Source: Acidimicrobiales bacterium
GTDB lineage: Bacteria; Actinomycetota; Acidimicrobiia; Acidimicrobiales; JAHWLA01
Reading direction: 5' to 3'
Length of the DNA stretch: 56,035 nucleotides
Assembly (NCBI GenBank): GCA_035536915.1
Contig: DATLNE010000048.1
Span: 1 to 56,035 of the forward strand
Position numbers and translations under genes: made by a program. Below the pieces are notes generated by a model. That model had not been told where the DNA came from. It ran no database searches and saw nothing but the letters and a program-made list of their open reading frames with translations. Positions 1-56,035 of the stretch are shown piece by piece; within the stretch, counting starts at the first letter, position 1; each line of letters opens with the position of its first letter.

Positions 1-2
1 AG

Positions 3-1643
3 GCGCCCATGGCGGAGCTGAACAACGACAGGTGGGAGGCAGTGATCGAGCCCGCCGACCTCGGCCTGCACGAATACGTGCTCGAGGCCTGGACCGACCG
101 GCTGGCCACGCTGGCCCACGACATCGAGGTCAAGGAGGCCGCCGGCGAGCCGGTCGACGTCGAGCAGCAGGAGGTCAAGCTCGAGAAGAAGGCGCAGAAG
201 GCGGGCAGGACGCCGACCGATTTCACCACCACCGGCCCCTTCCCGCTCTGGGTCGACCGCGAGCGGGCCCTGTTCAGCGCCTGGTACGAGCTGTTCCCCC
301 GCTCCGAGGGCGGCCTCAAGCGGGCGGCCCGCAGCCGGTTGCCCGACGTGGCTGCCATGGGGTTCGACATCGTGTACCTGCCACCGGTCCATCCCATCGG
401 TCGCTCGCACCGCAAGGGCCCCAACCACACCCTGGTCGCCGGCAAGAAGGATCCGGGCAGTCCGTGGGCCATCGGCAACGCGGAAGGCGGCCACACCGCC
501 GTCGAGCCGAGCCTGGGCACGATCGAGGACTTCGACGCTTTCGTCGCCGCGGCGGACAAGCTGGGTATGGAGGTCGCCCTCGACTACGCGCTCCAGTGCT
601 CGCCCGACCACCCGTGGGTGACCGAGCACCCCGAATGGTTCCACCGCCGGCCGGACGGGAGCATCAAGTACGCCGAGAACCCGCCCAAGAAGTACCAGGA
701 CATCTACCCGATCAACTTCTGGCCCGAGCACGACAAGGACCGGCACGCCCTGTGGCAGGCGTGCAAGGAGATCTTCGACTTCTGGATCGGCCACGGCGTC
801 CGCATCTTCCGGGTGGACAACCCCCACACCAAGCCCCTGGCCTTCTGGGAGTGGGTCATCCCCGAGGTGCAGAAGACCCACCCCGACACGCTCTTCCTGG
901 CCGAGGCCTTCACCCGACCGAAGATGATGGCCAAGCTGGCCGAGGTCGGCTTCAGCCAGAGCTACACGTACTTCACGTGGCGCACCGGCCAGTACGGTGA
1001 GGAAGGCCTGCGCACGTACCTCGAGGAACTGGCGCACGGCCCCAAGGCCGATTTCATGCGGCCCAACTTCTGGCCCAACACCCACGACATCTTGTCGGGG
1101 CCGTTGCGCAACGGGCCGCCCGCCGCGTTCAAGCAGCGCCTGGTGCTGGCCGCCACCATGTCGCCGTCGTACGGCATCTACTCGGGCTACGAACTGGTGG
1201 AGAACGAGCCCATGTCGGACGCCAACGAGGAGTACGACTTCCCCGAGAAGTACGAGATCAAGGTCCGCGACTGGGACGCCCCGCACTCACTGGCGCCGTT
1301 CATCACCCAGGTCAACCGCATCCGCCGGCGGCACCCGGCCCTGCAGCGGCTGCGCAACATCCACTTCCACGACACCACCAACGAACAAGTCATCGCCTAC
1401 ACCAAGCACAGCGACGACCGCTCGGACATCGTGCTGGTGGTGGTGAACCTCGACCCGTCCAACACCCAGGACTGCGTGGTGACGCTCGACCTCGCCTTGT
1501 TGGGCCTCCCGTGGGACGCCCCCTACGAGGCGTTCGACGAACTCAGCGGCCAGACGTTCGAGTGGCGCGGCCCGCAGCCCTACGTCCGCCTGGAGGCCAA
1601 CCAGGCCGCCCACATCTGTTCGTTGCGGGCGCTGACCCGTTAG
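3..1643 (+). CDS. glgE: Alpha-1,4-glucan:maltose-1-phosphate maltosyltransferase GlgE, 5' end missing
   Basis: GlgE is a GH13_3 enzyme that transfers maltose from maltose-1-phosphate to the end of an alpha-1,4-glucan in the cytoplasm (trehalose-to-glycogen route). The (beta/alpha)8 barrel carries the family signatures: PPVHPIGRSHRKGPNH, then FRVDNPHTKP, whose Asp is the nucleophile in characterised GlgE, then FLAEAFTRP, whose Glu is the acid/base. The frame is open from the window edge. The ATG at position 9 is probably internal, because the text around it (DRWEAVIEPADLGLHEYVLEAWTD split across residues 6-30) matches the middle of the N-terminal beta-domain, and family members are about 650-700 residues against 544 here. 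No glgB or treS is visible; they may lie upstream. The gene is convergent with the cupin gene, 9 bases away, without a hairpin. Confidence 0.93.
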   Translation, partial: APMAELNNDRWEAVIEPADLGLHEYVLEAWTDRLATLAHDIEVKEAAGEPVDVEQQEVKLEKKAQKAGRTPTDFTTTGPFPLWVDRERALFSAWYELFPRSEGGLKRAARSRLPDVAAMGFDIVYLPPVHPIGRSHRKGPNHTLVAGKKDPGSPWAIGNAEGGHTAVEPSLGTIEDFDAFVAAADKLGMEVALDYALQCSPDHPWVTEHPEWFHRRPDGSIKYAENPPKKYQDIYPINFWPEHDKDRHALWQACKEIFDFWIGHGVRIFRVDNPHTKPLAFWEWVIPEVQKTHPDTLFLAEAFTRPKMMAKLAEVGFSQSYTYFTWRTGQYGEEGLRTYLEELAHGPKADFMRPNFWPNTHDILSGPLRNGPPAAFKQRLVLAATMSPSYGIYSGYELVENEPMSDANEEYDFPEKYEIKVRDWDAPHSLAPFITQVNRIRRRHPALQRLRNIHFHDTTNEQVIAYTKHSDDRSDIVLVVVNLDPSNTQDCVVTLDLALLGLPWDAPYEAFDELSGQTFEWRGPQPYVRLEANQAAHICSLRALTR

Positions 1644-1652
1644 CCAATCGCG

Positions 1653-2051
1653 CTAGTGGTGCTCGGCCTCGGCGGCGTCGGCCTCGGCCTTCGTCTGATG
1701 GACGGTGCCGTCGGGGTGCTCGGCCGGTGAGTAGAGCGAATAGAGCTTGAGCTCGCCCTCGCCCGTGTTCACCACGTTGTGCCAGGTGCCCGCGGGGATG
1801 ATGGCGGCCCAGTCGTCCTCTATCTCGTGGGTTTCGGCGATCGTCTCCTCGTCGGGTCCGAGCTCGATCCGAGCCCGCCCCACCTCGACCCGGATGAACT
1901 GGTCGATGTCGGGGTGCACCTCTCGGCCGATCTCCTCGCCGGGCAACAGCCGCATCACCGTCAGTTGCGTGTGCGAACCCGTGAAGAGCACGGTGCGGAA
2001 CGTTTCGTTGTCCTTCGTTGCTGCTTCGATGTCTCCGAGCCAACCGGTCAT
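1653..2051 (-). CDS. Small single-domain cupin protein
   Basis: 132 residues. The core is a cupin barrel: GxEIGREVHPDIDQFIRVEVGRARIEL is motif 1 (one His, an Asp-Gln pair and a Glu region) and PAGTWHNVVNTGEGELKLYSLY is motif 2 with its His. This is typical of small metal-binding cupins of the mannose-6-phosphate isomerase type. The C-terminus (residues 110-132) is rich in His, Glu and Ala. The ATG overlaps the stop of the upstream 54-residue ORF (ATGA), and that ORF overlaps the aldose epimerase, so the three are probably translated as one operon. A role in sugar handling is an inference from context; the substrate cannot be read from the sequence. Confidence 0.85.
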   Translation of the reverse strand: MTGWLGDIEAATKDNETFRTVLFTGSHTQLTVMRLLPGEEIGREVHPDIDQFIRVEVGRARIELGPDEETIAETHEIEDDWAAIIPAGTWHNVVNTGEGELKLYSLYSPAEHPDGTVHQTKAEADAAEAEHH

Positions 2052-2212
2052 GCCGACTCACCTACCCGCATGAGGGGAACCGCCAACGCCAGCCCCAGCA
2101 CAAGCGAGCCGGCGGCGGTCGCCGCGGGCAGCAAACGGCCGACGTCGGTGTAGCCGACGAAGGCGTGGGTGCCGAGAGCGAGGGCCTTGGAGTAGGAGCG
2201 CTCGGTCACCAT
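2048..2212 (-). CDS. 54-residue single-span membrane protein
   Basis: Short ORF with ATG at 2212 and TGA at 2048-2050. It overlaps the epimerase stop by 7 bases and the cupin ATG by 4 bases, the arrangement expected for a translationally coupled middle gene. Residues 1-27 are polar (SYSKALALGTHAFVGYTDVG), followed by one hydrophobic segment (about residues 28-48, LLPAATAAGSLVLGLALAVP) and a short MRVGESA tail. I do not recognise a family. The double overlap and clean membrane segment argue for a real gene, but its size means homologues would be needed to confirm it. Confidence 0.55.
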   Translation of the reverse strand: MVTERSYSKALALGTHAFVGYTDVGRLLPAATAAGSLVLGLALAVPLMRVGESA

Positions 2213-3015
2213 GAGAAGCGGTACTCGACCGAAGCGGAGTGGCCGGGGTCGAGCACGAGGGTGCCGCTGCCGGGCACGCCTGCGTCGTGGAGTCGGAAGC
2301 CGTCGTTGGCCATGGTGACCGGCTCCACGCACACCCACGGCGGCCGCTCGCTGTAGACGACGAGCTGGGTGACGGGGCCACGCCAGTCGAGGGTGAGGTC
2401 GCTGATGCGCGCTGTCGTACCGGTGAGGCCGGTGAAACAGGTGTCCATGGGGGCGGGAAGGGTCGACGTGCGCAGGTCTTCGTCGCCTGTGGTGAAGCGG
2501 GGGGCGCCCACTGGCAGGCAGTCGACCGCGGGCCACACCAGCTCGGCGGGCAGGGCCACGGGGCCGAGGGCGAACCAGGGATGGATGCCGAGGCCGACGG
2601 GGACCCGGTGCTCGGCGTTGTTGACCACTTCGAGCACCTGGTCGAGATGCGTCGCCGCAAGCGTGAAGCGCTGGCGGCCGGTGACGTTGTACGGGCTTTG
2701 CTCGACGTCGATGCTCAGCGCCGCTGTCGTGTCGTCGGCGGCGTCGATCCGCCACGGCTCCCACGCGGTGAGGCCGTGGATGGCCGTGCCGTCGGGCCAG
2801 TTGACCGGGAGGCGGTACTCGTTTCCCTCGAAACGCAGCTCGCCGCCGGGGATGCGATTGCACCACGGGAGCAGCGGATAGCTCCCCCAGTACGCCCAGC
2901 CTTCGCCCTCGTCGGGGCGCAGGAAGGGACGGCCGTCCGCGGTGATCTGGCCGATGCGCCCGCCGTCGTCGGGGTAGAGGTCGACCGCTGCCCCACCCGC
3001 TCGCAACGTCAGCAT
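2206..3015 (-). CDS. Aldose 1-epimerase family protein (galactose mutarotase-like)
   Basis: 269 residues of a beta-sandwich sugar-binding fold. Visible family features: GGRIGQI near the N-terminus, YPLLPWCNRIPGGELRFEG (the substrate-binding NRI segment), HGLTAWEPWRI with the conserved His, GIHPWFALG with the second conserved His, and a late CVEPVTMANDGF segment with the conserved Glu. Family members interconvert alpha and beta anomers of aldoses or bind related sugar phosphates. This is the first gene of a three-gene overlapping operon and diverges from the cupin gene at 3033 with only 17 bases between the two starts. Function is assigned at family level; the sugar is unknown. Confidence 0.88.
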   Translation of the reverse strand: MLTLRAGGAAVDLYPDDGGRIGQITADGRPFLRPDEGEGWAYWGSYPLLPWCNRIPGGELRFEGNEYRLPVNWPDGTAIHGLTAWEPWRIDAADDTTAALSIDVEQSPYNVTGRQRFTLAATHLDQVLEVVNNAEHRVPVGLGIHPWFALGPVALPAELVWPAVDCLPVGAPRFTTGDEDLRTSTLPAPMDTCFTGLTGTTARISDLTLDWRGPVTQLVVYSERPPWVCVEPVTMANDGFRLHDAGVPGSGTLVLDPGHSASVEYRFSW

Positions 3016-3032
3016 TGCGGCATCATGGCGCG

Positions 3033-3569
3033 ATGACGGCGCGGGCGCGTTTGGTCGACGAGGTGCGGGCGGCGGGCACGCAGGACGCAGTCGCCGAGGT
3101 GGTCGAACGCTGGCTCCGCGACCCGCAGTTGTCGGAGGCGCTGGGTGCCTTCGACGCCAGCGAGCCGCTGCACCGCGACGACGACCTCACCATCGTGAAA
3201 GTGGTGGTCCTCCCCCACTACGCCTTCTACCCCCACGAGCACCGCATGTGGGCGGTGGTGGCGACCGTGCGGGGGCAGGAGGAGAACGTGTTCTACGAGC
3301 GCGCCGACGGGGGGCTGGAGCGGGTCGGTGGGCGGGTGTTCTCCGAGGGAGACGTCGGCGTGCTGGCCGAGGACGTGATCCACACGGTGACCAACCCGCT
3401 GCCTGTGTACACGGTGGGACTGCACGTCTACGGCGGCGACCTGCTGGCCGCCGGTGCATCCGAGTGGGACCCCCAGACGTACGCCGAACGGCCGTACACC
3501 TTCGAGGCGGAAGACGCTCGCAAGGCAGCGTGGCGGGCCACACTCGACGCCGAGGGCGGCGGCGCATGA
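3033..3569 (+). CDS. Cysteine dioxygenase-like cupin protein
   Basis: 178 residues from ATG 3033; an in-frame TTG at 3015 would add six residues and overlap the divergent gene start, so the ATG is preferred. The helical N-terminus (AVAEVVERWLRDPQ) and the cupin core, VVLPHYAFYPHEHRMWAVVATVRGQEENVFY (HxH metal ligands) followed by DVIHTVTNP (third His) and TVGLHVYGGDL (a further His), resemble the predicted metal-dependent enzymes related to cysteine dioxygenase. The stop overlaps the ATG of the following VOC protein (ATGA), indicating coupled translation. The substrate is unknown. Confidence 0.82.
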   Translation: MTARARLVDEVRAAGTQDAVAEVVERWLRDPQLSEALGAFDASEPLHRDDDLTIVKVVVLPHYAFYPHEHRMWAVVATVRGQEENVFYERADGGLERVGGRVFSEGDVGVLAEDVIHTVTNPLPVYTVGLHVYGGDLLAAGASEWDPQTYAERPYTFEAEDARKAAWRATLDAEGGGA

Positions 3570-3844
3570 GCGGGCTGGTGCTGGTCGACCCGGCGGGCGG
3601 CACCAGGCTGGCCTTCCAAGAGGTGCCCGCCCTGGCGCCGGCCACGTGGCCCGAGGGGACGGTGCCGCAGCAGTTGCACCTCGACTTCAGCGTCGGCAGC
3701 GTCGAGGAACTCGCCGTGCAGCACGACCGGGCGTTGTCGCTCGGCGCTCGCGTGTTGCAAGACCGCTCCGACGACGCCGACGAACCCCTGTACGTCTACG
3801 CCGATCCGGCGGGCCACCCGTTCTGCATCTTCGTGCCTGAGTAG
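3566..3844 (+). CDS. N-terminally short VOC (glyoxalase-like) protein
   Basis: 92 residues. The sequence RLAFQEVPALAPATWPEGTVPQQLHLDFSV followed by LGARVLQ and a final YADPAGHPFCIFVPE is the second half of a Glyoxalase_6-type VOC domain (HLDF metal-binding strand and DPAGHPFC strand). Usual family members are about 115-125 residues and begin with a strand and helix containing FYxxLLGW; that part is absent, and no frame upstream of 3566 encodes it. The ATG is set by a 4-base overlap with the cupin stop. It may be a decayed or half-size VOC protein that pairs with itself. Confidence 0.75.
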   Translation: MSGLVLVDPAGGTRLAFQEVPALAPATWPEGTVPQQLHLDFSVGSVEELAVQHDRALSLGARVLQDRSDDADEPLYVYADPAGHPFCIFVPE

Positions 3845-3847
3845 CGT
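3842..3847 (+). promoter_or_regulatory. Putative -10 hexamer for a leaderless methyltransferase mRNA
   Basis: TAGCGT fits TAnnnT and is followed by 7 bases and then ATC at 3855. The same spacing precedes several confident starts in this window. It lies on the stop codon of the VOC gene. Confidence 0.4.
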
Positions 3848-3854
3848 TCGGCGT

Positions 3855-4604
3855 ATCGACTACGACGTCATCGGGCAGGGGTATTCGGCGCTGCGCCGCG
3901 CCGACCCGCGCTGGGCCCGCGTGATCCACGGGGGGTTAGCCGAGGCCCGCACGGTGGTCGACGTCGGGGCAGGCGCGGGCTCGTACGAACCCGACGACCG
4001 TTCGGTCGTGGCGGTGGAACCCTCGACGGTGATGATCGCCCAGCGCGCGCCCGGCTCGGCACCGGTGGTGCGGGGCGTGGCCGAGGCGCTGCCCTTCGCC
4101 GATGGGTCGTTCGATGCGGCCATGGCGATCCTCACCCTGCACCACTGGCGCGACCGGGCCGCAGGCTGCGCCGAACTGCGACGGGTGGCGCGGCGTTGGG
4201 TGGTGCTGACCTTCGAGCCCGCGCTGCACCGGGAGTTCTGGCTCGTCCGCGACTACCTGCCCGACATGCCGCTCCCCGATTTCACGGTGGCGGAGACAGC
4301 CGATGCCCTCGATGCCGAGTACGTCGTGCCGTTGCACCTACCCGCCGACTTCACCGACGCCGTGCTCCCCGCCCACTGGCGACGGCCCGAGGCGTACCTC
4401 GACCCGGCCGTGCAGGCGGCCAACTCGGGCATGGCCGCTCTTGACCTGCAGGCGCCCATGCAGCGCTTGGCCGACGACCTGGCCTCAGGTGCGTGGCACC
4501 GCCGCTACCGCGAGCTGCTGCGGCAGGAGTCGTTCGACGCCGGGTTCAGGCTGTTGATCGGTGGAGCACCGCTGACCGGGAATCACTCATTGATTTCGCA
4601 GTAG
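3855..4604 (+). CDS. Class I SAM-dependent methyltransferase, probable non-ATG start
   Basis: About 249 residues. VVDVGAGAGSYEP is SAM motif I, VAVEPS the acidic loop after strand 2, GVAEALPFADGSFDAAMAILTLHHW the ubiE-like motif II/III region, and RRVARRWVVLTF the following strand. Homology clearly extends upstream of the first ATG, GTG or TTG (GTG at 3921, inside RVIHGG), because RIDYDVIGQGYSALRRADPRW is a typical N-terminus for this group. There is no canonical start upstream. ATC at 3855 (giving IDYDVIGQGY) sits 7 bases after a TAnnnT hexamer; CTG at 3837 is the other candidate. The stop codon lies inside a long hairpin shared with phoU. The substrate is unknown. Confidence 0.8.
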   Translation: MDYDVIGQGYSALRRADPRWARVIHGGLAEARTVVDVGAGAGSYEPDDRSVVAVEPSTVMIAQRAPGSAPVVRGVAEALPFADGSFDAAMAILTLHHWRDRAAGCAELRRVARRWVVLTFEPALHREFWLVRDYLPDMPLPDFTVAETADALDAEYVVPLHLPADFTDAVLPAHWRRPEAYLDPAVQAANSGMAALDLQAPMQRLADDLASGAWHRRYRELLRQESFDAGFRLLIGGAPLTGNHSLISQ

Positions 4605-4638
4605 TTACGAGCGGGCTTGTAACTACTGCGACATCAAT
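4589..4638. terminator. Long hairpin between convergent methyltransferase and phoU genes
   Basis: Arms ATTGATTTCGCAGTAGTTAC (4589-4608) and 4619-4638 pair over 20 bases with one mismatch around a 10-base loop. The TAG of the upstream gene (4602-4604) and the TGA of phoU (complement of 4634-4636) are both inside the stems. There is no U-tract. It is probably a bidirectional terminator or mRNA 3' end. Confidence 0.75.
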
Positions 4639-5326
4639 CCTCCGACGGCTTCACCTCGGCGTGGTGGTAGTCGTCGGGGAACTGCCCGGTGACCATGAAG
4701 GCCACGCGCTCGCCCGTGTTCACCGCGTGGTCGGCGATGCGTTCGAAGTAGCGGCCCACCAAGGCGATCTGCACCGCTCGCTGGATGCCCGCTTCGTCGT
4801 CGACCTGGGAAGCGAAGATCGTGCGGAACAGGTCCTTCTGCAGGTCGTCCATCACGTCGTCCATGTCGCTCAGCGCCGAGGCCCGGCCCGGGTCGCGCTC
4901 GGCAAATGCGGCGACGGCCAGCTTCAACTGGACGGCGGCCTGCTCGCGCATGCGGTGCACGATGCCGCGCACCTTCGGCTCGAGCTCGTAGGGGTAGAGC
5001 CGCCGCGCCGCCTTGGCCACGTTCACCATTAGGTCGCCCGTGCGCTCGATCTCGTGGATAATTCGCAGCACCGTCACGAGCGTGCGCAGGTCGACGGCCA
5101 TCGGCTGCTGTCGGGCCAGCAACAAGTACGTGCGCGACTCGATCGAGTGCATGAGGTCGTCGATCGGCTTGTCGTTGGCAATGAGCCGTTCGACCGAACT
5201 GAGGTCGGCGTCGAGGAACGCATCGGTGCCCGCCTGGATGGCCTCGCCCGCCATGGCACCCAGCCGCACCACGTCGGCCTGCAGTTCGTCGAGCTCTTCG
5301 TGGAACGCTCGCCTGGTTTCGGTCAC
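4634..5326 (-). CDS. phoU: Phosphate signalling protein PhoU
   Basis: 230 residues of two three-helix PhoU bundles. The first contains ADVVRLGAMAGEAIQAGTDAF and RTLVTVLRIIHEIERTGDLMVNVAKAA; the second contains ALVGRYFERIADHAVNTGERVAFMVTG. The E/DxxxD-type metal-binding helices (IHEIERTGD and YFERIADHAVN) are present. PhoU links the Pst transporter to the SenX3-type kinase, keeping the kinase off when phosphate is plentiful. GTG at 5326 overlaps the regX3 stop (GTGA). It is the last gene of the pst-senX3-regX3-phoU run. Confidence 0.95.
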   Translation of the reverse strand: MTETRRAFHEELDELQADVVRLGAMAGEAIQAGTDAFLDADLSSVERLIANDKPIDDLMHSIESRTYLLLARQQPMAVDLRTLVTVLRIIHEIERTGDLMVNVAKAARRLYPYELEPKVRGIVHRMREQAAVQLKLAVAAFAERDPGRASALSDMDDVMDDLQKDLFRTIFASQVDDEAGIQRAVQIALVGRYFERIADHAVNTGERVAFMVTGQFPDDYHHAEVKPSED

Positions 5327-6060
5327 CGGTTCTCCCCGCTGGTCGGTCGGCTCGCCTCGAAGCGATAGCCGACACCCCTGATCGTCGTGATGTACGTCGG
5401 ATGAGCAGGGTCGTCTTCGATCTTGCCCCGAATCCGCTTGATGTGGACGTCGAGCGTCTTGGTGTCGCCGACGTAGTCGTGCCCCCACACCCGGTCGAGC
5501 AACGACTCGCGCGGGAGCACCCGCCCGGCGTTCTCCATCAACAGCTCCAACACCTCGAACTCCTTGCGCGGCAACGGCACCGCTTCGCCCCGCACCGTGA
5601 GCTCGTGGCGCGCCAGGTCGAGGCGGACCTCGCCCGCCGCCAAGACCTCGTGCTCTTCGGCGACTGCCGCAGCTCCGTCGGCGTCGGCGCTCGCCCGGCG
5701 CAGCACGGCGCGCATCCGGGCTACGAGCTCCCGCATCCGGTACGGCTTGGTGACGTAGTCGTCGGCCCCCACCTCCAGGCCCACCACCGTGTCGACCTCG
5801 GAGTCCTTGGCCGTCACCATGATCACGGGCGTGCGCGAGATGCGGCGCAGCTCGCGGCACACGTCGATCCCCGACAGCCCGGGCAGCATGAGGTCGAGCA
5901 GCACCAAGTCGGGCCGGGCCGCCTCGAACACGTCCAAGGCCTGGCGCCCGTCGCGGGCCACCGTGACGTCGAAGCCTTCGCGCTTGAGCCCCACTGTCAG
6001 CGCCTCGACGAAGGACTCCTCGTCCTCCACCACGAGCACGCGGCAGCGGGGCTCAGCCAT
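5323..6060 (-). CDS. regX3: Response regulator RegX3 (OmpR/PhoB family)
   Basis: 245 residues from ATG 6060; upstream in-frame starts would lie in the kinase gene. The receiver domain (about 6-120) has acidic EDEES, phospho-acceptor D56 in LVLLDLMLP, T/S in MVTAKDSE and K105 in DYVTKPY. The DSEVDTVVGLEVGADDYVTKPY segment is very close to mycobacterial RegX3. The C-terminal winged helix (about 145-240) ends in RVWGHDYVGDTKTLDVHIKRIRGKI. It is expected to bind the two GTTCACC repeats upstream of pstS. The start overlaps the kinase stop by 8 bases. Confidence 0.93.
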   Translation of the reverse strand: MAEPRCRVLVVEDEESFVEALTVGLKREGFDVTVARDGRQALDVFEAARPDLVLLDLMLPGLSGIDVCRELRRISRTPVIMVTAKDSEVDTVVGLEVGADDYVTKPYRMRELVARMRAVLRRASADADGAAAVAEEHEVLAAGEVRLDLARHELTVRGEAVPLPRKEFEVLELLMENAGRVLPRESLLDRVWGHDYVGDTKTLDVHIKRIRGKIEDDPAHPTYITTIRGVGYRFEASRPTSGENR

Positions 6061-7090
6061 CGACCGGCAATCGCAACGTGAACACGGAGCCCTCACCCTC
6101 GCTCGACGAGACCTCCACGTCGCCCCCGTGGTTGGTGGCCACGTGGCGCACGATGGCCAGGCCCAGCCCGGTACCGCCGGTACGACGGCTGCGCGCCCGG
6201 TCGACCCGATAGAAACGCTCGAACACCCGCTCCAAATCCTTGGCCGGGATCCCGATGCCGCGGTCGCGCACCGCCACCGACAGCCAACCGCCCTCGACGC
6301 CGTACGACACGTCGACCCGACTGTCGGCGTCGGAGTAGTGCACGGCGTTGTGCAACAGGTTGCTCACGGCCGACACCAACTGGTCGCGGTCGCCGCGCAC
6401 CGACACCGCAGGACCAGCGGCAACCTCCACCGAGATCGACGCCCGTTCCGCAATGGGCTGTACCACCTCGACGGCGGAGTCGACCACCTCGTCGATGCGC
6501 ACCTTCGCCATCGGCAACGGTGCCGCTTCGATGCGGCTCAGGTCCAGCAGGTCGGCCACCAAGGCGGCGGCCCGGTCGGCTTCGCCCGCCAGCCGGTTGG
6601 CGAGCCGCTTCAACACGCCGGGGTCGTCCTCGTCGGCCATGGTCTCGGCCAACACGCTCAGGGCACCGATCGGCGTGCGCAGCTCGTGGCTCACGTTGGC
6701 CACGAAGTCGCGGCGCACGGCGTCCACCCGGGCCCGTTCCGACTCGTCGTCGACGAAGGCCACCGTGCCTCCCGACGGCAACGGCTGGGCCACCACCCGC
6801 AACACGCGCGCGGGCGGACCGAGCAACTCCACCACCCGTTCGTCGCGCCCGGTCGCCAGCACCTGGCGCACCACGTCGGCCACCAACAGGTCGGTGGGCC
6901 GCTCGCCCACGAAGGCCGACGCCCGGGCGTTGCGCGCTACTTCCATTCCGTGCTCGTCCACCACCACCACGCCCACCGGGAGGTGTTCGATGGCCTCCCG
7001 CAGGCGCCGAGCCTCGGCCTCGGCGGCCGCCGACCGGCTGGCGCCCAGCGCCGTGGCCTCGGCAACGTCGGCCCGGCGTCGTGCCCTCAA
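6053..7090 (-). CDS. senX3: Sensor histidine kinase SenX3-like, without membrane segments
   Basis: 345 residues. Order: short Ala/Glu/Arg-rich helix (1-32), PAS-like domain (about 33-118, [24 protein letters not shown]), HisKA dimerisation helix with phospho-acceptor H135 in [16 protein letters not shown], then HATPase with N-box [11 protein letters not shown]1 VRDRGIGIP and G2 [22 protein letters not shown] at 7090 overlaps the pstB stop (TTGA). Mycobacterial SenX3 is somewhat longer and starts with two membrane spans; none is seen here, so this kinase must be soluble or be recruited by PhoU and Pst. It partners RegX3 encoded next. Confidence 0.9.
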
Positions 7091-7863
7091 CCGAACCGCC
7101 CGGTGATGTACGCCTCGGTGCGTTCGTCGTCGGGCTTGGTGAAGATCTTCGACGTCTCGCCCACCTCGATCAGCCGCCCGGGCTCACCTGCGCCGGAGAT
7201 GGTGAAGAAGGCGGTGATGTCGCTGATGCGCGCCGCCTGCTGCATGTTGTGGGTGACGACGACGATCGTGTACTCGTCCTTGAGGTCGACGATGAGGTCT
7301 TCGATGGTCAAGGTCGACACCGGGTCGAGGGCCGAACACGGCTCGTCCATCAACAGCACCTCGGGCTCCACTGCGATGGCGCGGGCGATGCACAACCGCT
7401 GCTGCTGGCCGCCCGACAAGCCCGCGCCCGGGCGGTCGAGCCGGTGCTTGACCTCGTCCCACAAGCCCGCGCCCCGCAACGACTTCTCCACCGCGTCGTC
7501 GAGGTCGGCCTTGCGGCGCATGCCGTTGAGGCGCAGCCCCGCGGCCACGTTGTCGCGGATCGACATGGTGGGGAACGGGTTAGGCCGCTGGAACACCATG
7601 CCCACTGTGCGGCGCAGCTCGGTCACGTCGACGGAGGCGTCGTAGATGTCGTCGCCGTCGAGCAGCGCGGTGCCCTCCACCCGCGCCCGCGGGATCACCT
7701 CGTGCATGCGGTTCAACGTGCGGATGAACGTCGACTTGCCGCAGCCTGACGGCCCGATGAGGGCGGTGACCTGCTTGGGCTCGATGGTCAACGAGATGCC
7801 GTCGATGGCGAGGAACGAGCCGAACCAGGCACGCAGGTCGCGGGTTTCGATGCGCTTCGACAT
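7087..7863 (-). CDS. pstB: Phosphate ABC transporter ATP-binding protein PstB
   Basis: 258 residues. Walker A is GPSGCGKST (37-45), Q-loop FQRPNPFP (91-98), signature LSGGQQQR (149-156), Walker B VLLMDEP (170-176) with the PstB-typical CSALDP following, and the switch His in [28 protein letters not shown] and [16 protein letters not shown] are diagnostic of PstB. The ATG at 7863 has AGGAG just before it. It hydrolyses ATP on the cytoplasmic face to power phosphate import through PstC/PstA. The stop overlaps the kinase TTG. Confidence 0.97.
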
Positions 7864-7868
7864 GGCTC

Positions 7869-8717
7869 CTAGCTCTGCTGGACGCGGGTGCGCGCCGCCA
7901 CCAGGCGGGCCACCACGGTGAGGATGAGGACGAGGCCGATGAGGGTGAGTGCCCCGGCCCACGCCCGTTCGATGGCGGGCTCGAACGACGAACCCGCCTG
8001 TGAGAACACGTACAGGGGCAAGCCCGACTGCGGGCCGTCGAACGGCGAACGGCGAATGGCGTCGAAGCCGAAGGCGGTGAGCAGCAGCGGCGCCGTCTCC
8101 CCCGTCACCCGGGCGATGGCCAGCATCACGCCGGTGACGATGCCCGACGAAGCGGTCGGCAGCACGACCGACAGTGTGGTGCGCCAACGGGGAATGCCCA
8201 GTGCGTACGAGGCCTCGCGCAAGTCGTCGGGCACCAACCGCAACATCTCCTCCGCCGAGCGGATGACCACGGGCAACATCAACACCGCCAAGGCCAGCCC
8301 GGCGGCAAAGCCGGAGAAGCCCTGCCCCAGCCCGAGCACCCAGAAGGCAAATATGAACAGCCCGGCCACGATCGAGGGGATTCCCGTCATCACATCGACG
8401 AAGAAGCGGACGGTGCGGGCGAGGCGGGTGCCGCCGTACTCCACGATGTAGACGGCGACGGCCAGCCCGAGCGGCACGGCCAGCACGGCGGCGATGGCCA
8501 CCTGCTCCAAGGTGCCGAGGATGGCGTGGTAGGCGCCGCCCGCCCGATCGAGCGGCCCCACGCCCTTCATCGAGTGGTAGAGGAAGTCGATGGAAAAGGC
8601 GTCCTTGCCCCGGGCCACCACGTAGCCCAGCACCGCCACCAACGGGATCAAGGCCACCACGACACCCGCGCCGAGCAGGCCGCACGCCAGCGCGTTGACG
8701 AAGCGTCGGCGGGTCAC
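7869..8717 (-). CDS. pstA: Phosphate ABC transporter permease PstA
   Basis: 282 residues, about six membrane spans, with the first at residues 9-31. YVVEYGG-type [33 protein letters not shown] is the conserved PstA block after the second and third spans, and [56 protein letters not shown] is the EAA loop that contacts PstB. GTG at 8717 overlaps the pstC stop (GTGA). With PstC it forms the channel of the high-affinity phosphate importer. Confidence 0.96.
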
Positions 8718-9670
8718 GGCCGGCCCTCGGCGGCTACCGCGCTGCGGTGGACGATCCCCCGGGCCGCCACGTTGACCACCAGCGTGATGGCGAAGAGCAC
8801 GAGGCCGCTGGCGATGAGCGCTTCCCGGCCGCCCACGCCCGACTCGCCGAACTTGGTGGCGATGTTGGCGGCGATGGTGTTGCCGCCGGGCTCGAAGATG
8901 TGCAGGTTCATGTCGAACGACGCAGCCAGCACCAGCGCCACGGCGATGGTCTCGCCCAGGGCGCGGCCGAAGCCGAGCATCACGGCTCCGACGATGCCGG
9001 AGCGCCCGTAGGGCAGGACCGCCAGGCGGATGACCTCCCAGCGGGTGGCACCGAGAGCGAACGCTGCTTCCCGGTGCGAGCGGGGCACCTGCCGGAAGAT
9101 CTCGCGGGCCAAGGCGGCGACGATGGGCAGGACCATGATCGCCAGCACCACCGACGCCGCGAAGACCGAACGGCCGTAGGTGTTGTTGCGGCTGTCGAAC
9201 AGCGGGACCACGCCGCCGAGCGTGCGGTCGAGGCTGCGCTGCACGGGCACCAACGCGGGCACGAGCACGAACACGCCCCACAGCCCGTAGACCACCGAGG
9301 GCACGGCGGCCAACAGGTCGAGCAACCAACCGACCACCTGCCCCAACCGCCGGGGGGCCAGTTCGGTGAGGAACAGCGCGCACGACAGCGCCACCGGCAC
9401 GGCCATCACCAGCGCCAGCACGGAGGACAGCACCGTGCCGAATGCCAGGGCGGCGATGCCGAAACGCGGTGGATCGGTGTCGGGGAACCACTCGCGCTCG
9501 GTGAGGAACCCGAAGCCGGCCCGCTGGAAGGCGGGCACGGCGCGCGCCAACAGGAACAGTGCGATGGCGGCGATCAACACGAGGACGAACAGCGCTGCTC
9601 CGGTCATGGTTCGCCGGAAGCGCGCGTCGCCGTTTCGGGACCGGGGGGCGCGGGTGGTGGTAGCCGTCAT
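8714..9670 (-). CDS. pstC: Phosphate ABC transporter permease PstC
   Basis: 318 residues, about six membrane spans; the first at 24-46. Diagnostic PstC text: [25 protein letters not shown] (extracellular segment), [23 protein letters not shown], and the EAA loop [59 protein letters not shown]. It starts 43 bases after pstS, the only real gap within the pst run, and overlaps pstA by 4 bases. Confidence 0.96.
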
Positions 9671-9713
9671 AAGGGAGGGGCGGGCCCCTCGCCGGCGAAC
9701 GGTAGCGGGGTGC

Positions 9714-10766
9714 TCACGTGGTGATCGACTCGGCCGCAGCCCGGGCCTTGCGGGCCAAGCTGTCGGGCAGCGGGGCGTAGAAGAGCCGGCCCGCCGTCTC
9801 CTGGCCGTCGTCGAGGGCGTAGCGCAGGAACGACTTGATCAACTCGCCCTTGGCCGCGTTCGCCTGCTTCTGGAACACGATGACCCAGGTAGGCGTGGAG
9901 ATGGGATAGGCGTTCGGCGCCGTCGTGGTGAAGTCGACCTTGATCTTGAGGTCGTCGGGCGTGGACGCCCCGTCGAGCGCCTCCGACACGGTCTCCTCGG
10001 TCGGGGCCACGAAGTTGCCGGCGGCGTTCTTGATCTTGGCGATGCCGAGCCCGCTGCCCTCGGCGAAGGAGACCTCGGCATAGCCGATGGCGCCCTTGGC
10101 CTGCTTGACCGCGCCGGTCACGCCGTCGGAGCCCTTGGCCCCCTGCCCGGTCGGCCACGGTATGTCCTTGCCCGAGCCTGCCTTCCACACCTCCGGTGCC
10201 GCCGCCTTGAGGTACGACGTGAAGGCGTCGGTGGTGCCCGAGCCGTCGGAGCGGTGCACGACTTGGATGCCGATGGCGGGAAGCGACGCCCCGGGGTTGT
10301 CGGCCTTGAGGGCGGCGTCGTCCCAGCGGGTGATCGTGCCCTGGAAGATGCCGGCCAACGTCGCCGGCGACAGCCGCAGGTCGACGCCGTCGAGGTTGTA
10401 CTCCACGGCGATGCCGCCCGCCGACCACGGGATGTGCAAGACAGGCCCGCCCTTGGCCACGGCGGCCGACTGCTCGTCGGCCTTCATCACCGCGTCGGTG
10501 GCGCCGAAGTCGACGGTCCCGGCGAGAAACTGCTGGATGCCGGCGCCGGAGCCGACGCCCTGGTAGTTGACGGTGGCGCCGGGGCACCCCGCCGCGTAGT
10601 CCTTGATCCACTGCTGCACGATGTTCTGCACGAAGGTGCTGCCCGCCCCGGCGATGGAACCCGGGGCGCAGTCCTGGCGAGCGCCGGTTGCGCCGGTTGT
10701 GTTGTTGTCGGTGCCACATGCGCCGGCAACCAGCGCCAAGGCGAGTACTGCGGTTCGGAGCCTCAT
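9714..10766 (-). CDS. pstS: Phosphate-binding lipoprotein PstS
   Basis: 350 residues from ATG 10766. Residues 1-17 are a lipoprotein signal ending in VAGAC, so C17 would carry the lipid and anchor the protein outside the membrane. The mature part has PstS signatures: AGSTFVQNIVQQWIKDY, NYQGVGSGAGIQQFLAGTVDFGATDA (phosphate-binding Ser/Gly/Asp loops) and VVHRSDGSGTTDAFTSYL (Arg-Ser-Asp-Gly-Ser-Gly-Thr site). It captures phosphate for PstCAB. A longer reading from 10838 would run through the PHO box and is rejected. Expected to be induced by RegX3 at low phosphate. Confidence 0.96.
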   Translation of the reverse strand: MRLRTAVLALALVAGACGTDNNTTGATGARQDCAPGSIAGAGSTFVQNIVQQWIKDYAAGCPGATVNYQGVGSGAGIQQFLAGTVDFGATDAVMKADEQSAAVAKGGPVLHIPWSAGGIAVEYNLDGVDLRLSPATLAGIFQGTITRWDDAALKADNPGASLPAIGIQVVHRSDGSGTTDAFTSYLKAAAPEVWKAGSGKDIPWPTGQGAKGSDGVTGAVKQAKGAIGYAEVSFAEGSGLGIAKIKNAAGNFVAPTEETVSEALDGASTPDDLKIKVDFTTTAPNAYPISTPTWVIVFQKQANAAKGELIKSFLRYALDDGQETAGRLFYAPLPDSLARKARAAAESITT

Positions 10767-10773
10767 GCCTCGC

Positions 10774-10779
10774 ACGGTA
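10774..10779 (-). promoter_or_regulatory. Putative -10 hexamer of pstS
   Basis: TACCGT on the minus strand fits TAnnnT and ends 7 bases before the pstS ATG, as in a leaderless transcript. The PHO box lies 27 bases further upstream, where it would cover the -35 region, which is usual for PhoB/RegX3-activated promoters. Confidence 0.45.
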
Positions 10780-10806
10780 GGGAGGCGAGGTGGCGAGGTG
10801 GCTGCC

Positions 10807-10828
10807 GTCAGGTGAACCGAAGGTGAAC
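10807..10828 (-). promoter_or_regulatory. PHO box (RegX3/PhoP operator) upstream of pstS
   Basis: On the minus strand two 11-base units follow each other: GTTCACCTTCG and GTTCACCTGAC. The 7-base core GTTCACC repeats exactly at an 11-base period, the published layout of actinobacterial PHO boxes. It begins 2 bases after the arsC stop. Confidence 0.85.
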
Positions 10829-10830
10829 AG

Positions 10831-11238
10831 TCACGCAACAGTGCGAAGTTCGTCGAGCAGACTGCGCACCCGCCGGTCGATCTCGTCGCGGATGGCCCGC
10901 ACTGCTTCCGCGGGCCGGCCCGCGGGGTCGTCGAGCTGCCAGTCGAGGTAGCGCTTGCCGGGATAGAAGGGGCAGGCGTCGCCGCACCCCATGGTGATGA
11001 CCACGTCGGCCGCCCGCACGGCGTCGTCGGTCAGGGGCTTGGGGAACTCCTTCGACAGGTCGAGCCCCACCTCGGCCATGACCTCGACCACGGCGGGGTT
11101 GACGGTGTCGGCCGGCGCGCTGCCCGCCGAGCGCACCACGACGCTGCCTCCGGCGTGGTGGTCGAGCAGGGCCGCGGCCATCTGCGACCGGCCCGCGTTG
11201 TGCACGCACACGAACAGCACCTCGGGGCGTTCGCTCAT
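10831..11238 (-). CDS. arsC: Arsenate reductase, low-molecular-weight phosphatase fold
   Basis: 135 residues. The P-loop C11-VHNAG-R17-S18 binds the oxyanion. C85 and C89 in ITMGCGDACPF are the other redox cysteines, and YLDWQLDDP supplies the general-acid Asp. This is the LMW-PTP arsenate reductase family, which reduces arsenate to arsenite in the cytoplasm using thioredoxin or mycothiol. The ATG overlaps the aquaporin stop (ATGA), and GGAGG lies 4 bases upstream. Its 3' end abuts the PHO box of pstS, so read-through could join arsenate handling to phosphate uptake, the route by which arsenate enters. Confidence 0.93.
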   Translation of the reverse strand: MSERPEVLFVCVHNAGRSQMAAALLDHHAGGSVVVRSAGSAPADTVNPAVVEVMAEVGLDLSKEFPKPLTDDAVRAADVVITMGCGDACPFYPGKRYLDWQLDDPAGRPAEAVRAIRDEIDRRVRSLLDELRTVA

Positions 11239-11918
11239 CGTTCCTCCACGTCGTCCGGGGCTTGGGCAAGGGCAGCGGTGTCGCCTGGGTACAGGGCTCG
11301 CACCGCCGCCAAGGCGACCACCACGCCCGCCGCCTGTGCGAGGACGAACCCGGGCACCGAAGAGGGGGCGATGCCTGCGAACGTATCGGTGAACATGCGG
11401 CCCACGGTGACAGCCGGGTTGGCGAAGCTGGTCGAGGCGGTGAAGAAGTAGGCCGAGCCGATGTAGGCACCCACTGCGAACGGGGCCACCGACAGGCGGC
11501 CCGTGCGGGCCAGCCCCACGACGAGCACGAGGAGGCCGAAGGTGGCGACACCCTCGGCCAGCCAGAGACCGCCGCCGGTGCGAGCCTTCTCCGACAAGGC
11601 GACTGCAGGCTCGGAGAACATGAGGTTGCCGACGACGCAGCCGACGATGCAGCCGCTCACCTGGGCGACCACGTAGCCCGCCAGCGCGCGGGTCGTCAGC
11701 CCGCCCAGCAGCCAGTCGGCCACGCTGACCGCCGGGTTGAGGTGGGCGCCCGACACCGGCCCAAAGGCGAGCAGGATGGCGACGAGGCCCGCCGCGGTGG
11801 CGATCGCGTTCTCCAGCAGTTGCAGGCCGACGTCGGTGGGCGACAGGCGCGCCGCAGCGATGCCGGAGCCGACCACCACGGCGACGAGCATGGCCGCGCC
11901 GAGGAACTCGGCCAGCAT
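11235..11918 (-). CDS. Aquaporin-family (MIP) channel next to arsC
   Basis: 227 residues from ATG 11918, six membrane spans and two half-helices with the two NPA motifs (HLNPAVS and FANPAVT). The first half contains LAEFLGAAMLVAVVVGSG, the usual MIP start. An in-frame CTG at 11942 would give 4-base overlap with the upstream gene, but ATG is preferred. Placed between a methyltransferase remnant and arsC, it matches the AqpS arrangement of Sinorhizobium, where the channel lets arsenite out after ArsC has reduced arsenate; this role is inferred from context. Confidence 0.9.
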   Translation of the reverse strand: MLAEFLGAAMLVAVVVGSGIAAARLSPTDVGLQLLENAIATAAGLVAILLAFGPVSGAHLNPAVSVADWLLGGLTTRALAGYVVAQVSGCIVGCVVGNLMFSEPAVALSEKARTGGGLWLAEGVATFGLLVLVVGLARTGRLSVAPFAVGAYIGSAYFFTASTSFANPAVTVGRMFTDTFAGIAPSSVPGFVLAQAAGVVVALAAVRALYPGDTAALAQAPDDVEER

Positions 11919-11938
11919 GCGGCGGGGCAGGTCGTCGG

Positions 11939-12367
11939 TCAGCGGACAGCCTTGGCGATCAAGGCGACGACCGGGCCGTGCACGGCGTCGTCGGTCAACG
12001 GTGCGAGGTCGCGAGTGAGCGCGGCGTCGCGTCCGTCGAACGATCGGTCGTCGACAGCGAGCGGTGCGGCGGGCGACTCGACATAGGTGATGTTGGCCGG
12101 CGACTTGCTGCGCGCCATGTCGAGCATGGCCGGGCTGAAATCGCACGCCGTCACCGAGGCGCCCCGATTGGCGGCGACCCGGGCCACCGTGCCAGGGCCG
12201 GTGGCCACGTCGAGCACGGCGTCGCCGGCACGCACATCGACGGCGTCGAGCAGCACGTGCGCCCACGGGTCGAACAGCCGCGGCACCATGACGTCCTCGT
12301 ACATCTGCACGGCCGAGGCAGGCGACGCGGCGAACCGCTTACCCCACGCTCCTGAGACATCTTTCAC
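11939..12367 (-). CDS. Internally deleted SAM-dependent methyltransferase
   Basis: 142 residues from GTG 12367, which has GGGGAGG four bases upstream. The N-terminal two thirds are an ordinary class I methyltransferase: AVQMYEDVMVPRLFDPWAHVLL, motif I AVLDVATGPGTVARVAA, VTACDFSPAMLDMARSK. After PLAVDDRSFDG the sequence jumps directly to AALTRDLAPLTDDAVHGPVVALIAKA, which resembles the extreme C-terminus of the same family. About 100 residues holding the rest of the Rossmann sheet are missing without loss of frame. It probably cannot methylate. It is the first gene of the aquaporin-arsC run. Confidence 0.7.
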   Translation of the reverse strand: MKDVSGAWGKRFAASPASAVQMYEDVMVPRLFDPWAHVLLDAVDVRAGDAVLDVATGPGTVARVAANRGASVTACDFSPAMLDMARSKSPANITYVESPAAPLAVDDRSFDGRDAALTRDLAPLTDDAVHGPVVALIAKAVR

Positions 12368-12391
12368 TGCGCCTCCCCGGCTGCTGCTGCC

Positions 12392-12397
12392 TACGAT
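12392..12397 (+). promoter_or_regulatory. Putative -10 hexamer for the AhpD-like gene
   Basis: TACGAT followed by 7 bases and the ATG at 12405; no Shine-Dalgarno sequence is possible in between, which suggests a leaderless mRNA. Confidence 0.45.
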
Positions 12398-12404
12398 CGC
12401 CGCC

Positions 12405-12857
12405 ATGACTGTACGCGTCGACTATCACGCGTTCGCCGACGGCATCAACGCCATGTTCGCCCTGGAGAAGGCCGTGCGACGTTCCGGCCTGGAGCGGTCG
12501 CTGCTCGAACTGGTGAAGGTGCGGGCGTCGCAGGTCAACGGCTGCGCCTACTGCATCGACATGCACACCAAGGACGCTCGGGCCGCCGGTGAGACCGAAC
12601 AACGCCTCTACGCGCTGAGCGCGTGGCGGGAGACGCCGTTCTTCACCGAACGGGAACGGGCCGCCTTGGCGTTCACCGAATCGGTCACGTTGGTGGCCGA
12701 CACCCACGTGCCCGACGAGGTGGTGGAGGAGGCCAAGCGCCACTTCGACGACGACGAGCTGGGCAAGCTGCTCTACGCCGTGGTGGTCATCAATGCCTGG
12801 AACCGCCTCGGCGTCACTGCCGCCGAGCCCGTCGGCGACTACCAGCCCCGTGCGTGA
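12405..12857 (+). CDS. Carboxymuconolactone decarboxylase/AhpD-family peroxidase-like protein
   Basis: 150 residues. The AhpD-type redox motif C47-AY-C50 with H54 in NGCAYCIDMHTKDAR is intact. FTERERAALAFTESVTLV and LLYAVVVINAWNRLGV are the other family signatures. AhpD proteins use the two cysteines to reduce partner peroxidases or act directly on hydroperoxides. It starts 37 bases from the divergent methyltransferase remnant and ends 8 bases into the next gene, so the two plus-strand genes are probably cotranscribed. Confidence 0.9.
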   Translation: MTVRVDYHAFADGINAMFALEKAVRRSGLERSLLELVKVRASQVNGCAYCIDMHTKDARAAGETEQRLYALSAWRETPFFTERERAALAFTESVTLVADTHVPDEVVEEAKRHFDDDELGKLLYAVVVINAWNRLGVTAAEPVGDYQPRA

Positions 12858-13551
12858 CCGCCTGCGTGCGCTGCACATGCCCGGCGAGCCGCTGGTGCTC
12901 GCCAACGCGTGGGACGTGGCGAGCGCCAAGCTGACCGAGGGGCTGGGGTTCCCGGCGGTGGCCACGTCGAGCGCCGCTGTCGCCCTGTCGCTGGGGTACG
13001 AGGACGGGCAGGCCATGCCGGCGCAGGTGGCGTTCGACGCCGTGGCCCGCATCGCGGCGGGCGTGTCGGTGCCGGTGACGGCCGACATGGAAGCGGGCTA
13101 CGGGCTGCCGCCCGACGAGTTCGCCGAGCGCCTGTTGGCCACCGGCGCGGTGGGATGCAACTACGAGGACACCGACCACGGGGCGGGTGGCCTGGTCGAC
13201 GCCGAGGTGCAGGCCGCGCGCATCGCCGCCGTCGCCCGGCACGGCGTGATCGTCAACGCCCGCATCGACGTGATGGAGCCGGTTCTCGACGAGTTGCTGC
13301 GGCGGGGCCGGCTCTACCTCGACGCCGGTGCCACGTGCGTGTACCCGATCTTCCAGGCCGAAGAGTCGGTGATCGCTGCTCTCGTCGACGGCTTGGGTGC
13401 TCCCGTGAACGTGTACCTGCGCAGCGCGGCACCGCCGATCCCCCGGTTGCGAGAGTTGGGCGTAGCGCGTATCAGCGTGGGCTCCCGCATGTTCAAGGCC
13501 TCGCTCGAAGGCGCCCGGGCCTACGCCGAGTCGCTGCAACTCGGGGTGTAA
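12850..13551 (+). CDS. Isocitrate lyase/PEP mutase superfamily protein
   Basis: 233 residues from GTG 12850. NAWDVASAKLTEGLGFPAVATSSAAVALSLGYEDG is the typical N-terminal barrel region, and TADMEAGYG (D79 and E81) is the metal-binding loop of the superfamily; NYEDTDH and NARIDV follow in the expected order. The KKCGH catalytic loop of true isocitrate lyase is not present, so this belongs with the short PEP-mutase, oxaloacetase or methylisocitrate-like group. The reaction is unresolved. The stop codon is part of the base of the following terminator. Confidence 0.87.
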   Translation: MRDRLRALHMPGEPLVLANAWDVASAKLTEGLGFPAVATSSAAVALSLGYEDGQAMPAQVAFDAVARIAAGVSVPVTADMEAGYGLPPDEFAERLLATGAVGCNYEDTDHGAGGLVDAEVQAARIAAVARHGVIVNARIDVMEPVLDELLRRGRLYLDAGATCVYPIFQAEESVIAALVDGLGAPVNVYLRSAAPPIPRLRELGVARISVGSRMFKASLEGARAYAESLQLGV

Positions 13552-13576
13552 AAACCCTTTGTTTCTAAGGGTTTTT
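13550..13576. terminator. Intrinsic terminator, symmetrical A/T tracts
   Basis: AAAAACCCTT, 7-base loop TGTTTCT, AAGGGTTTTT. It has the A-tract, GC stem and U-tract of a classical terminator and is the only one of this kind I found; all other gene ends use U-less palindromes. Confidence 0.9.
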
Positions 13577-13601
13577 GCTTGATTGATGAGTCGAACATGT
13601 G

Positions 13602-13607
13602 TACGAT
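13602..13607 (+). promoter_or_regulatory. Putative -10 hexamer of the HNH gene
   Basis: TACGAT, 6 bases, then GTG 13614. It supports that GTG over the in-frame GTG at 13599, which would precede the hexamer. Confidence 0.4.
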
Positions 13608-13613
13608 CGGAGG

Positions 13614-14729
13614 GTGGTTGGAGAACTGCGGAACGTCGTCGAAAAGCTGGCAGTTCCGCTCGACGGCGACGCCTTGGCCGAGGTGCTGAAGCTGGTCGAC
13701 CTGCTCAACGCCAAGGTGTCGAGGGCGATCGGCGTTCGACGCCGAGGCACTGTGGGAGCTCGACGGAGCGACGTCGATGACGGCCTGGCTCCGACACCAC
13801 GCCGGCATGACGTCGAGCACTGCCAAGTCAACGGCCTCGACCGCTCGTCGTCTCCGAGAGCTACCAATGACCGCGGAGTACTGGTTGTCGGGGACCCTGT
13901 CGGGCGGCCAGGTGCTAGCGATCGTGCGCAATGCGACGCCGGAGTTCAGCGAACACGAGGCAACCGTCATCCCGGCGCTGATGGATCTGTCGGTAGTCGA
14001 CACCGCTCTGGCGATGCAGCAGTGGAAGTCGATGCTCGACATCGAGCCCACGTTCGAAAAGGGCGTGCACCTGTCCCAGACCTTGGACGCCAATGGGAAC
14101 TCACGGGCTCGCTCGACCCGCTGGGCGGCGAGACCGTGGCGACGGCGTTGCGCTTGGCCATGGTCGACGACCCCGACGTGTTGCCGTCGCAGCGCCGAGC
14201 CGACGCGCTGGTCGACGTGTGCAGGTTCTTTCTCGACCACCAGAGCGGTCGCCGCGGCGGAAGGCACCGCCCGCACCTCAACGTGGTGGTCGACTACGAC
14301 GCCCTGCTGGCCGGCAAGGGCGGCAGCTTCGTCGGTGGCGGGCTGCTCGACGGTGCGTCGGTGCAGGCGCTGGCGTGCGATGCGGCGATCCACCGGGTGG
14401 TCAGCGACGGCCGCAGCACGATCCTCGACTACGGCACGTCGACGCGCACGATCCCGGCCCCGTTGTGGTCAGCGCTCGTGCTGCGCGACCGGCACTGCCG
14501 GTTCGAAGGCTGCGACCGTCCGTCGCAGTGGTGCGAAGCGCATCACGTGATGCCGTGGCACGACGGCGGCACCACCAGCTTGGACAACCTGGTCCTCAAG
14601 TGCAGCCGACACCACCATTTGGGCCACCAACCGGGCTGGTCCGAGAAGCTGAAGCCCGACGGCACCCTGGTGATCACCGACCCACGAGGCCGCACCCGCA
14701 CCACCCGACCACCGGGCACGTTGGTCTGA
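13614..14729 (+). pseudogene. DUF222/HNH endonuclease gene with two compensating frameshifts
   Basis: The reading must change frame twice to follow the family. Segment 1 (13614 to about 13730) encodes VVGELRNVVEKLAVPLDGD and LNAKVSRAIG. Segment 2 (about 13732-14093) encodes FDAEALWELDGATSMTAWLRHHAGM, WLSGTLSGGQVLAIVRN and TFEKGVHLSQTLDANG. Segment 3 (about 14095-14729) returns to the first frame with LTGSLDPLGGETVATALRLA and an intact HNH domain: CRFEGCDRPSQWCEAHHVMPWHDGG, DNLVLKCSRHHH. The first shift is one extra base near 13731; the second looks like one lost G in the run at 14091-14093. GTG 13614 is chosen because TACGAT lies 6 bases upstream. It may be a real pseudogene or two consensus errors. 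This DUF222 family is multi-copy in actinobacteria. Confidence 0.8.
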
Positions 14730-14770
14730 GCTGCACGCCAGCCGGCCGTGCTTGCATCACCGGGCTACTG

Positions 14771-14812
14771 AGTTGCCACTTGTGCACGCAGCGGCGCGCA
14801 CAAGTGGCAACT
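14771..14812. terminator. Long hairpin after the HNH pseudogene
   Basis: AGTTGCCACTTGTGC (14771-14785) and its exact complement (14798-14812) flank a 12-base loop. No U-tract. It sits in the otherwise empty 193-base gap 14730-14922 between convergent genes. Confidence 0.65.
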
Positions 14813-14878
14813 GATGTACGCACGCACCCGGCGTCGCATGCACGAAGTGCCATGCGCTCCCGCACCACCACCAGGGCT

Positions 14879-14930
14879 GCTGAGTTGCCAGGTTGGGATG
14901 TAGCGGCGCCACAAGGGGCGACTCAGGCGG
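14879..14930. repeat. Degenerate second copy of the preceding hairpin
   Basis: TGAGTTGCCA and AGCGGCGC recur in the same order as in 14769-14797, and the right arm ends in GGCGACTCA. Pairing is imperfect. The copy reaches into the 3' end of the membrane-protein gene on the minus strand. Confidence 0.4.
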
Positions 14931-16068
14931 GAGCGTCGTTGCGGTCGCCCGCGGAGACGCCGAGGCCCACGACGGCGGCGCCGACGGCGAGCAGGCAGAG
15001 GGCGGTGCCGGTGGCGGAGTCTTCGAGGAGCGAGGCGACGGTGGCGGTGAGCGACAACGCCGCCGTGCCCGCCCCCAGCCACGCCACCAGCCGTCGTGTG
15101 GCGAACAGCCCGAGGGCGACGACCACCAAGCTGAACACCAGCGCCAAGGACGACGCCGTTGTGGCGCCCAGTCGAGGCCCGGCCGACAGCGAGCCCACGG
15201 CGGCGGCGGTGATCCCCACCACGAGGAACGCCGACGCCAGTCGCCGCAGGCGGGCGCCGTCGAGCACGAAGGCGGCCCCCAGGTAGAGGAGCGCAAACAG
15301 CATCGACACCACGGCGGGAGCGAGCGGCGGCTCCGGCGCGTCGAACTCGAAGTCCTGCGCCGCGATCAGGCGGGCGTCGCCCAGCGACTGCTCGACACCC
15401 GTCGTGGTGGTCGTCGACGGGAAACGCGGCCGCCCGGGCGGGGGCCGCGGGATCGTCATGGGCGGGTTGAGGCGCGGGTCGGGACCGAGGCGGGGCGGCG
15501 GGATTGTCTCGAACCCCGGCCAATCGTCGTCGGGCAGCAGGGGCACCGGGCGGTCCGGGATCTCCTGGGCCGGGATCTCACGGCCCGGGACCGGGCTGAA
15601 AGGGAAACCCACATCGTCCGGGATCGTCTGCGACAGCACGCCGACCCACAACGCGAACAACGCCAACCCGAGGAACACGCCGTGCCCGCGCGCAGGCCCG
15701 ACGGCGAACAACACCGACCACAGGAGCAAGGCCAGCAGGGCGGCGACGAGGACGTCCCCGTCGGACTCGACCGCGGCGGGGTCGTTGGCCAGGAGGAAGG
15801 ACAGGGGCAGCACCGCGCCCGCGGCCAGCACCACGCCCGCCACACCGAGGGCACGCGCCCGCTGCAGCACAGAAAGGGTGCAGCCGGCCAACAGCGTCAG
15901 AAGGGCCAGGGCCAACCCGGCGGCCCGAGCGTGGTCTTCGGGCACTTCGCCGTGGAGCAACGAGACCCCGAACAGCGCCACCAAGCCGCCGAGGGCGCCC
16001 AGCATGGCGTCGACGGTGGGTGGCCTGCGTTCGTCCGACAACCAGTGCGGCAGTGCGTCGTCCGGCAT
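14923..16068 (-). CDS. Polytopic membrane protein of unknown function
   Basis: 381 residues from ATG 16068. After the polar start PDDALPHWLSDERRPPTVDAM there are about four to five hydrophobic segments up to residue 155, a soluble Pro/Asp/Thr-rich stretch (about 160-245: PVPGREIPAQEIPDRPVP, then PPPRLGPDPRLNPPMTIP and TTTTT), and about five more segments to the end. I recognise no family. A TAnnnT hexamer (TAACGT, complement of 16076-16081) lies 7 bases before the ATG, suggesting its own leaderless promoter although the DUF2330-like gene upstream is only 16 bases away. Confidence 0.75.
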   Translation of the reverse strand: MPDDALPHWLSDERRPPTVDAMLGALGGLVALFGVSLLHGEVPEDHARAAGLALALLTLLAGCTLSVLQRARALGVAGVVLAAGAVLPLSFLLANDPAAVESDGDVLVAALLALLLWSVLFAVGPARGHGVFLGLALFALWVGVLSQTIPDDVGFPFSPVPGREIPAQEIPDRPVPLLPDDDWPGFETIPPPRLGPDPRLNPPMTIPRPPPGRPRFPSTTTTTGVEQSLGDARLIAAQDFEFDAPEPPLAPAVVSMLFALLYLGAAFVLDGARLRRLASAFLVVGITAAAVGSLSAGPRLGATTASSLALVFSLVVVALGLFATRRLVAWLGAGTAALSLTATVASLLEDSATGTALCLLAVGAAVVGLGVSAGDRNDAPA

Positions 16069-16075
16069 GCGCCGG

Positions 16076-16081
16076 ACGTTA
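16076..16081 (-). promoter_or_regulatory. Putative -10 hexamer of the membrane-protein gene
   Basis: TAACGT on the minus strand, 7 bases before the ATG at 16068. Confidence 0.4.
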
Positions 16082-16084
16082 CCG

Positions 16085-17194
16085 TCAGGCCACTCGCCGC
16101 CTGCGGGACCGGAGGGCGAGCACGGCAACGACGGCTGTGAGCAAGGCCGGCACCAGCAACGCACCCCACGGCGGCGAGGACGAGGCCACTTCCGAGTCCA
16201 CTGCCGCCTCGGGCACCGAGTCCGTCAGCACGACCGCCGTGGTGGTCGTCGTCGTCGCAACGGTCGTCGTCGTCGTGGTGGTGGCCGGCTGCTTGGGGCG
16301 AGGCAGTCCGGCGGCCAGGTGTGACGGGCGGTTGCGGCCCGAAGCATCCGCGGCGAGGTCGAAGCGCAGGGTCTCGGCCTGCGTGCGCACCGCGACCTTG
16401 GTCAGCCACATCTTCTGCGGCACCCACTCCATGCCCTTGTCGGAGCGCAGGTCGGCCAACAACGCGCTGGTGGCCTCGGCGTCGTGTACCACGTCGACCC
16501 CCTTTCGACCGAGCGGCAGCAGCGCCGGCCGCATCGGCGTCAGCAGGTAGACGTCGGCGTCGACCGGTTCGTCGGTGCCACGGCCCAACCCGAGGATGCG
16601 CAGGGGCACCCACGGGTTGCGGGTGGGAATGGTGAGGTGGATGGGCGTGCCGTCGCCCACTTGCTGGCCCCGCTCCTCGGCCGCCTTGGCGTCGAAGCGG
16701 GCGGCCATGAACACAGGACTGCGGAAGGCGTAGAACTCCAGCACCTCGGGGGCGTCGGGGGTGAGTTGGAACCCGTTGTCCTTGGCCCACGTCCCGACCT
16801 CACGGGCGCCACCCTTGAGGATGGTGATGTCGAGGGCGTCGATGCGCGTCTCGTAGACGACCATGGCGGACCCGGCGTTTCCCGCAGCCGTGCCCGCCAC
16901 GAACGAGTCGGCCGGCGGCTGCGTCTCCCGGTCGAGGCGCTGCAACGTCCAGTCGCCGCCCCGTTCCACTTTGGTGGGCACCGCGGGCAGCGGCACGATC
17001 GACCCGAACTCGGCGCCGCCGCCTGCGAACTGGAACGAGGTGACGTAGTGCTCGACCCCGTCGGCATACGCGGCAAGCGTGGCCGTGCGCAGTAGCCGAA
17101 CGGTCCCGTTGGGGGCGACGAGGCCGCCGCAGGCGGAGGCGGCGGCGGACGGCCAACCGAGGAACACGGCGAGGGCGACGGCGGCGATGCGCAT
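16085..17194 (-). CDS. DUF2330-like secreted protein with C-terminal anchor
   Basis: 369 residues: a signal peptide (1-20, ending SAAASACGG), a long extracellular domain, a Thr-rich linker (about 302-320), then one membrane span (about 340-360, WGALLVPALLTAVVAVLAL) and a basic tail RSRRRRVA. ACGGLVAPNGTVRLLRT at the N-terminus, FQFAGGGAEFGSIVPLPAVPTKVE, and LTIPTRNPWVPLRILGLG are characteristic of DUF2330 proteins, whose function is unknown. It diverges from the sigma factor gene at 17265 across 70 bases, so the two may share a regulatory region. Confidence 0.75.
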   Translation of the reverse strand: MRIAAVALAVFLGWPSAAASACGGLVAPNGTVRLLRTATLAAYADGVEHYVTSFQFAGGGAEFGSIVPLPAVPTKVERGGDWTLQRLDRETQPPADSFVAGTAAGNAGSAMVVYETRIDALDITILKGGAREVGTWAKDNGFQLTPDAPEVLEFYAFRSPVFMAARFDAKAAEERGQQVGDGTPIHLTIPTRNPWVPLRILGLGRGTDEPVDADVYLLTPMRPALLPLGRKGVDVVHDAEATSALLADLRSDKGMEWVPQKMWLTKVAVRTQAETLRFDLAADASGRNRPSHLAAGLPRPKQPATTTTTTTVATTTTTTAVVLTDSVPEAAVDSEVASSSPPWGALLVPALLTAVVAVLALRSRRRRVA

Positions 17195-17264
17195 GCCGGT
17201 TGGGGCGCAGAAGACATCGCTTCAACCGCCGGTTGATTCTGGGGGAACTCCGGCCCAAAGTGTC

Positions 17265-17813
17265 ATGGTGGGGGTTGAAGCGGTGCGCGCGGGCGGCGAT
17301 GTCGATCTCTTGGCGCGGGCGGCAGCCGGCGACCGCGACTCGGTGCGGGAGGTGCTCGACGTCGCCGGGCCGATCGTCTACGGGTTCGTGTTCGCCCGCG
17401 TGGGCGGTGATGCCTCGGTGGCCGAGGACATCGTGCAGGAGACGTTCGTGGAGGCGGTCCGTTCGGCTTCCACCTTCCGGGGCGACGCCGCGCTCACCAC
17501 GTGGCTGTGCGCCATCGCCCGGCATCGCATCGCCCGCCACTACGCCCGCGAGCGCAAGCAGGAAGTGGCCCGCAGCGCGCTCACACTCATCGACGACGAG
17601 GGCCAAGCCGCGGCGATCGACGAACGCGACGCGCTGGTGCGGGCCCTGGGCGCGCTCTCCGCCCTGCACCGCCAAGTGCTCGTGCTCAAGTACCTCGACG
17701 GCAAGAGCGTGAGCGACATCGCCGACGAGCTCGGGCGCACGCGCGTGCAGGTGCAGTCGCTGCTGCAACGCGCCCGCGACGGATTGCGTCGACAGCTCGA
17801 GGGCTCTGCGTGA
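17265..17813 (+). CDS. ECF-type RNA polymerase sigma factor
   Basis: 182 residues from ATG 17265; GTG 17283 with GGGGG about 9 bases upstream is an equally good start. Region 2 reads VYGFVFARVGGDASVAEDIVQETFVEAVRSASTFRGDAALTTWLCAIARHRIARHY, with the core-binding and -10-reading helices. Region 4 reads LHRQVLVLKYLDGKSVSDIADELGRTRVQVQSLLQRARDGLRR. No region 1.1, 3 or C-terminal extension is seen. Its stop overlaps the GTG of the next gene (GTGA), the normal position of an anti-sigma factor, so that protein is the likely regulator. Confidence 0.93.
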   Translation: MVGVEAVRAGGDVDLLARAAAGDRDSVREVLDVAGPIVYGFVFARVGGDASVAEDIVQETFVEAVRSASTFRGDAALTTWLCAIARHRIARHYARERKQEVARSALTLIDDEGQAAAIDERDALVRALGALSALHRQVLVLKYLDGKSVSDIADELGRTRVQVQSLLQRARDGLRRQLEGSA

Positions 17814-19375
17814 GCGACGAACTGTCGCCGTTGTTCGGCGGCCTCGGCGAGGCCCGCCCGCTCCCCGCCCACTTGGGAGAGCGGCTGGAGCGGGTGCTGG
17901 CAGCCGAGGCGGAAGCGGGCGTGGGCGCGCTGGCGACCGTCGACGCCCCTCGCCCGCTTCCCCCCCATGTGGTCGACCGCATCGAGGCGGCCATGATCGT
18001 CGCCGCCGAGATCGGGCTGCCCGACCACCTACGCCGCCGGGTGGAGCGCACGCTCGTACGCCGACAGCCGCGCCGCTACATTCGGCCCGCCCTCACAGCG
18101 GCGTCGATCATGGCCTTGGCCGCGGCGACGGCGCTGTTCCTGTCGGAGCCCACGTCCACACCCACCCAAGCCGTCTACGCGTCCGACTCCTACCTGTCGT
18201 CCGAGCCGGTGCTGGTGGACGACAACGCCGAGACGCCGCGGCGCGGGCTCGGCTCGCCCCGGTTCCTGTCTGCTGCATCGGCACCGACGGCGGCCGGTGG
18301 CAGCGCCCAGCCGGTGTCTGGGTTCACGCTGGCCCACCCGCCGCCGCCCTTCTACCTCTCGCCCTACGCCGCGCTGTCCCCGCCGTCGCTCGGGGGCAAC
18401 GGCGGCGGATTCCCCTCGCCGCTGCCGCCCCCGCCGCGCGCGCCGGTCCGAATCGGCATCATCGGCGGCGACCCCGTACAGGAAGCGGGCTTTCGGGCCT
18501 ACGTCTCCTTGGTCAATCGCTCCGGCGGCGCAGGCGGGCGACGCCTCGACCTCGTGCCCTTCCGCAGCGAGGGCACGGTGGCCACCGTCAACCTGGGTTC
18601 GACCTCGGTGGCGGACGCCTCGGGAGCGCCGGTCGGCATGCGGGCGCCGCTGCTCGAATCACTCGACGTGGCCGAGCCTGCCTTGCGCGGCGACGTCTTC
18701 TCGTTAACGGGAGTGGCGGAGCGCCAGGCCCGGTTGGCAGTCGACGCGTCCGGCGTGGGCGCCAACGAGACGGCGGTCGTCTACACCGCAATGGTGGGCA
18801 GCTTCGCCGGGCGCGTGCCTGACGCCTTCGAGTCGGCGCTGCGAGCTCGAGGCGCGCAGGTCGTGCGGGTGCAGTGGGACCCGCACAACCCGGCCCCGTT
18901 GGTGCCCGCCGCTGCCGCCTTCGTCAGCATCCCCGCGGCGGACGCCCGCTCGTGGCTGCACGCGGCCAAGGCGGCGGGGTACGACCCGCGGCGTGGCATC
19001 TGGGGCATCTGGTCGCTGGCCGACGACTCGCTCGTGGACGCCATGCCGAGCGACCTGCAGCTCTTGGCCCCCTATGCCTTTGCACGGGGGGACGAGCTGG
19101 CCGCGCTGGTGGACGCCACCGATCAGCCGCCGAGCGCACGGCTGGTGCACGGGTGGGTCACGGCCAAGTGGCTCGCCGTGGCCATCTGGTGGGCGGGCGA
19201 CGACCCCGGGCAACTGGGGTCGTACCTGCGCAACGGTCGCTTCGAAAGCGGCTTCGCCCCCGCGCAGTCCACGCGGGCGGACAGCAACGCCCGCACGCCC
19301 GATGCCGTCGTGCTCGTGCCCGAACACGGGCGCTTGGAGCCCAAGGGGCCGTTCCGCACCGACAAGGCGCAGTAG
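17810..19375 (+). CDS. Membrane-anchored periplasmic-binding-domain protein, candidate anti-sigma sensor
   Basis: 521 residues. Cytoplasmic part (1-90): three copies of a short motif, PLPAHLGERLERVLA (18-32), PLPPHVVDRIEAAM (49-62) and LPDHLRRRVERTL (70-82). One membrane span follows (about 92-112, RPALTAASIMALAAATALFL). A Pro/Gly/Ser-rich stalk (about 113-211) leads to a type 1 periplasmic-binding domain (about 212-505) opening with VRIGIIGGDPVQEAGFRAYVSLVNRSGGAGGRRLDL, like Leu/Ile/Val-binding proteins. The GTG overlaps the sigma factor stop. No permease or ATPase gene is nearby. I infer a sensor that binds a ligand outside and controls the sigma factor inside. I see no known ZAS or RskA anti-sigma domain, so that role is not proven. 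Confidence 0.8.
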   Translation: MSDELSPLFGGLGEARPLPAHLGERLERVLAAEAEAGVGALATVDAPRPLPPHVVDRIEAAMIVAAEIGLPDHLRRRVERTLVRRQPRRYIRPALTAASIMALAAATALFLSEPTSTPTQAVYASDSYLSSEPVLVDDNAETPRRGLGSPRFLSAASAPTAAGGSAQPVSGFTLAHPPPPFYLSPYAALSPPSLGGNGGGFPSPLPPPPRAPVRIGIIGGDPVQEAGFRAYVSLVNRSGGAGGRRLDLVPFRSEGTVATVNLGSTSVADASGAPVGMRAPLLESLDVAEPALRGDVFSLTGVAERQARLAVDASGVGANETAVVYTAMVGSFAGRVPDAFESALRARGAQVVRVQWDPHNPAPLVPAAAAFVSIPAADARSWLHAAKAAGYDPRRGIWGIWSLADDSLVDAMPSDLQLLAPYAFARGDELAALVDATDQPPSARLVHGWVTAKWLAVAIWWAGDDPGQLGSYLRNGRFESGFAPAQSTRADSNARTPDAVVLVPEHGRLEPKGPFRTDKAQ

Positions 19376-19395
19376 CCCGCCGTTCTGGTCCGGGG

Positions 19396-20178
19396 TCAGC
19401 GTTGGTGGCTCGGGCACCACCAACTGGTGCGGCCGCCGACTGTGGAACGCAGCAACGGGGTCCCGTCCTTGGGACAGGTGCCGCCGGGGCGCCGGGCCGC
19501 CATGAGGTCGCCCTGGTGCGAACCGCCGCGGGCGAGCAGGTCGTCGAGAGCGCCGCGCAAGTGCTTGTGCAAGCGGCGTACGTCGGCGGTCGACAGCGAC
19601 GCCGCGTGCCGCTGCGGCGCCACCCCCGCTCGCCACAGCGCCTCGTCGGCGATGAGGTTGCCGACCCCGGCCAAGCGGGCCTGGTCCATGAGGCGCGCCT
19701 TGACGGGCGCCTCGCTCCCTCGCAACGCGGCCGCCAGGCCGGCCACGGTGATGTCGAGCGCGTCGGGGCCGAGGGCCGACTCGTCGGGGTCGAGCAGCAC
19801 GCCGCCCAGCCGCCTCGGGTCGCGCACCCGCAGGTCGCCCCCGTCGTCGAAGCGCACGGCGAAGCGGTCCCACGCCTCTAACTCGCGGTCGCTGGTGTAC
19901 AGCAGCTTGTCGACGCCCGCAGCGCCGTCCACCAGCAAGCGCCCGGTCATGCCGAAGCGCAGCCCCAGCGTCGGCCCGCCGTCGGTGTCGAGGAGGAGGA
20001 GCTTGCCGATGCGGCGGGCCGCAGTGAAGCGCCGGCCGGCCAAGGCGCCCACCACGTCGGCCGCGGTGATGCCCCCTTTCAGGAACCAGGAGTCGGGTGC
20101 TGTGACCTCCGCCACTCGGCGCCCGACGACGGCCTCAGCGAGGCGACGGTAGGCCTCGACCTCGGGAAGTTCGGGCAC
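19396..20178 (-). CDS. Formamidopyrimidine-DNA glycosylase family protein (Fpg/Nei)
   Basis: 260 residues. GTG 20178 gives M-P-E-L-P-E-V-E, placing the catalytic Pro directly after Met; the in-frame GTG at 20184 would add two residues and block it. A TAGTTT hexamer 6 bases upstream supports 20178. K in RRIGKLLLLD is the conserved beta-hairpin Lys; DQARLAGVGNLIADEALWRAGV is the helix-two-turn-helix. The C-terminal zinc finger is C-x2-D ... C-x2-H (CPKDG, WCPSH) instead of four cysteines, a variant I believe occurs in some actinobacterial relatives. It removes oxidised bases from DNA. Convergent with the sensor gene. Confidence 0.88.
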   Translation of the reverse strand: MPELPEVEAYRRLAEAVVGRRVAEVTAPDSWFLKGGITAADVVGALAGRRFTAARRIGKLLLLDTDGGPTLGLRFGMTGRLLVDGAAGVDKLLYTSDRELEAWDRFAVRFDDGGDLRVRDPRRLGGVLLDPDESALGPDALDITVAGLAAALRGSEAPVKARLMDQARLAGVGNLIADEALWRAGVAPQRHAASLSTADVRRLHKHLRGALDDLLARGGSHQGDLMAARRPGGTCPKDGTPLLRSTVGGRTSWWCPSHQR

Positions 20179-20184
20179 GGCCAC

Positions 20185-20194
20185 AAACTAGAGT
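20185..20194. promoter_or_regulatory. Overlapping divergent -10 hexamers of fpg and the FrhB-like gene
   Basis: In AAACTAGAGT the minus strand reads TAGTTT (20190-20185), 6 bases before GTG 20178, and the plus strand reads TAGAGT (20189-20194), 9 bases before ATG 20204. The two hexamers share the central CTAG, so the promoters would exclude each other. Confidence 0.5.
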
Positions 20195-20203
20195 TCCGCC
20201 CCT

Positions 20204-21382
20204 ATGGCCATGGCTCCGCCGAAGAAGGAACGCTGGACGGCGCACTGGGCGCACCTCTTCGACGAGGTGGTCACCTCCGGGTTGTGCACCGGTTGCGCAG
20301 GCTGCGTGGTGGCGTGCCCGCACGACGTGCTCGGCTACGACGACACAAACGGGGTCTACAAGCCGTTCCACCTGGAAACCGACAAGGGCCCGGCCGACTG
20401 TGGCCACGGCGACCGGGGCTGCACCTCGTGCACCCGGGCATGCCCCCGGTTCCGGGCCTGGGAGCCCGAGATCGACACCATGCTCTTCGGCCGGTCGCGC
20501 CTGCCGGGCGAGATGGAGGGCGTGACAAAGGACATCATCCTGGCCCGCGCCACCGACCCCACCTTCCACGAGAAGGGCCAGGACGGCGGGCTGGTGTCGG
20601 CCATCCTCATGTGGGCCATGGACCACGGCTACATCGACGCCGCCCTGGTGTCGTACCTGGAGGGCGACGGCTCCACGTGGAAGGCGGTGCCCGGCGTGGC
20701 CCGCACCCGCGACGACATCCTGGCCTCGGCGGGCAGCCGGTACACGTACTCGGCCAACACCATGGCCTACGCCGAGGCCATCGAAGGCGGGGCCGAGAAG
20801 CTGGCGCTGGTGGGCATGAGCTGCATGTCGTCGTCGCCGCCCGCCATGACCGTGCGCAAGGCGGGCAAAGTGGCCCGCCGCTTCGCCCTCAACATCGGCT
20901 TGCTGTGCTCCAAGACGTTCGACGACGCCATCTTCGAAGAGCTCTTCGAGGCCAAGTACGGCCTCAAGAAGCAGGACATGGTGAAGATGAACATCAAGGG
21001 CGTGTTCCAGATCTGGATGCGCGACGGCAGCTACCACGAGGTACCGCTGAAGGAGTGCCACGCCTGGACCCGCGAGGGGTGCAAGCACTGCCCCGACTTC
21101 GCCGCCGAGCACGCCGACATCTCCACCGGCGGCATCGGCGCCTTCAACGACTGGACGCTGACGATCGTGCGCACCGACCTGGGCCGCGAGATCCTCATCA
21201 AGATGCTCGAGGACGGCACCATCGAAGGCCGCCCGGGCGACGACGACCCCGGCGCCATCGAGCTGTTGCGCAAGCTGTCGACGGTGAGCCGGCGACGGTG
21301 GCCGGAATGGCACCCGGTGCAGGACCCGCGCCTCGGCGTGCCGCCGCCCAAGCCAAAGGTGAAAGCACCCGAGCCGGCCTAG
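20204..21382 (+). CDS. Coenzyme F420 hydrogenase/dehydrogenase beta-subunit family protein
   Basis: 392 residues; a second ATG at 20210 is possible. N-terminal ferredoxin-like part with two four-Cys sets: C28-x2-C31-x2-C34-x3-C38 (CTGCAGCVVACP) and C66-x6-C73-x2-C76-x3-C80, suggesting two 4Fe-4S clusters. The FrhB N- and C-terminal domains follow: DGGLVSAILMWAMDHGYIDAALV, ALVGMSCMSSS, FALNIGLLCSKTF, CKHCPDFAAEHADISTGGIG. FrhB-family proteins carry FAD and pass electrons between F420 and iron-sulfur partners. The partner substrate is unknown. Members occur as single-gene reductases in actinobacteria. The stop TAG forms part of the promoter hexamer of the thiolase gene. Confidence 0.88.
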   Translation: MAMAPPKKERWTAHWAHLFDEVVTSGLCTGCAGCVVACPHDVLGYDDTNGVYKPFHLETDKGPADCGHGDRGCTSCTRACPRFRAWEPEIDTMLFGRSRLPGEMEGVTKDIILARATDPTFHEKGQDGGLVSAILMWAMDHGYIDAALVSYLEGDGSTWKAVPGVARTRDDILASAGSRYTYSANTMAYAEAIEGGAEKLALVGMSCMSSSPPAMTVRKAGKVARRFALNIGLLCSKTFDDAIFEELFEAKYGLKKQDMVKMNIKGVFQIWMRDGSYHEVPLKECHAWTREGCKHCPDFAAEHADISTGGIGAFNDWTLTIVRTDLGREILIKMLEDGTIEGRPGDDDPGAIELLRKLSTVSRRRWPEWHPVQDPRLGVPPPKPKVKAPEPA

Positions 21383-21385
21383 GCT
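21380..21385 (+). promoter_or_regulatory. Putative -10 hexamer of the thiolase gene
   Basis: TAGGCT overlaps the preceding stop codon and lies 7 bases before the ATG at 21393. Confidence 0.4.
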
Positions 21386-21392
21386 GACGGCC

Positions 21393-22559
21393 ATGTCAGA
21401 AGCCGTGATCGTCGCCACCGCTCGCACGCCTATCGGCCGAGCCTTCAAAGGGTCTCTGAAGGACGTCAGGGCCGACGACTTGAGCGGGTTCATCATCAAG
21501 TCGTTGCTGGAAAAGGTGCCGGCCGTCGACCCGGGCACAGTGCAGGACGTCATCTGGGGCGCCGCCAACCACGCAGGCGAGCAGTCGATGAACGTGGCCC
21601 GCAACGCGGGCGCACTGGCCGGGCTGCCCGACACCGTGCCGGGCACGACGGTCAACCGTTTCTGTGCTTCGTCGCTCCAGTCGATCCGCATGGCCTTCCA
21701 CGCCATCAAGGCGGGCGAGGGCGACTGCTTCGTGGCGGGTGGGGTCGAGAGCGTCAGCCGCACCGGCGGCAAGGGCTTCGACAAGGAAGACGCCAACCCC
21801 CGCTTCCTCGACAAGGACCGGCCCGACTACGTCAACCAGATGTACATCCCCATGGGCTTCACCGCCGAGAACGTGGCCGAGAAGTACGACGTGTCGCGGG
21901 AGCGCATGGACGAGTACGCCGTGCTGTCGCAGAACCGCGCCGTCGAGGCCCAGAAGAACGGGTTCTTCGAGCGGGAGATCACGCCGGTGCCCTTGCCCGA
22001 CGGCACGGTGGCCACGCAGGACGACGGGCCGCGGCCGGGCACCACGATCGAGAAGCTGTCGCAGTTGCAGCCCGCCTTCAAGCCCGACGGGAGGGTGACC
22101 GCCGGCAACGCCTGCCCGCTCAACGACGGCGCCGCCGCCGTGTTGGTGATGTCGGCCGAGAAGGCGCAGGCGTTGGGCCTGACGCCGTTGGCCCGCATCG
22201 TCGGCTCGGCCGTGTCGGGGCTGGCTCCCGAGATCATGGGCGTGGGGCCGATCGAGGCCGTCCGCAGGCTGCTGGCCGCCACCGGCATGTCGATCAACGA
22301 CATCGACGTGGTGGAGCTCAACGAGGCCTTCGCCGCCCAGGTGCTGCCGGTGTGCGACGAACTGGGCGTCGACATCGAGGGCCAGCTCAACCCGCATGGC
22401 GGCGCCATTGCGCTGGGTCACCCCTTCGGCCAGACCGGCGCCCGCATCATGACCACCCTGATCAACGACCTGCAGACGCTCGACGGCACCTTCGGCCTCG
22501 AGACCATGTGCGTGGGCGGCGGCCAGGGCATGGCCATGATCATCGAACGCCTGAAGTAA
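21393..22559 (+). CDS. Acetyl-CoA C-acyltransferase (thiolase)
   Basis: 388 residues, the normal thiolase length. The nucleophile is C91 in VNRFCASSLQSI; the second active-site block is NEAFAAQVLPVC (NEAF motif), the His is in GGAIALGHPFGQTGAR and the second Cys in METMCVGGGQGMAM. SRTGGKGFDKEDANPRFL and EKYDVSRERMDEYA place it with the long-chain fatty-acid (FadA) group, cleaving 3-ketoacyl-CoA in beta-oxidation or working in the reverse direction. No fadB neighbour is visible. It ends 5 bases before a 47-base palindrome. Confidence 0.94.
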   Translation: MSEAVIVATARTPIGRAFKGSLKDVRADDLSGFIIKSLLEKVPAVDPGTVQDVIWGAANHAGEQSMNVARNAGALAGLPDTVPGTTVNRFCASSLQSIRMAFHAIKAGEGDCFVAGGVESVSRTGGKGFDKEDANPRFLDKDRPDYVNQMYIPMGFTAENVAEKYDVSRERMDEYAVLSQNRAVEAQKNGFFEREITPVPLPDGTVATQDDGPRPGTTIEKLSQLQPAFKPDGRVTAGNACPLNDGAAAVLVMSAEKAQALGLTPLARIVGSAVSGLAPEIMGVGPIEAVRRLLAATGMSINDIDVVELNEAFAAQVLPVCDELGVDIEGQLNPHGGAIALGHPFGQTGARIMTTLINDLQTLDGTFGLETMCVGGGQGMAMIIERLK

Positions 22560-22564
22560 CCCCC

Positions 22565-22611
22565 GTCCCGAGTACATGGCGTCCGGATTCCGGACGCCAT
22601 GTACTCGGGAC
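22565..22611. terminator. 47-base perfect palindrome, CCCGAGTACAT family copy 1
   Basis: Two 23-base arms, outer part GTCCCGAGTACAT and inner part GGCGTCCGGA, around a single central T. It lies between the convergent thiolase and M24 genes; the last base is the first base of the M24 stop codon complement. No U-tract. Confidence 0.75.
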
Positions 22612-23432
22612 TAGCAGTTGTGGGGGACGTCGTCGTCGAGCCAATAGGCGTCGTTGTCCTCGATCACCAACAGCTCCTCCCACTTCACGCCGATGACGCC
22701 GCGGGCGAGATGGGGTTCCACCGCCCACAGTCCTGGCGCCGGGCGGTGGTCGGACGTGGGCCGGTCGTTCCAGGTCGGTGAGGGCTCGCCCCGCTCGGTT
22801 GCAGCGGCGATGCCGTCGACGAACCAGCCAAGCACCGTGGTGTCGAAGCCGCTGCCGTCGGGCGGCGGCATTGATTCGGGGTCGGTGATGCGCACCACCC
22901 GATGGCCGAGCACCGCCTCGGGGTGCAACTGGTGGCAGTTGCGATCACCCCGCCGCGCCATGTCGGCGTCGACGGCCTGGGCGATCTCCCGGAAGGTGGC
23001 GCCCGCCTTGACCGCTTCGAGGATCGTGGTGCGGTATCCGAGGTCGTCGGCCATCGCCGCGTCGTGCGAATCGCTCGCGCTGGGCGTCCACGACATCGAG
23101 GTGTCGACCACATAGCCGTGGAACACGGGTGACGCATCGAGGATCACGGCGTCGTCGATTTCGAGCGGGCGGTCGGTCGGCCAGAACGACTGCGTCGTCC
23201 ACGGTTGCGGCAGCGTGGTGCGCTCTCCGAACAGCGCCACCGGCAGATGGAAGAAGCGATCGGCCCCCGCCGTTCGATACGCCTTCATGGCCAAACGGGT
23301 GGCGTCGCGCTCGCTCATGCCCAACCGCAGTTCGGAGACCACCTCGAAGAGAACGGAATACGACGCAGCCTGCCAACGGAGAAAGTCGTCGAGCTCTTGG
23401 TCGTCGAAACTGCTGAACCGGATCATCGCCAT
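22611..23432 (-). CDS. M24 family (aminopeptidase P/creatinase-like) protein
   Basis: 273 residues with the pita-bread fold order. DASPVFHGYVVDTSMSW supplies the two metal-binding Asp positions, a His-containing EAVLGHRVVRI segment the third ligand region, and GLWAVEPHLARGVIGVKWEELLVIED the two Glu ligands. VFHGYVVDTS and the KWEEL end are typical of M24, although the N-terminal non-catalytic domain of aminopeptidase P is absent. Probably a cytoplasmic metal-dependent peptidase or a related hydrolase. It diverges from the alpha/beta hydrolase gene at 23469 across 36 bases. Confidence 0.82.
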   Translation of the reverse strand: MAMIRFSSFDDQELDDFLRWQAASYSVLFEVVSELRLGMSERDATRLAMKAYRTAGADRFFHLPVALFGERTTLPQPWTTQSFWPTDRPLEIDDAVILDASPVFHGYVVDTSMSWTPSASDSHDAAMADDLGYRTTILEAVKAGATFREIAQAVDADMARRGDRNCHQLHPEAVLGHRVVRITDPESMPPPDGSGFDTTVLGWFVDGIAAATERGEPSPTWNDRPTSDHRPAPGLWAVEPHLARGVIGVKWEELLVIEDNDAYWLDDDVPHNC

Positions 23433-23454
23433 ACCGTCTTACACCGTGGCCGCC

Positions 23455-23460
23455 TACAGT
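23455..23460 (+). promoter_or_regulatory. Putative -10 hexamer of the alpha/beta hydrolase gene
   Basis: TACAGT, 8 bases, then GTG 23469. It supports a leaderless transcript. Confidence 0.4.
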
Positions 23461-23468
23461 CCCCACCT

Positions 23469-24200
23469 GTGATCGTCTTCGTGCACGGCGTCCCCGAGAC
23501 CGCGGCCATGTGGCGCAAGGTCCGAGCAGCAATCGACGGGAAATCGGTGGCCTTGTCGTTGCCCGGTTTCGGGTGCCCTGTCCCCGACGGCTTCGGGGGG
23601 ACGAAGGACGACTATGTGGCCTGGTTGCTCGACGAGCTCGGCCGCATCGACGGGCCGGTCGACCTCGTGGGCCACGACTGGGGCGCAGGGCTGGCGTACC
23701 GAGTGGTCACCGCCCATGGCGACCGCGTCCGTTCGTGGGTGGCCGACGTCGGCAACATCGCCCATCGCGACTACGAGTGGCACGACTTCGCCAAGCTGTG
23801 GCAGACGCCCGGCGAGGGCGAGGCGTTCGTCGAGGCTCAGAACGCGGCCACGCCCGAGGAGCGGGCGCCGTTGTTCGAGGCCATGGGCGTGCCCCACGAC
23901 GACGCCATGGAGATGGCGGCGGCGAGCGACGCCACCATGGGCGCCTGCATCCTTTCGTTGTACCGCTCGGCGCTGCCCAACCCGTACTCCGCATGGGGGC
24001 CGTGGACGCCCACTGCGGCGCCGGGGCTCGTCCTGCACCCCACCGACGATCCCTTCGGCGACGAGGCCCTCGCCGCCGAAGTCGCCGAACAACTAGGCGC
24101 CCGCTTCGAGCGGCTGGAAGGCGTCGGCCACTTCTGGCCCTACCAAGCGCCGGAACAGGCGGCCGCCGTCCTCCAGGAGTTCTGGGCGTCGGTGCGTTGA
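23469..24200 (+). CDS. Alpha/beta hydrolase, epoxide hydrolase/haloalkane dehalogenase-like
   Basis: 243 residues from GTG 23469; longer in-frame readings run through the divergent M24 gene. VFVHGVPETAAMW carries the HGxP oxyanion motif. The nucleophile elbow is G-H-D-W-G, so an Asp replaces the usual Ser, which marks epoxide hydrolases and haloalkane dehalogenases. LHPTDDPFGDE gives the acid region and GVGHFWPYQAPE the catalytic His. The cap is short (about residues 105-170). The substrate is unknown; hydrolysis through an ester intermediate on the Asp is expected. Confidence 0.87.
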   Translation: MIVFVHGVPETAAMWRKVRAAIDGKSVALSLPGFGCPVPDGFGGTKDDYVAWLLDELGRIDGPVDLVGHDWGAGLAYRVVTAHGDRVRSWVADVGNIAHRDYEWHDFAKLWQTPGEGEAFVEAQNAATPEERAPLFEAMGVPHDDAMEMAAASDATMGACILSLYRSALPNPYSAWGPWTPTAAPGLVLHPTDDPFGDEALAAEVAEQLGARFERLEGVGHFWPYQAPEQAAAVLQEFWASVR

Positions 24201-24209
24201 CGCCCGGCG

Positions 24210-24259
24210 TTCCGGCTGGCGAAAGCCGGTGGGGGGCACGGTTTTCGCCAGCCAGAACG
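24210..24259. terminator. Hairpin between convergent hydrolase and citryl-CoA lyase-like genes
   Basis: GTTCCGGCTGGCGAAA (24210-24225) pairs with 24244-24259 with one G-U-type mismatch, loop of 18 bases rich in G. It lies 10 bases after the hydrolase stop and 8 before the end of the gene on the other strand. No U-tract outside the stem. Confidence 0.65.
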
Positions 24260-24266
24260 ATTCGGT

Positions 24267-25013
24267 TCAGGTGACGTCGGGGCGGGAGCGGCGCTCCACC
24301 TCGAGCCACAGGTCCTTGCCCAGCGGCGCTGTCGCCTCCTCGGCCAAGTGGGCCACCAGCCCGGCCGTGCGGCCGATGAGCACAAAGGCACGGACCGACG
24401 ACGGCGGGATGCCGAGGTCGGCCAGCGCCGCCCCGGCCGCACCAGCGCCGTTGATCGGCTGGCGCTTGCCGCTGCGCTGCTCGTTGACCTCGGCCACCAG
24501 GCGCAGCAGTTCCAGGTGGGGACCGAGCACGCCTTCTTCCTCGGCCAACTCGTACAAGCGCGGCGTGCGGGGGTCGAGCTCGCGGTGCACGGGATGACCG
24601 AGTCCCGGCACCCGCAGGCCCGCGGCCCGGCGGGCGTCGACGGCGGCCTCGGCAACCGAGCCCGAGGCAGGGCCGCCGTCCAAGGCGTCGGCCAGGAACT
24701 GAGCGGTGTCGCCTGCGGGTCCGAGGAAGATGCTCCCGGCACCGAGCAACCCGGCCGCCACTGCGGCCTGCGGCGCTTCCGGCGCGCCCGTGTAGGTCAA
24801 CCGGGCCGACAGGGCACTGGGCGTCAGGCCGTGGTCGGCCAACGACACCAACACGGCGTCGAGCACGCGTCGCTCCCCCGCCGACGGCTCGCGGCGGGTC
24901 ACGAGCAAGTAGGCAAGCTCGGTCAGCGACAAGCGCCCCATGACTTCGCTGGGCAGGTCGCGCCCGGCGACGGTGATGTGGTCGGGGTCCGACCACCCGA
25001 TCCACGTCTTCAT
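24267..25013 (-). CDS. Citrate synthase-fold protein, citryl-CoA lyase-like
   Basis: 248 residues, much shorter than citrate synthase (about 370-430). The small-domain signature LRVPGLGHPVHRELDPRTPRLYEL matches the GxGHxVY block holding the second catalytic His. The first catalytic His block of citrate synthase (HGGA) is replaced by IFLGPAGDTAQFL, and no C-terminal Asp block is obvious. This pattern fits short citryl-CoA lyase-type proteins that cleave an acyl-CoA to acetyl-CoA and a keto acid. ATG 25013 overlaps the stop of the upstream acyl-CoA ligase (ATGA), so that ligase may supply the CoA thioester. The substrate is inferred only as a branched or hydroxylated acid. Confidence 0.78.
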   Translation of the reverse strand: MKTWIGWSDPDHITVAGRDLPSEVMGRLSLTELAYLLVTRREPSAGERRVLDAVLVSLADHGLTPSALSARLTYTGAPEAPQAAVAAGLLGAGSIFLGPAGDTAQFLADALDGGPASGSVAEAAVDARRAAGLRVPGLGHPVHRELDPRTPRLYELAEEEGVLGPHLELLRLVAEVNEQRSGKRQPINGAGAAGAALADLGIPPSSVRAFVLIGRTAGLVAHLAEEATAPLGKDLWLEVERRSRPDVT

Positions 25014-26473
25014 CGGCGTTCCTCCATGTCGACCTCCTCGGCCGTGCGTTCGGTGGGCAGCCGGTGCTTGGCCACCCGGCCGGTGGGCGTCTGCGGCAGC
25101 TCGTCGACCACCTCGAAGTAGCGAGGCACCTTGAAGCGCGCCAGCGCCACGGCGGCGAAGGCGTGCACGTCGGCCACGTCGAGGGCGACGCCCGCAACCG
25201 GCACCACGAACGCCTTCACGTCGTCCTCCGAAAGGTCGGACGGCACAGCCACGACAGCCGCCAGCGCCACGTGGGGGTGCCGCTGCAACGCCTGTTCCAC
25301 TTCCAGGGGCGAGAGGTTCTCGCCCCGGCGGCGAATGACGTCCTTCTTGCGCCCCAGGAACCAGTACATGCCGTCGTCGTCGGTGCGCACCAGGTCGCCG
25401 GTGCGCAGCCACCCGTCGTCGGTGAACGCAGCCGCCGTCTCCTCGGGCATGCCGTAGTAGCCGCGCATGACGGCCGGGTTGCGCAGTTCGAGCTCGCCGT
25501 CGGCCGCCACCCGGGCCTCGTTGACGTCGCCCAGTTCCGGGTGCTGCCGAGGGGCGCCCAACGACCCGTAGGGGCGGGCGCCGTGCGGCCACACCATCCC
25601 GTAGGGCGTCTCCGACATGCCGTAGCCGCCCACGATCTCGAAGCCGAAGCGGGTCTCGATGTCGATGTGGCGTTCGCTGGTCGGCGCGGGACCGGCGTAA
25701 CACCGGCGCAGCGGGTTGTCGGCGTCGTCGTCCTTCGCCGGCCGGCGCATGAGCAGTTCGAGCATGGCGCCGATGGCGTTGAACTGGGTCGCGCCGACAC
25801 GCCGCACATCATCGAGGAAGCCCGAAGTCGAGAACCGCGGCAACAGCGCCAACTGGGCGCGGGCGGCCACCGAGCCCAGGGCCGAGTAGGCCGGAGCGTT
25901 GATGTGGAACAGCGGGAGCACCACCGCCAAGCGGTCGTCGGCGGTGAGCCGCAACCAGTGCGGGAACCCCTCCCCCGCCATGACGTAGGCCCGGTGCGTC
26001 TGCATCACCAGCTTGGAGCGACCCGTCGTGCCCGACGTGGGGATCATCACGGCGACGTCGTCGGGGTCGACCGACGCCGGGCCGCGGCCGTCCGCCTCGG
26101 CCTGGAACAGGTCGTGGACCATGGCCGTGCGTGTGCCCTCGAACGACAGCGTCGGGTCGGTGACGACCAGCGCAGGCGCCACTTGGGCGACGAAGCCCGC
26201 CAGCTCCGCCGGGGTCGACGCCGGGTTGACCGGCACCTGCACGGCGCCGACCTCCATGAGCGCCAACCACGCGAAGAGGTACTCGGCCGTGTTGGCCGAC
26301 GTCGTCAGCACCCGGTCGCCCGCCCGCACGCCGAGCTCTCGCAGCGCCGCCGCGCCGCGCTCGACGGCGTGCTGTGCTTCGGCGTACGTCCACTCGCCTG
26401 CGTCGGCGAACAGCCACGGCTTGTCGGGCACGGCGGCGACGGCCGCTCGGAAGAAGGCCGGGATGGTGCGCAT
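25010..26473 (-). CDS. AMP-forming acyl-CoA synthetase
   Basis: 487 residues from ATG 26473; GTG 26476 is in frame and would give a GTGA overlap with the antiporter stop. The class I adenylating motifs are all visible: VMIPTSGTTGRSKLV (P-loop), VVGGYGMSETPYG (A5), GWLRTGDLVRTDDDG (A7 Asp), GRKKDVIRRRGENLSP (hinge Arg-Arg-Gly-Glu) and the catalytic Lys in PQTPTGRVAKHRL. It joins a carboxylic acid to CoA via an acyl-AMP. The acid cannot be deduced. It is coupled to the citryl-CoA lyase-like gene downstream. Confidence 0.92.
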   Translation of the reverse strand: MRTIPAFFRAAVAAVPDKPWLFADAGEWTYAEAQHAVERGAAALRELGVRAGDRVLTTSANTAEYLFAWLALMEVGAVQVPVNPASTPAELAGFVAQVAPALVVTDPTLSFEGTRTAMVHDLFQAEADGRGPASVDPDDVAVMIPTSGTTGRSKLVMQTHRAYVMAGEGFPHWLRLTADDRLAVVLPLFHINAPAYSALGSVAARAQLALLPRFSTSGFLDDVRRVGATQFNAIGAMLELLMRRPAKDDDADNPLRRCYAGPAPTSERHIDIETRFGFEIVGGYGMSETPYGMVWPHGARPYGSLGAPRQHPELGDVNEARVAADGELELRNPAVMRGYYGMPEETAAAFTDDGWLRTGDLVRTDDDGMYWFLGRKKDVIRRRGENLSPLEVEQALQRHPHVALAAVVAVPSDLSEDDVKAFVVPVAGVALDVADVHAFAAVALARFKVPRYFEVVDELPQTPTGRVAKHRLPTERTAEEVDMEERR

Positions 26474-27660
26474 CACCGTGGCGAAGATACGCCGCGCCGC
26501 GGCGCCGGCCGATCGGCATACTTGGCTGCCAACGGACCGACGATCGCCGTCACCAGGACAAAGGCGGCGGCCAACGCGGTGAGGTCGTCACCGTCGGCCA
26601 GTTGGGCGCCGAGGCTGGCGATGACGATGGAGAACTCGCCGCGGGCGATGAGCACGGTGCCTGCACGCAACCGCGCCCGGTACCCGGCGCCGACGGCGGC
26701 GCCCGCCACCCACCCCGACAGCACCTTGCCGCCCGCCGCCAGCGCCGCCAGCGCGGCAGCGGGCAGCAATGCGCCCAGCAGGTCGCCGGGGCGGATCTGG
26801 AACGAGAAGAAGAGGAAGAAGACCGCCGCGAACAGGTCGCGCAGCGGGCCGATGAGCGTCCCCGCTCGATGCTGGACGGGTCCCGACAAGGCGAGCCCGA
26901 CCAGGAAAGCGCCGATGGCGGCCGACACTTCGATCTGCTGGGCCAACCCGCCGACGAGCAGCGTGAGGCCGAACACGGCGAGCAGCAACGACTCGTCCGA
27001 GGCGGGGGCCAAGACGGTGGACAGCCGCCGGCCCCAGCGCAGGGCGACGTTGAGGATGACGACGACGCCCGCCAGTGCAATGCCGACCGTCGTCAGGGTG
27101 TCGCCGGCGTCGCGCCCCAAGGCGAAGGCGGCGGCCACCGGGAGGAAGACGGCCATGGCCAGGTCCTCCATGACCAACAGGTTCAGGACGGCGGGCGTCT
27201 CCCGGTTGCCGAAGCGGTCGAGGTCGCCCAGCACCTTGGCCACCACCCCCGACGAGCTGACCCACGACACGCCGCCGAGCAGGAAGGCTGCGGTGGTGCT
27301 CCAGCCGAGCAGGAGGCCCATGCCGAAGCCGGGGAGGAAGTTGGCGACGGCGTCCACCGCCGCGGGTCGGAGGCCGGTGCGCAGGCCGTGGCGCAGGTCG
27401 TCAGCCGAGTACTCCAGGCCGAGCGCCAGCAGCAGGAGGAGCACGCCGATCTCGGCGGCCAACGAGATGAACTCGGCGCTGACGTCGAGCGGGACGACGC
27501 CGCCGACGCCGACGGTAAGGCCGGCGAGCAGGTAGAGGGGGATGGCCGTGATGCCCAGGCGGGCGGCCAGTCGGGCCAGCACGGCGAGCGCCAGCGCAAC
27601 CGCGCCGATTTCGATGAAGGCGAGGGCGGCGTCGGACTCGGCGGCTGCGGCGAGGATCAC
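26473..27660 (-). CDS. CPA2 cation/proton antiporter, KhtU/KefB-like membrane subunit
   Basis: 395 residues, about 12-13 membrane spans. LGLEYSADDLRHGLR, LGGVSWVSSSGVVAKVL, FLPVAAAFALGRDAG and AIGAFLVGLALSGPVQHR are characteristic CPA2 blocks. There is no cytoplasmic RCK/TrkA domain on the same chain; it is provided by the upstream gene, whose stop overlaps this GTG (GTGA). This is the layout of Bacillus KhtT-KhtU, which exports K+ in exchange for H+. The ligase gene follows with a 1-4-base overlap, though no functional tie is evident. Confidence 0.88.
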   Translation of the reverse strand: MILAAAAESDAALAFIEIGAVALALAVLARLAARLGITAIPLYLLAGLTVGVGGVVPLDVSAEFISLAAEIGVLLLLLALGLEYSADDLRHGLRTGLRPAAVDAVANFLPGFGMGLLLGWSTTAAFLLGGVSWVSSSGVVAKVLGDLDRFGNRETPAVLNLLVMEDLAMAVFLPVAAAFALGRDAGDTLTTVGIALAGVVVILNVALRWGRRLSTVLAPASDESLLLAVFGLTLLVGGLAQQIEVSAAIGAFLVGLALSGPVQHRAGTLIGPLRDLFAAVFFLFFSFQIRPGDLLGALLPAAALAALAAGGKVLSGWVAGAAVGAGYRARLRAGTVLIARGEFSIVIASLGAQLADGDDLTALAAAFVLVTAIVGPLAAKYADRPAPRRGVSSPR

Positions 27661-28139
27661 GCCACGAGCAGGGCGCGCAACTGGGCCAGGCCCTCAGGCG
27701 TGCCCACCGCGACGGCCACGTCGCCGCCTTGGAACGCGTGCTCCGGGCCCGGCGCGGGCACGGTTGCGTTGTCGCGGATGACGGCCACGATCGACGCTCC
27801 GGTGCGCGTGCGGAACTGGCCCTCGGCGATGGTGGCGCCCACGGCGGGAGACCCGGGCGGCACGGTGATCCACTCGATGGCCAGGCCCTCGATGCGCTGC
27901 TGCACCTCGGTGACCGCTTCCGTGACCTGGCTGCCGCCCAGAACCTCGGTCAGCGTGCGGGTGTCGTCCGAGCTCAGGTGCAGCACGGTCGACGACGTGT
28001 CGGGGTCGTCGCGGTCGTAGACGAGAAGCTCGCGACGGCCGGTGCGGTGCACCAGCACGGCCACTCGTTCCCCTCCTGAGGTGGTGAACTCATGGCGCAC
28101 GCCGACGCCGGGCAAGCGGGTCTCTCGAACGTCGGGCAT
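27657..28139 (-). CDS. KhtT-like regulatory subunit with TrkA-C/RCK_C domain
   Basis: 160 residues. The N-terminal half (1-75) is the KhtT-type domain, RETRLPGVGVRHEFTTSGGERVAVLVHRTGRRELLVYD; the C-terminal half (about 85-158) is an RCK_C fold, GLAIEWITVPPGSPAVGATIAEGQFRTRTGASIVAVIRD and FQGGDVAVAVGTPEGL. RCK_C domains bind nucleotides such as cyclic-di-AMP and gate the antiporter. A TAACCT hexamer 9 bases upstream of the ATG is a possible leaderless promoter for the whole khtTU-ligase-lyase run. Confidence 0.88.
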   Translation of the reverse strand: MPDVRETRLPGVGVRHEFTTSGGERVAVLVHRTGRRELLVYDRDDPDTSSTVLHLSSDDTRTLTEVLGGSQVTEAVTEVQQRIEGLAIEWITVPPGSPAVGATIAEGQFRTRTGASIVAVIRDNATVPAPGPEHAFQGGDVAVAVGTPEGLAQLRALLVA

Positions 28140-28162
28140 CGCCCGTCGAGGTTATCGGTGCC

Positions 28163-29737
28163 TCAGGAGACCGACCGCGTCGAGTCGGTCTCGGCGCCCT
28201 CGACGGCGCCGTAGCGGGGCTGGTCCTCCGACGTGCCCAGTCGGTGCGGGACGAGGCGGGCCACGAAGACGACGGCCACCAGGATGACCACGGCGGCGAT
28301 GGTCAGCGCCGTGCCCATGGCGTCGGTGAAACTCTCGCGGGCCGCGGCCACCAACGGCTCGTTGCCCGTCAACCGGGCCACGCCGACGGCGCCGCCGAGC
28401 GAGCTACGAGCGGCGGCGGCGACCTCGGCGGGCGCGCCTTGCAGGACCGTGCTCACACCCGAGCTGTACTGGGTGGCGAGCACGCTGCCCAGCACGGCGA
28501 CACCCAGCGCGCCACCCAGCTCGCGGTTGGTGTCGTTCATGGCCGAACCCACGCCGGCCTTGCCCAGCGGCAGCGACGACATGATCGAGGTGGTCGACGG
28601 CGCCATCGTCAGCCCCATGCCCGCGGCGAGCACGACCAGCATCACCACCAACATCGCGTAGGAGGTACGCACGTCGGCCTGCGCGGTGAGCAGCATGCCC
28701 AGCGCCGTCACCACCATGCCGGTCGACACCACCGCTTTGCTCCCGAACCGCTCGGCCAGTCGGGCGCTCGACGGGGCCGCCACCATCAAGGTGAGGGCGA
28801 AGGGCAACGTCCGCACCCCCGTCTCCAACGGGCCGTACCCGCGTACGAGCTGCATGTACTGGGTCAGGATGAAGAACATCCCGAACAGGCCGAAGAACAT
28901 CATGGAGATGGCGATGCTCCCGCCCGAAAAGCCGGGGCGGCGGAAGTAACGCAGGTCGAGCATGGGCGCCCGGCTTCGCAGTTCCCACCAGGCGAAGGCG
29001 CTGCCGAACACGACGGCGGCGGCGAACGACAGCAGCGTGGCGTCGTCGAGCCACCCCCGTTGCGGCGCTTCGATGATCCCGTAGACGAGGGTCGCGATGG
29101 CGCCGATCGACAGGGCGGCGCCGAGCACGTCGAGCGGCGCCTCCGCCGGGTCGCGGGAGGTGGGCACCAGCGTCGCCCCCGCCACCATGGTGATGGTGAC
29201 GAAGACGAGGTTGACGAAGAAGATCGAGCCCCACCAGAAGTGCTCGAGCAGGTAGCCGCCGACGATGGGGCCGACGGCGCCCGCGGCGCCCGCAATGCCC
29301 GCCCAGATGGCGATGGCCCGGGCCCGCTCGGCGGGCGGGAAGACGTTGGTCAGGATCGACAAGGTGGCGGGCATGACCAAGGCGGCGCCGACGCCCATGA
29401 TGGCCCGGCCCACGATGACGTCGAGCGAACTGTCGCCGAAACCTGCGTAGGCCGAGCCCGAGGCGAACACCAACAGGCCCGCGTAGAGAGCGCCCTTGCG
29501 GCCGAAGCGGTCACCCAGGGAGCCGCCGGTGAACAGCAGCCCGGCGAAGACGAGGGCGTAGGCGTCGACGATCCACTGGAGGTCGCGGTCCGACGCCGAC
29601 AGCTCCTCCACCAAGGTGGGGATGGCGATGTTCAGGACGGTGTTGCCGAGCACGACGATGAACAGGCTCAGGCACAGGACGACAAGCGACCACCAGCGGC
29701 GGGGGTCGGCCGGAGCGCCGAGTTCGTAGTTGTTCAC
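28163..29737 (-). CDS. MFS exporter, DHA2 (EmrB/QacA) family
   Basis: 524 residues from GTG 29737, which has AGGAG 8 bases upstream. About 14 membrane spans. Motif A appears as GGSLGDRFGRKGAL; motif D1 as LFIVVLGNTVLNIAIPTL; motif C-like GIAGAAGAVGPIVGGYLLEH. The DHA2 family exports lipophilic drugs, antibiotics and dyes using the proton gradient. No regulator is adjacent; the KhtT-like gene lies downstream with 23 bases between them. Confidence 0.91.
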   Translation of the reverse strand: MNNYELGAPADPRRWWSLVVLCLSLFIVVLGNTVLNIAIPTLVEELSASDRDLQWIVDAYALVFAGLLFTGGSLGDRFGRKGALYAGLLVFASGSAYAGFGDSSLDVIVGRAIMGVGAALVMPATLSILTNVFPPAERARAIAIWAGIAGAAGAVGPIVGGYLLEHFWWGSIFFVNLVFVTITMVAGATLVPTSRDPAEAPLDVLGAALSIGAIATLVYGIIEAPQRGWLDDATLLSFAAAVVFGSAFAWWELRSRAPMLDLRYFRRPGFSGGSIAISMMFFGLFGMFFILTQYMQLVRGYGPLETGVRTLPFALTLMVAAPSSARLAERFGSKAVVSTGMVVTALGMLLTAQADVRTSYAMLVVMLVVLAAGMGLTMAPSTTSIMSSLPLGKAGVGSAMNDTNRELGGALGVAVLGSVLATQYSSGVSTVLQGAPAEVAAAARSSLGGAVGVARLTGNEPLVAAARESFTDAMGTALTIAAVVILVAVVFVARLVPHRLGTSEDQPRYGAVEGAETDSTRSVS

Positions 29738-29753
29738 GGCAGGGCTCCTGACG

Positions 29754-30635
29754 TCACGACTGCGGTGCGGGGATGCGATCGAGCGGCGACGCCACCGCGC
29801 CGAACCGGTCGGACCCACTGTTCCAGTCGGCGCGGGCGGCGTCGACCTCGCCACGCGTGCGAGCGACGAAGTTCCACCACATGAGCACGGTGTCGTCGAA
29901 CGGCTCGCCGCCGAGCAGCAGGGCGCGGGCATCGCCGTCGAGGACCAGCTCGTCACGACCGGGTGCGAGGTAGGCGAGCGTGCCCGCCTCCACGGCGTGG
30001 CCGTCGACCCGTGCGGCCCCGTCGAAGACGGCCACGGCGTGCTCGAAAGCGGGGTCGAGAGGTAGCACGGTGCGGCCTGCGCGCAGCCGAAGGTCGGCGC
30101 CCACCAACGGGGTGTCGGACCGGGCCGGCGACCGCGCTCCCGCCAGCTCGCCGACGAGCACGGTGGCGGTGAAGGTGGGCTGCTCCACCACGGGAAGCTC
30201 GGCGTGATGCTCGAAGGCAGGACCGCCGTGGCGGGTCGACTCCGGCTGGGCCACCCACAGCTGCACCCCGTGGTGGGCGCCGCGGTACGAAGCGGGCGTC
30301 TCCTCGGAGTGGGCGATGCCGTGGCCCGCCGTCATCAGGTTGAGCTGACCGGGGCGGATGGCCTGCTCGGAGCCGAGGCTGTCGCGGTGCAGCACCTCGC
30401 CGTCGAGCAGCCACGTCACCGTGTGCAGTCCGATGTGGGGGTGCGGCCCGATGTCGAGGGCCACGTCGGTGGGGCCGAGGTGGTCGACGAAGCACCAGGC
30501 GCCCACCGTGCGACGGGTGCGCTTGGGCAGCAGCCGGCGCACGGGCACACCGCCGACCTCGGTGATGCGGGCTTCGAGGAGCTCGGCCGATGTCGACTCG
30601 TCGGCCAAGTCGGCGCTGCGCACGGGGCCGCTCAC
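29754..30635 (-). CDS. Pirin family protein, second of a tandem pair
   Basis: 293 residues, a two-domain bicupin. The N-terminal metal site is FVDHLGPTDVALDIGPHPHIGLHTVTWLLDGEVLHRDSLG with the pirin HPHxGxxTVT signature and the later His/Glu in NLMTAGHGIAHSEETP. GTG 30635 overlaps the upstream pirin stop (GTGA). Pirins are cytoplasmic metal-binding proteins; some have quercetinase activity, others act as redox-linked regulators. Which applies here is not visible. Confidence 0.9.
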   Translation of the reverse strand: MSGPVRSADLADESTSAELLEARITEVGGVPVRRLLPKRTRRTVGAWCFVDHLGPTDVALDIGPHPHIGLHTVTWLLDGEVLHRDSLGSEQAIRPGQLNLMTAGHGIAHSEETPASYRGAHHGVQLWVAQPESTRHGGPAFEHHAELPVVEQPTFTATVLVGELAGARSPARSDTPLVGADLRLRAGRTVLPLDPAFEHAVAVFDGAARVDGHAVEAGTLAYLAPGRDELVLDGDARALLLGGEPFDDTVLMWWNFVARTRGEVDAARADWNSGSDRFGAVASPLDRIPAPQS

Positions 30636-31468
30636 GGCAGGCGGGCCAGTTCCGGGACAGGGCCGAAGCGCCCCGCCATGTAGTCGCGGTAGGCGTATTC
30701 GATCTCCGCCGCGGTGTTCATGACGAACGGGCCACGGGCCACCACGGGCTCGCCGATGGGGCGGCCGGAGAAGGCCACGATGCGCACGAGCTCGTCGCCC
30801 TCGGGGGCGTTGAGCACGAGCGGGCCGTCGGCCGGGTCGGACCACCCCACCTCGCCGCCCCGCAGCACCTCGTCGCCCACGTGCACGACGCCCGACATGA
30901 CGTACAGGAAGGCGCGGTCGGCGGGCGGCAGGTCGAGCGTGCGGGTGGTGCCGGGCTCCAGGGCCACCTGCAGCCCGGTGATGGGCCAGTGGTTCTCGGC
31001 CGGGCCGGTGACGTCGCCAAGCCGCCCGGAGACGACGGTCAGGCCGTCGACGGTGGTGAGCTTGTCGGCCGAGAGGTCCTGGTAGCGGGCCTCGACCATC
31101 TTGTGCATCGAGGGCAGGTTCACCCACAGCTGCAGGCTGTGCACCCGTTCGTCGCGGTGCGCCAGCTCGCGGTGCACGATGCCGCCGCCCGCCGTCATCC
31201 ACTGCACGTCGCCGGGGCCGAGCACGCCCGCGTTGCCGCGGTTGTCGCCGTGCTCCAAGGCGCCGTCGACGACGATCGTCACCGTCTCGATGCCGCGGTG
31301 GGGGTGCCAGTCGAAGCCCGGGGTGGAGAACCAGTCCTCGGCCAGCATCAGGAACGGGTCGAACAGGTCCCAGTAGCCGGGCGGGATGACGAGCGCCTTG
31401 CGGTCGACTTGGGAGTCGCCGCCGGTCACGGTGACGCCGTGCGCCCGGTCGATCCGTCTGGTGCTCAT
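30632..31468 (-). CDS. Pirin family protein, first of a tandem pair
   Basis: 278 residues. FLMLAEDWFSTPGFDWHPHRGIETVTIVVDGALEHGDNRGNAG holds the pirin HPHRGxETVT motif, and VQWMTAGGGIVHRELA the remaining His/Glu ligands. The sequence differs considerably from the downstream pirin, so the pair is an old duplication or two separate pirin lineages rather than a recent copy. The 163-base region 31469-31631 upstream is shared with the divergent membrane-protein gene. Confidence 0.9.
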   Translation of the reverse strand: MSTRRIDRAHGVTVTGGDSQVDRKALVIPPGYWDLFDPFLMLAEDWFSTPGFDWHPHRGIETVTIVVDGALEHGDNRGNAGVLGPGDVQWMTAGGGIVHRELAHRDERVHSLQLWVNLPSMHKMVEARYQDLSADKLTTVDGLTVVSGRLGDVTGPAENHWPITGLQVALEPGTTRTLDLPPADRAFLYVMSGVVHVGDEVLRGGEVGWSDPADGPLVLNAPEGDELVRIVAFSGRPIGEPVVARGPFVMNTAAEIEYAYRDYMAGRFGPVPELARLP

Positions 31469-31631
31469 GGCGGTGCCAACTCTGCCGGCCCGGCAGGCAT
31501 TCCCCGCGCCACACGAGACAGCGGGCTATGCAGCAAATACACTCAGCGGCAATTACCGAATGCGACGGCCCTGATTTTTCGCCACCCTCCCACCGCACCC
31601 ACTGAAATCGAGGGCAAGAGGGGGAGGCGCC
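31469..31631. other. Divergent intergenic region
   Basis: No gene. It is visibly AT-richer than its surroundings around 31530-31580 (AGCAAATACACTCAGCGG, CAATTACCGAATG, CTGATTTTTCG), and so probably holds the promoters for the pirin pair and the 585-residue membrane protein. GGGGGAGG lies 4 bases before the GTG at 31632. Confidence 0.4.
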
Positions 31632-33389
31632 GTGACCGCTACCAGCGTCACCGACGGGAGCAACGGCGCGGCTGAGCGCCGGGCCGCTCTGGTGGCCAGC
31701 AGGCTGGCCCCGTGGCTCATCGAGCTGTTCCACAACCCGGACGGCGCCTCGGTGCCGCCGTCGCTCAAGCTCGACGCCGCGGGCAAGGAGAGCGTGGCAC
31801 TGGAGACGCTGGGCACGCTCACAGACGACCCCGGCCTCAAGGCGCTGTTGCACGGGCCCACCCGCAAGGCCAGAGACGTCGAGGCCCGCCTGTTGGAGCT
31901 CATGCGCGAGCGGCAGGTCGAGGTGCGCAGCGCCGACCTGTTGTGGGCCACGTTGGCGGGAGAATGGCCGGTGGAGACGGGCGCCACGCCGGCGGCGGCC
32001 GTTCGGCGGGGGCCGTTCGCCCGGCATCGCCGGGGGCTGGCGCGCTGGCTGCGGCGGAGCATGGCGGCGGCGGCGCTGAGCGCGGTGATCGCGAGCGTGC
32101 TGTTCGTCACCCAGCGGTACGCCGCCACGTGGGCGTGGCCCGGGACGCTCACGTTGCTCGAGGTGTTCGTGGTGGCGACACTCTCGTTCTTCCCGGTGTG
32201 GCTGTTCGTGCGCTTCATCGGGTTCCGGGCCGGCGCCGTGTGGGACGAGTACGTGTTGAACCTCCATCGGCTGTCGGTCGACGAGCCACAACACCTGCCC
32301 CGGCCGCCCATCAACTCCGTCTATTACGCCGGTTGGGTGGCGGCGGGCGGGCCGTTGTTGGCGCGGCAGCCGACGATCTACCAGCAGAAGTTCGACGCCT
32401 ATTACGGACGCAGCGTGTCGCGGGCGGGCGACGGGGCCGTGAAGATCGAGGCGCTGTTCCCGCTGTTCCTGTTCACGGCGGTGGTCGCCACCGGGTGGAC
32501 GGCCGTGCTGTCGCAGCCCGATGTCATCACCGGGGCGGGCGCACCGCCCACGTACTCCACGCTCGACGTGATGGCGTTCGCCTTCATGGGGGCGTACGCC
32601 TTCACCGTGCAGATGTTGGTGCGGCGGTACTTCCAGGCCGACCTGAAGGCCAGCGCCTACGCCGGGTCGTTCGCCCGCATCACCGTGGCGGTGGGCAGCG
32701 TGGCCGTGCTGCACCGAGCCGGGCTGTTGGGCGAGGGGACGGTACAAGCGGCGGTGGCGTTCGTCATCGGCAGCTTCCCGCTGATGGGGCTGCAACTGCT
32801 GCACCGGGCGGCGGGCAAGGTGGCCAAGATCGCCGTGCCTGCGCTCGACTTCCCCCATCCGCTGAGCGACCTGGAGGGGCTGTCGATCTGGTACGAGGCC
32901 CGGTTGTTGGAGGAGGGCATCGAGGACATGCAGAACCTGCTGACCGCCAACGTGCCCGAGGTCATCCTGCACACCCGGGTGCCGGTGGGGCGGTTGGTCG
33001 ACTGGATCGACCAGGCGCACCTGTTCCTGCGGCTGCCGCCGATGGCGAAGGACGACCGCAAGAAGCCGATGGAGTCACAGCACCCCCGGTGTGCGCTGCG
33101 GCGCATCGGCGTGCGCACGGCGTCGGGCTTCCTCGACGCCTTCCCCCTCGACCCCGGGGGCTGGCAGCTTCAGCCCGGCGGCGCCATGTCGGTGACAGCG
33201 GTCGAGTCGTTGGGGATGACCGGCGAGCAGCTGTCCACCATCTCGCGGATCCTCGAAGCGGAGCCGTCGATGGAGTCGGTGTGGCGCTGGCGGTGCTGGA
33301 AGAGCTGCCTCCCCGCCGCCGACGGGATCAGCACCAGCCGCCAACACATCCACCGCAACACCACCCCACCCGCTGACCCGAGTACATAG
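31632..33389 (+). CDS. 585-residue membrane protein of unknown function
   Basis: Not recognised. A soluble helical N-terminus (1-135) is followed by about six hydrophobic segments: MAAAALSAVIASVLFV (about 140-156), LLEVFVVATLSFFPVWLFV (160-180), ALFPLFLFTAVVATGWTAVL (276-296), VMAFAFMGAYAFTVQML (315-332), RITVAVGSVAVLH (346-360) and AAVAFVIGSFPLMGLQLL (371-390). A 190-residue C-terminal soluble part opens with PLSDLEGLSIWYEARLLEEG and continues with helices such as NVPEVILHTRVPVGRLVDWI. The region between spans 2 and 3 (about 185-270) carries RPPINSVYYAGWVAAGG. SD-led GTG start. The TAG stop is inside a palindrome. Confidence 0.75.
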   Translation: MTATSVTDGSNGAAERRAALVASRLAPWLIELFHNPDGASVPPSLKLDAAGKESVALETLGTLTDDPGLKALLHGPTRKARDVEARLLELMRERQVEVRSADLLWATLAGEWPVETGATPAAAVRRGPFARHRRGLARWLRRSMAAAALSAVIASVLFVTQRYAATWAWPGTLTLLEVFVVATLSFFPVWLFVRFIGFRAGAVWDEYVLNLHRLSVDEPQHLPRPPINSVYYAGWVAAGGPLLARQPTIYQQKFDAYYGRSVSRAGDGAVKIEALFPLFLFTAVVATGWTAVLSQPDVITGAGAPPTYSTLDVMAFAFMGAYAFTVQMLVRRYFQADLKASAYAGSFARITVAVGSVAVLHRAGLLGEGTVQAAVAFVIGSFPLMGLQLLHRAAGKVAKIAVPALDFPHPLSDLEGLSIWYEARLLEEGIEDMQNLLTANVPEVILHTRVPVGRLVDWIDQAHLFLRLPPMAKDDRKKPMESQHPRCALRRIGVRTASGFLDAFPLDPGGWQLQPGGAMSVTAVESLGMTGEQLSTISRILEAEPSMESVWRWRCWKSCLPAADGISTSRQHIHRNTTPPADPST

Positions 33390-33419
33390 CGTCCGGAATC
33401 CGGACGCTATGTACTCGGG
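33377..33419. terminator. 43-base perfect palindrome, CCCGAGTACAT family copy 2
   Basis: Arms CCCGAGTACATAGCGTCCGG plus A, central A, then the exact complement. Inner arm differs from copy 1 by G to A at one side and C to T at the other, so pairing is kept. It contains the stop codon of the upstream gene (33387-33389). Confidence 0.78.
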
Positions 33420-33435
33420 AGTTGCGAGCTGCTCC

Positions 33436-34347
33436 CTACTGGAGGCTGAGCGGCCCTGCGAAGGTCGCACTCGTTATGGGGTTCACGTTCGAGGGATGTA
33501 CCGCAAAGGTTGCCAGCATTACCCCATTCTCGAAGTTGGGGCAGTCAGCGAGGACCTGCATGGCTGCTGCCGTACGGACATACTCACCGACGCAACTCAC
33601 GGAGAAGCCAGGGGCGCTGCACGAACCGCCCAAGCTACCGGTGCCCGCGGCAGCAGTTTCGGGAGCAGTGCTTGACCCTGCCAACGACAGGCTGCATTGG
33701 GTGGGGACGCCGCCGATTACGCCGATCGCGGTCCCTGTCAACGAAAACGACTGCGATGCCGTCGCGGTGGCCGACCAGCCGGGTGAGATGACGATCCCGC
33801 CCTGTGCGATCGCCGTGTAGTGAGCGTGCGCTTGTGAGAGCTCGTGGAACGTGGCCCGCCCGCTGAAGGCGGCCGTGTTGTAGTGACACGGCCCGGGGTA
33901 ATGGTTCGACAGGTCCCCCGAGACCCGCACAGCCACCTTTCGCCACCCTTTTGTGAACTCGCCGGTGAGCTCGTAGTGGTTAGGCGTCTTTGTGAAGGTA
34001 AATGTGCCCGAAATCGGCGAGAGTGCCGACCCGGCGATGGAGCCGGTGCCTGCGCTTGACCCGTTGCACCAATCGAGCGGCGCAGCCGCATGGAAGCTGA
34101 TGCTCTTGGCGCCCTTCACCGTGCTCGGGCCTCCGGCGACAACGGCATTGCACTCGAAATACAAGACGAAGTTGGTGTCGGTCGGTGTGACGCCGACGTG
34201 GCGGCCGAAGTTCGCCCCTCCGGAGAAGTTCGGGCAGAGAGCTGCGTACATGGCCGCCCCCGAAGCCGACGGCGGCGACACCACCACCGGCATGGCAAGC
34301 GCACCGACCGCCAGAACGGCGCGCAACAACAAGCCCAGTCTTTTCAT
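33436..34347 (-). CDS. Secreted protein of unknown function with atypical base composition
   Basis: 303 residues from ATG 34347. A signal peptide (1-31: KRLGLLLRAVLAVGALAMPVVV then SASG) is followed by a Gly/Ser/Thr-rich, probably beta-rich exported domain with six to eight cysteines (ALCPNF, LYFECNA, LDWCNGS, PGPCHYN, TQCSLS, GSCSAPGFSVSCVGE, LADCPNF). Two related segments, AALCPNFSGGANFGRHVGVTP and LADCPNFENGVMLATFAVHP, open and close the mature chain, hinting at an internal duplication or circular arrangement. Base composition is much lower in GC than its neighbours (32 of 60 bases in 33481-33540). I know no family. A palindrome flanks it on each side. Confidence 0.75.
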   Translation of the reverse strand: MKRLGLLLRAVLAVGALAMPVVVSPPSASGAAMYAALCPNFSGGANFGRHVGVTPTDTNFVLYFECNAVVAGGPSTVKGAKSISFHAAAPLDWCNGSSAGTGSIAGSALSPISGTFTFTKTPNHYELTGEFTKGWRKVAVRVSGDLSNHYPGPCHYNTAAFSGRATFHELSQAHAHYTAIAQGGIVISPGWSATATASQSFSLTGTAIGVIGGVPTQCSLSLAGSSTAPETAAAGTGSLGGSCSAPGFSVSCVGEYVRTAAAMQVLADCPNFENGVMLATFAVHPSNVNPITSATFAGPLSLQ

Positions 34348-34428
34348 GATCCGTTCCCCCCAAGCCGCCCCCGACGGGGGCACGTTCTCACCGTACCAAG
34401 CGTGTCAACCGGTACTGGGGGTGTACGT

Positions 34429-34471
34429 CCCGAGTACATAGGGTGCCAATTCGGCACCCTATGTACTCGGG
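34429..34471. terminator. 43-base palindrome, CCCGAGTACAT family copy 3
   Basis: Arms CCCGAGTACATAGGGTGCC (19 bases) around AATTC. The outer arm equals copies 1 and 2; the inner arm is changed on both sides (GGGTGCC against GCGTCCGG). It lies 9 bases after the end of the minus-strand RCC1 gene. Confidence 0.75.
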
Positions 34472-34480
34472 AGTTGCGGG

Positions 34481-37400
34481 TTAGGAGGGGATGCGGACGG
34501 TGCCGGCGGACAGCGGGGACGACGGGACCGTGTAGGAGCCGATCGTGACGCCGTACTGGTCGGGGGTGCCGTCGGTGGCGGTGATGCGCATCGTGGCGGC
34601 ACCGGTCACCGGTTGGGCGACTCCCGTGGCCACGTCGATCGCCGTCCACGACAGGCCTGCGGCGTCGACGGTGGTGGTGCACACCTTCGTCTTGCCGCCG
34701 CCGCAGCTGTTGGCAAGCCCGCTCAGCGACGTCGAGCGAACCACGAAGGCGTACAGCCTCGGCCCGTCACCCAGGTCGGTTACCGCCCGGTAGACGTGCA
34801 CGGCCTCGCCCGCAGGCGTCGAGCGCCGCACGGGCCGGGCCCGGAAGGCGAAGTCGTCGCTGCTGCCCACCTGGCCGCCGCCGACGGCGTCGCCGGTCAC
34901 GGCCTGCGTGACGGTGAACGCACTGACGTCGACCGGCCCGCCGTAGGAAGCGCCGACCACGGTGGCCACCACTCCCCGACTGCCGAGCGGCAGTGCTGCC
35001 GTGCTGCACGCGGCGGTGCCCTTGCCCGCGCTGGTCAGCATGACCGGCGCCGTGCACAGCGTGGTGCCGCCCACCTCGTCGAAGCGCACGTCGAGGGTGG
35101 CGATCGACGAACCCAGGTGGCCGTCGGCTTCTTCGACCACCGACGCCGACAACTCGGCGGGGGCCGACGAGGCCGTCGTCACCGTCAGGTGCGTGCCGGT
35201 CACCGTCACGGCGACCGACTCACGGGTGATGGTGAACGGCGCGTTCGCCGTCGTCGCCTCGTAGGCGGCATCACCGGGGAACGACATCGACACCGACGAC
35301 GCCCCTGCGGGGTCGCCGATCACGATGGAGCCCGCCGCCGCGCCGGAACCGTCGCTCGTCGCCGCCACCGACCTCGTGCCGATGGCGAAGGTCACCGAGC
35401 GCCCGACCACGGGCAGGCCGCCCGATGTCAGCGATGCGCTCACCGCCGCGGGGTCGGAGTGCTGCGCCGAGCCCACGCCGGTGTAGACCAACGACGTCGG
35501 GCGCTTGCCCACGGCCACCGAGAACGTCTCGGTGTCGGCCGCTGCGCCGTCGCTCGCCTGCACGGTCACCGAATGCGCGCCCACTTGGCCCGCGCTGGGC
35601 GTCCACGAGAACGCACCGGTCGACGGGTCGACGGCCACGCCGGCCGGACCGCTCACCACCGACCACGTGTGCGAGGCGTTGTCGGGGTCACCGGCGGCCA
35701 GCGGGATCGACAGCACGTCGCCCCACGCTGTGCTCCGGTTGCCGACGGCCCCTACGACCGGCGCGTCGTTGACGCACGTGACCGTCACCGTGGCTGTCGA
35801 CGTGGCCGACGTGCCGTGGTTGTCGGTGGCCGTGTAGTCGAAGGTGTCGGTGCCACAGAAGTCGGCATCGGGCACGTAGGAGACCACGCCGCTCGAGATC
35901 GGGGAGGCCGAGCCGTGGGCCGGATCGGTCACCGACGACACCGTCAGCACGTCACCGGTGTCGGGGTCGGTGTCGTTGGCCAACACGTCGACGCCCGCCT
36001 GCTGGTCCTCGCCTGTCGTCGCCGCGTCGGCGTTGGCCGTCGGGGCGTCGTTGTGGCAGACGACCTCGACCGGCACCACCGAAGCGGTGTCGGAACTGGA
36101 GCCGTCGCTCACCGTGTAGGCGAACGTGTCGATGCCGCAGAAGTTCGCCGCCGGGGTGTACGTCACCGTCTTGCTGCCTGCGTCGATTGCCGACGTGCCG
36201 TGCGCCGGCGCGGTGACCGCCGTGACCGTCAGCGCATCGCCTTCGGGGTCGACGTCGTTCTCCAGCACCTTGACCACGACTGCGGTGTCCTCGTGCGTGG
36301 AGGCGGCGTCGTCGTTGGCGTTGGGCCCGTCGTTGACGCAGGTGACGGTCACCGTGACCAAGCCGGTGTCGGAGGCGTCGCCGTCGGAGACGACGTACTC
36401 GAACACGTCGGTGCCGCAGAAGCCGGGGTTCGGCGAGTAGCGCACCGTGGCCGGCGCCGGTGAGTGGGTGCCGCCGTTGCCGGCCACGCCGGCCGAAGCC
36501 ACACCCAGTGTGTCGCCGGTGTCGGCATCGGTGTCGTTGCCGGTCACGTTGATGTCGATCGGCGTGTCCTCAGGCGTCGAGGCGGTGTCGTCGACCGCCA
36601 CCGGCGCGTCGTTCACGCACGTGACGGTGACGGTGACCGTGGCCGTGTCGGAGCCGCCCTTGCCGTCCTCCAACGTGTAGGTGAACGTGTCGGTGCCGCA
36701 GAAGTCGGCGTTGGGCGTGTACGTGCCCGTGCCGTCGGCTGCCACCGTGGCCGTGCCGTTGGCGGGCGCCGTGTTCGACGTCACCGTGGTGGCGTCGCCG
36801 TCGGCGTCGGTGTCGTTGCCCTTGAGTGCCAGCGTGGCCGCCGCGTCCTCGGCTGTGGCCACCGCGTCGTCGACGGCGTCAGGCCCGTTGTTGGGGCACG
36901 TCGCCGTCACCTTGACGGTGGCGGGCACGGTGGCGATGCCGTCGGTGGCCCGGTAGGCAAAGGTGTCGGTGCCGCACCAGCCCGCATCCGGCGTGTAGGT
37001 GCCGGTGCCCGACGAGCTCAAGGTGAGCGAGCCGTGGGGCGGGTCGTCGTTGCCGGAGACGGTCAGCGCTGTGCCGTCGGGGTCTGTGTCGTTGCCGAGC
37101 ACGCTGACCGCCACGGGCACGCCGGGCGAGGTGGTGAAGGCGTCGGCCTTCGGCGCCGGGATCTTGTTGCCCGCGATGGCGCCGCCCAGGTTCGTCACCG
37201 TGCGCAGCACGAGGCTGACCGATCCGATGCCGTCACCGAGCTGCCCGGTGGTGTTGTCGCCCCAGCAGCGCGCCGTGGTGTCGACGGTGCGCACGCAGGT
37301 GTTGGCCCGGTTGGCGCTGAGCGAGGTCACCAGTGTGGCGACCTCCGACGGCGGGTCCATGCCCACCGGCGTGACGGCCCGCGCGCTGTCGCCGGTGCCG

Positions 37401-39568
37401 CCGGTGCCGAGCTGGCCTTCGCCGTTCTCGCCCCAGCACCGCACGCCGGTGTCGGGAACGATGGCGCAGGTGTGGAAGTCGCCGGCCGTCACCGAGGTGA
37501 CGGTGCCGTCGAAAGCGGCGAGGCCGTTGGCCACGACCAGGACAGCGAACCGCTTGCCCCCGGTGGTGCCGTCGCCGAGCTGGCCCGAGCTGTTGCGGCC
37601 CCAGCAGCGGACACGGGCATCCGACGTGCGGGCGCAGGTGTGGAAGCCGCCGGCGGTGATCTGGGTGGCGCCGGTCAGCGCGGGGGCGTCTTCGGCGGCG
37701 GTGGCCTTGACCGGTGCCGCATAGGCACGGTCCTCGGGCGTGTTGTCGCCGAGCTGGCCGTCGCCGTCGTGGCCCCAGCACCAGACCGTCGAGTCGGAGC
37801 GCCGGGCGCATCCGTGGAAGCCGCCCGCCGTCACCTCGACGATGTCGGGAAGGGGCTGGAGGTCGACTGTGTCCTCGTCGGGGTCGGCGTCGTACTTCAC
37901 CGTGGTCGGCACCAGGCGGTCGTTGCCCGTGGTGCCGTCGCCCACCTGGCCGAAGCCGTTGCGGCCCCAGCACTGGGCGGTGCCGTTCGACAGCCGGGCG
38001 CACGTGAGCCCTCTGTCGGGCGGGAAGCTCGCCCCGCCCACGCTGATCTGCGTGGCCGTGGTGAGCCCGCTCACGCCGGTCGGCGCGTTGCGGTTGGCGG
38101 TGGTGCCGTCGCCGAGCTGGCCGGTGCCGTTGAAGCCCCAGCACTGGGCCGACGGGAGGATGCACACGTGGCCGTTGCCCGCGTCGATGGACGAGACGGT
38201 CGGCGTGCCCGACACAGGCACGGGGATGGTGGTGTCGGCAATCGTGAGCCCCGAGCCCAACTGGAACAGGTTGTTGGCGCCCCAGCACACAGGCTTGTTG
38301 TCCTCGCGCACGGCGCAGGCGTGGCCGTTGCCCACCGCCACCGTGACCACGCCGGTCAACGACGTGACTTCGACCGGACGCAGGCTCTCGGACGCGTAGC
38401 TGCCGAGCTGGCCGTAGAAGTTGTAGCCCCAGCACTGCATGGTGGTGCCGGTGAGCGCGCACGACGTGAAGCCGCCCGCGGTGATGGCGGTGCCCCCCGA
38501 CAGGCCGTTGACCGGGACGGCCAACGTGCGGCGGGCCTCTTCCGTGCCGTCGCCCACCTGGCCGCGGGTGGCGTTGCCCCAGCAGCGGCCGGTGCCGTCG
38601 CTGATCAGCGCGCACGTGTGGATCTGGCCTGCGGTCAGCGCCTTGATGCCCTCGACCGGGTCGGGGTCGACCACGAAGATGCTGGGGTCGCCGTCGAACT
38701 GGACGGTGACAGGCGTGGAGCGGCTCGTCTGCGTGCCGTCGCCCAACTGCCCGTGCTCGTTGAGGCCCCAGCAGCGGGCGGTGCCGTCGGAGAGGGTGGC
38801 GCAGGTGTGCGACCAACCGGCTGTGATCGTCTTGGCCGTCTTGGTGCCGTCGGGGATATTGGAGACGGCGACGGGGGTGAGGCGCGTGTCGGTGGTGCCG
38901 TCGCCCACTTGGCCGAAGCCGTTGTGGCCCCAGCACTTCACTTTGCCGTCGGCCAGGAGCGCGCACGTGTGGAACTCGCCCAAGGCGAGGCCGGTGGCAT
39001 TGGTGATGCCGGGCACGTCGACGGGTACCAGGCTGCGGCCTGTGGCGCCGTCGCCGAGCTGGCCGCTGCCGTTGTGGCCCCAGCACTTGATGCTGCCGGT
39101 GCCGACGATGGCGCAGGCGTGGAACGCCCCGACGCCGATCTGGGTGACCCCGCTCAGCCCGGGCACGGCCACGGGCACCAACGAGTCGGTGGTGCTGCCG
39201 TTGCCCAACTGGCCGCTGCCGTTGTGGCCCCAGCACGACACGGTGCTGTCGTGGATCAGGGCGCAGGTCTGCGTGGCTCCCGCGCTGACCTGGAGGGCCG
39301 TGGTGATGCCCACCACGCTGATGGGACGGGTGGTCTCGGCTGTGGTGCCGTTGCCGAGCTGGCCGTTGTCGTTGTTGCCCCAACACTGCACATGGCCGTT
39401 GTCGAGCACGGCGCAGGTGTGGAGGGCGCCGACGGTGATGCGGCGCTGGAGGTCAGCGCCTGTGGCGTCGACCGCTTCGGGGTACTCCGCCACCGCGGGC
39501 GGTGCGGCGACGACCAGCGGTGCCACGGTGGCGGCCAGCAGGGCGGCGAGGATCAGGCGGGCCCTCAC
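34481..39568 (-). CDS. Giant secreted RCC1-propeller and Ig-repeat protein
   Basis: 1695 residues. A signal peptide (1-27, RLILAALLAATVAPLVVAAPPAVA) is followed by 14 RCC1-type repeats (about 40-800), each of the form HTCA-x-L-x-DG-x-CWGxNxxGQLGDGT with a paired Cys; 14 is two sets of seven, so two seven-bladed propellers are likely. Next are five Ig/cadherin-like repeats (about 805-1265) with NDTDxDGD and an FCGTDTFxYTxxDG end, one putative-Ig domain (about 1270-1355, PVVGAVGNRSTAWGD), a Big_3-like domain (KRPTSLVYTGVGSAQHSD) and a C-terminal domain. No anchor is seen, so it is probably released. GTG 39568 overlaps the stop of the upstream SGNH-like gene (GTGA). Likely an adhesin or matrix protein. 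Confidence 0.88.
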   Translation of the reverse strand: MRARLILAALLAATVAPLVVAAPPAVAEYPEAVDATGADLQRRITVGALHTCAVLDNGHVQCWGNNDNGQLGNGTTAETTRPISVVGITTALQVSAGATQTCALIHDSTVSCWGHNGSGQLGNGSTTDSLVPVAVPGLSGVTQIGVGAFHACAIVGTGSIKCWGHNGSGQLGDGATGRSLVPVDVPGITNATGLALGEFHTCALLADGKVKCWGHNGFGQVGDGTTDTRLTPVAVSNIPDGTKTAKTITAGWSHTCATLSDGTARCWGLNEHGQLGDGTQTSRSTPVTVQFDGDPSIFVVDPDPVEGIKALTAGQIHTCALISDGTGRCWGNATRGQVGDGTEEARRTLAVPVNGLSGGTAITAGGFTSCALTGTTMQCWGYNFYGQLGSYASESLRPVEVTSLTGVVTVAVGNGHACAVREDNKPVCWGANNLFQLGSGLTIADTTIPVPVSGTPTVSSIDAGNGHVCILPSAQCWGFNGTGQLGDGTTANRNAPTGVSGLTTATQISVGGASFPPDRGLTCARLSNGTAQCWGRNGFGQVGDGTTGNDRLVPTTVKYDADPDEDTVDLQPLPDIVEVTAGGFHGCARRSDSTVWCWGHDGDGQLGDNTPEDRAYAAPVKATAAEDAPALTGATQITAGGFHTCARTSDARVRCWGRNSSGQLGDGTTGGKRFAVLVVANGLAAFDGTVTSVTAGDFHTCAIVPDTGVRCWGENGEGQLGTGGTGDSARAVTPVGMDPPSEVATLVTSLSANRANTCVRTVDTTARCWGDNTTGQLGDGIGSVSLVLRTVTNLGGAIAGNKIPAPKADAFTTSPGVPVAVSVLGNDTDPDGTALTVSGNDDPPHGSLTLSSSGTGTYTPDAGWCGTDTFAYRATDGIATVPATVKVTATCPNNGPDAVDDAVATAEDAAATLALKGNDTDADGDATTVTSNTAPANGTATVAADGTGTYTPNADFCGTDTFTYTLEDGKGGSDTATVTVTVTCVNDAPVAVDDTASTPEDTPIDINVTGNDTDADTGDTLGVASAGVAGNGGTHSPAPATVRYSPNPGFCGTDVFEYVVSDGDASDTGLVTVTVTCVNDGPNANDDAASTHEDTAVVVKVLENDVDPEGDALTVTAVTAPAHGTSAIDAGSKTVTYTPAANFCGIDTFAYTVSDGSSSDTASVVPVEVVCHNDAPTANADAATTGEDQQAGVDVLANDTDPDTGDVLTVSSVTDPAHGSASPISSGVVSYVPDADFCGTDTFDYTATDNHGTSATSTATVTVTCVNDAPVVGAVGNRSTAWGDVLSIPLAAGDPDNASHTWSVVSGPAGVAVDPSTGAFSWTPSAGQVGAHSVTVQASDGAAADTETFSVAVGKRPTSLVYTGVGSAQHSDPAAVSASLTSGGLPVVGRSVTFAIGTRSVAATSDGSGAAAGSIVIGDPAGASSVSMSFPGDAAYEATTANAPFTITRESVAVTVTGTHLTVTTASSAPAELSASVVEEADGHLGSSIATLDVRFDEVGGTTLCTAPVMLTSAGKGTAACSTAALPLGSRGVVATVVGASYGGPVDVSAFTVTQAVTGDAVGGGQVGSSDDFAFRARPVRRSTPAGEAVHVYRAVTDLGDGPRLYAFVVRSTSLSGLANSCGGGKTKVCTTTVDAAGLSWTAIDVATGVAQPVTGAATMRITATDGTPDQYGVTIGSYTVPSSPLSAGTVRIPS
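35760..37140 (-). repeat. Tandem DNA repeat coding five Ig/cadherin-like units
   Basis: Five units of about 270 bases, each ending in a conserved segment encoding FCGTDTFxY and the linker CVNDAPxAxDD. Part of the RCC1/Ig gene. Confidence 0.75.
37190..39470 (-). repeat. Tandem DNA repeat coding 14 RCC1 blades
   Basis: Fourteen copies of a unit of about 140-200 bases, recognisable by the plus-strand word GCCCCAGCA (complement of the CWG codons). Confidence 0.75.
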
Positions 39569-40719
39569 TTGCAGGCCTCCTTCGGCTCTTCTTCGACCCC
39601 GAGCTTGTGCTTGACCGCTTCCCAGATCATGTCGGAGATGCAGTCGTGGCCCTTCTCGTTGGGGTTGAACCCCATCTCCTTGGTGGTCTGTGTCGCTGTG
39701 GTCAGCACACCGGTGGCTGCCGGCGTGAGGTAGATGAACGGCAGCTTGAACCCTGTTGTGCCGTCACTGGCGATCCACGCGTCGCTCCCGCAGCCGAAGT
39801 CCTTGTCGGTGTCGTGCTTGTCTGTCGAGCTCGGTGGGTGGTACACGGTCGTCTTGATGGCGACTTCCATCTTCATGCAGTGGCCCTTGAAGTTCTCGTA
39901 GGGGTTCACGAACACGAAGCGGCCTTGTGAGCCTTCGGTGAACCGCTTGACCACTGTCTCGATGGTGGTGTTGAGCTTCTTCACCACCAGGTCGAGGGTG
40001 ACGAGCGCAGGCGGCAGGAGGATCCACCGGGCCGTGCAGGTGGCGATGGTGTCGACCAACTTGGCGCAGAACTCGGGGATCTTGGTGGCCGCCGAGGTCG
40101 CTGCCGGGAACGGGTTGAAGTAGCCGGTGACGGCCACGACGAGGCCGGGGTTGCCGGCCATCTGGATCTTGTAGGTGTTGAGGATCTGGGCCAGGTGCTG
40201 CTCGAGCGTTGTCCAGTGTGTGGGCAGGTTGAGCACCAGCAGGGCGCAGACGTTGGCGTCGAGGAAGTCGTGGTCCTTGACGTTCTTGTAGCACTTCTCG
40301 ATGTGGTCGATGATCGTGCTGTTCTGGCGACCGAGGGTCAGGGTGATCAGGTCGGGACGCAGGTCCCACGCCATGGCCTGTTGCGACGGTGTGCCGTCCT
40401 TGAAGTACTTCTCGCTCGTCGTCGGGTCGACCGAGGTGTTGTAGAGGCACCACGGGCCCGGGGCGGGCGACGGCTTGGCGTGCTCGTTGATGAGCTGCTC
40501 GGAGTACCGGGTGGAGTCCGACGCGTGGGTGCCCTTCACCACGGCGTCGCCGCCCGCTACGTACCGACGGGCGCAGTCCTGTCCGCCGACGGTCTCCTTG
40601 GGAAGGTCGGCCGCCACCGCGGTGGTGGCCTCGTCGCGTGACGAGGTGACCGCGACGGCGGCGACGGGCAGCGCCAGGGCCACGACCCCTGCTGCAAGCC
40701 TGCGTCTCCAGTTAGGCAT
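39565..40719 (-). CDS. Secreted SGNH-hydrolase-like protein with degenerate active site
   Basis: 384 residues with a signal peptide (1-24 to 37, RRRLAAGVVALALPVAAVAV). The blocks follow secreted SGNH lipases: YVAGGDAVVKGTH corresponds to the YVxLGDSxxxG nucleophile block, LITLTLGRQNST to the LVTLTIGGND block, and FNPNEKGH to the FHPNxxGH block. The Ser is Ala, the GND is GRQN, and the catalytic His is Asn. Ten or so cysteines suggest disulfides. It is probably a binding protein derived from an esterase, cotranslated with the RCC1/Ig protein downstream (GTGA overlap). The comparison is by eye; a distant unrelated fold cannot be excluded. Confidence 0.65.
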   Translation of the reverse strand: MPNWRRRLAAGVVALALPVAAVAVTSSRDEATTAVAADLPKETVGGQDCARRYVAGGDAVVKGTHASDSTRYSEQLINEHAKPSPAPGPWCLYNTSVDPTTSEKYFKDGTPSQQAMAWDLRPDLITLTLGRQNSTIIDHIEKCYKNVKDHDFLDANVCALLVLNLPTHWTTLEQHLAQILNTYKIQMAGNPGLVVAVTGYFNPFPAATSAATKIPEFCAKLVDTIATCTARWILLPPALVTLDLVVKKLNTTIETVVKRFTEGSQGRFVFVNPYENFKGHCMKMEVAIKTTVYHPPSSTDKHDTDKDFGCGSDAWIASDGTTGFKLPFIYLTPAATGVLTTATQTTKEMGFNPNEKGHDCISDMIWEAVKHKLGVEEEPKEACK

Positions 40720-40760
40720 CTTCGTTCTCGCTCTCGTTGGTTCGGCCGGGTGACAAGGTC

Positions 40761-40797
40761 GCCGGGGCGGGGGCCACGTGGTGGCGCCCGCCCCGGC
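40761..40797. terminator. GC-rich hairpin after the DUF11 gene
   Basis: GCCGGGGCGGG and CCCGCCCCGGC pair exactly around a 15-base loop containing CCACGTGG. It is 12 bases downstream of the minus-strand stop at 40810, within the 90-base gap before the SGNH-like gene. No U-tract. Confidence 0.6.
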
Positions 40798-40809
40798 TCG
40801 CTCGATGGA

Positions 40810-43800
40810 CTAGGCCGTGCCCGAGTCGCGGTTGTTGAGGTCGTCCTTTTCGACGATGGTGTTGCCGGGGTCGACCTCCGACCAACTGGTCAGGGTCTCG
40901 CCCTCACCCGTCCGGTAGACCCGGACCGTGAACTCCGGTGTGGCGCCTGCGGCGACGTTGCCGACGCAGGTGACCTCGTTGACGGGGTTCTCGGTGAGCT
41001 GGCAGGCCCAGCCGGCCGGCCCGCTCACGTTGAGCGGGATCACGCCCGGCGACAGGTCGGCCACCACGGTGACGTTGTTGGCCTGGATGCTCCCGGAGTT
41101 GGTCACCGAGAACTTCCAGTCGCCCTCTGTTGCCGCCGACACCGTCGAGTTCTGCATGTCGGTGACGAGCTCGATCTTCGACTCCACCTTGGTCTGCTCG
41201 GTGTCGGCGTTGTCGGTCTCGTTGGCCTCGGCCACGGTGTTGCCCGGATCGACGAACGCCTGGTTGATCAGCGTCACGCCGTGCCGCTGCGGTGCGGTCA
41301 CCACGATGGTGATCGTCCGCTCGCCGCCACCGGTGCTGGAGCCCTTGATGTGGCCGCCGGTGCAGTCGACAACTCCGCCTGCCTGCTGGCAGATGAAATT
41401 GCCGTCGCCGAGGGCCGACACGAATCCGACGCCGGTGGGCAGCGGGTCGCGCACGGTCACGTTGAAGGCGTCGTTGGTGCCGACGTTGGTGACCTTGAGG
41501 GTGTAGGTGATCTCTTCACCGGGAGCGAACGGTGTGGTGGCGTTCTCGTTGTCGCTCTTGTCGATCTTGAGATCGGTCCAGCCACCGCCACCGCCGAGCT
41601 GCACGGTGGTGAACTCCTCGGCTGCGTTGTTGCCCTCGTTGCCCTCGGGGATCGTGTTGGCCGGGTCGACCACCACGTCGAGGCGGTACATGTCGGGCAC
41701 CGACGGGGCGAAGAGGTTGATCTTCACCTGGCGGGTGGTGCCTGCGTTGATGCGGGCACCGATGCAGGAGACGACCCCGCCGAACTCCTCGCAAGCGAAC
41801 GAGCCCTCGGTGGTGCCCTGGTCGTCGGCCGACTTGAAGGTCGAACCGCTCGGCAGCTTGGCCTTGAAGGCGACGCCGAAGGCATCGGCGGCACCGTCGT
41901 TCTGGACGGTCACCGTGTAGGTGAGGTTCCCGTCAGGAGCGACCGGGTCGAAGCTGTCGAGGATGCCGTCGGGGCTGCCGGTCGGCACGAACAGGTCGAT
42001 GTACTCACCGGCCGCGCCCGCCTGCACGGTGGTGGTGATGTCGGCCTTGTTGTTGGCCTCGTCGGCCTCGCCGATGGCGTTCTCCGGATCGACCATCGCC
42101 TCGAGCAGGGCCACGCCCTGGTCGTTGGGGGCGAAGGTGGAGATCAGGATCTTGCGTGTGCCGCCGCCGGGAGCGGCGTCGGTGCCGAGGACGGTGCCGC
42201 CGATGCAGCGGACGACGCCCGAGGCATGGGTGCAGCTGAACTCACCGGGGCCTGCCAGCGTGTCGTTGGCCGCCCGGAAGCGGGAGCCCGCGGGCAGCGT
42301 GGCCTGGGCGACGACGTTGTAGGCGTCGGCGGCCCCGCTGTTGCGGATGGTCATCGTGTAGTCGAGCGTGCCGTTGGTGGCCACCGGGTCGAGGTTCTCG
42401 GTGATGCTCGGGATGTGCAGCTCCTTGTAGGAGCCTGCGGCGACGCCGTTGCCGACGACCGTCTCCTCGAACTCGATGTTGTCGCTCTCGTCGATCTCGG
42501 GGATCGAGTTGGCCGGGTCGACGCGCACCTCGTTGTGGTACGTGCCGGGCTCGTCGGGAGCGAAGACGTCGATGGTGATGGTGGCTGTGTCCTGCGGGCG
42601 CACCAGGCTGCCCGAGTACTTGCCGGCGAGGATGCCGCCCACGCACTCGACGGCGTTGCCGGTCGGGGCGCAGGTGAAGTTGTGGTTGCCGGTGGCGGTA
42701 CGGAACACCGAGCCCGTGGGCAGTGTGTCACGCACCACGACGCCGGTGGTGTCCTGCGTGCCCTCGTTGCTCACGGTGATCGTGTAGCGGAGGGTGCCGT
42801 TGCGGGCCACGGGATCAGGCGAGTCGGTCTTTGTGACCGTCAGGTCGATGCCCGTCTGCACATCGGTGGTGGTTGTGAATGTGTTGTTGCTCTCATCGTC
42901 GGGCTCGCCGATCACGTTCTTGGGATCGACGGTGACCGTCGAGGTGATCGGGCCGATGGCGTGGGGGGCGATCAGGAACAGTGTGATCGTCTGGGTTGTG
43001 CCCTGGACGACGCCGCTGTTGTGGGCGCCCTTGATGAGCGGGATCACGCACTCCACGACGCGGCCGTCGATGCCCGCGCCGCAGGTGGTGCCGGCGGCGC
43101 TGGCGGCGAAGCCGTCGAACACCACGCCGGTGGGCAGGGGCTCACGGACGAGCACGTCGCGGGCGTCACGCAGGCCGCTGTTGCCGACGGTGATCGTGTA
43201 GTCGAAGCGGTCGGCACCGCGCACTGGGGCGGGCGCAGCCGGGAAGGTGCGGTACTGGGTGACGGTGAGGTCGACGCCGGGCCGCACGGTGGTGATGGCG
43301 GTGGCCGACGACGACAGGCCCTTGTTCTTGATGTTGCCGTCGACTGTCGCCATGTTGATGATCGACGAGCCGGGGGGCGCGATCACTGTGCCTGTGATCT
43401 TCACTGTCGCAGTCGCACCGGGCTGGAAGCGGGTGGTCTCGCAGGTGACGCGGGGAGCAGCCACGGTGCAGGTGAGGCCGACGGCCGTGCCTGTCACGGT
43501 CGCCTGGCTCACTGTGACGTTGGAGGCGTTGAGGCCCTGGGTGCCGTCGACGATGGCGAGGTAGTCGGCGCGGGAGGCCGAGGTGTTCGCCACGTTGAGG
43601 GTGTAGGTCAGGTTCTCGCCGGGGGCGATGGGGTCGGGGGTGTCGGTCTTGGTGATGACCAGGCTGTTGGGCGCCGGGGTCTGGGTGACCTGGGTGGTCG
43701 CCTGCCCCGCGTTGTTGAGGTCGTTGGTCTCCTGCACGCTGTTCAGCGGGTCGATGGCCGAGGTCAGCGTGAGGCTCTGGTCGGTGGCCGGAGCGGTGAC

Positions 43801-44574
43801 GCCGACCTGGATGGTGGCCACGTCGCCTGCGTCGATGGTGCCGCCCGAGCAGGTGATGGTGCCGCCGTCGCGCACGCAGTCGAACAGGTTGGTGGCGTTG
43901 ACCGTCTGGAAGGTCACCGACGCAGGCAGGCTGGCCGTCAGCACGATGTCGGTGGCGTTGACCGAGCCGGTGTTGGCCGCCGTCAGCGTGTAGAGGAAGT
44001 CGCTGTTCGGCATGGTGGCCGAGGGCGCGTTGACCGTGACCGTGAGGTCGGCGGCGTTGGACACGACGCCACCGGTCACCTGGGTGCTGGTGGTGTCGGA
44101 GACCGTGAAGGTCGTGGCCGACTTGGTGTTGGTCACTGTGGCGGTGTTGTTGAGCACCGTGCCGTTGTCGGCGGTGACCACACCCCGGATGGTGACGGTC
44201 CACGACTGGAAGCCGGCGAGGCTGCCCGCGTCGCACCGCACGTTGTTGTTGCTCTGCGAGCAGGTGCCGACCGTGCTGGTCAGTTGGAGGTCGTTGGTGC
44301 CGGCCACGCCGGACATGCCGTTCACCACGTCGGTGAGGACGACTTCGTCGACTCGCGCGCCGCCTGTGTTCTTGACGACGATCGTGTAGGTGAGCGCCTG
44401 GCCGGAGCCGACAGGGGACGGGTTGGCCGTCATGTCGATGGTCAAGGGGTTGTTGGCTGGTGCCGCTCCCACGGGAGCTACGCCGACGAACCCAACGGTC
44501 GCCGCAAGTACGGCGCTGGTCACGATGCCCGCGGCGCGGCGCGCCGCGGCAGTGCGGAATCCCGCTCTTGCCAC
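40810..44574 (-). CDS. Large secreted DUF11/CARDB-type repeat protein
   Basis: 1254 residues from GTG 44574, with GAGGGG 7 bases upstream. The signal peptide (about 1-39) ends in VAPVGAAPAN. The rest is nine related domains of about 125-140 residues, each starting like LTYTIVVKNTGGARVDEVVLTD or LDYTMTIRNSGAADAYNVV, continuing LPxGxxF and C-V-GG, and ending in V-DPxNxIxExxExNN. These are DUF11-type Ig-like modules found in surface and matrix proteins. Each holds a Cys pair. The C-terminus stops after the last module (DDLNNRDSGTA) without a membrane anchor or sorting signal. Confidence 0.88.
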   Translation of the reverse strand: MARAGFRTAAARRAAGIVTSAVLAATVGFVGVAPVGAAPANNPLTIDMTANPSPVGSGQALTYTIVVKNTGGARVDEVVLTDVVNGMSGVAGTNDLQLTSTVGTCSQSNNNVRCDAGSLAGFQSWTVTIRGVVTADNGTVLNNTATVTNTKSATTFTVSDTTSTQVTGGVVSNAADLTVTVNAPSATMPNSDFLYTLTAANTGSVNATDIVLTASLPASVTFQTVNATNLFDCVRDGGTITCSGGTIDAGDVATIQVGVTAPATDQSLTLTSAIDPLNSVQETNDLNNAGQATTQVTQTPAPNSLVITKTDTPDPIAPGENLTYTLNVANTSASRADYLAIVDGTQGLNASNVTVSQATVTGTAVGLTCTVAAPRVTCETTRFQPGATATVKITGTVIAPPGSSIINMATVDGNIKNKGLSSSATAITTVRPGVDLTVTQYRTFPAAPAPVRGADRFDYTITVGNSGLRDARDVLVREPLPTGVVFDGFAASAAGTTCGAGIDGRVVECVIPLIKGAHNSGVVQGTTQTITLFLIAPHAIGPITSTVTVDPKNVIGEPDDESNNTFTTTTDVQTGIDLTVTKTDSPDPVARNGTLRYTITVSNEGTQDTTGVVVRDTLPTGSVFRTATGNHNFTCAPTGNAVECVGGILAGKYSGSLVRPQDTATITIDVFAPDEPGTYHNEVRVDPANSIPEIDESDNIEFEETVVGNGVAAGSYKELHIPSITENLDPVATNGTLDYTMTIRNSGAADAYNVVAQATLPAGSRFRAANDTLAGPGEFSCTHASGVVRCIGGTVLGTDAAPGGGTRKILISTFAPNDQGVALLEAMVDPENAIGEADEANNKADITTTVQAGAAGEYIDLFVPTGSPDGILDSFDPVAPDGNLTYTVTVQNDGAADAFGVAFKAKLPSGSTFKSADDQGTTEGSFACEEFGGVVSCIGARINAGTTRQVKINLFAPSVPDMYRLDVVVDPANTIPEGNEGNNAAEEFTTVQLGGGGGWTDLKIDKSDNENATTPFAPGEEITYTLKVTNVGTNDAFNVTVRDPLPTGVGFVSALGDGNFICQQAGGVVDCTGGHIKGSSTGGGERTITIVVTAPQRHGVTLINQAFVDPGNTVAEANETDNADTEQTKVESKIELVTDMQNSTVSAATEGDWKFSVTNSGSIQANNVTVVADLSPGVIPLNVSGPAGWACQLTENPVNEVTCVGNVAAGATPEFTVRVYRTGEGETLTSWSEVDPGNTIVEKDDLNNRDSGTA

Positions 44575-44674
44575 TGTGTTTCCCCTCGGTAGCCCTGATA
44601 CAGCAAGTGCAGTTGTACCGGGTGCAATGTCCCGAAAGCAAGAGAAGGTCACCGTTTGTGGTATTTGTCATGCC

Positions 44675-45511
44675 GTGAGTGGTGGTGTGGTCGATTGGGC
44701 GATCGGTACTCCGAGCCCGTCGTTGCGCCCGCTGGTGGCCCGTTACGTGGGCTACCGCCACCAAGGCGTGACGCCTGGCCTGCATCGCGGCCTGCCCTCG
44801 CGACACCTCACGGTGGTGCTCGGCCTGGAGGGCGACGTGGGAGTGGCGGCCATGCCCGACCCGCGCCAGTCCCCCGGTGCCTTCGGCGCCTTGGCCGCTG
44901 GGCTGCACGCTGCACCTGCGCTGATCGAACGACGGCCTGACGAAGCAGGCGTACACCTCGACGTGACCCCCGAAGGGGCACGTGCCCTGTTCGGCATGCC
45001 TGCAAGTGAGTTGGCGTCGACGGTCGTCGACCTCGACGACGTGTTGGGAGTGCGTGCAAAGGAGTTGCGCGAGCGCGTGGCTGCTGGGCGCGACTGGCCT
45101 GCGCGGTTCGCAGTGATCGACGACGTGTTGTCGAGCGTCGCCCGCCACGGGCGTGGGCTGCGGCCGGAGGTCGCCTGGGCCTGGCAGCAGCTCACGACAA
45201 GTGACGGCGGCGTCGAAGTGGGCGTGCTGGCCGAGGAGATCGGGTGGAGCCGCCGCCACTTCACCGAGCAGTTCCGACGTGAGCTCGGCGTGACCCCGAA
45301 GGTGGCGGCGCGCGTGCTGCGCTTCGAGCGGGCGCGCCGGCTGCTGGAGGCGGGAGCGTCGTCGGCCGAGGCCGCGGCGGCCTGCGGCTTCTACGACCAG
45401 GCTCACCTCACCCGGGAGTGGCGCGACCTGGCCGGGTGCACGCCGGGGACGTGGGCGGCCGAAGAGCTCCCATTCGTCCAAGACGCAGGGGCCGCGGCCG
45501 AGGCATCCTGA
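44675..45511 (+). CDS. AraC-family transcriptional regulator
   Basis: 278 residues from GTG 44675; the in-frame region further upstream belongs to the divergent DUF11 gene. The N-terminal ligand-binding part contains YRHQGVTPGLHRGLPSRHLTVVLGLEGDV. The C-terminal DNA-binding domain has two helix-turn-helices: VGVLAEEIGWSRRHFTEQFRRELGVTPKVAARVLRFERARRLLE and AEAAAACGFYDQAHLTREWRDLAGCTPGTW. It is followed 4 bases later by a VOC gene, a pairing common in actinobacteria. It probably regulates itself and the VOC gene; the 100-base gap to the DUF11 gene may hold a shared promoter. Confidence 0.9.
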   Translation: MSGGVVDWAIGTPSPSLRPLVARYVGYRHQGVTPGLHRGLPSRHLTVVLGLEGDVGVAAMPDPRQSPGAFGALAAGLHAAPALIERRPDEAGVHLDVTPEGARALFGMPASELASTVVDLDDVLGVRAKELRERVAAGRDWPARFAVIDDVLSSVARHGRGLRPEVAWAWQQLTTSDGGVEVGVLAEEIGWSRRHFTEQFRRELGVTPKVAARVLRFERARRLLEAGASSAEAAAACGFYDQAHLTREWRDLAGCTPGTWAAEELPFVQDAGAAAEAS

Positions 45512-45515
45512 CGGC

Positions 45516-45911
45516 ATGGAGAACGCACCGATGGTTTGGCCTGCAATCCGCTACAAGGACGCCCTTGCCGCCATCCGCTTCCTCGGCGAGGCCTTCGGCT
45601 TCACCGAGGCGGTCGTGGTGCCGGGGCAGGACGAAGGCGTGGTGGAACACGCCGAACTGCGCTGGCCGCTGGGCGGCGGCGTGATGGTCGGGTCCACCAG
45701 GTACGACGAAGGGGTGCACGGCGAACTGCCCGCGGGGTCGGCGTCGGTCTACGTGGTGACCGACGAGCCCGACGCCCTCTTCGCCCGGGCCGCGGCGGCG
45801 GGCGCCGAGGTCGTCGCCGGCCTCAAGGACGAGGACTACGGCTCACGCAGCTTCACCGTGCGCGACCCCGAGGGCAACTACTGGAGCTTCGGGACGTACC
45901 GGGGCGCCTGA
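45516..45911 (+). CDS. VOC (glyoxalase/bleomycin-resistance-like) protein
   Basis: 131 residues, full-length for a VOC protein. ALAAIRFLGEAFGFTEA is the first beta-alpha unit; VEHAELRWPLGGGVMVGS follows. VYVVTDEPDALFARAAAAGAEVV and SRSFTVRDPEGNYWSFGTY are the second half with the metal/substrate strand. It resembles PhnB/YaeR-type small binding proteins. It lies directly behind the AraC-type regulator and was probably cotranscribed with it. Function is unknown. Confidence 0.9.
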   Translation: MENAPMVWPAIRYKDALAAIRFLGEAFGFTEAVVVPGQDEGVVEHAELRWPLGGGVMVGSTRYDEGVHGELPAGSASVYVVTDEPDALFARAAAAGAEVVAGLKDEDYGSRSFTVRDPEGNYWSFGTYRGA

Positions 45912-45930
45912 GAGGCTGATTTCTGCAGTG

Positions 45931-45950
45931 AGTGCAAACTTGCCTACACT
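45931..45950 (+). promoter_or_regulatory. Putative TetR operator and -10 region
   Basis: AGTGCAAACTTGCCTACACT is an imperfect inverted repeat (AGTG...CACT ends). Its last six bases TACACT fit TAnnnT and are followed by 6 bases and GTG 45957. A repressor bound here would block a leaderless promoter. Confidence 0.45.
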
Positions 45951-45956
45951 GTAGGA

Positions 45957-46583
45957 GTGAGCCAGAGCACGGGACTGCGGGAGCGCAAGAAGGTCGCCAC
46001 CCGCCAGGCGTTGATCTCGGCCGCCCTCCGGTTGGCGTCGGAACGGGGGCCTGACCGGGTCACCGTCGACGACATCGCCGAGGCGGCCGACGTCTCCGTG
46101 CGCACGTTCTTCAACTACTTCTCCTGCAAGGAAGACGCCGTCGTCGGCGTCGACCCCGAGCGGGTAGAGGAGCTGGTGGAACAGCTCGCCTCGCGACCGG
46201 TGAACGAGACGCCGTTGGAAGCGATGCGCGCCGTCGCCATGGCGTCGCTCCTCCGCTACACCGACGACGGCGGGTGGGTACAGCGAGGCGCCTTGTTGCG
46301 CGAGCACCCGCAGTACCGCGTCCGGCAGATGGCGTACCTGGAGGACGTCGAGCGGCGGTTGGCCGAGGCCCTGGCCGCCCGCATCGGCACCGACGCGGCG
46401 TGCGACCCGTACCCGGGCCTGGTGGTGGCGGTCGCCACCACGGCCATGCGGGTGGCCCTGCACTACTGGCAGGCCCCGGGCGTCACCACGCCGCTTCCCA
46501 AGCTCATGGCCGAGGTCTTCGACCGCGTGGCCGCCGGGCTGACCCCGCCCCCTCGTCGTCGCCGCCCCCGCACTCCCGCGTAG
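45957..46583 (+). CDS. TetR-family regulator of the adjacent exporter
   Basis: 208 residues. The HTH domain is RKKVATRQALISAALRLASERGPDRVTVDDIAEAADVSVRTFFNYFSCKEDAV, the standard TetR N-terminus (FFNYF recognition end). The C-terminal part is helical and ends PPPRRRRPRTPA. The gene stops 7 bases before a DHA2-type exporter on the same strand, the usual repressor-pump pair. Expected to be released from its operator by pump substrates. Confidence 0.92.
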   Translation: MSQSTGLRERKKVATRQALISAALRLASERGPDRVTVDDIAEAADVSVRTFFNYFSCKEDAVVGVDPERVEELVEQLASRPVNETPLEAMRAVAMASLLRYTDDGGWVQRGALLREHPQYRVRQMAYLEDVERRLAEALAARIGTDAACDPYPGLVVAVATTAMRVALHYWQAPGVTTPLPKLMAEVFDRVAAGLTPPPRRRRPRTPA

Positions 46584-46590
46584 GAGATCC

Positions 46591-48135
46591 GTGCAACCCA
46601 TCACCCTCGACAAGCCCCTCACGCACCGGCAGGTGCTGCTGGTGTTCAGCGGCCTCATGCTCGGCATGCTGCTGGGCGCCCTCGACCACACCATCCTGGC
46701 CACCGCCCTGCCGACGATCGTCGGTGAACTGGGCGGGCTCGACCACCTGTCGTGGGTGGTCACCTCCTACATGCTGGCCACCACCGTCTCCACCCCCTTG
46801 TACGGGAAGCTGGGCGACCTCTACGGACGCAAGCGCTTGTTCCAAGCGGCCATCGTCGTGTTCCTCGCAGGCAGCGTGCTGTGCGGCCTGGCCCAGACCA
46901 TGGGCCAGCTCATCGCCTTCCGCGCCGTGCAGGGGCTGGGCGCGGGTGGGTTGATGGTGTTGGCCCAGGCCATCGTGGCCGACGTGGTGGCGCCGCGCGA
47001 GCGGGGGCGGTACCAGGGCTACTTCGTGGCCGTGTTCGGGGTGTCGAGCGTCGTCGGCCCGCTGCTCGGTGGCTTCCTCACCGACCAGGCGTCGTGGCGC
47101 TGGGTCTTCTATGTGAACGTGCCCGTCGGCGTGGTGGCCCTGCTCGTCACCAGCGTGGTTCTCCCGGCCAACGGCCCCCGGCGGCCGGCGCGCCTCGACG
47201 TGCGGGGCGCCGCCCTGCTGAGTGGCGGCGTCACCGCCCTGGTGCTGCTGACGACGTGGGGTGGCACCGAGTACGAATGGGGCTCGCCGGTCATCGTCGC
47301 CTTGGGCGTGGCGTCCGCCGTGCTGCTGACGGCCTTCGTGGCCGCCGAACGACGGGCCGAGGAACCGCTGCTCCCCTTGCGCCTGTTTCGCAACCGCACC
47401 TTCACGGTGGCGAGCGGCGTCAGCCTGTTCGTCGGCTTCGCCATGTTCGGCACGTTGAGCTTCCTGCCGATGTTCCTGCAGCTTGTGACGAACGCGTCGG
47501 CCACGCACTCCGGTCTGCTGTTACTGCCCATGATGGGCGGCCTGCTCCTGGCGTCGACAGTGTCGGGCCAGATCGTCAGCCGAACCGGGCGCTACAAGGC
47601 CATCCCCATGGCCGGCACGCTGATCGCCACGGTCGGCATGGTCCTGCTCTCCACGATGGGCGCCGACACCCCGCGGTTCGTGTCGGCTGCCTACATGGCA
47701 ACGCTGGGGATCGGCATGGGCCTCGTCATGCAGGTGCTCATCGTGGCCACGCAGAACGCCGTCAGCCACCGCGACCTCGGGGTGGGCACGTCGTCGGTGA
47801 ACTTCTTCCGGTCCATCGGCGGGTCGATGGGGGTTGCCGTCTTCGGCGCCTTGTTCGCCGCCCGCTTCGCCCACGCGCTGCCCACCAACCCACTCGAAGG
47901 CCACCTCTCCATCGACGCCGTGAACGCCTTGGCTCCCGCCGTGCGGACCCAGGTGGTGGTGGCGGTCGACAACGCCTTGAGCATGGTGTTCCTGGTGGCG
48001 GCGCCGCTGCTGGCCCTCGCCTTCGTGCTCACGACGTTGGTGCGAGAGATCCCGCTGCGTAGTGCTGTCGCCAAGGTGGACCACGAGCGTGAGGTCTCAG
48101 CCGCCCTGCCCGTCCCGGAGATGTCGACGCACTGA
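46591..48135 (+). CDS. MFS exporter, DHA2 (EmrB/QacA) family, TetR-linked
   Basis: 514 residues, 14 membrane spans. LLGALDHTILATALPTIVGELGG is motif D1, KLGDLYGRKRLF motif A, AVQGLGAGGLMVLAQAIVADVV the following helix and FGVSSVVGPLLGGFLTDQASWRWVFYVNVPVG motif C. TAGGAG lies 4 bases before the GTG. It probably exports a toxic organic compound in exchange for protons, controlled by the TetR gene just upstream. It differs from the MFS gene at 28163, with motif text only loosely shared. Its stop codon lies in the first of two hairpins. Confidence 0.92.
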   Translation: MQPITLDKPLTHRQVLLVFSGLMLGMLLGALDHTILATALPTIVGELGGLDHLSWVVTSYMLATTVSTPLYGKLGDLYGRKRLFQAAIVVFLAGSVLCGLAQTMGQLIAFRAVQGLGAGGLMVLAQAIVADVVAPRERGRYQGYFVAVFGVSSVVGPLLGGFLTDQASWRWVFYVNVPVGVVALLVTSVVLPANGPRRPARLDVRGAALLSGGVTALVLLTTWGGTEYEWGSPVIVALGVASAVLLTAFVAAERRAEEPLLPLRLFRNRTFTVASGVSLFVGFAMFGTLSFLPMFLQLVTNASATHSGLLLLPMMGGLLLASTVSGQIVSRTGRYKAIPMAGTLIATVGMVLLSTMGADTPRFVSAAYMATLGIGMGLVMQVLIVATQNAVSHRDLGVGTSSVNFFRSIGGSMGVAVFGALFAARFAHALPTNPLEGHLSIDAVNALAPAVRTQVVVAVDNALSMVFLVAAPLLALAFVLTTLVREIPLRSAVAKVDHEREVSAALPVPEMSTH

Positions 48136-48162
48136 GTCGCGGCTATCGGCTCAGTGCGTCGA
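48124..48162. terminator. First of two tandem hairpins between MFS and S8 protease genes
   Basis: TCGACGCACTGAG (48124-48136) and its exact complement (48150-48162) around a 13-base loop; the MFS TGA (48133-48135) is in the left arm. Confidence 0.65.
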
Positions 48163-48205
48163 GATCGCAGTTGTGCCACACCAGGAGGTGCACAACTGCG
48201 ATCTC
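48161..48205. terminator. Second of two tandem hairpins between MFS and S8 protease genes
   Basis: GAGATCGCAGTTGTGC (48161-48176) and its exact complement (48190-48205), 13-base loop. It shares two bases with the first hairpin, so both cannot form fully at once. Confidence 0.65.
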
Positions 48206-48215
48206 AGCGACAGAG

Positions 48216-51200
48216 TCAGGTCGTCAGTCGCCGCCGGAGTGTGACGGCCAGCCACGCCAACGCCAGCATGGCGAAGCCGAGCAGGCCTGCGTTCCCACCG
48301 GTGGCCGCCAAGGTGGCGGCGGGCTGTTTCGACACGTTCGACGTCGTCGTGCCGCCGCCTCCACCGCCGCTGCCCGTCGTCTGCGTGACGGCACCCAGGA
48401 AGCGCACGTCGCCGCACCGGCACGTGCCGGCGTCGAGCGAGGCTTGGCTGGGCGCACCGGTCAGGGCGGGCAGCGCACCGATCGGGTCACCCGAGCCGTC
48501 GACCGGCACGAGCGGGCCCACGGCGACGCGCTGGGCTGTCAGCGACAGGTTCTGCGGCGGCGACGACGGGGCCACCGGGACACCCGCCACCACGCCCGCC
48601 AATGTCTCGCAGTTGCCGTTCAGCACCTCCACGTCGTCGACCGCCCAACCACCCGTCGGCGGCTCGGAGTTGGTATCGGTCTTGAGCCGGAACGACACCA
48701 GGATGTCGCGCCCGGCGGCGGCTTCGGGCAGGGGCAGTCGGATGGTGTCGGGCAGCGGGAAGCTCGGTGTCTGTGACTCCACGCCCTCGCGGAGCACGAT
48801 CCACGTGGCGCCGTTGTCGACCGAGATCTCCACCCTCGGCTGCTCCCACGCCTCGAGTGCAGGCTGGGCGCCTTCGAGGTTGTACCACTCGGTCCACTCG
48901 AGGACGCTGTAGCCCGCAGGCATTGTGACGGGCGGCGAGACGAGCCGGAGGTCGACGTTGGAGGTGTAGCCGGGCGTGCCCGTCTCTGCCACCACCGTGC
49001 GCATGGCCTGCGAACCCGTCTCGGCCGCACGACGCTCCCAGATCGTCTTGTTTGTCTCGACGTTGTCGACGATCAGCCCGAGGTTGCCGCTACCCCCCTC
49101 CGGGTCGTTGACCCATCCGCCTTCGTCGGCTTCGAAGTCCCACGCCCGCACTATGGAAAAGTCGGCGGTGGGCCGGTCGAAGGCCATCACCGGCGATGTC
49201 GCCGGCTTGCCTGCGCCGTTGGTGCTCGTGACGGTGAAGTAGTACCGGGTGCACGGCGAGAGGTCAGGCAAGGCGACCTCGTGGGTGTCGGTGAACTCGT
49301 CGAGCTTCACCTCGTTCGACAGGTCCGTCGGCGACGTGCCGTAGCGCACGATCGAGTCCGCCTCCTGGTTGGTGAACCAGCCGATGAGCTCGGTTGCAGG
49401 GTCGTCAGGCGACGGCTTGGCGTGGACGCCGCTTATCTGTGGAGGCACGAAGGCGTCGTTGTAGAGGGCATAGCTGTCCCCTCCGTTGTCGTCGACGGTC
49501 GCCAAGCCGTTGCACGTGGCCGATCGCACGACGAACTCGTAGGCGCCGTTCTCCTCCAGGCCCTCCACCCGGATGAAGTGCTGTGTCACGCGCACCGGCG
49601 CCGACACCGGCGTCCACTCCGACGTGCCCGCCTCACGGAAGTACACGGTTGAGTCGCTGGCCACGTCGGTGCGCCACGACACCACGGCCGATGTGTCGTC
49701 GGTGTGGTCGACGCGCACGTCGCTCACCTTGGGGGCGGCCGTCGCTGTGCACGGCTGGGGGTCGAGCCCGTCCATGAACAGCACCAGGCGCGGGCGCAGG
49801 TGCGGCCCCCGCGAGCGGCGGTTGTAGCCCATCTCGAAGGAGAACAGGGCCTCGGCCTGCTCGGTGATGCCGCTCAACCGGAACGCCGCTCGGCGTTCCT
49901 CGCCCGTGTCCTCGGAGAGGTTGGTCTTGAAGGCGTCGAGCTGGTTGCACGGGACGTGCCATGCGTACTTTGTGTTGGCCCCGCGCCGCAGCGTCATGTC
50001 GGGCGCCAGTTGCACGTCGGCCGCCGCTGTGGCCACCTCGGTGTACGTCTTGCCCGGGCCCCACCGCGCTTCGGCGCCGGAGTCGAGCAGGTCCATGGAG
50101 AACGTGGTCTCGGTTGTGTAGACGTCGTGGATGTCGTGGGCCGAGTACATCTCCACGGCGGCGCCGGTGATCCGAGCGGGGTCGACCGACGCGGGGAGGC
50201 GGAACATGAAGGCGGGCACCGCCTTCACGCTGCCGACCGGCGTCTCGTGCAGCGCGGGCACGACCCCTGCCGCCGTGGGCTCGAACGACCCCGCGTAGAG
50301 CTGCGTCGACGTGCCCCAGCCTTGGCCTTGCACGTCGGGGATGGCAGGGATGCCCGCGTTGAGCTCGCCCGACAGCAGCATGGCCATGTCGGGCGCCTTG
50401 GGTTGGTACATGGCGTCCGTCGACGTGAACTCGCCGCTGGAGCCACTCGCTTCGTTGCCCGCCTCGTCGGCGCTGGTTATACGGTACGTGTACGGCGTGC
50501 CGGCTTTGAGGCCGGTCACGTTCACCTCGTGGTTGCGCGTGACCACCTTGCGGTTCAGGTAGACGCCCTTGGTCTCGATCTGTGTGGCGTTCATGCCCGG
50601 GAACGTGTCGGTGTTGTAGACGTCGACGAAGGTGGCATCGCCGTCGGGCCCTGTGACTGTGACCGCGCTTGTCGATATCTCGTCGGTTGTCCACGTGAAG
50701 CGGGTGAGGTCACCGGCCACCGTGTCGAGGTGCAGGTTGGTGACCTCCGGCGCTGTGCTGTCGACGGGCGCCGTGGCCCGCACGCCGCCGCCTTCGGCCA
50801 CCACCGCGGTGCCGCTCGCCACGATCTCCTGCTTGTAGACCGACGGGCCCTCGCGGGTGAAGCCGCCGATGGTGTCGCCCGACAGCCCGGTGCCCAACAG
50901 CCATGCCGTGGCCGTGGCGCCCGGCTTGTACTTGGGAGCGTCGAAGACGATGCGAGGGGTTGTGGTGGCCAGGCGGCCGCTCACCGCGAGGGCGTAGCCC
51001 TGCGGCCCCTCGGGGATGTCGGACGCCTTGACCGTCACTTCGTAGCGACCGGGTGCGGGAGCAGCCAGGCGCACGCCCTCGACGTTGTTTGTCACGTCGG
51101 CCACGCCGCCGGTCTTCGACTCGCCCACCTCGGCGGCCGGGTTGCCCGGCTGCCCGAACGTGGGGGTCTGGGTGGTGGTCTCGTTGCCGAGGTATGTCGA

Positions 51201-53279
51201 GCCGTCGGGTGCGGTGACCTCGAGGTCGAGGTTGTTCACCAAGGTCGGGGTACCGGCAGGCTGCAGCGACGGCGGGTCGATCCACGTGAGGTGCACGTTG
51301 AGCGGCTGGCCGGGGGCCACGTCGATGAACTGGGTGACCTCTTGGCCCGTCTCCAGGCCTGACTCGTCGTCGTTGGGCCGGTCGACGGTGTAGAGGGTGC
51401 GGTCGTCGCCCGCGAAGTAGAGGCTCTGGTCGAGCTCGACCTTGCCCCAGCCTTGGCCGCTGGAGGGCCACATGCCGTCCTGGCTGCGGTCGCTGCCTTC
51501 GTCGCCGGTGTAGAAGCCGCGCATGCGCTGGGCCGAGTTGATGGTGACGGCCTTGACGAGGGCCGACGACGGGTTGTGGCGCCGGGCCACGTCTTTGGTG
51601 CCGACGGCGAAGCCGGTGCCGGCGTCGGGGCCCCAGCCCTCCCAGAAGTACTCGCGCACGAGGGTCACCAGGCCGACGAGCATGGGCCCCGACATCGAGG
51701 TGCCCTGGAGGTAGTGGTCCTCGTCGACGGTGCCGCCCTTGGGCGACACGTTGATCTGCCCGGGCGTACACACGTCGGGCTTGAGGCGCCCGTCGAGCGA
51801 CGGGCCGTGGCTGGAGAAGCTGGCCACGCTGTCGGGCGAGACCATGGGCTGGCGCCCGTTGGCCGAGGCGCACGAGGTGATGACGTTCTTCGACTCCTGG
51901 GCGCCGCCCGCCAGGGTGGCCGCCCGCGGGCCGGAGTTGGCCGCCGAGAACACGATCATCATGTCGGGGTGTTCATGGGCGAACACGTCGGTCGTGTAGC
52001 CGTCGCCCGTGTCGACCTGGGAGATGATCGAGCCGTAGGAGTTGTTGTGCGTGCGGGCGTCCTCGAGCGGGTCGTACTGGTTGTCGCCGTCGAGGTCGTA
52101 GACCTGGTCGTACAGCAGGGCCTGGTCGCCGGGGAGGCCGGACAGGCCGCCACCGGCCTCGATGTCCTGAAAGCTCAGCCGCGCCCCCACGGCGATGCCG
52201 TCGGCCTCCCGTGTGCGGGTGCCGTAGTTGCCGTTGGCGTCGGGGTAGTCGGCGGCCACCGAGCCCGCCACGTGGGTGCCGTGCCAGCTCCCTTCCAGCG
52301 ACCGGGCGTTGGGGTCGTCCTCGGCCAGGTTGAAGTAGCCGGACATCTTGCGATGCGAGTGGCCGGTGGGGGCCACCGTGCCCATGGCCTCCTCGGAGTT
52401 GCCTGCCGTTGTCTGGACGTAGTCGGCCAGCTTGCACTGGGCCGCGGCATTGCAGTCGCTGAAGGCCCGCTGGGCGTTGCCGTTGTCGTCGGGCTTGTAG
52501 TTGACGCCGGTGTCGGCCACCGCCGCCGTCTGGCCGGTGCCGGTCAGCCGGCCCGGGGCGGTGGCGGCCAACTTGTCGCGCTCGCCGGTGTCGGTGACCC
52601 ACAGGGCGTTGCCGTTGTGCAGCTCGTACTGGGGCTGGGGCTCGACCCACACCACGTCGTCGACGCGGGCGATGGCGGAGAGGGCTGCCTTGGTGGCGTC
52701 GACCACGGCCACTGTGCCGCTGACCTCGGTGACCTTGACGCCGGGGATGCGGGCCAGGGTGGGTGCGATGGCCTTGCCGGTCAGGCCTCGGTGCGCCCAT
52801 ACCCGCACCTGCTCGGCCTCGCCGATCTTGTCGATGCCCGGTGCCACCTTCCACGCGGGCTGGAACATGCCGACCCAGCGCACGCCTTGCACGGCGGTGA
52901 CCTTGGCGGCGGCGGCCGCGTCGGCCCGCACGAGGTACGTCACGTCGGGCACGGTGCCGAGGATCTCGGCGCCGGCGGCTTCGATGGCCACCCGCACCGG
53001 CTTGGTGGCCGGCGCGTGTACCTGCACGAACCAGTAGCGGGTGGCGGCGGCCTGTAGGTCGGCAGGCACCTCGGGCACGCCCTTGGCCGGGTCGAAGGCG
53101 CCCGCGGCGATGCGCACCATGGTGCGTGACGAGGCGGACTTGGCGTGCTGCTTGGCGATCTGCTCCCGAGGTGAGGTGCCGGCGTCGGCGCGCTGTTGCT
53201 GCACGAACGTTGCCACCGAAGCAAGGAACAGCGTCACCGTCGCAACGAGCGCGAACGACGTCCGCCTGGTCGTGGTCAT
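48216..53279 (-). CDS. Cell-wall-anchored subtilisin-like (S8) protease with FN3 modules
   Basis: 1687 residues from ATG 53279, with AGAGG just upstream. Signal peptide about 1-33; propeptide-like region to about 240; S8 domain with D256 (AVADTGVN), H333 (HGTHVAG), oxyanion N448 (SAANSG) and S528 (GTSMSGP), so the triad is complete. A CUB/P-like beta domain follows (HLTWIDPPSLQPAG, NNLDLEVTAPDG). Several fibronectin-III-like modules come next (EVTNLHLDTVAGDLTRFTW, SDVRVDHTDDTSAVVSW, ISGVHAKPSPDDPATELIGW), then a domain like WDFEADEGGWVNDPEGGSG. The C-terminus is LAATG, a membrane span (about 1661-1680) and RRRL, the layout of a class E sortase substrate. It would act on extracellular proteins. 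Confidence 0.93.
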   Translation of the reverse strand: MTTTRRTSFALVATVTLFLASVATFVQQQRADAGTSPREQIAKQHAKSASSRTMVRIAAGAFDPAKGVPEVPADLQAAATRYWFVQVHAPATKPVRVAIEAAGAEILGTVPDVTYLVRADAAAAAKVTAVQGVRWVGMFQPAWKVAPGIDKIGEAEQVRVWAHRGLTGKAIAPTLARIPGVKVTEVSGTVAVVDATKAALSAIARVDDVVWVEPQPQYELHNGNALWVTDTGERDKLAATAPGRLTGTGQTAAVADTGVNYKPDDNGNAQRAFSDCNAAAQCKLADYVQTTAGNSEEAMGTVAPTGHSHRKMSGYFNLAEDDPNARSLEGSWHGTHVAGSVAADYPDANGNYGTRTREADGIAVGARLSFQDIEAGGGLSGLPGDQALLYDQVYDLDGDNQYDPLEDARTHNNSYGSIISQVDTGDGYTTDVFAHEHPDMMIVFSAANSGPRAATLAGGAQESKNVITSCASANGRQPMVSPDSVASFSSHGPSLDGRLKPDVCTPGQINVSPKGGTVDEDHYLQGTSMSGPMLVGLVTLVREYFWEGWGPDAGTGFAVGTKDVARRHNPSSALVKAVTINSAQRMRGFYTGDEGSDRSQDGMWPSSGQGWGKVELDQSLYFAGDDRTLYTVDRPNDDESGLETGQEVTQFIDVAPGQPLNVHLTWIDPPSLQPAGTPTLVNNLDLEVTAPDGSTYLGNETTTQTPTFGQPGNPAAEVGESKTGGVADVTNNVEGVRLAAPAPGRYEVTVKASDIPEGPQGYALAVSGRLATTTPRIVFDAPKYKPGATATAWLLGTGLSGDTIGGFTREGPSVYKQEIVASGTAVVAEGGGVRATAPVDSTAPEVTNLHLDTVAGDLTRFTWTTDEISTSAVTVTGPDGDATFVDVYNTDTFPGMNATQIETKGVYLNRKVVTRNHEVNVTGLKAGTPYTYRITSADEAGNEASGSSGEFTSTDAMYQPKAPDMAMLLSGELNAGIPAIPDVQGQGWGTSTQLYAGSFEPTAAGVVPALHETPVGSVKAVPAFMFRLPASVDPARITGAAVEMYSAHDIHDVYTTETTFSMDLLDSGAEARWGPGKTYTEVATAAADVQLAPDMTLRRGANTKYAWHVPCNQLDAFKTNLSEDTGEERRAAFRLSGITEQAEALFSFEMGYNRRSRGPHLRPRLVLFMDGLDPQPCTATAAPKVSDVRVDHTDDTSAVVSWRTDVASDSTVYFREAGTSEWTPVSAPVRVTQHFIRVEGLEENGAYEFVVRSATCNGLATVDDNGGDSYALYNDAFVPPQISGVHAKPSPDDPATELIGWFTNQEADSIVRYGTSPTDLSNEVKLDEFTDTHEVALPDLSPCTRYYFTVTSTNGAGKPATSPVMAFDRPTADFSIVRAWDFEADEGGWVNDPEGGSGNLGLIVDNVETNKTIWERRAAETGSQAMRTVVAETGTPGYTSNVDLRLVSPPVTMPAGYSVLEWTEWYNLEGAQPALEAWEQPRVEISVDNGATWIVLREGVESQTPSFPLPDTIRLPLPEAAAGRDILVSFRLKTDTNSEPPTGGWAVDDVEVLNGNCETLAGVVAGVPVAPSSPPQNLSLTAQRVAVGPLVPVDGSGDPIGALPALTGAPSQASLDAGTCRCGDVRFLGAVTQTTGSGGGGGGTTTSNVSKQPAATLAATGGNAGLLGFAMLALAWLAVTLRRRLTT

Positions 53280-53374
53280 ACCGGCACCTCTGGGGTCTCG
53301 AGACTGCTGCGTCTGTGCCCGCGCCCAAAGGAATTTACGCCCAAGCTGCACATTTCGACCACAAGAGGGGAACA
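53280..53374. other. Divergent promoter region of the S8 and LAATG-protein genes
   Basis: No gene is seen. An AT-rich patch (GGAATTTACG, 53330-53339) gives TAAATT on the minus strand as a possible -10 for the protease, and AGAGGGG (53364-53370) is a strong Shine-Dalgarno sequence serving the ATG at 53375. Confidence 0.35.
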
Positions 53375-53401
53375 ATGGCGCCCGCATGCCCATCCGCGTA
53401 G
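53375..53401 (+). CDS. Possible 8-codon leader ORF overlapping the next gene start
   Basis: ATG 53375 has a strong AGAGGGG 4 bases upstream and encodes MAPACPSA before TAG at 53399-53401. The real gene starts at 53386 in another frame, 15 bases from that Shine-Dalgarno sequence. It may be a coupling leader, or a sign of an indel near the gene start. Confidence 0.3.
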   Translation: MAPACPSA

Positions 53402-54666
53402 TGCTCTCCTCCGTCGCGCTCTGTGTACTGATGGTCATCGGCTCCTCCCCCGCTGTCGCGGCCGACGTGCGCACCGAGGTGGCGGGCTTCACCGTCGACT
53501 ACGTCGACCAGGTCAGCCAGGCGGGGTGCCCCGGCGGGCCGACGGCCATCACCACCTCCGGAGGCGTCGCCCACGTGGCGGCGGGAATGCTGTACGTCGA
53601 GCAGCCGGGAGGCGCCTTGAAGTCGGAGCGCGGCGGCAGCGGCGAGCACCAGAAGGTCGACCCGTGGGGGCTGACCCGCACCCGCAACGGCGACCTGTTC
53701 GGCAGCGAGCCCGCGTGCGGCAAGGCGCTCGACGCCACCCGCGCCAACTGCCGGATCGTGCGCTTCGCACCGGGGACCGGCAACATCCGGGCCACCATCA
53801 CCGGGGCGCACGCCTGTGCCTTCGCCATCACCGTCGACCCCCGCACCGGCTACCTCACGGTGGGCACCCGTGACGGCGCCCTCTTCGACATCGACCCGGC
53901 CAAGGGGACGGGCGAGAACCGGCGCACGCTGGGCGAGCCCGCCTTCAGCCTGAGTTGGTCGTCGGACGGCGAATGGCTCTATTACGTGACCCAGGGCGGG
54001 CAGTTCGGCCGCCTCGGCCGGACCGGCCGGCCCCAGCCGCTGGGCAACGGCGCCCGCGCGGTCGTGGCCGACACCGAGCCCGTCGGCTTGCGCGACTGGG
54101 TGCTCGTCTCGCAAGGCCGCACCGTGCGGATCGTGCCCACGGGCGATCGACGGCCGCCGAACGCGACGTTGGCATCGGCGTCCGGCGACAATTCGGACGC
54201 CGGCGCCTTGGCGGCCGACGCCAAGGGCGTGTTCATGGCCACCGGCAACCAGGTGTGGCTGTTGGCGGGGCGCTACAACGCGCCCCCGCCCCCGCCGCCG
54301 CCGCCTCCGCCCCCGCCGCCCGCCAACACCGCCCGGGTGCCGCCGCCCGCAGCCACTGCCGCACCGCCGCCCGCCGCACCGCCGCAAGCACCGCCTCCTC
54401 CGCCACCGCCTGCCCCGCCCATCCCGCCGCTGGCCACGGCCACCCAGTTGGTGGCCCAGCCCTCGGTGGCGGCCAACCCGGCGTTGGTCCCCGCCGACGA
54501 GGAACGCGAAGCCGCCCTGCGCCTGGCCGCTACCGGGCTGCCGCCGCCTCTGGCGCCGTGGCTCGTCTGGCTGGCCCTCGCCGTCGTTGTCTGCACCACC
54601 GGCGCCGTCGTCGGTGCCGCGGCGCGCCCGCAAGGCGCCCGCGCCTACGCCCGCCGTCCTACCTGA
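53386..54666 (+). CDS. Secreted beta-propeller-like protein with proline-rich stalk and LAATG anchor
   Basis: 426 residues. Signal peptide 1-26 ([21 protein letters not shown]). Residues 30-300 are repeated beta segments resembling a beta-propeller: [104 protein letters not shown] proline-rich stalk (about 303-350) contains an uninterrupted run of 13 prolines. Then [10 protein letters not shown], a membrane span (about 390-412) and an Arg-rich tail ([13 protein letters not shown]) form a class E sortase signal. The Cys pairs around residues 48-130 suggest disulfides. Its function is unknown. It is divergent from the S8 protease and may be its surface partner. Confidence 0.8.
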
Positions 54667-54686
54667 CCCGCCAACCTGGGAGCCCG

Positions 54687-56035
54687 ATGCCCACCGTCAC
54701 CAACCCCGACCGCCCCACTGCGAACCGAGCGCCGCGCATCGACCGCGCCAAGCTGCGACGCCTGGGCGTCGGCATCCCCCTCATGCTGGCCACGCTGGTG
54801 GTGCTCGTCTTCCTTTTCGTCATGCTGCTGGGGCGGGCCAAGCCCGACGCCCGCGGCACCGAGATCGGGCTCTCCACACTGACGGCCGAGGCCCGGGCCA
54901 ACAAGGTCAAGCAGGCCCGCATGCTCGACCACGACGGGCGCATTGTCACCGACATCGACGGGCGCCAGGTGTGGGCCGCCTATCCCAAGTCGGACGCCGC
55001 CACCGACTCGTTGCTGAAGACGCTGGAGGCGGGCGGCGCCACAGTCACAGTCGACCAGCAGAGCGGCAAGGCCCAGTCGCTGTTCCTGGCCCAGTTCGTT
55101 CTGCCGCTGCTGTTGCTGGCCAACCTGTTCGGCCTGCTGTTCGTGGCGGGCAAGTCGGGCGGGGCACGCGACCTGGCCTTGTTCTCCAAGCTGTTCTCCA
55201 AGAAGAAGGAAGGCGGGACCAGCCGCGTCACCTTCGCCAACGTGGCGGGCGCCTCGGGCGCGGTGGTGGAACTGCAGGAGATCGTCGAGTACCTGGCCGA
55301 CCCCACCCGTTATGCACAACTGGGGGCACTGCCGCCCAAGGGCGTGCTGCTGGTCGGCCCGCCCGGGTGCGGCAAGACCTTGCTGGCCCGGGCGGTGGCG
55401 GGCGAGGCCAACGCCCCGTTCTTCTCCATCTCCGGCTCGGAGTTCGTGGAGTCGTTGGTCGGCGTGGGCGCCGCCCGCGTGCGTGACCTGTTCCGGCAGG
55501 CCTTGGCCGCAGCACCGGCCATCGTGTTCATCGACGAGCTCGACGCCGCGGGCCGGCGCCGGGGCGCGGGCGTGGGCGGCGGCCACGACGAACGGGAGCA
55601 GACGCTCAACGAGTTGCTGGTGCAGATGGACGGCTTCGAGCCCTCGGCGGGCGTGGTGGTGCTCGGCGCCACCAACCGGCCCGACATCCTCGACCCTGCC
55701 TTGGTGCGACCCGGGCGCTTCGACCGCAAGGTCACCGTCGACCTGCCCGACATCGCCGGGCGGGAACAGATCCTCAACCTGCACGCCCGCAACAAACGCC
55801 TGAGCACCGATGTCGACCTGGCCTTCGTGGCCAAGCGCACGCCGGGCTTCTCGGGCGCCGACTTGGCCAACCTGTTGAACGAGGCTGCGTTGCTCACGGT
55901 GCGCGCCCGCAAGCCGGGCATCACCAACGAGGAGCTGACCGAGGCCATCGAACGGGTGCTGGCCGGGCCTCGCCAAGGCGTGTACCGGCTCACGCCCGTC
56001 GAGGTCGAGCGCATCGCCTACCACGAGGCGGGCCA
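54687..56035 (+). CDS. ftsH: FtsH-family ATP-dependent zinc metalloprotease, 3' end missing
   Basis: About 449 residues visible, open at the window edge. Start ATG 54687 with GGGAG 5 bases upstream. Two membrane segments (about 34-50 and 132-155) bracket a short extracytoplasmic domain. The AAA+ module follows: Walker A GPPGCGKT (about 226-233), Walker [13 protein letters not shown], second region of homology [23 protein letters not shown]. The window ends at YHEAG, the first part of the HEAGH zinc-binding motif. The usual VAGxDEAKEEL segment reads [15 protein letters not shown], so the acidic and Lys residues before EL are missing. FtsH unfolds and degrades membrane and some soluble proteins. 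Confidence 0.94.

Follow-up and report, generated by a model that had tools for sequence, protein, structure and literature searches.

The question raised by this locus is what is encoded by the gene that overlaps the end of an ECF sigma factor gene, and how its product may act on that sigma factor. The window, which here means the whole analyzed stretch of 56,035 nucleotides, comes from the genome of an Acidimicrobiales bacterium (G000, 3.2 Mb), which holds 41 matches to sigma-70 region 2. The two genes of the pair lie as follows.

17265..17813, plus strand: ECF sigma factor, 182 aa, with Pfam Sigma70_r2 and r4_2 and NCBIfam sigma70-ECF
17810..19375, plus strand: putative membrane anti-sigma factor, 521 aa; gene pair kept across relatives

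The first protein has sigma-70 regions 2 and 4 only and scored above the cut-offs of PF04542, PF08281, and TIGR02937 (Pfam Sigma70_r2, E=2e-13; Sigma70_r4_2, E=2e-12), which places it among the ECF sigma factors. The second gene starts with GTG and overlaps the stop of the sigma gene by 4 nt. Its product, hereafter called the partner, consists of RPLPxxLxxRLE-type repeats, one membrane span, a Pro/Gly stalk, and a C-terminal type 1 periplasmic-binding (PBP) fold, in this order. An earlier note on this DNA had described a sigma factor joined to a membrane protein of this architecture, and the gene calls, repeat scores, Pfam matches, and fold comparison agreed with that description. As the same note had stated, transporter genes do not accompany the pair; none were found around it (approximately 13 to 24 kb of the window), and no ABC genes adjoin it. 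In this neighborhood, the partner lacks the permease and ATPase genes that lie close to the gene of an ABC transporter binding protein. In the same region, a DUF222/HNH-type gene is read in two frames (13599-14729 and 13777-14550, both on the plus strand) and looks frameshifted, with its N-terminal part predicted in one ORF and its HNH part in the other.

The inner end of the partner, its span, and its stalk were divided into the following features.

17855..17905, plus strand: repeat 1, residues 16-32, RPLPAHLGERLERVLAA; conserved in all members
17951..18001, plus strand: repeat 2, residues 48-64, RPLPPHVVDRIEAAMIV; conserved in all members
18011..18061, plus strand: repeat 3, residues 68-84, IGLPDHLRRRVERTLVR; present in a subset of members only
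18080..18142, plus strand: single membrane span, residues 91-111, from hydropathy and a model helix
18143..18439, plus strand: Pro/Gly/Ala-rich stalk, residues 112-210, unstructured in the model

Repeats 1, 2, and 3 scored 35.8, 35.5, and 30.3 bits, respectively, against a repeat matrix built from the family with the window's own three units included, and the best of 5,000 shuffles scored 20.1. In the full-length model, which is of low confidence (mean pLDDT 45.6), they form helices 20-35, 52-67, and 72-83. The three repeats claimed earlier are therefore present in the window protein, but only two of them are kept family-wide; the third is optional and was found in the window species, G014, G038, and, by eye, G515. 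Span 91-111 has its basic flank toward the N terminus of the partner, which is therefore predicted to lie inside.

No anti-sigma domain in Pfam or NCBIfam, where divergent class I members can be missed, matched residues 1-90, and a profile search of PDB chains with the N terminus gave chance-level matches only, with no sequence match to CnrY. By sequence, the inner end is thus without a match among the known anti-sigma families. Residues 1-90 contain no cysteine, and the Hx3Cx2C zinc motif, which is optional in class I, is absent; the inner end is therefore not a zinc-binding anti-sigma domain. When 395 class genomes were searched with a profile of the first ~120 residues, scores above 54 bits came from family members only, and the next match reached 26.6 bits. 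One candidate match to the N-terminal profile, at L076, was set aside because by eye it resembles an ordinary RskA-type protein.

Two conserved helical repeats precede the membrane span in all members, which is a CnrY-like plan, with helices 20-35 and 52-67 taken from the low-confidence model and a third helix in some members. In the class II system CnrY-CnrH, the anti-sigma factor likewise has a short inner two-helix segment followed by one membrane span, and helix 1 of CnrY binds sigma4 while helix 2 binds sigma2 (PMC7406223). The helices of the partner, unlike those of CnrY, repeat one motif, and its outer part is a large sensor domain. CnrY appears to be the nearest mechanistic analogue of the inner end, by likeness of plan and not of sequence. 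The class I factors (RseA, RskA, RsiW, and zinc-binding members) are also membrane proteins encoded beside an ECF sigma factor, but the partner has neither a class I Pfam match nor the zinc motif, and its model has three short helices. In addition, class I outer domains vary between groups and are usually well conserved within a group (PMC7406223), whereas those of the partner family differ among members.

At several loci of the class (L048-L052, L055-L057, L059, and L069), the gene after another ECF factor encodes a VOC/glyoxalase-like protein that begins with a PxxxFAxxLRxRL helix. This helix is possibly a related one-helix sigma-binding element. In the proteins encoded beside unrelated ECF factors (VOC and others), the N terminus is only weakly like the repeat, and the likeness is clear in 1 of 14 (L069).

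Orthologues of the sigma factor were sought across the order, class, and phylum. They were found in 21 genomes including that of the window, and the 20 others are 55 to 77% identical to the window sigma. Against a family profile that contains the family itself, scores in the class-wide first set were above 270 bits for family sigmas and below 102 for other ECF factors, and members added later scored 229 to 281 bits. The next gene carried the two-helix element in all 20 genomes in which it was visible (G510 excepted), in at least two classes, and a membrane span followed the element wherever the sequence continued. Homologues of the partner standing apart from a sigma gene, a finding that the earlier note had named as telling against its proposal, were looked for and not found in the genomes searched. 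An ABC operon partner, which the note had named on the same grounds, was likewise not found among the genes adjoining the pair.

The outer part of the window protein was assigned by profile and fold.

18440..19372, plus strand: extracellular type 1 periplasmic-binding domain, first lobe shortened; Peripla_BP_6, fold Z 11.3 and 13.8

The C terminus scored above the Peripla_BP_6 cut-off (E=2e-8), and each of five homologous outer domains matched this family (best E=3e-9). Folded alone (mean pLDDT 56.2), the domain aligned with 4m88 over 249 residues (Z 13.8, rmsd 6.6), and Foldseek with the full-length model led to type 1 solute-binding proteins. Residues 211-480 thus have the fold of LivJ and AmiC, from which the partner differs by its shortened first lobe, its N-terminal span anchor, and the lack of an adjacent transporter. 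The model has no helix between strands 2 and 3 of lobe 1, and the Peripla_BP_6 match spans profile positions 81-332 of 343 only. Because of these two features, ligand binding cannot be assumed, and the small ligand proposed earlier is only weakly supported by comparison.

Among the relatives, three different outer folds were found on the same inner base: nutrient-binding (PBP), immunoglobulin-like (IPT/TIG), and propeller. Seven proteins carry the type 1 PBP domain (window, G038, G037, G377, G370, G358, and G515); contig or locus ends truncate those of G037 and G515, the latter of which had no Pfam match and was assigned by alignment to its kin. IPT/TIG domains (PF01833) occur in 10 genomes (G104, G015, G090, G563, G569, G516, G047, G123, G521, and G546), nine assigned by Pfam and G546 from close similarity to G521. 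The beta-propeller PF09826 occurs in two (G656 and G642), both from another class, where this sigma type goes together with a secreted beta-propeller anchored in the membrane (L179 and L180). The outer domain of G014 lies beyond the contig end. In the sigma tree, in which deep forks are weakly supported, most TIG and most PBP forms stand apart, and at least two sensor changes are needed. The identities of sigma and N terminus covary (r=0.88, 36 pairs from nine proteins), a value confounded by shared ancestry; such covariation is expected of partners and equally of any coinherited genes.

Since the inner helices stay with the sigma factor under different outer domains, they are the candidate for sigma binding, and the outer domain is the candidate sensor. 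From these sequence comparisons, the inner end is most likely the sigma-binding element, the outer domain is the best candidate for an exchangeable sensor, and the partner is very probably a cognate anti-sigma-type regulator. The anti-sigma role proposed earlier from gene position is thus well supported by comparison, in that the pair is always kept and the repeat element is retained under changing outer domains.

The region upstream of the sigma gene contains two promoter-like sites and a divergent pair of genes.

17230..17259, plus strand: promoter-like site of the sigma operon, CGGTTGA-N17-CCCAAA, 5 nt ahead of the sigma ATG
17199..17228, minus strand: promoter-like site facing the divergent DUF2330 gene, CGGTTGA-N17-CCCAAC
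16085..17194, minus strand: DUF2330 protein, predicted sigma target; PF10092, E=2e-15; signal peptide and C-terminal span
14923..16164, minus strand: polytopic membrane protein after DUF2330, from the ORF list; start uncertain

The two sites stand back to back and are the sole matches to the signature in the 56-kb window; G038 has the same divergent arrangement between sigma and DUF2330. In 14 of 21 genomes, CGGTTGR-N17-CMCHAA or a near match precedes the sigma gene, always with a spacing of 17 (13 of 19 genomes, then G656), and the first half was CGATTGA in two. The signature score was reached by none of 27 unrelated ECF genes and by 7 of 5,000 shuffles. Upstream of sigma in G515, G563, G516, G047, and G123, no clear signature was found; the score was low in G510, and the spacing was 16 in G642. 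From the back-to-back sites, the sigma factor is predicted to be autoregulated and to have DUF2330 among its targets. The polytopic membrane protein is possibly the second gene of a DUF2330 operon, and in G014 its homologue is directly divergent from the sigma gene. DUF2330 is followed by a cupredoxin-like gene in G377 (L039 7357-7866) and, at a different locus, in G014 (L105, about 2480-2880), and this recurring pair hints at a metal or redox link.

In a search of nine genomes for further regulon members, pattern counts were near the reversed-pattern control overall. With the strict spacing of 17, eight sites were found outside the sigma and DUF2330 loci, compared with two at spacing 16 and one at spacing 18. 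The regulon part is suggestive only, and individual targets should be taken as leads.

The order of the genes, their architecture, the conserved inner element and promoter, and the exchange of outer domains were observed, whereas sigma binding, inhibition, sensing, and release are what we infer. We consider it probable that the pair forms a membrane-gated transcription switch of the following kind. When no signal is present, the inner end of the partner would hold the ECF sigma factor by its two conserved short helices, which probably contact one sigma domain each, as in CnrY. The outer domain carried on the Pro/Gly stalk, a type 1 PBP domain in the window species and an IPT/TIG or beta-propeller domain on the same base in relatives, would sense something beyond the membrane. 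Sensing would release the grip on sigma, either through regulated proteolysis or through a change of conformation. The freed sigma factor would then act at CGGTTGR-N17-CMCHAA promoters to transcribe the operon to which it belongs and the DUF2330 gene divergent from it.

What the outer domain senses is read in two ways, and we give each a somewhat less than even chance. The PBP domain may bind a small molecule directly and make the partner a one-protein receptor for the nutrient of a branched-chain-type ABC transporter, switching sigma on or off. The LivJ/AmiC-type fold is consistent with this, as is the signature found 147 to 149 nt before an orthologous secreted-protein gene in G000 and G014, with a diverged spacer in G014. 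In G000, this gene heads an operon with a branched-chain-type permease and ATPases (L149 2213-9052, G000:C8), which is distant from the sigma pair and a candidate regulon link only. The secreted-protein family was found in seven of seven PBP-lineage genomes searched and in neither of the two TIG-type genomes searched. However, the ABC-operon promoter is confined to one genus, and no such site was found ahead of the genes for homologues of the secreted protein in the other genomes. The incomplete lobe 1, the overall pattern counts close to the control, and the sister proteins with non-PBP domains also argue against a small ligand.

The outer domain may instead sense a protein or an envelope polymer, possibly the DUF2330 product. 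The exchange with IPT/TIG and beta-propeller domains, which are as often macromolecule binders, is consistent with this possibility, and the other strict signature sites precede genes for secreted or membrane proteins. In addition, DUF2330 adjoins four PBP-type pairs (G000, G038, G377, and G370) and is absent from both TIG genomes checked. On the other hand, DUF2330 is at another locus in G014 and was not found in the incomplete genomes of G037 and G358.

It is improbable that the partner is a positive factor which tethers or activates sigma. The evidence for inhibition is linkage, but in operon position, in topology, and in having a short helical segment inside, the partner is like known ECF anti-sigma factors (PMC7406223). 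A chance overlap of two unrelated genes, with the partner as an orphan binding protein, is hardly credible given that the pair is kept in every visible case, across classes, while the outer domain changes.

Several parts of the membrane-gated switch have counterparts in other systems. RsgI proteins control SigI-type, not ECF, factors, and we know of no PBP, TIG, or PF09826 domains in their family. Direct sensing by an anti-sigma factor, put forward earlier as a new principle, has precedents: RsiV of Bacillus subtilis is itself a receptor and binds lysozyme (PMC4183432), and the RsgI family of Clostridium thermocellum forms an anti-sigma set sensing different substrates (PMC12203970, PMC4711584). 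Both the outer and the inner domains of RsiV differ from those of the partner. The novelty seems to lie in the inner element, in the use of a PBP fold as the sensor of an anti-sigma factor, and in the swapping of three outer domains over a common base. No report of PBP or TIG domains on anti-sigma factors was found in the literature covered; that coverage is incomplete, and novelty is therefore judged with reserve. It is tentative, and rather doubtful, that the family is a new class of ECF anti-sigma factors in which two repeated helices are the fixed base for complete outer receptors and the PBP form is switched by a nutrient-type ligand closing the cleft.

If confirmed, the inner end would be an anti-sigma element without sequence match to described families and of a peptide size suited to study. 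Evolution would then have provided an experiment of its own, with a single sigma factor and a single promoter type rewired to three receptors. Trans-membrane signalling to ECF factors would become testable through natural domain swaps, and the system would provide parts for ligand-responsive switches.
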